Origin: a virus
Length of the DNA: 25,215 nt
Reading direction: 5' to 3' (one strand)
Virus record (IMG/VR): IMGVR_UViG_3300005613_000386
Span: 1-25,215 of that record
Shown: in pieces, positions 1-25,215 of the stretch
Layout: each line of letters opens with the position of its first letter
Numbering within the stretch: position 1 is the first letter of the stretch
Position numbers and translations under genes: made by a program
The notes under the pieces: model-generated
What the model was told of the DNA's origin: nothing
What the model saw: only the letters and a program-made list of their open reading frames with translations
Database searches by the model: none

Positions 1-90
1 AGAATGCCGCGCCCTGTGGTGTATGTAGCGGATATTAATAACGAACAAACAAAGGTGAGCAATGTCGAAGTACGTTCAACTATTGGATAA
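1..90 (+). CDS. 3' end of an unidentified gene (partial)
   Basis: The window opens inside a reading frame that stays open from base 1 to a TAA at 88-90, giving about 29 residues with no recognisable motif. It overlaps the next gene (ATG at 62) by 29 bases, which is longer than the overlaps usual in this window. The alternative is the frame that starts at base 3 and ends with TAA at 36-38; it would leave a 23-base gap that is A-rich and contains an AAAGGTGAGC stretch before the next start. I cannot decide between the two, and no function can be inferred from so short a tail. Confidence 0.3.
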   Translation, partial: RMPRPVVYVADINNEQTKVSNVEVRSTIG

Positions 91-268
91 CATTACGGAC
101 GAAGTAAAGGACGGGTTAATACAAACGGGCATGTTAAATGTTACCGCTTTGTTCGATTATCAAGTGTATAAGCATTACGTTACCAATGGCTACGATAAAG
201 GACTTACTCAAAAGAAATTTAAGATAAGCAACAGAAAGTTTTACCGATCATTAGAACGCTTCAAATGA
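62..268 (+). CDS. small basic hypothetical protein (68 aa)
   Basis: I do not recognise this protein. It has an acidic N-terminal third, a hydrophobic and aromatic middle, and a strongly basic C-terminus (residues 45-68, rich in Lys and Arg with several aromatics). This could suit nucleic-acid or protein binding, but no known motif supports a specific role. The start is preceded by AAAGGTGAGC, one of the few purine-rich Shine-Dalgarno-like stretches here. Its stop overlaps the start of the next gene in an ATGA, so it is probably translated together with the glycosyltransferase-like gene that follows. Confidence 0.65.
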   Translation: MSKYVQLLDNITDEVKDGLIQTGMLNVTALFDYQVYKHYVTNGYDKGLTQKKFKISNRKFYRSLERFK

Positions 269-795
269 ACATTTACATACCATTCGCAAAGGATAAGAAC
301 CTAGGCAGAGAGGTTACGAAGTTGGTAACACAGTCAACTGACAAGTACGTCATTATTCAGGACGGGGACGTATTACAGTTAGATAGCTTTTACGGCAATA
401 GGATAGCCGAAGTGGTGGCGGCTAATCCTGAATATGCACTATACACGTGCTATACTAATCGCATTGGCTGTGAAGCTCAATTATCGCCTTACTCCAATTG
501 GCTAAATGACGACATTGCCTACCACAGGGACGTAGCGGATAAGCATTGGAGAAAGCACGGTACAGAGGTAATAGATGTTACCAATAGTACATTGATAAGT
601 GGACATACTTTAGTGATAGACACAAAAGCATTTAGCGAGATATTGCCACTACCTAACATAGCGTTGGGACTAGATAATGAGATACACAAAAGGTTACGCG
701 ATAAGGGTTACAAGGTAGGGTTAATGGCAGGCATTTATGTTTACCATTGGTATCGCGGCGGCAATAAAGCAAACAAGGAACATTGGAAGCAATAA
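265..795 (+). CDS. glycosyltransferase family 2-like protein (GT-A fold)
   Basis: This 176-residue protein resembles a compact GT-A glycosyltransferase of the family 2 type, which transfers a sugar from a nucleotide-sugar donor. The N-terminus gives a beta strand (NIYIPFAKD). A DGD at residues 33-35 sits where family members carry the metal-binding DxD motif. A segment around residues 111-123 is followed by an acidic GLDNEI (135-140), where the catalytic Asp is expected. The end runs through Gly-Tyr-Lys-Val to a YVYHWYR segment (158-164), as in many family 2 enzymes. It is shorter than typical stand-alone enzymes, and the acceptor is unknown. The start overlaps the previous stop by ATGA, and the next gene starts inside its 3' end. 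Glycan-modifying neighbours support the call. Confidence 0.72.
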   Translation: MNIYIPFAKDKNLGREVTKLVTQSTDKYVIIQDGDVLQLDSFYGNRIAEVVAANPEYALYTCYTNRIGCEAQLSPYSNWLNDDIAYHRDVADKHWRKHGTEVIDVTNSTLISGHTLVIDTKAFSEILPLPNIALGLDNEIHKRLRDKGYKVGLMAGIYVYHWYRGGNKANKEHWKQ

Positions 796-1436
796 TCTAT
801 TCAGCGAACATAGGTGGTTACGATACCTTTAAAGAACCCGTTAAGGTGGATAGGAACGCACGTTACATATTATTCACCGATCAAGATTACACTTCCGAAG
901 TTTGGGAGGTCATAAAGGTAACTGATAGCAGGCACCGTCGAACAGTTGCAAGAGATATTAAGATTAATGCTCACAAGTGGCTACCTAAGCACGATGTTAG
1001 CATTTGGGTTGATCACAGTTTTGCACCAGTGATAACTGATGCTAGTATCTTTGATATACCAAACAATGCGTTCATGTGTTACGCGCACGAAAAAAGGAAC
1101 TGTATTTATCTAGAGGTTATGGAGCTATTGCGCTTGGGTCATATAACCAATATAGAAGCGGATAGCATTATAGATGAGTTGGTAAGGAATAACTACTATG
1201 TAAACAATGGGCTATCAAGTAGCGGGTTTATGGTGCGCGGTAATTCCGAAAAATTCAATAGATACTGGTGGAAGCTATTAACCAAGTTTTGCGAACGTGA
1301 TCAAGCCACACAGCACTACGCAGCTAAACTAACAAACACTATGGTATTGAGACCACCACAAGGCGCAAGCGTATATGACAACCCATACATAACACGTAAG
1401 CAACAGCATCTAAAATCTAGCATTATTCAAAGGTAG
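783..1436 (+). CDS. DUF616 (TOD1/MUCI70-type) glycosyltransferase-like protein
   Basis: The 217 residues carry the hallmarks of the DUF616 family, whose plant members TOD1 and MUCI70 are glycosyltransferase-like. The visible motifs are YSANIGGYD at 6-14, YILFTDQ at 28-34, a KINAHKWLP helix at 60-68 followed by SIWVDHSF at 73-80 (the family's buried DxD-like strand), AHEKRNCIYLEV at 101-112, and a GLSSSGFMVR strand near 162-171. The start is TTG at 783, overlapping the previous gene by 13 bases; the first in-frame ATG lies far inside the conserved core, so the TTG is preferred. The 3' end converges on a minus-strand gene with a 10-base overlap. It probably acts with the neighbouring sugar-transfer genes on a phage or host glycan, but the substrate cannot be read from sequence. 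Confidence 0.78.
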   Translation: MEAIIYSANIGGYDTFKEPVKVDRNARYILFTDQDYTSEVWEVIKVTDSRHRRTVARDIKINAHKWLPKHDVSIWVDHSFAPVITDASIFDIPNNAFMCYAHEKRNCIYLEVMELLRLGHITNIEADSIIDELVRNNYYVNNGLSSSGFMVRGNSEKFNRYWWKLLTKFCERDQATQHYAAKLTNTMVLRPPQGASVYDNPYITRKQQHLKSSIIQR

Positions 1437-1654
1437 CCTTCGGGGTCATCTAACTTACTCCAATGACCTTTGGGGCAGCTATCAAAAGGCGACATAGTTT
1501 TAGCTGACAAGTTGCAGCCACATGATACACACCAGTTATTACGGTTCTTTGGACAGGTCGAACAAATAGCAGCCCGATTTTTTGCAATAGGCTTCATTTT
1601 GTCATTACCAAAAGCAAGACCGCTCCAGCCTGCTATAATGCCCTTTAAGCCCAT
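1427..1654 (-). CDS. small Cys-rich zinc-ribbon-like phage protein
   Basis: This 75-residue minus-strand protein has six cysteines at 31, 34, 42, 45, 47 and 60, in the pattern CxxC, WCxxCGC and CPxGxW. That arrangement looks like a small zinc-binding knuckle. The N-terminus has a GIIAGWSGLAFG segment before the Cys cluster. I recall small proteins of this general pattern in Bacteroidota phages, but none with a firm function, so the role stays unknown. The gene overlaps the 3' end of the upstream DUF115-like gene by 10 bases and is presumably in one transcript with it. It also overlaps the convergent plus-strand gene by 10 bases, leaving no room for a terminator between them. Confidence 0.75.
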   Translation of the reverse strand: MGLKGIIAGWSGLAFGNDKMKPIAKNRAAICSTCPKNRNNWCVSCGCNLSAKTMSPFDSCPKGHWSKLDDPEGYL

Positions 1655-2163
1655 ACAACTAAATTTAGCCTGCTATCCTTATGACCTTTATACACCTTTA
1701 CTCCTTTCTCTGATAGCTTATTAACCAATAGGTCAAAGTCCCTCTGCACCTTAGATAGCTGACCAGTTAGCGCGTGGTGGTCGATCATGTCAACACCCCA
1801 TAGCACAACTTCACCAGCACCGTGATAATACGCAGCCTGTACAGCAACGAACGGGCTATTATTTGAATGGTAATAACGACCGTCAAGTTCTAACATGTGT
1901 GTGCTGTATAATCTCAACTGCTCAAACTTTTTGCAGTCTATCTTGTCGTAGTTGGTGAACGAGCTGAATAGTACATCGCATTGAGTATTGTAAATGTGTT
2001 CAAGCCTATCAGCCGTAAATACGTGCGGGCTATCAATAACTACAAGCCCCCACAAGGGGTTAACGTAGCGAGAGGCATCATTAACACCTATCGCCCTACC
2101 TTCGGGGTTTCGCTCAATATAATGGGCTATTGTTTGACCAAGTCCTAATACGTGATATGTCAT
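1645..2163 (-). CDS. DUF115-like Rossmann-fold protein (glycan-related)
   Basis: The protein opens with YHVLGLGQT, a glycine-rich Rossmann-like strand-loop, followed by IGVND and VVIDS strands and, later, NNSPFVAVQAAYYHGAG and VVLWGVDM. The order resembles the DUF115 / MptE-like family, which includes flagellin and sugar-modification proteins, so a glycan-transfer or sugar-phosphate role fits its neighbours. I prefer the ATG at 2163, because a minus-strand TATATTTG box lies at 2189-2182 and the GTGTCA/TGACAC repeat then falls in the short leader. An in-frame ATG at 2184 would add seven residues but would overlap that box. With the Cys-rich gene downstream, it forms the only minus-strand operon in the window. 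Confidence 0.68.
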   Translation of the reverse strand: MTYHVLGLGQTIAHYIERNPEGRAIGVNDASRYVNPLWGLVVIDSPHVFTADRLEHIYNTQCDVLFSSFTNYDKIDCKKFEQLRLYSTHMLELDGRYYHSNNSPFVAVQAAYYHGAGEVVLWGVDMIDHHALTGQLSKVQRDFDLLVNKLSEKGVKVYKGHKDSRLNLVVWA

Positions 2164-2164
2164 A

Positions 2165-2182
2165 GTGTCAAAGATATGACAC
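2165..2182. promoter_or_regulatory. perfect inverted repeat in the divergent promoter region
   Basis: GTGTCA at 2165-2170 and TGACAC at 2177-2182 form a perfect 6-bp inverted repeat with a 6-base spacer. It lies between the minus-strand -7 box (2189-2182) and the preferred minus-strand start at 2163. It could be an operator for a dimeric regulator or a leader hairpin. No candidate regulator gene was recognised in the window. Confidence 0.5.
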
Positions 2183-2189
2183 AAATATA
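2182..2189 (-). promoter_or_regulatory. candidate -7 promoter box for the minus-strand operon
   Basis: On the minus strand, 2189-2182 reads TATATTTG, an exact match to the Bacteroidota -7 consensus TAnnTTTG. No clear TTTG lies about 20 bases upstream, so support comes from the -7 box, the position 19 bases before the preferred ATG, and the divergent gene arrangement. Confidence 0.42.
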
Positions 2190-2213
2190 CGCATTATGCA
2201 AATAAATCTTGCA

Positions 2214-2221
2214 TACATTTG
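2214..2221 (+). promoter_or_regulatory. candidate -7 promoter box for the head operon
   Basis: TACATTTG at 2214-2221 exactly matches the Bacteroidota -7 consensus TAnnTTTG. It ends only 4 bases before the GTG start of the head protease gene, so a transcript from this box would have almost no leader. No convincing -33 TTTG is visible at the normal distance. Confidence 0.42.
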
Positions 2222-2225
2222 AATT

Positions 2226-3329
2226 GTGAAAAACACCATTTATCTAATAGGAGAAGTTGGGGACGAGATCACATTATCAAATGTGATGCGTGAATACAAG
2301 GCGTTAGGTAGCCCTAAAGACTTGTTGGTGGCTATTCATAGTGTGGGCGGTTCTGTTAGTGAAGGATTAGCCATTTACGACTGGATAAAGGAACTGTTGA
2401 ACAATGGTGTTCAGGTAAAGACCCGCGCTACTGGAATGTGTGCAAGTATAGCATCGGTTATATTTTGTGCAGCACCAATTAGACAGGCAACACCAAATTC
2501 TATGTTTCACCCGCACAACCCGTGGGTAGGTGAATTTACTGGAGATGCTAAAGCGTTCGGTAGTATGTCTTCACATTTGGAAGACATAGAAATGCGATTG
2601 GAGCGCATTTACAGTAAGGTAACAGGTAAAGACATCGGTCAAGTATCTGACTTGTTGGCATTAGACCAGTCGATGTCGGCATCGCAGGCGTTTGAATTTG
2701 GTATAGCGAACGAGATACTAACAGATGACGAGGTTACCAATAAGGCAAAAGACATTTTTAACAAGATCAATAAACAAGTAAAAATCTACGCAAAACTAGG
2801 GACAATGAAAGAAACAAACTGGCTGAGCGCCAAACTAAAAAACATGTTCAAAGACGGTGAGGGCGAAGTACAGAACGCTGTACTGTCATTAGCGGACGGA
2901 ACAAGCATTACCACAAGTGGCGAAGGTGAGCCACAAGTTGGCGAAAGTGTAACATTTACAGAAAGCGGAGAAGCCGTACCTGATGCAGCTCATGAGCTTA
3001 GCGATGGCACGGTAATTACTACCGAGGGCGGTATCATAACCGAAGTAGCTACTCCAGAGGCTTCAATAGAAGAGGGTGCTGTAACCCGTGAAGAATTTAC
3101 CGAATTGCAGAACGAGCTGAGAGAGCAAAATGCAAGTCTACAGGCATTGTTAAAGGACACGCAAAATAGCGTTAAAATGCTTGCTGACCATGTAGTGAAA
3201 GCAAAAGCTACCACTACCAAGCCCGCAAACATACCGACCGCTGACAGCGCGAGTAAGTTTAAAAAGACCGATGTAAAGGCGGCTAAACGTTCTGCATTGG
3301 AAGATTACGTAAACAACAAAAAGAAATAA
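2226..3329 (+). CDS. ClpP-like prohead maturation protease with scaffold-like C-terminal region
   Basis: Residues 1-170 form a ClpP/S14-type serine protease, the class that many phages use to cut scaffold and capsid during head maturation. Ser74 sits in GMCASIAS, His95 in SMFHPH, and Asp147 in LALDQS, in the usual Ser-His-Asp order; GGSVSEGLAIYDWI is the typical helix before them. Residues about 195-367 are unlike the protease: acidic and Thr/Ser/Gly-rich, with a duplicated L(A/S)DGTxITT-like motif, a Glu/Gln-rich stretch near 295-330 likely to be coiled coil, and a basic Lys-rich end. This suits an internal scaffold. An in-frame ATG at 2805 (Met194) could make the scaffold part alone. The GTG start at 2226 is the first usable codon after an in-frame TGA at 2220. 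The major capsid gene follows 3 bases later. Confidence 0.9.
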   Translation: MKNTIYLIGEVGDEITLSNVMREYKALGSPKDLLVAIHSVGGSVSEGLAIYDWIKELLNNGVQVKTRATGMCASIASVIFCAAPIRQATPNSMFHPHNPWVGEFTGDAKAFGSMSSHLEDIEMRLERIYSKVTGKDIGQVSDLLALDQSMSASQAFEFGIANEILTDDEVTNKAKDIFNKINKQVKIYAKLGTMKETNWLSAKLKNMFKDGEGEVQNAVLSLADGTSITTSGEGEPQVGESVTFTESGEAVPDAAHELSDGTVITTEGGIITEVATPEASIEEGAVTREEFTELQNELREQNASLQALLKDTQNSVKMLADHVVKAKATTTKPANIPTADSASKFKKTDVKAAKRSALEDYVNNKKK

Positions 3330-3332
3330 AAG

Positions 3333-4394
3333 ATGGCTGCAACAGATAGCTTTTTGACCACTTCCGCGCTTACAGACCTAACATTATGGGCGCGTGACCA
3401 AGCCGACATCCTAAGGAAGGGCTTTATCGAAAGTCCAACATTAGACCAGAGCTGTAAAGTAATTTACGGTCTTGACGCGGACACTATTTACACTAACGTA
3501 AATCTACCTTACGAGTTCTTGGGTTCTGCTCCTGGCTGTGATAGCGACGGTACTGGAACTAGCATTGCAAGCTCACAAGTTAAGTTTGAGCCAACGCCAG
3601 TAGGCTTTACTAACTGGTTATGTACTTCGGAGCTTAAAGGCATCTTTAAAGCTGCAAGGGGTAAAGGCAACGAAACTTTGAACGCTCAAGAGATGGGCTT
3701 GTTTGACTACCTTATGGCGTTGTATCAAGAGCGTTTCCCTGCCGAACTATTGCGCATGGCATGGATGAGCGATAGCGAAGCGGCTCACTATAACGACAGC
3801 ACACCTGGTTACTTTACCAACGGTCTTGACCTGAACTTATACAACAAGTTTGACGGCTTTTGGAAGCTTATTTATACCGATACCGTAACCGATGGTAACA
3901 CGGGCAGGCGAGTAGAGATAGCCCAAAACACTACAACGGCTCAAAGCATAACAACTACCGAAACATACAATTACATGGTAGATATGTACAATGCTATGTC
4001 TTTGGAGATGTTGCAAGACCCTAACTTGCAGTTGAAGGTTACGCAAAGCCTTTTCAATAAGTTCTCGTTCTACTTGACCGAAAAAGGTGTTGACCAGTCT
4101 TTCGAGTACTTGCAAATGGGCACTAACGGGCTTATGTTCCACGGTATACCTGTTATTGCAGTTCCAGAATGGGATCGTTCAATCAAGTCAGCAATGAATG
4201 ACAGTGGTACTTATTACCAGCCGTTCCGTATGTTGCTTGCCAACAAAGATAACTTTGGCTTTGCATTCCGTGAAGAGGCTACCGACTTGCAGATCGATAT
4301 GGAATACATCTCGGTTAAGCGTTCAACACGTATTGACACTTACGCTGAAGTTGATGCAAAGATCCTTATTAAAGATTACGTAGCAGCATTTTAA
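3333..4394 (+). CDS. major capsid protein
   Basis: This 353-residue protein directly follows the maturation protease/scaffold gene, the usual place of the major capsid gene. It is acidic, of normal capsid length and rich in mixed alpha/beta sequence. The C-terminal part has the feel of an HK97-type A-domain: a GLMFHGIPVIAVPEWD strand-turn near residues 267-282, a LLANKDNFGFAFREE strand, then YISVKRSTRIDTYAEVDAKI before the end. These resemble the 'local substrate, then strand' ending of other Bacteroidota phage capsid proteins. The N-terminus has no obvious long delta domain, consistent with scaffold being supplied by the upstream gene. The assignment rests mainly on context plus this C-terminal pattern; the fold itself was not tested. 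Confidence 0.8.
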   Translation: MAATDSFLTTSALTDLTLWARDQADILRKGFIESPTLDQSCKVIYGLDADTIYTNVNLPYEFLGSAPGCDSDGTGTSIASSQVKFEPTPVGFTNWLCTSELKGIFKAARGKGNETLNAQEMGLFDYLMALYQERFPAELLRMAWMSDSEAAHYNDSTPGYFTNGLDLNLYNKFDGFWKLIYTDTVTDGNTGRRVEIAQNTTTAQSITTTETYNYMVDMYNAMSLEMLQDPNLQLKVTQSLFNKFSFYLTEKGVDQSFEYLQMGTNGLMFHGIPVIAVPEWDRSIKSAMNDSGTYYQPFRMLLANKDNFGFAFREEATDLQIDMEYISVKRSTRIDTYAEVDAKILIKDYVAAF

Positions 4395-4406
4395 AAACTA
4401 ACGACT

Positions 4407-5006
4407 ATGGCAGATTGCACAAGCCTAACGGCTAACATATTGAAGGATTGCGATAATCCGATAGTAAACGGTATAGATGCTGACGTATATTTGGCTAACT
4501 ATACCGACTGGGACAATGCTACCAAAACATTGGATGCAACAGACGGCTTTATAACCGACTTTACACTTCCATCGGGCGCAACCCTGTATAAAGTTGAAAG
4601 TGATGAGAACGCGGTGCAGGCACTTACGGAGTTTATTCGTAGTGCCACATCTAGCAACTTCGCACATCAAGTAGCGGTGAACGTACCGAAAGATACACAG
4701 GGTGCGCGTAACGAAGTTAGCAAGTTGCTAAAGTCCCGCGTTGTGGCTATTATACGTCAAAACTACGCGGGTGGTGATAACACTGGTAAGTTCAAAGTAT
4801 TTGGATCAAAGACTGGACTACGTGGCGTAGCTCAAGTTGTACAGGATAGCTCAAATACGGACGTAAACGGTGCTTACACTATCGCTTTGCGAACTGATGA
4901 CGGTAATGGCATCTACGAACCTGAGCCACCTGTAGGCTTGCTAGTAACAAGTATAGCAGATACAGCGGCTAAATTAGAAAGTTTATTGAGCGCTACAGAC
5001 GTGTAA
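4407..5006 (+). CDS. phage structural protein of unknown type (199 aa)
   Basis: I do not recognise a family with confidence. The protein starts MADCTSL, and an early segment (VYLANYTDWDNATKTLD) is followed by beta-strand-rich sequence, a polar helix at about 75-112, and a Gly-rich FKVFGSKTGLRGVAQ section before a PEPPVG turn. It looks like a soluble structural protein. Its place between major capsid and portal suggests a head decoration or completion protein, or possibly a tail-tube-like protein, since 200-residue tube proteins have a similar strand-helix-strand look. It begins 12 bases after the capsid stop with an A-rich leader and runs in the same operon. Confidence 0.65.
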   Translation: MADCTSLTANILKDCDNPIVNGIDADVYLANYTDWDNATKTLDATDGFITDFTLPSGATLYKVESDENAVQALTEFIRSATSSNFAHQVAVNVPKDTQGARNEVSKLLKSRVVAIIRQNYAGGDNTGKFKVFGSKTGLRGVAQVVQDSSNTDVNGAYTIALRTDDGNGIYEPEPPVGLLVTSIADTAAKLESLLSATDV

Positions 5007-5009
5007 TAA

Positions 5010-5492
5010 ATGGACTTTCTAAAGATAACTATACCTGAACTACTTAAAGATGCCGACCTAAAATCGGCATTTTTAATTGAAGTCAAAAGGGTAGGAATAA
5101 AGGTCAACGGTACGTGTACATCATGTATCGTTGGCTATTACCAACAGTACTTAAAAATAGTTAAAATGAGCAAAGACACAACAGTATCAGCAAGCAAATA
5201 CAGGGTAGTAAATGGCGGGCTTGTACAAAGCCCCTACTCAACACCGATAAGCAACGCTAATATAACGGACGAACTTGTAGAGAAGCTACTAAGTAGACAG
5301 CCGAACGCTGCGGCACACTTTGAGCGTGTGGATGGCAAGCCTATCGGATATGTAGAACCTAGTCAGTCTGAAATTAACGCCACTCCAGCTGCTATCAAGT
5401 TAGCCGAAGCTAATGGCATAGACATTGCCACAGTAGCAGGAACAGGTAAAGACGGTCGTATTTCTGTTAGTGATGTTAAAGACTTGTTATGA
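5010..5492 (+). CDS. head-operon protein with C-terminal E3-binding (PSBD)-like domain
   Basis: Residues 122-160 (from INATPAAIKLAEANGIDI to ISVSDVKDLL) closely match the peripheral subunit-binding (E3-binding) domain of 2-oxoacid dehydrogenase E2 subunits: a TPAA..LA helix, GIDI, a VAGTGKDGRI loop, and a DVKDLL helix. In metabolic enzymes this 35-residue domain docks E1 or E3; in a phage protein it more likely serves as a docking module on another virion or host protein. The N-terminal 50 residues (ITIPELLKDADLKSAF, then CTSC) and a Ser/Asn-rich middle are not recognised. A second in-frame ATG at 5166 (MSKDTT) would remove the first 52 residues. The stop overlaps the portal start by ATGA, tying the gene to head assembly. 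Confidence 0.72.
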   Translation: MDFLKITIPELLKDADLKSAFLIEVKRVGIKVNGTCTSCIVGYYQQYLKIVKMSKDTTVSASKYRVVNGGLVQSPYSTPISNANITDELVEKLLSRQPNAAAHFERVDGKPIGYVEPSQSEINATPAAIKLAEANGIDIATVAGTGKDGRISVSDVKDLL

Positions 5493-6838
5493 GCCTACGC
5501 AAAGGCACGCAAAGGATAACGGACACACAGGCTGACAGGCTTGGTGTGCTAAAGTACGATGAGGATAACAACTATCCACATCGCATTAACACTATTATCA
5601 ACAGTAGTGGACGTACTACATCCTGTCAAGAGGTGCTAAGCAGGTTCATTTATGGTGCTGGTTTTTCAAGTACACAATTAGCCTATGCTAAAGCTAATAA
5701 CGATGCTACCTTTGACGACTTACTATCGGATATAGTAAAGGACTTTGCAAAGCTACGATCATTCGCGGTTCACCTTACTGTTAATGGTTTGGGTGAGATA
5801 GTTGAATTTAAGCACGTGCCAATTGATTACGTAAGGCTTGGTGTTGAAAAGGGGGAAAAACGTCCTAACGGAAAGATCGCAGTATCGGACAACTGGGACG
5901 GGTCTAAAAGCAAAAACGGTAGGTTAACAGCAGAAGACATTACCTTCTATGAGATGTACAGCGAAAAGGCTTTACAAAGGCTTATCGATAATCCTGAAGA
6001 GTTGGAAACACATAACGGCTTTGTGTTCTATTTCTCAATGGACGGGTTTTTAACCTATCCGCTTGCATGGATAGAACCCGAAGCGGAGAGCGCAATTAGC
6101 GATGGGCTTGTCGGCACTTATACTTACAAGTCATTGGCTAACGGCTTTGCAGGTTCGAAGTTCATTGTCTATTCACAAATGCTAGACCAAGAGGTAAGGG
6201 ATAGTGTAGAGGATGCAATAAGTGAGGCTCAAGGCGCGGACGGTGCGGGCGGTGTTACATTGTTGTGGGGGCTTGATAAAGAAGCTATAGGCGATATTGA
6301 CATGGCTTCGCAGAACACCGATAAGCAGTTCACGGCAACCGAAGCTAGTATAAACGAACGTATTCGTAAGCTGTATATGATACCTTCGGTACTATTATCC
6401 GAACAGGTAGCAGGTAAATTAGGCAGCTCAACAGAATTTCAGGACGCTCAGAGCTACTACAATGTAGTTACCTATAAATACAGGTTACTGTTTGAGCGCG
6501 TGTTCAGGATGTTGTTGAAAAATAGTGAGTTCCCATTTGATTTAGACACAAGCATTGCTGAATATAACCACTTCGACACTAAAGACGTACCTAGTGAGTT
6601 GTTAGATGTATTGACATCAAACGAAAAGCGCGAACTGATAGGCTACGAGGCGGTCGATACTGGACAAGTTGACAAGCCTGCACTAGCAACCGTTATCGGT
6701 GTTGGTGGTGTTCAGTCTATGGTACAGATACTAGAGAGCGTTACGCTATCGGCAGCTCAAAAAGAAAACCTAATAGTACAGTTGTTTGGGCTTACCATTG
6801 AGGATGCTAAAAAATTGACCAATGAAGGCATTAATTAG
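5489..6838 (+). CDS. portal protein
   Basis: At 449 residues this is the right size for a portal, the dodecameric ring through which DNA enters the head. The pattern fits: an N-terminal region with NNYPHRINTIINSS, a long alpha/beta wing, then near residues 280-330 the sequence KQFTATEASINERIRKLYMIP followed at once by SVLLSEQVAGKLGSSTEFQ and a long helix (YYNVVTYKYRLLFERVF). The Ile-Pro-x-x-Leu-Leu followed by a Gly-Ser turn and helix is typical of portal proteins. The C-terminal 80 residues are helical and may form the crown. It overlaps the previous gene by ATGA and the connector gene by 17 bases, consistent with one head operon. Confidence 0.85.
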   Translation: MSLRKGTQRITDTQADRLGVLKYDEDNNYPHRINTIINSSGRTTSCQEVLSRFIYGAGFSSTQLAYAKANNDATFDDLLSDIVKDFAKLRSFAVHLTVNGLGEIVEFKHVPIDYVRLGVEKGEKRPNGKIAVSDNWDGSKSKNGRLTAEDITFYEMYSEKALQRLIDNPEELETHNGFVFYFSMDGFLTYPLAWIEPEAESAISDGLVGTYTYKSLANGFAGSKFIVYSQMLDQEVRDSVEDAISEAQGADGAGGVTLLWGLDKEAIGDIDMASQNTDKQFTATEASINERIRKLYMIPSVLLSEQVAGKLGSSTEFQDAQSYYNVVTYKYRLLFERVFRMLLKNSEFPFDLDTSIAEYNHFDTKDVPSELLDVLTSNEKRELIGYEAVDTGQVDKPALATVIGVGGVQSMVQILESVTLSAAQKENLIVQLFGLTIEDAKKLTNEGIN

Positions 6839-7346
6839 TCAACAGGACATTGAGAATATACGCCCGATAGCGGAAAACATACCCGCTAACATGGTGGATT
6901 TTGCCATAACGGAAGCCCAAACGGTGGACTTTGCGCAATACATGGGGTGTGATAACTCATTCATGTACTATCTGAGCGAAAACCAAAGCGTTGCTAGGGT
7001 GCAAAAGTTGTTGAATGGTGGCACTTACGTAGTTGACGGCAAAACAAGGTACTTTACAGGGCTAATAACGGCACTTAGTTACTTTGCTTACGCTCGCATA
7101 CTAACTACTGCTAACGTTCGGCTAACGGCTGCTGGTGTTGTCAGCAAAAATAAAGACCAGTCCACGACCTTGGGCGGTTCGGAGATAACACAGGCAGCAA
7201 GCCAAGCCATTGGCGTTGGTAAAGAATACTTGAAACAGATAAAGGATTATCTTTGTAACGAAGATGACGTGTGGAACGACCTTGATTTAGGGTTAAACAC
7301 AACAGTAACGGGGCGCGTGGTGGCTAAAACATTAAGAAAAGTATAA
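6822..7346 (+). CDS. head-tail connector, DUF6712-like
   Basis: The 174-residue, largely helical protein lies immediately after the portal, the usual place for the gp6-like head-tail connector (head completion) protein. The middle segment ITALSYFAYARILTTANVRL, followed by a Thr-rich GVVSKNKDQSTT turn and a long helix (ASQAIGVGKEYLKQIKDYL), matches my memory of DUF6712 proteins in Bacteroidota phages, which occupy this slot. Its job would be to bind the portal ring and create the interface for the tail. The ATG at 6822 overlaps the portal end by 17 bases, and the stop overlaps the next ATG in TAATG. Confidence 0.75.
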   Translation: MKALISQQDIENIRPIAENIPANMVDFAITEAQTVDFAQYMGCDNSFMYYLSENQSVARVQKLLNGGTYVVDGKTRYFTGLITALSYFAYARILTTANVRLTAAGVVSKNKDQSTTLGGSEITQAASQAIGVGKEYLKQIKDYLCNEDDVWNDLDLGLNTTVTGRVVAKTLRKV

Positions 7347-7834
7347 TGGCAGCTAATTTAAAAGACCTACTATTAAGAGTAGCTACAAAGGTAGGCTACA
7401 CTACCAAAGGCTCAGACCTAAGCGGGACGGAAGTTGACGATAACTTTCTGTTGCATAATGAATTTTTGAGTGAAATGCTAGCATCGCTGAACGTTCAAAG
7501 TTATGACGGTGCGAAAGAATACGTAACTGGTGCTATTGTGAAGTACGATAGCGATCTGTGGAAGATGATCAATGTAAGCCCACAGACGGGCGTTGAACCT
7601 GGGACTAATGCTTTGGTGTGGTCAATTACATCAGTAGGTCAGCTAATAGGTAACCAAGCCGAACAGAAGTACGTAACAAGCCTTGTGATAAAGAAGGACG
7701 GCAATACAGACCTATCGAACCCTGAAGAGGGGGACGGTCTTATTAAGATAAAAGCAGACGGCACATTTGTAATTATCCAACATGACGGTACATTATTTAA
7801 CGACGATAAAGAATTTTTAAGCGCGACAGTATGA
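7346..7834 (+). CDS. tail or fibre-associated protein with carbohydrate-binding-like segment
   Basis: This 162-residue protein has a helical N-terminus (1-50) and a short segment at 53-92 reading YDGAKEYVTGAIVKYDSDLW with a following TGVEPGTNALVW. Its Y-x-x-G-x-x-V-x-Y...W pattern resembles small carbohydrate-binding modules of the chitinase type that are common in phage tail and fibre proteins. The C-terminus is strand-rich, with a repeated DG turn (KADGTFVIIQHDGTLF). I read it as a fibre-joining or adhesin component, but no exact family was recognised. It is linked to the next gene by an ATGA overlap. Confidence 0.6.
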   Translation: MAANLKDLLLRVATKVGYTTKGSDLSGTEVDDNFLLHNEFLSEMLASLNVQSYDGAKEYVTGAIVKYDSDLWKMINVSPQTGVEPGTNALVWSITSVGQLIGNQAEQKYVTSLVIKKDGNTDLSNPEEGDGLIKIKADGTFVIIQHDGTLFNDDKEFLSATV

Positions 7835-9027
7835 GGAATGTATTAGTATTATTATTAGTATTGGCAACAAGCATTAGCTACGGACAGACCTTTGAAAAGA
7901 AAGGGCGTTTTGTAAGCGATCCGTTATACGACACGATCGTTACCGTATTTATCGGTTCTGACACAACAGGCGGGGGCGGTGTTGGCTTGATAAGCAATAG
8001 CGATACAAGCTATGTTTATGCTACTTCTGACTGTCTAACGATACTAGCTGACACGATAAGACTTGACGGCTATATTGACCTGCCAGCTACGATAACAATG
8101 GACAGCCTAACAAGTAACTACATAAACTATCCAGTAACGCCACGAGTGCCGACCAGCGCGGGTGTAACTAACACGGGGTCAATTTATCGCGACACAAGCA
8201 ACGTAGTTGCTGTTGATAGATGCCTACCGTGGACGTGTAACGATAGCTTAGATGTTATCTTAACAGATAGTACAGCTAATGTAGGTATAGGTACAAGTAC
8301 GCCACGAGCTAGGCTGCATGTCATGGACTCATTTGTTATTGAAAATAATTTTGATGTATTTGAAATAACAGTATCAGGCGGGGAAGCTATTATCGGAGAC
8401 GTGGAAGAAATATTGCCAGTAATTGTTTATGGAGAGCAGTGGAATTTTTACACAGAAGTAACGTTGGGGGGTGGAAGCGGTGATAAAAACACTACTATAG
8501 TAGCAGATAATGGAGGGGTGCTTAATATTACAGATGGCAATCAGTCAGATGGGTTTGTTCTAACATCAAATGCAGACGGTGACGCCACATGGCAAGACAA
8601 TACAGCGTGGGGCGAGATGGGCTTTGGTGACAGCACCAGCACACAGGCACTTACACAGAACGTGTGGCACGTTGTAACCAATGGTAATGAAGACCTATGG
8701 TCATCAGCCGTTGTTGACACACACGCTGTAACTTACAGCAATGACAGTCTTATTATAGGTAAGGCTGGGACTTATTCAGTAAATGCTCAATTGTCAGTTG
8801 ATGGCAGCACTAGTAGCATTATAAGGCTGGGTATCTATATCAATGGTGCATTGGCATGTACTTGCACAGGCTATCAAGAGTTAACTAATAATAGAGTTGT
8901 GCAGCTAAACTATATCAACATTGACCAATTAAACGAGGGCGATGTGTTGCAGGTTGTCATAACCAACACAGCTAACAATGACGATGTTGATGCGATAGGT
9001 GGTAAATTGGCAATTCATAAACTATAA
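7831..9027 (+). CDS. tail fibre-like protein with an N-terminal signal peptide
   Basis: Residues 1-18 form a classic type I signal peptide: Arg2, a Leu/Val-rich core, then SISYG with predicted cleavage before Gln19, the form usual in Flavobacteriia. The rest is strand-rich and low in Lys/Arg. At 151-164 is VGIGTSTPRARLHV, a motif seen in many Bacteroidota and phage fibre-like proteins. The C-terminal 140 residues (from about 259) resemble a C1q/TNF-like beta-sandwich, with alternating strands, an IYINGALACTC strand and a final GGKLAIHKL. That domain is typical of receptor-binding tips. A signal peptide on a virion protein is unexpected, because virions assemble in the cytoplasm. It may instead be exported and act at the cell surface. 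It overlaps its upstream neighbour by ATGA. Confidence 0.75.
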   Translation: MRNVLVLLLVLATSISYGQTFEKKGRFVSDPLYDTIVTVFIGSDTTGGGGVGLISNSDTSYVYATSDCLTILADTIRLDGYIDLPATITMDSLTSNYINYPVTPRVPTSAGVTNTGSIYRDTSNVVAVDRCLPWTCNDSLDVILTDSTANVGIGTSTPRARLHVMDSFVIENNFDVFEITVSGGEAIIGDVEEILPVIVYGEQWNFYTEVTLGGGSGDKNTTIVADNGGVLNITDGNQSDGFVLTSNADGDATWQDNTAWGEMGFGDSTSTQALTQNVWHVVTNGNEDLWSSAVVDTHAVTYSNDSLIIGKAGTYSVNAQLSVDGSTSSIIRLGIYINGALACTCTGYQELTNNRVVQLNYINIDQLNEGDVLQVVITNTANNDDVDAIGGKLAIHKL

Positions 9028-9029
9028 GC

Positions 9030-9392
9030 ATGGACACGATACAGACATCATTTATAACGGAGCTATTAGGCACAACCCCAACAGAGGTAATGTTAGCTAC
9101 ATTGGTTTGGGCTATCGTTGGCGCGGCTATTGCGGCTGGTGTTGTTGTGTGGCGTGGCATGTCTAAGTCAGGTCGTACGCCAAAACAATTTAGGATAGGG
9201 GAGTTAATGAACAACCCTAAAAATGTACTAAGGACTATCCTTACAGCTTTATGTATGTTGGTATCGGTGCGCTTTTTACCTGAGCTATTCAGTATGCAGA
9301 TAACGTCTTATAGCGGGCTATTGATAGGGCTTGCTAGTGGCGGTCTTGTGGAGTACATTGTGAATAAGCAGGACATAATCAAGTCAAAATGA
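9030..9392 (+). CDS. small membrane protein, three predicted TM segments
   Basis: The 120 residues contain three hydrophobic segments at about 21-41, 66-86 and 93-110, with a basic Arg/Lys linker (SKSGRTPKQFR) between the first and second and a charged tail. It might be a holin, or a membrane anchor or moron protein. It lies in the fibre region rather than directly beside the endolysin, where a smaller two-segment candidate is found at 11211, so I do not call it the main holin. The next gene starts within its stop (ATGA), so it is co-translated with the structural genes. Confidence 0.6.
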   Translation: MDTIQTSFITELLGTTPTEVMLATLVWAIVGAAIAAGVVVWRGMSKSGRTPKQFRIGELMNNPKNVLRTILTALCMLVSVRFLPELFSMQITSYSGLLIGLASGGLVEYIVNKQDIIKSK

Positions 9393-9751
9393 TACAGCAG
9401 CCACCTCAAGAAACGATAGAGATCCAACAGGATAATGACCGTACCATAAACGTTACGTGGGAGAGCTATAACAGCATCACCAACGAGTGGGAGGCCATTA
9501 ACCTAACAGGTTACACTTCTGTCCTTACGGTTCGCAAATCGCAAACATCCACCCCTATAATAAACATTGTGGTGGATACATTTGCAGCACCTACAACGGG
9601 CGTTGCAAGCTTTGAGATAACCAACGATTTAACTGGTCTAACTGGAACTTACATTTATGACTTATTGCTAGTAAGCCCAACAGGCGAACAACTATCAACT
9701 AAGGTCGGCACGTTCAAGATAAATTACAAGGTTTTCAATTATGAGCTGTGA
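9389..9751 (+). CDS. Ig-like / BppU-type baseplate or fibre domain protein
   Basis: At 120 residues this is a single beta-sandwich. It begins with a polar leader, then INVTWESYNSITNEWEAINLTGYTSVLTVRKSQ, TTGVASFEITNDLTGLTGTYIYDLLLVSPTG and GTFKINYKV. The pattern, 'ltgyt..ltvRk', then 'GvasfeIt', then 'tGtYiYdLlLvsptG', resembles the N-terminal domain of BppU-like baseplate upper proteins, which anchor receptor-binding proteins. A role in building the fibre or baseplate is therefore likely. It overlaps the membrane-protein gene by ATGA and the next gene by 11 bases. Confidence 0.65.
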   Translation: MIQQPPQETIEIQQDNDRTINVTWESYNSITNEWEAINLTGYTSVLTVRKSQTSTPIINIVVDTFAAPTTGVASFEITNDLTGLTGTYIYDLLLVSPTGEQLSTKVGTFKINYKVFNYEL

Positions 9752-10244
9752 TATTCGCGCACGTATCGTACCAATTGAAACTAGAGGGCAAATTAACGCG
9801 TCCTTTGGTGGCGATGTGTCATGCGATAATGGTACAGTTAACATAGTCAACACATCGGATACATTACTATTCTCAAAGACAGTACCAAGTGGCGGCGTAG
9901 CTGAACAGGTAATACCCGATACAGATTACACGGACAGCGATGGTACTGCAAAAACACAGCTTGCAGGCCTAGCTATTGTTTGTGAACCGCAGGTAAAAGA
10001 TCAGTCGGATAGTTACCCGTTTCCTGCTGGCACCGATCAGATCGTGGCAACAATAATAGCACCTACCGACATAACCTATACAGCTAACGTACTTACTAAT
10101 TGCAGTAGCCCGATATACACAAAGAACGCAGCAGTTGTAATGCTACCTTTTGCTGTATCGGATGGCGATACTTTACAAGTGAATATCACGCAGACAGATA
10201 GTGGACAGGCTTCTTTAGTACAATTAAACGGAACGTATGTCTAG
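9741..10244 (+). CDS. beta-rich structural protein (167 aa), unknown
   Basis: I do not recognise a family. It is rich in Thr, Val, Asp and Gly, with short alternating strands and several Cys, and shows no transmembrane or catalytic motif. A PSGGVAEQVIPDTDYTDSDG stretch near the centre looks like a lectin-like or fibre-like loop. Sequence and position between a BppU-like and a LamG-like gene suggest a tail fibre or baseplate component. It shares an 11-base overlap with the previous gene and an 8-base overlap with the next. Confidence 0.55.
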   Translation: MSCDIRARIVPIETRGQINASFGGDVSCDNGTVNIVNTSDTLLFSKTVPSGGVAEQVIPDTDYTDSDGTAKTQLAGLAIVCEPQVKDQSDSYPFPAGTDQIVATIIAPTDITYTANVLTNCSSPIYTKNAAVVMLPFAVSDGDTLQVNITQTDSGQASLVQLNGTYV

Positions 10245-10974
10245 GCGTTCGGTATATTATGGCGCGGTAAACTCGTTCAAGAACAACTTTAGTACGTTGT
10301 TCGATGGGCTTACTGAGTTCACTCAAAGTAGTGCGGCTTTTCAATTGTTAGAGTTTCAAAGGAACGATCCATTTAGTATTAACTTATGGGTGAAGTGGGC
10401 AGGTGGCTTAAACGGGTACATTTACTATAACGGCAATCGCAGTCGCGATGAACATTACATACAGATATTATCGTCTGGAAAGGTAAGATTTCAATTTACT
10501 AACGTTGATAGTGGCGGTACATTTTGCAGGATAGATACAACAGCAACACTTCCTTTGAATGTATGGACTAAGATAACAGCAACTTACGATGGGGTTGGCT
10601 CTTCAGGTGGTGTGAATGTGTACTTTAACGATTTATTGCAGGCTGGAACTTATGGCGGCTCATCAACTGCGGTAAGTAATGTATTATATGAAACTGCTTT
10701 ATTCGGCGCGCAAAACAGAGGTGGCAGCATAGCAGAATTTTATAGCGGTAATATTGACGAGTGTAGCTTTTGGGGTAAGGAACTAACGATATCGGAAATA
10801 CAGGAACTTACAACTAGCAATGCGCCTACATCCGTCAGCTTTGTGGGCGATTTAATAGAGTGGTTTAGGTTTGGCGATGGAGACACTTTTCCTACCATAG
10901 TTGGCAAACAACAGGGCTACACAATGGATATGTTCAACATGACATCTGCTAACTTTGTAAATGATGTACCATGA
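10237..10974 (+). CDS. LamG/concanavalin A-like lectin domain protein (fibre adhesin)
   Basis: This 245-residue protein shows the jelly-roll pattern of LamG/pentraxin-like lectins: FDGLTEFTQSS near residues 22-32, PFSINLWVKW at about 45-54, SGKVRFQF, then LPLNVWTKITATYDG (near 105-119), VNVYFNDLLQAGTY, and finally the closing NIDECSFWGKELTISEIQEL (about 172-191). That last strand-and-helix is a strong LamG_3 signature. Such domains bind glycans, so it is a good candidate for host-surface recognition. No signal peptide is present. It overlaps both neighbours (8 and 4 bases), placing it in the fibre operon. Confidence 0.8.
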   Translation: MSRRSVYYGAVNSFKNNFSTLFDGLTEFTQSSAAFQLLEFQRNDPFSINLWVKWAGGLNGYIYYNGNRSRDEHYIQILSSGKVRFQFTNVDSGGTFCRIDTTATLPLNVWTKITATYDGVGSSGGVNVYFNDLLQAGTYGGSSTAVSNVLYETALFGAQNRGGSIAEFYSGNIDECSFWGKELTISEIQELTTSNAPTSVSFVGDLIEWFRFGDGDTFPTIVGKQQGYTMDMFNMTSANFVNDVP

Positions 10975-11162
10975 TCTATATGCTAAAGAAAAACCCGCCA
11001 GATTGGTTACTTAACGCACAGTCAAAAAGATTTATTAACTTCAATTTGGTGGAGGTTGAATTTGAGGGAGATATTTATGCTATCCTAAAATTCGATATAG
11101 CACCGAATGTCAGCAGTAAATTTGTTGGGGAATTGAGCGAACTAAAAGAACTTCTAAATTAA
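10971..11162 (+). CDS. small hypothetical protein (63 aa) at the end of the fibre cluster
   Basis: I do not recognise this protein. Residues 8-15 (NPPDWLLN) are followed by strand-like FINFNLVEVEFEGDIYAILKF and an acidic helical tail. It has no membrane segment. It overlaps the lectin-like gene by ATGA, so it may be a chaperone or accessory to that adhesin, but nothing in the sequence proves this. Forty-eight bases without an ORF separate it from the holin candidate. Confidence 0.5.
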   Translation: MIYMLKKNPPDWLLNAQSKRFINFNLVEVEFEGDIYAILKFDIAPNVSSKFVGELSELKELLN

Positions 11163-11210
11163 TAGCGCGTATCGGGGGATTAGCGTATTTGTAACTAAGG
11201 GTAAAAAACA

Positions 11211-11396
11211 ATGACACAAGTGGAGCATTTTTTAAATGAACATTGGAAGGGAGTAAGCATTATTGGACTAGCTGGGACATTACCTGCATTGCTAGACCTT
11301 TACAGCGGGATCATTGGAGCTATTGGCGTAACACTAAGTACGGTACTTGTGTGCATTTCGATATACGCTAAGCTCAAAGAAATAAAAAACAAGTGA
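11211..11396 (+). CDS. holin candidate (two TM segments)
   Basis: The 61 residues contain two hydrophobic stretches, roughly 14-29 and 32-53, with a short turn between them and a Lys-rich end (KLKEIKNK). This is the shape of a small class II holin, which opens the inner membrane at lysis. It lies directly before the endolysin, and the last base of its stop is the first base of that gene's ATG (TGATG), the normal holin-endolysin order. Holins share little sequence, so the call depends on topology and place. The membrane protein at 9030 is the main rival. Confidence 0.6.
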   Translation: MTQVEHFLNEHWKGVSIIGLAGTLPALLDLYSGIIGAIGVTLSTVLVCISIYAKLKEIKNK

Positions 11397-11806
11397 TGCC
11401 AAAGTTCAGCAAACGATCGATTAACAACCTGAGTGAGTGCCATATCGACTTGCAGGTTATCTTTAAGGAGGTGATAAAGCACTTTGACTGTACGGTTATT
11501 GAGGGGCATAGACCAGAGGCCGAACAGAATGCCGCGTACAATGCGGGCAACTCTAAAGTCAAGTACCCGAACAGCAAGCACAACAGTTTACCTAGCATGG
11601 CTGCCGATGTCGTGCCTTATCCTATTGACTGGGACGATACAGACCGAATGAGGTACTTTGCGGGCTTTGTAATGGGTATTGCTGCGGTATTGAAAGAACA
11701 AGGAAAAATAACACATACCGTTCGCGCTGGCATTGACTGGGATCGCGATACGCACACGAACGATCAAAGATTTATCGACCTACCGCACTTTGAGTTGGTC
11801 AAATAG
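11396..11806 (+). CDS. endolysin, M15-type L-alanyl-D-glutamate peptidase
   Basis: This 136-residue enzyme carries the metal-binding pattern of M15 peptidases related to T5 endolysin: SKH at 60-62, then AADVVPY with Asp71, and DLPHFEL with His131, making a zinc site from His62, Asp71 and His131. An IEGHRPEAEQNAAYNAG segment (36-52) is the usual upstream helix with its Arg and Gln. The enzyme would cleave peptide stems of the host peptidoglycan during lysis. No signal peptide is visible, so a holin is needed for access. I take ATG 11396, coupled to the holin stop, instead of GTG 11393 one codon earlier. The stop is followed by a palindrome and a promoter. Confidence 0.87.
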   Translation: MPKFSKRSINNLSECHIDLQVIFKEVIKHFDCTVIEGHRPEAEQNAAYNAGNSKVKYPNSKHNSLPSMAADVVPYPIDWDDTDRMRYFAGFVMGIAAVLKEQGKITHTVRAGIDWDRDTHTNDQRFIDLPHFELVK

Positions 11807-11811
11807 TCAGC

Positions 11812-11830
11812 TATTCGAAAAATTCGAATA
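11812..11830. promoter_or_regulatory. perfect inverted repeat upstream of a promoter
   Basis: TATTCGAA at 11812-11819 and TTCGAATA at 11823-11830 form a perfect 8-bp inverted repeat around an AAA. It lies 17 bases upstream of the -33 element of the promoter before the DUF3310 gene and has no T-tract, so an operator for a dimeric regulator is likelier than a terminator. A second, weaker inverted repeat (TTGCAC 11841-11846, GTGCAA 11856-11861) overlaps the -33 region. Confidence 0.55.
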
Positions 11831-11847
11831 ACTTAAGTAGTTGCACG

Positions 11848-11881
11848 TTTGAACTGTGCAATGGAAATAGTTGTATATTAG
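11848..11881 (+). promoter_or_regulatory. promoter before the DUF3310 gene
   Basis: TTTG at 11848-11851 and TATATTAG at 11874-11881 are 22 bases apart. The -7 element resembles the Bacteroidota TAnnTTTG but has the TTAG ending. A 17-base block here, 11868-11884, matches 15171-15187 at 16 of 17 positions, supporting a shared promoter motif. The start codon follows at 11898. Confidence 0.68.
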
Positions 11882-11897
11882 CAGCAAAACACACAAC

Positions 11898-12104
11898 ATG
11901 AGCGCGGAAAACCCCGAACACTATAAAGGATTAGACTTAGAGCCGTTTGAAGTTTACGACCGCATGGGCTGGACTGAACACGCGTGTAAGTCAAACATAA
12001 TAAAGTACCTTTTCAGAGCTGGGCGGAAAGGTTCTGCTATTGAAGATTTAAAGAAAGCCCGCGTGTATCTTGATAAGCTAATAGCACATTATGAAAGCAA
12101 ATAG
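11898..12104 (+). CDS. DUF3310 family protein (nucleotide-kinase-related)
   Basis: The 68 residues match DUF3310, the family of T7 gp1.7-like small proteins. Motifs are PEHYKG at 6-11, a central NIIKYLFRAGRK at 33-44, and EDLKKARVYLDKLI at 49-62. In T7 the related protein is a nucleotide kinase; in most phages the activity is unproved, so a role in nucleotide metabolism is only inferred. I start at ATG 11898 because the upstream TTG at 11871 lies inside the promoter box. Overlap with the next gene is 14 bases. The presence of a replication-type gene between endolysin and spanin candidates is odd and suggests that this block is transcribed from its own promoter. Confidence 0.8.
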   Translation: MSAENPEHYKGLDLEPFEVYDRMGWTEHACKSNIIKYLFRAGRKGSAIEDLKKARVYLDKLIAHYESK

Positions 12105-12609
12105 CCTGTCGATCGTTTTAATAGCTATTCTACTGCTTACATCGTGCGCAACCGTACGGAAGAACAGGCAGATAAAAAAAGCGTATAAGATAGCCGCTAA
12201 ATACGGCATGGTTACAGAAATAGCCGTGCCGATATACGACACAATTATAGTACCGTCCGTTCAGTTAGATACAATAGTACAGTTAAGTAGCGTATTTGAT
12301 ACATTATACTTCGATACAGGGCGTTTGTCGGTGCGAGTGGTACGAATGCCTAACGATACAATACAAGTGCAAGGAGAGTGCTTAGAAACGGTTATTTATA
12401 GAAGTGATACCATTACAGTATCTGTTCCATTCATAAGTAAGTGGGATAATTTGGCTGCAAACATTGAGAACAAAGTGATCAGGTGGTATCGGTGGGGCAT
12501 AGCTATTATAATCTTTATCATTATCGGCATGCTACTTTACAAGTTTTGGGACAAGATTTACCCGATAATCAAGATAACCGCCATGTTTTTTGGTATACCT
12601 ATCCCATAA
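12091..12609 (+). CDS. candidate unimolecular spanin (lipoprotein with C-terminal TM)
   Basis: Residues 1-19 are a lipoprotein signal: Lys2, a hydrophobic core, then lipobox LTSC with Cys19. A single strong transmembrane segment lies near 134-152 (WGIAIIIFIIIGM), with a short hydrophobic tail after it. The part between them is beta-strand-rich and polar (DTIIVPSVQLD, DTLYFDTGRLSVRVVR, SDTITVSVPFI). A lipid anchor at one end, a membrane segment at the other, and a beta-rich middle are the defining features of unimolecular spanins such as T1 gp11, which fuse the inner and outer membranes in the last lysis step. This protein, at 172 residues, is longer than T1's. It follows the endolysin gene by one gene and precedes a terminator. 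Confidence 0.68.
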   Translation: MKANSLSIVLIAILLLTSCATVRKNRQIKKAYKIAAKYGMVTEIAVPIYDTIIVPSVQLDTIVQLSSVFDTLYFDTGRLSVRVVRMPNDTIQVQGECLETVIYRSDTITVSVPFISKWDNLAANIENKVIRWYRWGIAIIIFIIIGMLLYKFWDKIYPIIKITAMFFGIPIP

Positions 12610-12667
12610 TTCATTACCTTTATGTTGTAATAGATAGTTTCTGTCTTTTTCATGTGTGTTTGTGAAG

Positions 12668-12698
12668 CGTCCGTAAGCCTAGTGTTTGCGGGCGTTTT
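12668..12698 (+). terminator. intrinsic terminator after the lysis block
   Basis: CGTCCGTAA (12668-12676) pairs with TTGCGGGCG (12686-12694) in a 9-bp stem that includes two G-U pairs, followed by TTTT and a further T-rich stretch. It lies 58 bases after the spanin candidate's stop. Confidence 0.7.
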
Positions 12699-12735
12699 GC
12701 GTTTTATTGAAAAAAAGTACAAAATAATACCTAAA

Positions 12736-12752
12736 TTATTACCTAGTAATAA
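12736..12752. promoter_or_regulatory. palindromic operator candidate at an early promoter
   Basis: TTATTAC and GTAATAA flank CTA in a perfect 7-bp inverted repeat. It occupies the -33 to -10 zone of the promoter whose -7 box is at 12763-12770, where a bound protein would block RNA polymerase. A normal TTTG element is missing there, so activation or repression through this site is plausible. Confidence 0.55.
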
Positions 12753-12762
12753 ATAGAATTTG

Positions 12763-12770
12763 TATCTTTG
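12763..12770 (+). promoter_or_regulatory. -7 promoter box of the accessory region
   Basis: TATCTTTG is an exact TAnnTTTG match. It lies 32 bases before the ATG at 12802 and just after a terminator and a palindrome, a good setting for the promoter of the small-gene block. The -33 element is weak. Confidence 0.6.
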
Positions 12771-12801
12771 ATTTATCAATAACAACAAAAACACTAACAT
12801 C

Positions 12802-13053
12802 ATGACTTGTAAAGAATATTTTGAAACGCAAATGAAGCCAAATGGTTGGGTTGAAGAAAATTATAGTTATACCCTTCCATTTAAAGGATTTGAATATGGT
12901 GAGTCATTAGAAATAGTTATAGATAAGGGTGTAATAAGAGATCCCTATTTGTATTTGTCATCTGAATGTAACCCTTACATATGCGATGAGTTGGTTAAGC
13001 TGATTCTATCAGCTAAGGTTCACAACCGAAATCTGATAAAATTAAGCAAGTAA
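12802..13053 (+). CDS. hypothetical protein of the MKPxGW family (paralogue 1)
   Basis: The 83 residues open with EYFETQMKPNGW, nearly the same as EYFEEVMKPEGW and KYFNEVMKPEGW inside the proteins at 14338 and 14724. It lacks their N-terminal domain and ends differently (CDELVKLILSAKVHNRN), but the middle keeps a similar strand pattern (SLEIVIDKGVIRDPYLYL). The three look like one family in which domains have been gained or lost. No known function is recognised. It is the first gene after the promoter at 12763. Confidence 0.65.
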   Translation: MTCKEYFETQMKPNGWVEENYSYTLPFKGFEYGESLEIVIDKGVIRDPYLYLSSECNPYICDELVKLILSAKVHNRNLIKLSK

Positions 13054-13103
13054 CCACACGGGGCGCAGCATCCTACACTGCATTCACTTAAAAACAGAAC
13101 ATT

Positions 13104-13487
13104 ATGGAAAACGAGAATAAGCAAAAAAAAGTACGAGTCTTTGTAGGACCTTATGACCAAGACAACGGAACCCACATTCATAAGCTACCATACACAACAA
13201 TAGATGAATTAAATACACAACTGCGTAGGTTTAATTCATTTGTAGCTAATGATGCTAACGTTGGGGATGATGTATTTATTGGTGATAATGTAACTATCGG
13301 TTCAGGTTGTTATGTTCAACCTCATGCTACCATAAGTAGCTGCGTTACTCTTGCGATAAAAACAATAGTAGGGAGAGGTGCTACTGTGTGTGGGAAGGGG
13401 GCTACGCACTATAACCAAATAATTGAAAAGTACACAACACTTAATGTTGAGAGTGGAGTTGTTACGCAAAACCCAGAATTATCTTAA
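13104..13487 (+). CDS. left-handed beta-helix (hexapeptide repeat) protein
   Basis: Residues 46-100 (from FVANDANVGDDVFIGDNVTI to VGRGATVCGKG) form several turns of the [IV]GxxxxxxG-type hexapeptide repeat that builds a left-handed beta-helix. This is the fold of acyl- and acetyltransferases and some carbonic anhydrases. The protein is short (127 aa), and I see no clear catalytic His motif, so it may be a structural or small-molecule-binding variant. The N-terminal half has a VRVFVGPYDQDNGT strand and the helical DELNTQLRRF. Such proteins are uncommon in phages, and the substrate is unknown. An A-rich leader precedes the ATG. Confidence 0.72.
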   Translation: MENENKQKKVRVFVGPYDQDNGTHIHKLPYTTIDELNTQLRRFNSFVANDANVGDDVFIGDNVTIGSGCYVQPHATISSCVTLAIKTIVGRGATVCGKGATHYNQIIEKYTTLNVESGVVTQNPELS

Positions 13488-13497
13488 AACAACACAC

Positions 13498-13692
13498 ATG
13501 AAAACGAACTTTGAACAATTATCCGATCAAGTAGTTAAGCGGTTAATGAAAATAACAGGACTACCAGAAGATGATATTAGACCACTTGTTGAAGCTAATA
13601 GCATTTTTTTAAGCACCACATTTTCAAACGCGCTAAGTGCCGATGATGCAGTCGAGTATTGCGCACAAACCCTTAACACTTTATACTACTGA
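13498..13692 (+). CDS. small hypothetical protein (64 aa)
   Basis: I do not recognise this protein. It is mainly helical, with a KRLMKITGLPEDDIRPLVEA segment (about 14-33) that could form a small helical bundle. I start at ATG 13498, which has an A-rich leader after the previous stop; an upstream in-frame ATG at 13423 would overlap the beta-helix gene by 65 bases. The gene ends 2 bases before the next start. Confidence 0.5.
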   Translation: MKTNFEQLSDQVVKRLMKITGLPEDDIRPLVEANSIFLSTTFSNALSADDAVEYCAQTLNTLYY

Positions 13693-13694
13693 TC

Positions 13695-13925
13695 ATGAAC
13701 TACGCAAAAGCAACAACAGAACAGGAACTACTAGATATGGTAGCGTATTTGGAAGGTAAGGGTTATGATAGGGACGACTACTGCTTACATAAGCAAGTAA
13801 CAATAGAGCTTTTCAACTTCCCTTACGTGGGGCTTACTGAGAATAATAAGATATACAACTCTGGGCTCCCCAAAGGATACCTACAAGGACACGAAGTAAC
13901 AGTTTCAGAATTTCTAAAACAATAG
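13695..13925 (+). CDS. small hypothetical protein (76 aa)
   Basis: I do not recognise this protein. It is acidic and mixed alpha/beta, with an EQELLDMVAYLEGKGYDRDD helix at the start and a C-terminal GYLQGHEVTVSEFLKQ segment; no Cys cluster or membrane segment is present. It is packed 2 bases after one gene and 3 bases before the next, so it belongs to the same transcript. Confidence 0.5.
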   Translation: MNYAKATTEQELLDMVAYLEGKGYDRDDYCLHKQVTIELFNFPYVGLTENNKIYNSGLPKGYLQGHEVTVSEFLKQ

Positions 13926-13928
13926 ACC

Positions 13929-14156
13929 ATGTACGAAAGACTATACACAATAACCATGCCTATACAGCTATCAGTAGGTGGTAGCTTTAATGCTACCTTA
14001 CTATTCGGTGTCCGGGGAGATGAACACAAAGCCACAGTTTACATCGTGGAAGTAGACAACGAAAAGGTTACACATACGCACGATGTAGTCCAGCAAATGC
14101 CATTGCTGGAGCGTAAATGTTTTGAACGAATTACACAAGCTAAAAAACTACACTAA
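13929..14156 (+). CDS. small hypothetical protein (75 aa)
   Basis: I do not recognise this protein. Its first 50 residues look like a small beta-barrel-type sequence (YTITMPIQLSVGG, ATLLFGVRGD, ATVYIVEVDNE), and its last 20 are basic and helical (LLERKCFERITQAKKL). No known motif was seen. The stop overlaps the following 59-residue gene in TAATG. Confidence 0.5.
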   Translation: MYERLYTITMPIQLSVGGSFNATLLFGVRGDEHKATVYIVEVDNEKVTHTHDVVQQMPLLERKCFERITQAKKLH

Positions 14157-14335
14157 TGAGTTTATCAATAACATTGAACGAACAGGAACAGGAACTGATG
14201 TACAAGCTACTGTATAACGAGTTCCACAGCACAGATCCGTTAGATACGGAAACACCGAAAACCATTATTAGACTAGCTAAAAGGTTCGGGCTTTACGACT
14301 TAGAAGCCGAACTGATAAGCGACTTAAACGCATAA
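14156..14335 (+). CDS. small helical hypothetical protein (59 aa)
   Basis: This short ORF begins at the ATG that overlaps the preceding TAA and ends at 14335, two bases before the next ATG, so it fits the spacing of its neighbours exactly. The product is acidic and helical (NEQEQELMYKLLYNEFH, then PKTIIRLAKRFGLYDLEAEL). It has no recognised family. The perfect fit in the operon is the main support. Confidence 0.55.
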   Translation: MSLSITLNEQEQELMYKLLYNEFHSTDPLDTETPKTIIRLAKRFGLYDLEAELISDLNA

Positions 14336-14337
14336 TT

Positions 14338-14727
14338 ATGAAATACCCAATAGGATTACCAGTAAAAACAGATGACGGTATAGGTGTTATTGTTACGATA
14401 TACAAAGGCATTTATACAATTCAGTTCGACAATGGCGAGAGGCTTGTCTATAATGAACTGTCTAAGCTCACGCCACTAACAGAAGCCGAGTACTTCGAGG
14501 AAGTAATGAAGCCCGAAGGGTGGAAGTTTGTCAAGCGATACGATGAAGTTTTTCACGCTTACGTGTATAGCATGGAATGGATATGCGTATTTATGTATGC
14601 CGACAATTTATCATTGCCAAAAGTAAATGATAAACACTATATAAGTAGAGCGTCATTAAAAATTATAACCCGCGCACTAGATCACCACGAAGCATTGCAG
14701 GCAATACGTAAATTTGAACAGTCATGA
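14338..14727 (+). CDS. MKPxGW family protein with an SH3-like N-terminus (paralogue 2)
   Basis: Residues 1-45 form a small barrel-like sequence (GLPVKTDDGIGVIVTIYKG, IQFDNGERLVY), like SH3 or Tudor-type modules with a Gly-x-Val core. From EYFEEVMKPEGW onward the protein matches the gene at 14724. The two also share their final residues (ITRALDHHEALQAIRKFEQS versus ITRALDHSEALQAIKKFEQS), and even the DNA at the junction, GAACAGTCATGAAA, is repeated. They are recent tandem duplicates. No enzymatic motif is visible. The stop overlaps the next start by ATGA. Confidence 0.65.
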   Translation: MKYPIGLPVKTDDGIGVIVTIYKGIYTIQFDNGERLVYNELSKLTPLTEAEYFEEVMKPEGWKFVKRYDEVFHAYVYSMEWICVFMYADNLSLPKVNDKHYISRASLKIITRALDHHEALQAIRKFEQS

Positions 14728-15098
14728 AATACAAAAAAGGAGAACCAGTAATATTTAATGGCGAAATATGGCTTTATAAAGCCATTGTAGTAGAAGATCG
14801 CCATTGGATAGAAAAGTTAAATGGGTCAGAAAACAGGCATGTGTATGGCAATTTAATTAAAAAGGCAACTGAGGATAAGTACTTCAATGAAGTTATGAAA
14901 CCCGAAGGGTGGAATATAACAACAGACGAAAAGTGTTTTGCTAATTCGCAAACCGAAATGTATATACGAAGAGATAAGGGCTATGCAGTACAGCCTGAGT
15001 ATATTCATTTGTTTACAAGGTATATTGTTAATACAATTACACGCGCACTTGACCATTCCGAAGCATTACAAGCAATCAAAAAATTTGAACAGTCATGA
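14724..15098 (+). CDS. MKPxGW family protein (paralogue 3)
   Basis: This 124-residue protein is the tandem duplicate of the previous gene. Its N-terminal part (KKGEPVIFNGEIWLYKAIVV) is a diverged version of the same SH3-like segment, while KYFNEVMKPEGW and the C-terminal ITRALDHSEALQAIKKFEQS are strongly conserved. Conservation of the tail and motif, but not the middle, suggests selection on binding surfaces. Function unknown. It overlaps a 29-residue membrane ORF at its stop. Confidence 0.65.
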   Translation: MKYKKGEPVIFNGEIWLYKAIVVEDRHWIEKLNGSENRHVYGNLIKKATEDKYFNEVMKPEGWNITTDEKCFANSQTEMYIRRDKGYAVQPEYIHLFTRYIVNTITRALDHSEALQAIKKFEQS

Positions 15099-15184
15099 AA
15101 CGCACAGCTGACATACTTTTATTGATCGTTTGCATTTTATTTTTGTACTTCGTTTGGTATTTTAAATACTTAGTTGTAAATTAG
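15095..15184 (+). CDS. 29-residue single-TM peptide
   Basis: A short ORF starts in the ATGA that ends the previous gene. It encodes MKRTADILLLIVCILFLY followed by FVWYFKYLVVN, a basic N-terminus and one transmembrane segment of about 17-20 residues. Its stop codon lies inside the -7 box of the downstream promoter (15177-15184). Single-segment micropeptides are common in phages and hard to confirm, but the exact coupling supports translation. Role unknown. Confidence 0.45.
   Translation: MKRTADILLLIVCILFLYFVWYFKYLVVN
15153..15184 (+). promoter_or_regulatory. promoter before the MORN-like gene and the ERF gene
   Basis: TTTG (15153-15156) and TAAATTAG (15177-15184) are separated by 20 bases. 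The block at 15171-15187 matches the promoter at 11868-11884 at 16 of 17 bases. An A-rich leader then runs to the ATG at 15207. Confidence 0.7.
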
Positions 15185-15206
15185 CAGAAACAAAAAACAA
15201 AAACAC

Positions 15207-15449
15207 ATGAAAGAATACACAGTAAAGGTTTACGCTGACGGCACTAAATTATGGTATTTAAACGGCAATAGGCATCGCGAAGACGGTGCTGCTGTTGAAT
15301 ACGCTAACGGCACTAAAGAGTGGCGGTTGAATGGCGAAAAGCTTACTCATCAAGATTTTATTTCAAGAAAGCAAACCACAGAGCTAACACTTGACCAAAT
15401 TGCAGAAAAGTTTGGAATACCAGTAGATAAACTAAAAATTAAAAAGTAA
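15207..15449 (+). CDS. MORN-like repeat protein with C-terminal helix-turn-helix-like tail
   Basis: The first 50 residues hold two repeats of the pattern YADGTKLWYLNGNRHREDGA and YANGTKEWRLNGEKLT, similar to the 'ngtk.W..NG..hr.dG' repeats widespread in phage small proteins (MORN/toxin-antitoxin-like beta repeats). The last 25 residues (LTLDQIAEKFGIPVDKLKIKK) resemble a short recognition motif seen at the end of several phage proteins (LTxxxIAEKFGI) and could be a small helix-turn-helix. No enzyme activity is implied. It is the first gene after the promoter at 15153 and is followed within 1 base by the ERF gene. Confidence 0.6.
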   Translation: MKEYTVKVYADGTKLWYLNGNRHREDGAAVEYANGTKEWRLNGEKLTHQDFISRKQTTELTLDQIAEKFGIPVDKLKIKK

Positions 15450-15450
15450 C

Positions 15451-16029
15451 ATGAGCACACTAATATTTGAAAAGCTGGCAGCTATCCAAAAGGAGATAGA
15501 CCCTATCGGTAAAAACCAAACGAACACGATGCAGCGGTTTAACTTTCGCGGTGTTGATGATGTGTATAACGCATTGCACCCGTTGCTAGCAAAGCACGAA
15601 GTAATTACAATGCCTAGGGTGTTGGAAACCAAACGTGAAGATCGAGTAACACCTAAAGGATCGGCACTTATTTACACCATGCTTAAAGTAGAGTTCGCGT
15701 TCTATGCAGCGGACGGCAGCACCGTATCTTGTGTATGTGAGGGCGAAGGCATGGACAGTGGCGATAAGTCCACCAATAAAGCAATGGCAGCAGCTCACAA
15801 ATACGCACTGACGCAAGTCTTTACAATACCTTACGAAGGACAGATAGACGCAGACAGCGAAAGCCACAGCGTGAAAAGCAAGCTTGATGAAGCCATTGAC
15901 AATGCAATAGCAGGGCTTATTGATGTTGAACCTGAAAATGCTAAAGCATACGCTAACGCTTTACCTGATAACGTTAAAAGGAGCACCCGATTTGTGAACG
16001 CATACAAACAACAGTTCAATGCTAAGTAA
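15451..16029 (+). CDS. erf: ERF family single-strand annealing recombinase
   Basis: The 192 residues match the ERF superfamily. Near the start are GKNQTNTMQRFNFRGVDDVYN (about 20-40) and NALHPLLAKH; at 97-120 are CEGEGMDSGDKSTNK then AMAAAHKYAL; and IPYEGQIDADSE follows. These are the family's conserved core. ERF proteins form rings, bind single-stranded DNA and anneal complementary strands, acting in recombination, repair and concatemer formation. The C-terminal 50 residues (from about 145) are variable, as is usual. No separate exonuclease partner was recognised, but nucleases lie downstream. It is likely expressed early with the MORN-like gene. Confidence 0.9.
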   Translation: MSTLIFEKLAAIQKEIDPIGKNQTNTMQRFNFRGVDDVYNALHPLLAKHEVITMPRVLETKREDRVTPKGSALIYTMLKVEFAFYAADGSTVSCVCEGEGMDSGDKSTNKAMAAAHKYALTQVFTIPYEGQIDADSESHSVKSKLDEAIDNAIAGLIDVEPENAKAYANALPDNVKRSTRFVNAYKQQFNAK

Positions 16030-16126
16030 CAGAGAAAAAGCTTTAGAGTTAGCAGCACAGCAAGCTAACGAGCAACAGACCGAGCAAACCGAATTAATTA
16101 ACCTTTTATACATGTTAGAATGGTAG
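16019..16126 (+). CDS. 35-residue helical ORF coupled to ERF
   Basis: This very short ORF starts within the ERF 3' end (ATG 16019) and ends at 16126, overlapping the next gene's start at 16120. It encodes a Gln/Glu-rich helix (ALELAAQQANEQQTEQTE, then LINLLYMLEW). Overlap at both ends is the main evidence; it may be translated for coupling only. No function is proposed. Confidence 0.4.
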   Translation: MLSNREKALELAAQQANEQQTEQTELINLLYMLEW

Positions 16127-16323
16127 GCAGTAGATACGACAATTGGGCAAACGCAGGCACTAACTTACCCGCTGGATTTTACGAACGCGAACACGCGGGT
16201 AAACCCAAAAAGCACAGCACGTGGAACGCTGGCACATGTCAGATGCAACAAGGCGGCTTCGATCAAAAGTTAGAAAATGAACGCAGGGAAAGCGCGAACA
16301 AGCACGACCGATGGAACTGGTAA
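16120..16323 (+). CDS. small hypothetical protein (67 aa)
   Basis: I do not recognise this protein. It is Trp-, Asn- and Gly-rich and charged, with no hydrophobic core (RYDNWANAGTNLPAGFYERE, then a Lys/His/Arg-rich end), so it may be largely unstructured or a small binding peptide. It sits after the 35-residue ORF and overlaps the following gene by 13 bases. Confidence 0.5.
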   Translation: MVGSRYDNWANAGTNLPAGFYEREHAGKPKKHSTWNAGTCQMQQGGFDQKLENERRESANKHDRWNW

Positions 16324-16697
16324 ACAAAGCTAAGGAACAGGCGCGCGGAAATGCGTGTATCAAAAACACAAATATGACAAGAGGACGAAAGCCATTAGGC
16401 GACCTAATAAGTATAACAGCAACAAGCGTGTCGATCGGATGCCACGAACGCGTTAACCCCGATAACAGGAAGGTGTATGTGAAGCTGGTGAAAGATAACG
16501 GGCTATCTATGCACGTATCATTTGAGCCATTAGAAGGCTTCCACGCTTACTGCTTTTTGCCAAAAAGGAACGTAATAGCTAAAACTTACTACGTATCACA
16601 CGCTAAGACGTTACGCACAATGAAAGGAAAGTACACAATTGGAAACGTAAGTGTTGTTGACGGATGTACAGTTTATGAACTTCTAAAAGTAAAGTAA
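16311..16697 (+). CDS. hypothetical protein (128 aa; start uncertain)
   Basis: I do not recognise a family. After a basic leader, the body is strand-rich (LISITATSVSIGCHE, VYVKLVKDNGLSMHVSFEP, IGNVSVVDGCTVYELLKV). An internal ATG at 16374 (MTRGRKPLG), preceded by AAAAACACAAAT as is common for real starts here, would give 107 residues and avoid the 13-base overlap with the upstream gene, so it may be the true start. No enzymatic motif is visible. A GC-rich hairpin follows the stop. Confidence 0.5.
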   Translation: MELVNKAKEQARGNACIKNTNMTRGRKPLGDLISITATSVSIGCHERVNPDNRKVYVKLVKDNGLSMHVSFEPLEGFHAYCFLPKRNVIAKTYYVSHAKTLRTMKGKYTIGNVSVVDGCTVYELLKVK

Positions 16698-16702
16698 AAC
16701 GC

Positions 16703-16746
16703 GGGGCGGCGGTTATTGGCCTTTAGGTTAATTGTGCAGCCGCCCC
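16703..16746 (+). other. GC-rich inverted repeat in an intergenic gap
   Basis: GGGGCGGC (16703-16710) and GCCGCCCC (16739-16746) pair perfectly around a 28-base AT-rich loop. It lies 5 bases after one stop and 15 before the next ATG, and it is followed by CCTTAAATT rather than a run of T. It is far more GC-rich than its surroundings, so an RNA processing signal, attenuator or weak terminator is possible. Confidence 0.55.
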
Positions 16747-16761
16747 CCTTAAATTAAAGCC

Positions 16762-16953
16762 ATGCCTAATTACAATTGGAACAGGTCGACAAGGCGGATA
16801 AGGGTTTCTGATGAAGAAAAAGCAGAACAAGCGGACAGAGCTAAAGCCTATCAACAAAGCATACAGTCAAACGTTAACGGTCTTTACAACGATTACTACG
16901 TGGCATTAGAGAATGAGTATATTCCTAACATAAGTAAATACACTAACACATGA
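16762..16953 (+). CDS. small hypothetical protein (63 aa)
   Basis: I do not recognise this protein. It starts with a basic Arg-rich tract (NWNRSTRRIRVSDEEKAEQA), continues as a helical, charged region, and ends with Tyr/Asn-rich sequence. No clear domain. The ATG follows the GC-rich inverted repeat by 15 bases, so that element may control it. The stop overlaps the next gene by ATGA. Confidence 0.5.
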   Translation: MPNYNWNRSTRRIRVSDEEKAEQADRAKAYQQSIQSNVNGLYNDYYVALENEYIPNISKYTNT

Positions 16954-17468
16954 AAACAATAACAGATTGGCTCGACATGCTAAAAGAGCCGTACCGTACA
17001 GAAGCTTTGCAAGCATTTAAAGAGAGTGGAGAAAAAAACTATATTCTTAGCTCTGGATCTGAAAGTTTAAAAATGGCTTTTACTTGGGCTAATTACGGAG
17101 GTTATGCTAAATGGATTTACATAGCCGAGAACTTCAACGATTACATCGACACAGACGGCATGCTGCAGCGCGATTACAACCGCATACCAAAGCCAATACG
17201 CGAACAGTTCGATCAGTTCGCTTTGGATGTTCTGAAGACCCAAGCTAAGCAGGTAAAAGCAAAGACGCGCGATAAGCTATTTCTGTCTGCACGTTACATC
17301 GTTTGGAAGATACGCATGGAAACAACGTTAACACAGGAAGGTGAGTATAAAGTGAACGACCACATAAGCCCTTGCATATCGCGGATGTTTGAAAAGAACT
17401 ACCCTCAATACAAGGGTGTATTTGAGAAACGAAAAAGTAAATACGACATAACTAAAACTGAACAATAA
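16950..17468 (+). CDS. hypothetical protein (172 aa), early-region type
   Basis: I do not recognise a family firmly. The beginning, ITDWLDMLKEPYRTEALQAF, then SESLKMAFTWANYGGYAKW near residues 37-55, resembles small phage proteins with a 'WL..L..pyR..AL' opening and an 'a..AF.W' helix that I have seen without a function. The middle has basic helices (AKQVKAKTRDKLFLSARYIVW) and the end is Lys-rich. It is joined to its neighbours by an ATGA and a TAATG overlap, so it belongs to the same operon. Confidence 0.55.
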   Translation: MKTITDWLDMLKEPYRTEALQAFKESGEKNYILSSGSESLKMAFTWANYGGYAKWIYIAENFNDYIDTDGMLQRDYNRIPKPIREQFDQFALDVLKTQAKQVKAKTRDKLFLSARYIVWKIRMETTLTQEGEYKVNDHISPCISRMFEKNYPQYKGVFEKRKSKYDITKTEQ

Positions 17469-17818
17469 TGAAAAAGCAAACTAAGGGGTTAGCCTTCAAA
17501 GGTATCAACCAATTCATGCAAGATAAGAATGATATGCTCACGCTCTGTTTTGACCGAAAAGCTATATTTGAATTTCAGGCATTAAACATTGAAGACTGCT
17601 TTGTCATTTACCATTGCCAACAATACGAAGGCTATACAATTGAGGTAGTTGGCTATTTTGGTGTAATAAATGAGATCGAAGAAAAAGAAATGCACATTGA
17701 ACGTCTGCTTACGTTTGACGACTTATTCGACATCGGCTTTAGCGTATGTTCAATAACTATTTATTGTCAAGATGACGGAACTAACTTAAATGTTTACAGC
17801 AAAAAAATTGCATTTTAA
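17468..17818 (+). CDS. hypothetical protein (116 aa)
   Basis: I do not recognise this protein. It is strand-rich and acidic after a basic start: KGINQFMQDKN, then FVIYHCQQYEGYTIEVVGYF, a Glu/Lys-rich turn, and FSVCSITIYCQDDG. Four Cys lack a metal-site spacing. It ends 12 bases before the -7 box of the next promoter, whose -33 element lies inside its 3' end. Confidence 0.5.
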   Translation: MKKQTKGLAFKGINQFMQDKNDMLTLCFDRKAIFEFQALNIEDCFVIYHCQQYEGYTIEVVGYFGVINEIEEKEMHIERLLTFDDLFDIGFSVCSITIYCQDDGTNLNVYSKKIAF

Positions 17819-17838
17819 AAGATAGAGTGTTATCTTAG
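17807..17838 (+). promoter_or_regulatory. promoter of the first kissing-loop RNA unit
   Basis: ATTG (17807-17810, with the core TTG) and TATCTTAG (17831-17838) are separated by 20 bases, matching the spacing and TTAG ending of the other promoters. Transcription would start near 17844, giving a leader of roughly 120 bases before the ATG at 17967. Confidence 0.62.
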
Positions 17839-17843
17839 CGGTA

Positions 17844-17954
17844 GAAAATAACGCGGGTAAGCTGACAGGCAAAACAGTTACTTGTGTACTACGATAAAAT
17901 TTTACACCCATACTTGGTTGCGTTAGCCTGAACGTTTCTGAGTATGGGTTTTTT
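17844..17954 (+). ncRNA. candidate structured leader/small RNA 1 (kissing loops)
   Basis: From the promoter to the T-run this stretch is strongly structured. Hairpin 1: GTAA+CTG (17857-17864, one bulged G) pairs with CAGTTAC (17875-17881), leaving a loop that contains CAGGC (17866-17870). A smaller GTGTA/TACAC stem follows (17884-17907). The terminator stem CCCATACT (17907-17914) pairs with AGTATGGG (17941-17948), and inside it CGTT/AACG (17921-17924, 17931-17934) presents the hexaloop AGCCTG, whose GCCTG is complementary to CAGGC in loop 1. GCCTGAA (17926-17932) is also complementary to TTCAGGC (17957-17963), just before the ATG. It may be a leader with two alternative contacts or a separate small RNA. 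No known Rfam family was recognised by eye. Confidence 0.55.
17907..17954 (+). terminator. intrinsic terminator 12 bases before the replisome-organiser gene
   Basis: CCCATACT/AGTATGGG is a perfect 8-bp stem, extendable with G-U pairs, followed by TTTTTT (17949-17954). It lies only 12 bases before the ATG at 17967, so it can act as an attenuator for that gene. Confidence 0.75.
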
Positions 17955-17966
17955 AATTCAGGCAAC

Positions 17967-18689
17967 ATGGCAAAAGACCCAGCATTTTTATTTTACTCTC
18001 AAGACTGGCTTGTAGGCACTATGGATTTAACCTTTGAAGAGAAAGGACAGTACATACACCTATTGGCAAGCATGCATCAAAAGGGTAGGCTTAACGATAA
18101 AACCATTAGCTTTTTGGTAGGTTCTGTTTCGGATAACCTAAAGTCAAAATTCAAAGTAGATAATCAAGGACTTTGGTATAACGAAAGGCTAGAGTTTGAA
18201 GCATCTAAAAGGGCTAATTTTACAGAGAGTAGACGAGCCAACGGCTCTAAAGGTGGTAGACCTAAAAAGGATAAAGCACTAGCTAAAGCTAAACAAAACC
18301 ATAAGGATAACCATATGCATAACCATATGGGAAATGAAAATGAAGATGTAAATGAAGTTGATAATATTAAAATAAGTGTAGACAAATTTGAAATTCCTGA
18401 ATACCTAAACACACCCGATTTTATCCGAGGGGTAAGCATGTGGGCTGAGGCTAACTTGCAAAAGAACGATCGACCACTAGCTGACCTAGAGATACAAGCT
18501 GCCATAAAAGCTATCGCTAAGTACGCTAAAGGGGACATTAAGAGGGCTTACGCAATGATCGCAAGTAACCACGAAGCTGTGTATCGAAAGATGTACGAGC
18601 CAAAGACAGCACCAACACCTACAAGCATACCACATAAGCCACAACAGGAAACAATTAAGCTATCACAACCAAAACAGAGAGCACAATGA
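17967..18689 (+). CDS. DUF1376-like replisome organiser / replication initiation protein
   Basis: The N-terminal 90 residues start KDPAFLFYSQDWLVGTMDLT and continue as a winged-helix-like region (EEKGQYIHLLASMHQKGRLN), the DUF1376-like signature. Then comes a basic RRANGSKGGRPKK segment at about 88-101, and after a His/Asn-rich linker (HKDNHMHNHMGNEN, which contains short DNA repeats CATATG/ATAACCATATG) a C-terminal helical domain (about 145-210) follows. This is the layout of phage replisome organisers that recruit the helicase to the origin. It directly precedes the DnaB-type helicase with an ATGA overlap, which supports that job. The upstream terminator and structured leader may control its level. 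An origin could lie within the gene's linker repeats, but this is speculative. Confidence 0.75.
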   Translation: MAKDPAFLFYSQDWLVGTMDLTFEEKGQYIHLLASMHQKGRLNDKTISFLVGSVSDNLKSKFKVDNQGLWYNERLEFEASKRANFTESRRANGSKGGRPKKDKALAKAKQNHKDNHMHNHMGNENEDVNEVDNIKISVDKFEIPEYLNTPDFIRGVSMWAEANLQKNDRPLADLEIQAAIKAIAKYAKGDIKRAYAMIASNHEAVYRKMYEPKTAPTPTSIPHKPQQETIKLSQPKQRAQ

Positions 18690-20071
18690 AGTTACCACCG
18701 CAGAATTTAGAAATGGAGCAAGCCGTGTTAGGTGCTATCATGTTAGAGCGTGGAGCGTTTCACATGGCTAACGGTATACTAACGGCTAATGATTTCTACA
18801 CGGATCAAAATAAAGCCATTTACGGAGCTTTTTGTTCGTTGCAAGCAAAAGGGTCGCCAATTGATTTAATGACCGTTACGGTCGAGCTAAAGGCTTTAGG
18901 TAGGCTTTCTATTGCTGGTGGTGTTACATATCTTTCAGAATTGACAGAACGCGTTGCATCAGGAGCTAATGTCGAGTACCATGCAAAGATTGTAAAGCAA
19001 GAGGCTATAAAGCGGGCTTTGATAACCTTATGCACCGACATAGCTCAACAGACTTATAATGGAGGCGATGCGTTTGAATTGATCGATAAGGTTACTGGTG
19101 GGGTTATTGACATCAACATGGGCATTCAGAGCCAAACGAAAGTAACGCTAAAGTCCGCTGTTGACGAAGAGGCTAAAGTAATAGTAAATCTTTCTCAAAA
19201 CCCTGAAGTTGTGCAAGGCATACCAACAGGCTTTAAAGACCTTAACAAAGAGATCGGGGGCTGGCAAAGGGGTAATCACTACGTAATAGCAGGCCGCCCG
19301 GGTATGGGTAAATCTGTACTTGTTACACAGTTAGCATTGACAGCGATAGAGAATGGAGCGCGTGTTCTGTTCAATTCATTAGAAATGCCAGCCGATCAAA
19401 TAGCAAGGCGTGTTATTAGTTACCGTACGCAGATTAATAATAACAAGTTCAAAGATCCAAAGAAGTTAACTACAAGCGATTTAAAAAGCATTACAAGCCT
19501 TGTAGAGAGCGATAACTTGATTATTGACGACACGGCTTCAATGACCGTTGAAAGGTTGCATAGCAGCGCTAAAGCATTGCACATGGAAAAGCCTTTGGAT
19601 ATGGTCATTGTTGACTATTTACAGCTAATGAGTAGCACCGAAAAAGGCAACAGAGAACAACAGGTTTCTGCTATGTCGAGAGGGTTAAAGAACCTAGCTA
19701 AGGATTTAAATATACCAGTTATTGACCTATCACAATTAAGCAGGTCTGTTGAAACACGGGGCGGAGATAAGCGCCCTATATTATCAGACCTTCGTGAAAG
19801 TGGTGGTATAGAGCAAGACGCGGACGCGGTAATATTTATCTATCGACCTGAGTACTATGACATACCTGAATACTCAGATGGGCAAAGTACTAAAGGTGTG
19901 TGTGAGTTGATCATAGCTAAAAATAGGCACGGGGCATTAGATACTGTTAAAGTCAAGTTTGATGGTGCAACGAGTACTATGTGCGATTTTGAGGACACTT
20001 TTGAAGATACATTTGAGCAGCCTGTAAGCTTTAGAGCTGAACAGCCAACTGAAGACGATATACCATTTTAA
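18686..20071 (+). CDS. dnaB: replicative DNA helicase, DnaB type
   Basis: The 461 residues show the full DnaB layout: an N-terminal helical domain (MEQAVLGAIMLERGAF at 10-25, DFYTDQNKAIYGAF at 36-49), a linker, and a RecA-like domain from about 175. Walker A is GRPGMGKS at 203-210. FNSLEMPADQIARR follows at 229-242, Walker B is MVIVDYLQLM at 306-315 with Asp310, and an ENR-type arginine region is at IAKNRHGALDTVKV (410-423). It unwinds DNA at the fork as a hexamer. The end is unusual: after a Phe/Asp/Glu-rich stretch, the last residues are TEDDIPF, like the acidic tip of single-strand binding proteins and nearly the same as EDDLPF at the end of the next gene's protein. It is coupled to the replisome organiser by ATGA. 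Confidence 0.95.
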   Translation: MKLPPQNLEMEQAVLGAIMLERGAFHMANGILTANDFYTDQNKAIYGAFCSLQAKGSPIDLMTVTVELKALGRLSIAGGVTYLSELTERVASGANVEYHAKIVKQEAIKRALITLCTDIAQQTYNGGDAFELIDKVTGGVIDINMGIQSQTKVTLKSAVDEEAKVIVNLSQNPEVVQGIPTGFKDLNKEIGGWQRGNHYVIAGRPGMGKSVLVTQLALTAIENGARVLFNSLEMPADQIARRVISYRTQINNNKFKDPKKLTTSDLKSITSLVESDNLIIDDTASMTVERLHSSAKALHMEKPLDMVIVDYLQLMSSTEKGNREQQVSAMSRGLKNLAKDLNIPVIDLSQLSRSVETRGGDKRPILSDLRESGGIEQDADAVIFIYRPEYYDIPEYSDGQSTKGVCELIIAKNRHGALDTVKVKFDGATSTMCDFEDTFEDTFEQPVSFRAEQPTEDDIPF

Positions 20072-20089
20072 ACACTAAATAAAATAACA

Positions 20090-20431
20090 ATGCAATTAAC
20101 AGGAACAGTACACGAAGTAATGCCGATCGAAAAGAAAGGCAATGGACAAGCCCGTAACTTTATCGTATTGACGATAGAGAAAAATGGCAATCGAGAGTTT
20201 AAGAATTACATTAAGTTCGATCTATGGGGCGATAAATGCGACCTTATAAAGGAAAGTGATGTAGGCAAAACTGTAACAGTAGATTACAACCTAAAGGGTA
20301 ACCGCTGGGAAAAGGACGGCGCGTTTAGGTATTTCAATAGTTTGCAGGCTTGGAAAGTTGAGATAAGTAGTACCGAACAAAATACGTTTAGCGAGAGTGA
20401 TGGAGAATACGAAGACGACTTGCCATTTTAA
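20090..20431 (+). CDS. DUF3127 OB-fold single-stranded-DNA-binding-like protein
   Basis: This 113-residue protein matches DUF3127, a Bacteroidota family with an OB-fold. It shows LTGTVHEVMPIEKKGNGQAR, then NFIVLTIEK (about 24-32), IKFDLWGDKCDLI (41-53), VGKTVTVDYNLKGNRW, and FNSLQAWKVE. It ends in a low-complexity acidic tail, EYEDDLPF, the typical SSB tip for binding partner proteins. It probably acts as the phage's SSB, protecting single strands and recruiting replication proteins. It lies 18 bases after the helicase stop, and the helicase ends in a very similar acidic tip. The next promoter's -33 TTTG overlaps its stop region. Confidence 0.85.
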   Translation: MQLTGTVHEVMPIEKKGNGQARNFIVLTIEKNGNREFKNYIKFDLWGDKCDLIKESDVGKTVTVDYNLKGNRWEKDGAFRYFNSLQAWKVEISSTEQNTFSESDGEYEDDLPF

Positions 20432-20463
20432 TTTGGTGGCTTCAAAACTAAGTTGTATAATTG
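20432..20463 (+). promoter_or_regulatory. promoter before the phosphoesterase gene
   Basis: TTTG (20432-20435) and TATAATTG (20456-20463) are separated by 20 bases; the -7 box differs from TAnnTTTG at one position. It would start transcription near 20469, just before a 24-residue ORF and 115 bases before the ATG at 20584. Confidence 0.6.
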
Positions 20464-20482
20464 ACGGGCATAGCGGTTTTGA

Positions 20483-20557
20483 ATGAATTTGGCATCAGGT
20501 ACACTCAGATACAATAGAAATAAAGTTCGACCTAAACGAATGAAAGTTGCTAAGTAG
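20483..20557 (+). CDS. 24-residue basic mini-ORF directly after a promoter
   Basis: ATG 20483 opens a 24-residue ORF ending at TAG 20557. The product is very basic, with six Lys/Arg within RNKVRPKRMKVAK at its end. It starts about 14 bases after the expected transcription start and in the ATGA that ends a 16-codon GTG-initiated ORF (20436-20486). It could be a leader peptide for the phosphoesterase gene or a real micropeptide. Only context supports it. Confidence 0.35.
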   Translation: MNLASGTLRYNRNKVRPKRMKVAK

Positions 20558-20583
20558 GGTAACAATTATTTAAACACACGACT

Positions 20584-21978
20584 ATGACTGAAAACTCTAA
20601 ATGGTGGGAATTTTTTGTAAACAACCCAAAGCTGGACGGGGAAAGTGACAAGGCTTACTCCGAGAGAATATCAAAAGACCTACCTAATAGCCCGGGATAC
20701 TTGCGGAAAAAGTACCATGAATTTAGTACAACCATATCTATAGAGGCAAAGGGGGATGTGAGCTGGGAGGTAGTTAACGATAGCTATGTATGGAAAGCAA
20801 AGCACGGCATTATAAATATTCCAGTGAGCCAAATAGACAGGCTTTTTTGGGAGTACTCAGCTCATGGACTTGACCTATCACAGCTAGACATAAGGACAGA
20901 ACACAACCTAAAGCCTTGGGAGTGGAATAGCATAAAGAGCCGTCTAAGCCTTTATAAAAGCTCTAACATATTCAGCCCGCACACATGGGAAACCACACCT
21001 GCCAAAGACCGCGATGCAATGGTTACGGCAAAAATGGCTGAAAAGTTCAATAATGAGAAAAAAACTGTAAAGAGAGCTTATGACAGGGAGCTGACCCAAA
21101 GATATAAAGAGGCAGTTGAGGAAAGTAATAAGGCAAAGTTCTTTTCAGATCAGTTGCAGTCAGAGCTATTAGACATACTGCCCACCGTATCAGAGAAAAA
21201 TGTTAAGGTTAACACAACTCCAGTAAAAGGTAAGGATATAGTAGTTCTTTTGTCTGACCTTCATATAGGTGCAGAAGTAGATGGGTTAAGGCTAACAAAA
21301 GACTATAATAATGACATACTGCTAGGATACCTAAAAAGCGTTACGCACACCGTGAATACCTACGGAGCTGAAAGTGTAACTATTAATATTTTAGGGGATA
21401 TAATAGAGAGCTTTACTGGCATGAACCATGCTAATAGCTGGAAGTCGTTAGGGAAAAGAATGTACGGCTCTAAGGTAACGATAAAAGCCTATGAGATACT
21501 ATTAGAGTTTTTTTGTGAGGTTCACAACCTAAAGGAAGTTAATTTTATAGGTGGTAACCATGACCGACCGACCGCATCTAAAAACGATGAAGCTAACGGA
21601 GAGATAGCCGAACTAATAGCATACATGATCGGGCAAACGTTACCTTGCAATGTGTATTACGACCACAGTGTTATTGCTAAAGATATATATGGCATAAGGT
21701 ACATAATGGTACACGGTGATAAAGGGCATAGCGGTAAAAATAAGATACCTAACTTACTGTTTAATCACGGCGACAAGGATAAATTCAATTTAGTTGTAGC
21801 TGGGCATTTACATAGTAGGATAGTATCACTTGATAGCATAAACGCACGTAAGATAAATGTAGCTAGCTTATTTACTGGAAACCAATACAGCGATGATTTA
21901 GGGTTCACATCATGTGCAGGGTATAACATTATAGAGAATATTGGAGGGCTTCCGAAAATAATTGACTACTCTATCTAA
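20584..21978 (+). CDS. calcineurin-like metallophosphoesterase with a long N-terminal region
   Basis: The C-terminal half (from about 218) has every metallophosphoesterase motif: SDLHIG at 224-229 (Asp225, His227), LGDIIE at 270-275, GGNHDR at 323-328, VHGD with His377, and GHLH at 407-410. Enzymes of this fold hydrolyse phosphodiesters or nucleic-acid ends with two metal ions; SbcD-like nucleases and phage phosphoesterases share these motifs. The N-terminal 215 residues are not part of the standard domain. Residues 32-46 (DLPNSPGYLRKKYHEF) and 75-120 look like DNA-binding helical modules, followed by a charged Lys/Glu helix region at 150-200, perhaps coiled coil. Position among recombination and repair genes favours a nucleic-acid substrate. 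Its own promoter lies at 20432. Confidence 0.85.
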   Translation: MTENSKWWEFFVNNPKLDGESDKAYSERISKDLPNSPGYLRKKYHEFSTTISIEAKGDVSWEVVNDSYVWKAKHGIINIPVSQIDRLFWEYSAHGLDLSQLDIRTEHNLKPWEWNSIKSRLSLYKSSNIFSPHTWETTPAKDRDAMVTAKMAEKFNNEKKTVKRAYDRELTQRYKEAVEESNKAKFFSDQLQSELLDILPTVSEKNVKVNTTPVKGKDIVVLLSDLHIGAEVDGLRLTKDYNNDILLGYLKSVTHTVNTYGAESVTINILGDIIESFTGMNHANSWKSLGKRMYGSKVTIKAYEILLEFFCEVHNLKEVNFIGGNHDRPTASKNDEANGEIAELIAYMIGQTLPCNVYYDHSVIAKDIYGIRYIMVHGDKGHSGKNKIPNLLFNHGDKDKFNLVVAGHLHSRIVSLDSINARKINVASLFTGNQYSDDLGFTSCAGYNIIENIGGLPKIIDYSI

Positions 21979-22000
21979 AATAAATTTGGAAATATTAAAT

Positions 22001-22008
22001 TATATTTG
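22001..22008 (+). promoter_or_regulatory. -7 promoter box of the second kissing-loop RNA unit
   Basis: TATATTTG is an exact TAnnTTTG match, but without a TTTG at the usual 20-base distance. A weaker alternative, TACTTTAC at 22010-22017, has a TTTG 21 bases upstream (21985-21988). Either would start the transcript between about 22013 and 22022. Confidence 0.55.
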
Positions 22009-22013
22009 TTACT

Positions 22014-22100
22014 TTACGTAACGCTGTGAGGGGCGTATCTGAAAATATCGAAAGCCTAGCCCTGATAGATCCTCACATCTTGACGGGTCTAGGCTTTTTT
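22014..22100 (+). ncRNA. candidate structured leader/small RNA 2 (kissing loops)
   Basis: A short hairpin ACGC (22021-22024) / GCGT (22033-22036) carries the loop TGTGAGGG. The terminator hairpin pairs AAAGCCTAGCCC (22051-22062) with GGG, one bulged T, then CTAGGCTTT (22085-22097). At its tip AGAT/ATCT (22067-22070, 22077-22080) holds the hexaloop CCTCAC, perfectly complementary to GTGAGG (22026-22031) in the first loop. The transcript would be about 80-90 nt, ending in TTTTTT, and the next ATG lies 13 bases later. The design copies that of the unit at 17844 with different sequences. It may be an attenuator for the gene at 22114 or an independent RNA. Confidence 0.6.
22051..22100 (+). terminator. 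strong intrinsic terminator 13 bases before an ORF
   Basis: A 9-bp perfect stem (AAAGCCTAG/CTAGGCTTT), extended by three G-C pairs past a one-base bulge, is followed by TTTTTT (22095-22100). It ends the transcript from the promoter near 22001 and could also end the phosphoesterase transcript. Confidence 0.8.
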
Positions 22101-22113
22101 AAATTGACACACA

Positions 22114-22374
22114 ATGAACGCACACTACACAACTTTTGAAGGTAAAAAACAGTTTGATGTATTGAGAGAGAAAGCAAACCTGTTAGGGAGGGTTGTTAAT
22201 TTTTGGCCAAGGGATAATTATTTTGGGTATAACATCAATATACAAACGTTTATCCCTTATGAATTTTTAGAAGGTATGGTTATGTCTGCATACTACCAAG
22301 AAGCCACCTACCTACCTTATAACGAGTACCTAGACTATCTAGATAGGTGCATAAAAGACAAAGACAATGGATAA
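22114..22374 (+). CDS. hypothetical protein (86 aa) downstream of RNA unit 2
   Basis: I do not recognise this protein. It is rich in Tyr, Phe and Asn, with a basic first third (GKKQFDVLREKANLLGRVVN) and an acidic end (CIKDKDNG); no motif was seen. It starts 13 bases after the terminator T-run, so it would be expressed only on read-through or from internal initiation. The stop overlaps the next gene by 8 bases. Confidence 0.5.
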   Translation: MNAHYTTFEGKKQFDVLREKANLLGRVVNFWPRDNYFGYNINIQTFIPYEFLEGMVMSAYYQEATYLPYNEYLDYLDRCIKDKDNG

Positions 22375-22651
22375 TTCAGAAAAGCTATTTTACGTAAAGC
22401 AAAAAATACATTCTATGCCCCCAATCCCTCGGCCTATTGTTGATCAAATAGATAGGTTGATATTGATGGCATCAGCACATATAGTTATGGCAGGTGATGA
22501 AAATCAGCTTAGTCTAGCTTTAGAGGCCTCTAAAAAGTATGCTTCAGACATAGCAAGTTTAGTAGGTCACATTGAAACCGATAGCGCATCCTTAGCGCGG
22601 GCGACAATGATGGAAGCTATAGATATGCGAATAAAAGAACCTTATGTTTAA
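22367..22651 (+). CDS. hypothetical helical protein (94 aa)
   Basis: I do not recognise this protein. After a Pro-rich stretch (MPPIPRPIVDQ) it is almost entirely helical (IDRLILMASAHIVMAGDENQ, then LALEASKKYASDIASLVGHI), with a mild amphipathic pattern that could be a small bundle or coiled coil. It overlaps both neighbours by 8 bases, in one operon with the HNH gene. Confidence 0.5.
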   Translation: MDNSEKLFYVKQKIHSMPPIPRPIVDQIDRLILMASAHIVMAGDENQLSLALEASKKYASDIASLVGHIETDSASLARATMMEAIDMRIKEPYV

Positions 22652-22958
22652 CCCACAACCAAAGCGCGTAAAGAAGCCTAAGGCAAAAGCTAAGGCAATA
22701 CGCCCGCGCTCAAAGAAACGCGCTAAGGAGTACGTAGAGTACAATAAGATAAAGAATGACTGGTTACATGACAACCACAAGTGTGAATTATGCGGTTTTA
22801 TGGCATACGAGGTTCATCACAAAGCAGGCAAGATAGGTAAGCTACTTTGTGACACACGTTATTTTTTGGCGGTATGTAGAGAGTGCCATACACACATTGA
22901 ATTAAACCCTGAGTGGGCTAAAAAGAATGGCTACTCGGATAAAAGACTGAACAAATGA
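22644..22958 (+). CDS. HNH endonuclease
   Basis: The 104 residues start with a very basic tract (KRVKKPKAKAKAIRPRSKKR) and then contain an HNH-type core with zinc: CELC at 47-50, VHH at 57-59, and CRECHTHI at 78-85, with NP after it. The spacing C-x2-C ... HH ... C-x2-C-H is the usual metal-binding frame of HNH nucleases with four Cys. Small HNH genes in this place often act in packaging or recombination (for example NinG-like or packaging-linked HNH). It is followed by a 7-residue ORF that bridges it to the VRR-NUC gene. Confidence 0.85.
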   Translation: MFNPQPKRVKKPKAKAKAIRPRSKKRAKEYVEYNKIKNDWLHDNHKCELCGFMAYEVHHKAGKIGKLLCDTRYFLAVCRECHTHIELNPEWAKKNGYSDKRLNK

Positions 22959-22978
22959 AACGCAACAAACGGAAATGA
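22955..22978 (+). CDS. 7-residue bridging micro-ORF
   Basis: ATG 22955 overlaps the HNH stop in ATGA and encodes MKRNKRK; its own TGA (22976-22978) again overlaps the next start ATG at 22975. It forms a bridge of ATGA overlaps that could carry ribosomes between two nuclease genes. It may not make a stable peptide. Confidence 0.3.
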   Translation: MKRNKRK

Positions 22979-23265
22979 CCAAACGAGCTAAAAGGGTAGA
23001 CGATAACCAAAAGCAGATTACATCCCAGCTACGTAAGCTAGGTTACAGCGTATGTATATTGAGCGATGTCGGTAAAGGAGTTCCCGATTTGTTAGTAGGT
23101 AAAGGTGGCACAAATTGGCTAATAGAGCTAAAAGACGGTAGCAAGCCACCTAGCAGGCAAGCCTTAACGGAACACGAGCAGAAGTTTCACGATAGTTGGC
23201 GCGGTCAAGTAAATACATGCAACTCACTAGAACAGATTTTATTAACCATTAAATCAGGGGTGTAA
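22975..23265 (+). CDS. VRR-NUC family nuclease
   Basis: The 96 residues match the VRR-NUC nuclease family of the PD-(D/E)xK superfamily. ITSQLRKLGYSV is at about 15-26; then GKGVPDLLVG has Asp38, followed by WLIELKDGS with Glu51 and Lys53, the catalytic PD...ExK; SRQALTEHEQKFHDSW follows. Related enzymes cut branched DNA such as Holliday junctions, so it may resolve recombination or replication intermediates for packaging. The small size is normal for phage members. The stop codon lies in the loop of a terminator hairpin. Confidence 0.88.
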   Translation: MTKRAKRVDDNQKQITSQLRKLGYSVCILSDVGKGVPDLLVGKGGTNWLIELKDGSKPPSRQALTEHEQKFHDSWRGQVNTCNSLEQILLTIKSGV

Positions 23266-23280
23266 AAGCCCTGATTTATT
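23251..23280 (+). terminator. terminator overlapping the end of the VRR-NUC gene
   Basis: AAATCAGGG (23251-23259) and CCCTGATTT (23269-23277) form a perfect 9-bp hairpin, followed by ATTTG. The VRR-NUC stop codon (23263-23265) lies in its loop. It closes the nuclease operon. Confidence 0.75.
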
Positions 23281-23310
23281 TGCGCGTTTGGAATAGTTTT
23301 GTTAACTTAG
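23279..23310 (+). promoter_or_regulatory. promoter of the tRNA genes
   Basis: TTTG (23279-23282) and TAACTTAG (23303-23310) are exactly 20 bases apart, matching the phage promoter motif. The start site would fall about 5-10 bases before the first tRNA at 23321. Confidence 0.7.
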
Positions 23311-23320
23311 TAATCTAATT

Positions 23321-23454
23321 GGACAGGTGGCGAAATTGGTAGACGCATACAGGTTGAAACTTTAATCGGGTCGTAGGCTTTTGCCTTTGCCTTCCCGAAG
23401 AGCCTGCAAAGGTGGGTCTTTAGTTTCTTGCAGGTTCGAGTCCTGCCCTGTCCA
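23321..23454 (+). tRNA. anomalous type II tRNA (Leu-like body, oversized variable region)
   Basis: The acceptor (GGACAGG/CCTGTCC, 7 bp), D arm (GCG/CGC, loop AAATTGGTAGA, as in tRNA-Leu) and T arm (GCAGG/CCTGC, loop TTCGAGT) are perfect, ending in A at 23454. Between 23348 and 23429, however, lie 82 bases instead of the 30-40 usual for a tRNA-Leu. The best anticodon arm is TACAG/CTTTA around GTTGAAA, with one C-T mismatch, giving anticodon TGA; this conflicts with a Leu body. The rest (about 65 bases) holds a TCGGG/CCCGA stem with AGGC-TTTT-GCCT inside. It may be an extreme variable arm or contain an unremoved insertion. The identity is therefore open. It is the first gene after the promoter at 23279. 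Confidence 0.55.
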
Positions 23455-23456
23455 CG

Positions 23457-23504
23457 CAATCCGTTGATACAGTTATGCATAACCAGTATCTAAACGTTGG
23501 ATTG
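23457..23504 (+). repeat. long inverted-repeat hairpin between the two tRNA genes
   Basis: CAATCC (23457-23462) pairs with GGATTG (23499-23504), GTT with AAC (23463-23465, 23493-23495), and GATAC with GTATC (23466-23470, 23486-23490), around the palindrome GTTATGCATAAC (23472-23483). It may be a processing signal that separates the two tRNAs. Confidence 0.55.
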
Positions 23505-23556
23505 AAATGAGACCAACATCAAACCCTGTGCTGGGTGACAGCTGGAAAGACAGCTT

Positions 23557-23630
23557 GGAAGTGTAGCTCAGATGGATAGAGCGGCGTAGTGTTAATACCG
23601 CAGACGGGGGTTCGAAGCCCCCCACTTCCA
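23557..23630 (+). tRNA. tRNA-Asn (GTT)
   Basis: A 74-base cloverleaf: acceptor GGAAGTG/CACTTCC (7 bp), D arm GCTC/GAGC with loop AGATGGATA, T arm GGGGG/CCCCC with loop TTCGAAG, and discriminator A. The anticodon loop GTGTTAA carries GTT (23591-23593). Its stem is GCGTA/TACCGC, which pairs only with one bulged C, an unusual defect. It lies in one transcript with the anomalous tRNA. It may supplement host Asn decoding. Confidence 0.85.
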
Positions 23631-23666
23631 CAAAATTTTTAAAAACCATTAACACAACACACAATC

Positions 23667-24095
23667 ATGACAAAAAAAGAAGCATTTGAGAAGTACCTGC
23701 ATTTGTATTTAGGAAGTAAGGCGAAAGTTAAGTCCTTTATTGATACATGTACATTAACTGGAGTTAGTTACAATTCAAACAACACTGTTAGTATTTCCCA
23801 ACCTAAAAGTTTTCACGTTGTTAAAATTGATAACCTAACCCTCTACCTACGCCCACTAAGCAGCATGACCGATGCGGAAGCGTTGGAGTGTGCAATAATA
23901 TCAGAGAAAAAGGCAGACGAAGCTAAGTATAGGGATTTTGATAATAGCATAGTGTATCGATCTACAGAGGATAATGGGTATTGGACATTATTTTTAGGAC
24001 CTAAACTAACACCAAAACAATTCACATGGTTCCTAGAGAACGGCTTTGACCTATTCGGACTAATTGAACAAGGACACGCAAAAACACTAGCATGA
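23667..24095 (+). CDS. hypothetical phage protein (142 aa)
   Basis: I do not know a function. The C-terminal region LTPKQFTWFLENGFDLFGLI, followed by EQGHAKTLA, and the central LTLYLRPLSSMTDAEALECA segment recall proteins that I have seen only as 'hypothetical' in Bacteroidota phages. It is soluble and mixed alpha/beta, with no catalytic motif. It starts after an A/T-rich leader following the tRNA-Asn and overlaps a 26-residue membrane ORF by ATGA. Confidence 0.65.
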   Translation: MTKKEAFEKYLHLYLGSKAKVKSFIDTCTLTGVSYNSNNTVSISQPKSFHVVKIDNLTLYLRPLSSMTDAEALECAIISEKKADEAKYRDFDNSIVYRSTEDNGYWTLFLGPKLTPKQFTWFLENGFDLFGLIEQGHAKTLA

Positions 24096-24172
24096 TACTA
24101 GCAATAATTTACATAGGCATACCACTAGCAGCAACAGAGCTGTTTATGTGGTGGTTAAAAAAACGGAAATGA
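24092..24172 (+). CDS. 26-residue single-TM peptide
   Basis: A short ORF starts in the ATGA at the previous stop and encodes MILAIIYIGIPLAATELFMWW followed by a basic LKKRK. One transmembrane segment with a positively charged tail is evident. Its stop overlaps the next start (ATGA at 24169). Double coupling supports translation; the role is unknown. Confidence 0.42.
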   Translation: MILAIIYIGIPLAATELFMWWLKKRK

Positions 24173-24339
24173 CAGTCTACTATTTAAGATACACTGATAC
24201 AGTTATGTACTACGGAAAAGGCGATGTAATGGTAAGTAAGGCAAAGGCGTTAAGGTTTAAAACAAAAGAACAAGCGGAGCAAGCTGCCCTATTATCAAAG
24301 CTAGCAACAGAGATAGTATCTAGGGAGGTGAAGCTATGA
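24169..24339 (+). CDS. small hypothetical protein (56 aa)
   Basis: I do not recognise this protein. It has a strand-rich start (TVYYLRYTDTVMYYGKGD) and a helical Lys/Ala/Glu-rich end (KTKEQAEQAALLSKLATEIV). I take ATG 24169, in ATGA overlap with the previous stop; a GTG at 24148 would extend it by seven codons inside the membrane ORF. Its stop overlaps the glycosyltransferase start. Confidence 0.5.
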   Translation: MTVYYLRYTDTVMYYGKGDVMVSKAKALRFKTKEQAEQAALLSKLATEIVSREVKL

Positions 24340-24962
24340 AAATATGTGCAATAATACCCGATAGAGGCGATAGACCTCAGTTGCTTGAGAAATGTATGCA
24401 CTACTTGGATAGGCAAACATTAAGGGCTGACTGCATATGGATTGTAGATCACGAACCTAAAGATAATACATATGACCTTACTAAGCGCATAGGGTCAGGT
24501 TATAACCTATGGAAAGACCAGTACGATGTCTTCGCTATAATAGAGAATGACGACTGGTACGCACCTGAATACATAGAAGCCTACTCTAAAGAATGGGACA
24601 AAGCAGGTAGACCTGACCTATTTGGAAGTGACCACACTTACTACTACCACGTTAAGAAAAACAAGCACAGGGTAATGGCACACCCGAACAGATCGAGCTT
24701 ATTCACCACATGGATAAAGGGCGGGCTTGACATTGACTGGCCGAAAGACGACGACCTACAACTAGACATGAAGCTATGGAGCAACCCAAAGCTATCTAAG
24801 GCAACAACTAAACTAACACTAGCTGTAGGCATTAAACACGGTATCGGTCTTTGCGGTGGAATAGGGCATACGACAATGCAGTACGACAAGGACGGAGCAC
24901 CACCGCCGTTGTATTTGTCAAAAGATATGTATTTTTATGACCAGCTAAGCAAAACACTATGA
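24336..24962 (+). CDS. glycosyltransferase family 2-like protein
   Basis: The 208 residues begin KICAIIPDRGDRPQLLEKC, the nucleotide-sugar-binding start of family 2 enzymes, and continue YLDRQTLRADCIWIVDHEP. At 66-80, FAIIENDDWYAPEYI contains the acidic NDDW that replaces the DxD metal motif, typical of small phage and bacterial family 2 members. The second half, with SDHTYYYHVKKN and PNRSSLFTTW, is less conserved. The protein would transfer a sugar to an unknown acceptor; DNA, capsid and host glycan are all possible. It lies just before the terminase gene, far from the glycosyltransferase pair at the window's left edge, although a circular map might bring them closer. Confidence 0.8.
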   Translation: MKICAIIPDRGDRPQLLEKCMHYLDRQTLRADCIWIVDHEPKDNTYDLTKRIGSGYNLWKDQYDVFAIIENDDWYAPEYIEAYSKEWDKAGRPDLFGSDHTYYYHVKKNKHRVMAHPNRSSLFTTWIKGGLDIDWPKDDDLQLDMKLWSNPKLSKATTKLTLAVGIKHGIGLCGGIGHTTMQYDKDGAPPPLYLSKDMYFYDQLSKTL

Positions 24963-25126
24963 AAGATATGTTAAGGGAAAAACTGGAGTGGTACATAGAT
25001 GCGCACATCGTTATATTTTATTTGCATTTGCAATTAGCAAGGGCGTTAATTGAGTTCGGTGTAACATCAACAAGGCTGTCATTAAAGTTATGTGGTGTAA
25101 TAATAAGAGGTTATGAACGAAGGTAG
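24959..25126 (+). CDS. small hydrophobic or amphipathic protein (55 aa)
   Basis: This short ORF starts in the ATGA of the glycosyltransferase stop. After a charged start (MKDMLREKLEWYIDAH) it is hydrophobic (IVIFYLHLQLARALIEFG), then basic (IIRGYERR). It may be an amphipathic helix or a membrane-associated peptide. It overlaps the terminase start by 14 bases. No known family. Confidence 0.5.
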   Translation: MKDMLREKLEWYIDAHIVIFYLHLQLARALIEFGVTSTRLSLKLCGVIIRGYERR

Positions 25127-25215
25127 ACCAAAGATAGGACTTGAAGTATTACCCGAAGGGTGGGAGATACAAGTAATAGAGCTATACTCAGAAGGCGGTA
25201 GCGATGTCGAGGTAA
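25113..25215 (+). CDS. terminase small subunit-like protein (5' part; cut by the window end)
   Basis: Only the first 34 residues are present: NEGRPKIGLEVLPEGWEIQV followed by IELYSEGGSDVEV. The GRPKxxLE start and the ELYSEGGSDVEV helix-turn-helix-like segment match the DNA-binding N-terminus of small terminases that recognise the packaging site. If correct, the large terminase follows outside the window. The ATG lies within the 3' end of the preceding ORF. Confidence 0.6.
   Translation, partial: MNEGRPKIGLEVLPEGWEIQVIELYSEGGSDVEV

Follow-up and report, generated by a model that had tools for sequence, protein, structure and literature searches.

The stretch of DNA analysed here (the window) is a 25,215-base IMG/VR virus record, a phage fragment of about 25 kb, in which a structured region lies directly 5' to the start codon of a replication-type gene. 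The question raised by this locus is whether that region acts as a switch on the gene behind it. A sequence-only reading had proposed that the loop of a terminator hairpin could pair either with the loop of an upstream hairpin or with the translation start of the gene, and that the choice would set the dose of a replication protein. The motifs behind this proposal were present where it had placed them (Table 1): CAGGC in loop 1, GCCTG at 17926-17930, CAGGCAA at 17959-17965, and GCCTGAA complementary to the TTCAGGC that precedes the ATG. The minimum-energy fold of the leader (-35 kcal/mol, z -3.95, with 0 of 200 shuffles as good) also agreed with it, exposing CAGGC in a loop and AGCCTG as a 6-nt loop at the terminator tip, and the T-run ended 12 bases upstream of the ATG. 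Bacteroidota promoters follow the consensus TTTG / TAnnTTTG (PMC6847099), and a promoter of this type predicted a transcript start at about 17843-17844, matching the earlier guess of 17844. Elsewhere in the window, a strong intergenic hairpin (GGGGCGGC...GCCGCCCC, 16702-16747) was seen without a T-run or obvious promoter. The Rfam tRNA model matched 134 bases at 23321-23454 with 40 bits, far above tRNA length; the sole ARAGORN call was a tRNA-Asn at 23557-23631, and the match is possibly a tRNA with an insertion or intron.

Table 1. Positions of the two leaders of the window, their pairing sites and the genes behind them.
Feature	Position	Strand	Detail
Bacteroidota-type promoter, leader 1	17808..17838	+	TTG 17808-17810, 20-nt spacer, TATCTTAG 17831-17838
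TAACGC	17849..17854	+	extra 6-nt complement of GCGTTA at the terminator apex (17920-17925), from the A/A' scan
Hairpin 1, leader 1	17851..17887	+	loop 17865-17874 (10 nt) exposes site A, CAGGC, 17866-17870
Candidate GTG leader ORF (weak)	17884..17931	+	15 codons; crosses the terminator 5' arm; TGA stop inside A'
Intrinsic-terminator hairpin, leader 1	17906..17949	+	outer stem 12 bp, inner stem 5 bp; T-run 17949-17954
Site A', GCCTGAA	17926..17932	+	terminator tip; pairs A over 5 bp and C over 7 bp
Site C, TTCAGGC	17957..17963	+	adjoins start codon; repeat of A, complement of A'
Primosomal/replication-initiation type gene	17967..18689	+	240 aa; phrog_9327 (primosomal protein), E 3.4e-10
DnaB helicase gene	18686-20071		next after the primosomal-type gene
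Leader 2 promoter, -7 element	22001..22008	+	TATATTTG; promoter scan
Leader 2	22013..22113	+	hairpin 22021-22036, terminator about 22051-22098, T-run, then ATG 22114
Leader 2 site A	22025-22032	+	TGTGAGGG; in hairpin 22021-22036
Leader 2 site A'	22070-22077	+	TCCTCACA; in terminator loop
First gene after leader 2	22114..22374	+	86 aa; start of second early operon

Judged from the window by itself, the pairing of A with A' over 5 bp was within chance (p = 0.14 with shuffled loops), and the match between A' and the pre-ATG site C was beyond it (0 of 500 shuffled loops paired as well). The A/A' scan itself picked TAACGC/GCGTTA as the pair of the window; TAACGC was not kept in the nearest relative, L001. 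The gene behind the L001 leader is 90% identical in amino acids to that of the window, and the leader itself is much altered. Compared to the window, all three sites of L001 had changed together, to CCGGC at A, GCCGG at A' and CCGGC before the ATG. Its hairpin-1 loop reads CCGGCA, its terminator loop TGCCGG (A' = TTGCCGGA), and its pre-ATG site, TCCGGCAA, pairs A' over 8 bp, beyond shuffles. This concerted change, together with the recurrence of A:A' complementarity in many unrelated leaders, was the decisive evidence against chance. In the L001 contig, two DNA methyltransferase-like genes with nearly identical C-terminal halves (4135-4848 and 6984-7748) flank the primosomal and DnaB genes.

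The pairing was then traced through one leader family represented by 26 distinct sequences (alignment A7). Its 7-bp A:A' kissing helix reached 98.9% pairing. In 5 of the 7 pairs both partners had changed, and as many as three pair types occurred; the stems of hairpin 1 and of the terminator covaried too. When the partners were slid by 1-3 columns as a control, whole-structure pairing fell to 33-43%. A single mismatch was found in 2 of 44 distinct cores (L131 and L181), and in a closely related group the A:A' helix varied more than the stems. Part of this covariation set had been fetched with the conserved leader-ORF motif as bait, a choice that constrains the motif itself and the 3' arm of hairpin 1 but leaves the kissing loops free. 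Covariation of A and A' means that the two pair as RNA in vivo, be it inside a single molecule, from one molecule to another or in both ways, and A:A' pairing is almost certainly a selected RNA feature. In L034-type leaders, the 16-nt linker between the hairpins (TGTTTAGTGGTTAAAT) stayed constant while loops and stems varied, also in loci not fetched by it as bait; this constancy, seen within one family only, may reflect the leader peptide MCLVVK or a binding site. The loops could also differ between otherwise matching phages. The downstream genes of L213 and L214 are identical (100%) and their loop types are different, with A and A' still matched, and about 40% of pairs with gene identity of at least 95% differed in loop type, again with A and A' matched. 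Such swapping is consistent with a specificity role, and it could also come from plain phage recombination.

A profile search with the primosomal-type gene returned 428 relatives in viral contigs, of which 80 were kept, and another 11 in bacterial genomes. L004 was rejected as a chance match to the bait sequence. Upstream of such genes, about 15 unrelated leader families followed a common plan: a 5' site A near the transcript start, in many cases within a hairpin loop; a terminator whose loop, A', complements A; a T-run; and the start codon of the gene at most about 30 nt from the terminator. The A/A' pairs were GAAACCGCAAA/TTTGCGGTTTC in L007, ACCAAACAGCGA/TCGCTGTTTGGT in L008, GCGACCAAGC/GCTTGGTCGC in L015 and GTAATCAACGAC/GTCGTTGGTTAC in L093, and L102 and L103 carried the plan as well. 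The loops therefore stayed complementary while their letters changed, in line with the sequence-only reading. When 42 non-redundant upstream regions were scanned for A, A' and terminator against dinucleotide shuffles, p was at most 0.02 at 13 leader-bearing loci; most operon-internal control loci (coding sequence up to the ATG) were at chance, the best giving p = 0.03. A leader's own terminator loop bound its own 5' region with a mean of -13.7 kcal/mol, compared to -7.7 for foreign loops. The distance between A and A' was 38-60 nt in 14 of 17 leaders, the A:A' helix reached 18-20 nt, and the promoter -7 element was present in 16 of 18 leaders. A promoter-anchored scan gave 57 matches against 5.2 expected, most of them from the bait family. 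L016, L018 and L020, whose outer stem surrounds a long, branched loop, escaped the automatic scan. Their A:A' pairs come from visual inspection and are not significant individually, and the L100 pair is also weak.

The distribution of the element had limits. No leader preceded the replication-type gene at L009, L011 and L012, and by inspection phages of Chlorobiaceae, Riemerella, Cellulophaga and Porphyromonas had no clear leader of this type at the replication gene. A search of 395 Bacteroidota genomes for the leader-ORF motif of the large family found no match. The Rfam scan returned no family match for the window leader, E values up to 10 giving only a chance snoRNA match in the preceding gene, nor for 14 relatives, and we found no description of the element in the open-access literature. 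The leaders had no conserved ligand-binding nucleotides as in a riboswitch, only promoter and architecture being shared between families by inspection. We conclude that these leaders are a real, so far unnamed class of control elements of Bacteroidota phages that is absent from Rfam.

A second leader built to this plan lies elsewhere in the window. Its loop pair differs from that of leader 1 within one phage, it is without site C, and a GTG lies inside its A site with an ORF open from 22026 through the terminator. A homologue at 9255-9375 of L001 stands before a different gene, with the pair TGTGAGGG/CCCTCACA (8 Watson-Crick pairs) and a compensated change in the terminator stem; at 640-821 of L010, another leader (GTGGTAG/CTACCAC) precedes an unrelated gene (MEYRKLPDTYRK...). 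As leader 2 of the window precedes another operon, the element is not tied to replication proteins. Similarly, a single leader family precedes two kinds of primosomal gene, two other replication-type genes, and HNH-like and GIY-YIG-like genes, the endonuclease names coming from a reading of the sequence. The supposed link to a replisome organiser thus held for leader 1, with its primosomal-type gene, but not for leader 2 or for the HNH and GIY-YIG cases; that leader 1 sets the dose of a replication protein is plausible. A replication origin or primer RNA was disfavoured, since nothing links leader 2 or the HNH and GIY-YIG cases to replication. At L104-L183, the HNH-like and GIY-YIG-like genes lie exactly behind the leader, where relatives have the start of the replication gene, as if homing genes favoured the leader/gene junction.

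A leader ORF starting at site A and reaching the terminator in most families had been overlooked by the sequence-only reading. Of 16 families, 10 had an ATG between A and 8 nt past it that opens an ORF reaching the terminator, where 2.8 were expected (P = 5e-5). For a few families in this count, site A was picked by eye, and the three leader types of one family entered as a single case. Allowing GTG and TTG starts weakened the signal (11 of 16 families, 6.2 expected, P = 0.013). Short leader ORFs stop just before the terminator in L008, L093 and the L034 type, and the leader ORFs of L015, L020, L100, L101 and L103 run through it. At four loci (L232, L233, L239 and L243), a small deletion removes the stop. 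The L001 leader ORF reads ATG ATA ACT TAT TGA and stops at the terminator; it differs from the candidate of window leader 1, whose start could only be GTG (17884) or TTG.

Taken as a whole, the leader RNA probably determines if the gene that follows is transcribed and translated. We favour a transcription attenuator whose terminator loop is antisense to the start of its own leader ORF, acting in cis and perhaps in trans, and give this entire mechanism, as read from the sequences, a probability of about 0.45. The structure is well established, and the direction of regulation is inferred. A ribosome on the leader ORF would disturb the terminator and let RNA polymerase pass. A' would act as the brake because it masks the leader-ORF start at A, in cis as soon as it is made, and the operon would close. 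Terminated RNA of about 85-110 nt is predicted to accumulate with promoter and template number and could mask A on new transcripts, giving negative feedback; such masking in trans would make related phages interfere with one another according to loop type. On read-through mRNA of the window and L001, the terminator loop could in addition cover site C and with it the main gene's translation start. Against this mechanism, the leader ORF of the window needs a GTG or TTG start, the ORF signal weakens once such starts are allowed, four loci lose the leader-ORF stop, and the different loop pairs in the two leaders of one phage are also expected of an element acting only in cis. That each terminated transcript represses later ones, with loop types serving as RNA compatibility groups that decide interference between co-infecting phages, is a bolder claim that we consider unlikely.

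A purely cis kinetic switch would need neither a trans RNA nor a translated leader ORF. A would capture nascent A' while the terminator still lacks its 3' arm and lower termination, or, in a variant, A:A' would stabilise the hairpin and raise it, with ribosomes or proteins on hairpin 1 setting the balance. The covariation of A with A' fits this reading, as do the two loop pairs of one phage and the 38-60 nt spacing, which leaves enough single strand for an intramolecular kiss. It leaves unexplained the ATG at A with an ORF reaching the terminator, and the greater variation of A:A' than of the stems in closely related leaders; taking both variants together, we find it somewhat unlikely. A translational switch, as first proposed for this locus, would have A' kiss A with the gene on or cover C with the gene off. 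Both pairings are possible in the window, and the C:A' helix (7 bp there, 8 bp in L001) is beyond shuffles and has changed together with A; L007 also repeats GTGAAAC at A and before the ATG, although A'-C pairing there is within chance, at most a 5-bp remnant. The pre-ATG site is, however, convincing only in the window and L001, and it is absent from other families and from leader 2. Because of this absence, the translational switch is at most an addition to the core in a small clade, and we consider it doubtful. The core conserved feature is the pairing of loop 1 with the terminator loop, not the pre-ATG site.

Alternatively, A, A' and C could be DNA binding-site copies for a phage repressor or initiator, the RNA complementarity being a by-product of their orientation. 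Three copies in orientation +,-,+ that change together between the window and L001 speak for such a DNA element. An operator or iterons were nevertheless disfavoured and are very improbable: the stems of hairpin 1 and terminator also covary, A and A', predicted to lie in hairpin loops, are different in each family, A:A' extends to 18-20 nt, and most families have no third copy. An ordinary terminator with chance complementarity, in line with the p of 0.14 in the window, is refuted by covariation, given the concerted changes in L001, the compensatory changes in 26 sequences and the recurrence in about 15 families, and its probability is negligible.

Several known systems resemble the attenuator that we favour. 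In leader-peptide and pT181-type attenuators, a short ORF or RNA pairing decides whether the leader terminator forms. The present leaders differ from them in having no regulatory codon runs, and in that A:A' crosses the terminator stem as a pseudoknot instead of forming a nested antiterminator. The c4 RNA of P1/P7 is a phage antisense RNA that comes from the same transcript as its target and acts on translation starts; it is processed from the ant operon transcript and is not a terminator loop, and the Rfam C4 model matched neither the window nor 14 relatives. The rep leader of ColIb-P9 encodes the repY leader peptide. Our leaders share with ColIb-P9 and I-complex rep leaders a leader ORF, here a candidate one, and a hairpin-1 loop that pairs with a downstream element near the replication gene as a pseudoknot and may likewise confer specificity (PMC10724649). 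The leader-ORF part of this likeness is carried by the ATG ORFs at A in 10 of 16 families, the window offering only the GTG/TTG candidate. In plasmid kissing loops, one base change alters incompatibility (PMC10724649). Unlike here, ColIb-P9 has its antisense RNAI transcribed from the opposite strand and regulates translation; in our leaders, the covarying complement is on the same strand and inside the terminator, and other operons are served as well.

In phage P4, a same-strand internal segment, the CI RNA, is complementary to sites upstream and downstream of it in the leader of the replication operon, and transcription terminates prematurely before the replication genes (PMC4825925). Similar to the seqA, seqB and seqC of P4 immunity, A' in the window and L001 complements A upstream and C downstream, whereas other families are without the downstream site, and a terminator-shaped hairpin with a T-run is predicted before the replication gene. 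Differences are that the P4 CI RNA is processed from the leader and confers lysogenic immunity, whereas the complement here is the loop of an intrinsic terminator, A lies at a leader-ORF start, the hosts are Bacteroidota, and Rfam gives no match. Lysogenic immunity was unsupported for most of our contigs, a tyrosine integrase being present in 1 of 20, many of them fragments. In its predicted mode of working, the element appears most like the P4 CI RNA and the ColIb-P9/I-complex leaders. Membership in either is not claimed, because of the missing Rfam match, the poor support for lysogeny in most contigs and the same-strand complement.

Detailed accounts of how RNA controls phage replication are, to our knowledge, limited to a few enterobacterial elements. 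The element described here is preserved by compensatory changes in many metagenomic and prophage-like sequences, and it is modular, one leader standing before several unrelated genes. As its loop pairs are exact, the hypothesis lends itself to direct testing. Action in trans, if real, would make it a same-strand system for copy-number control or interference among the phages of a major gut and water phylum.
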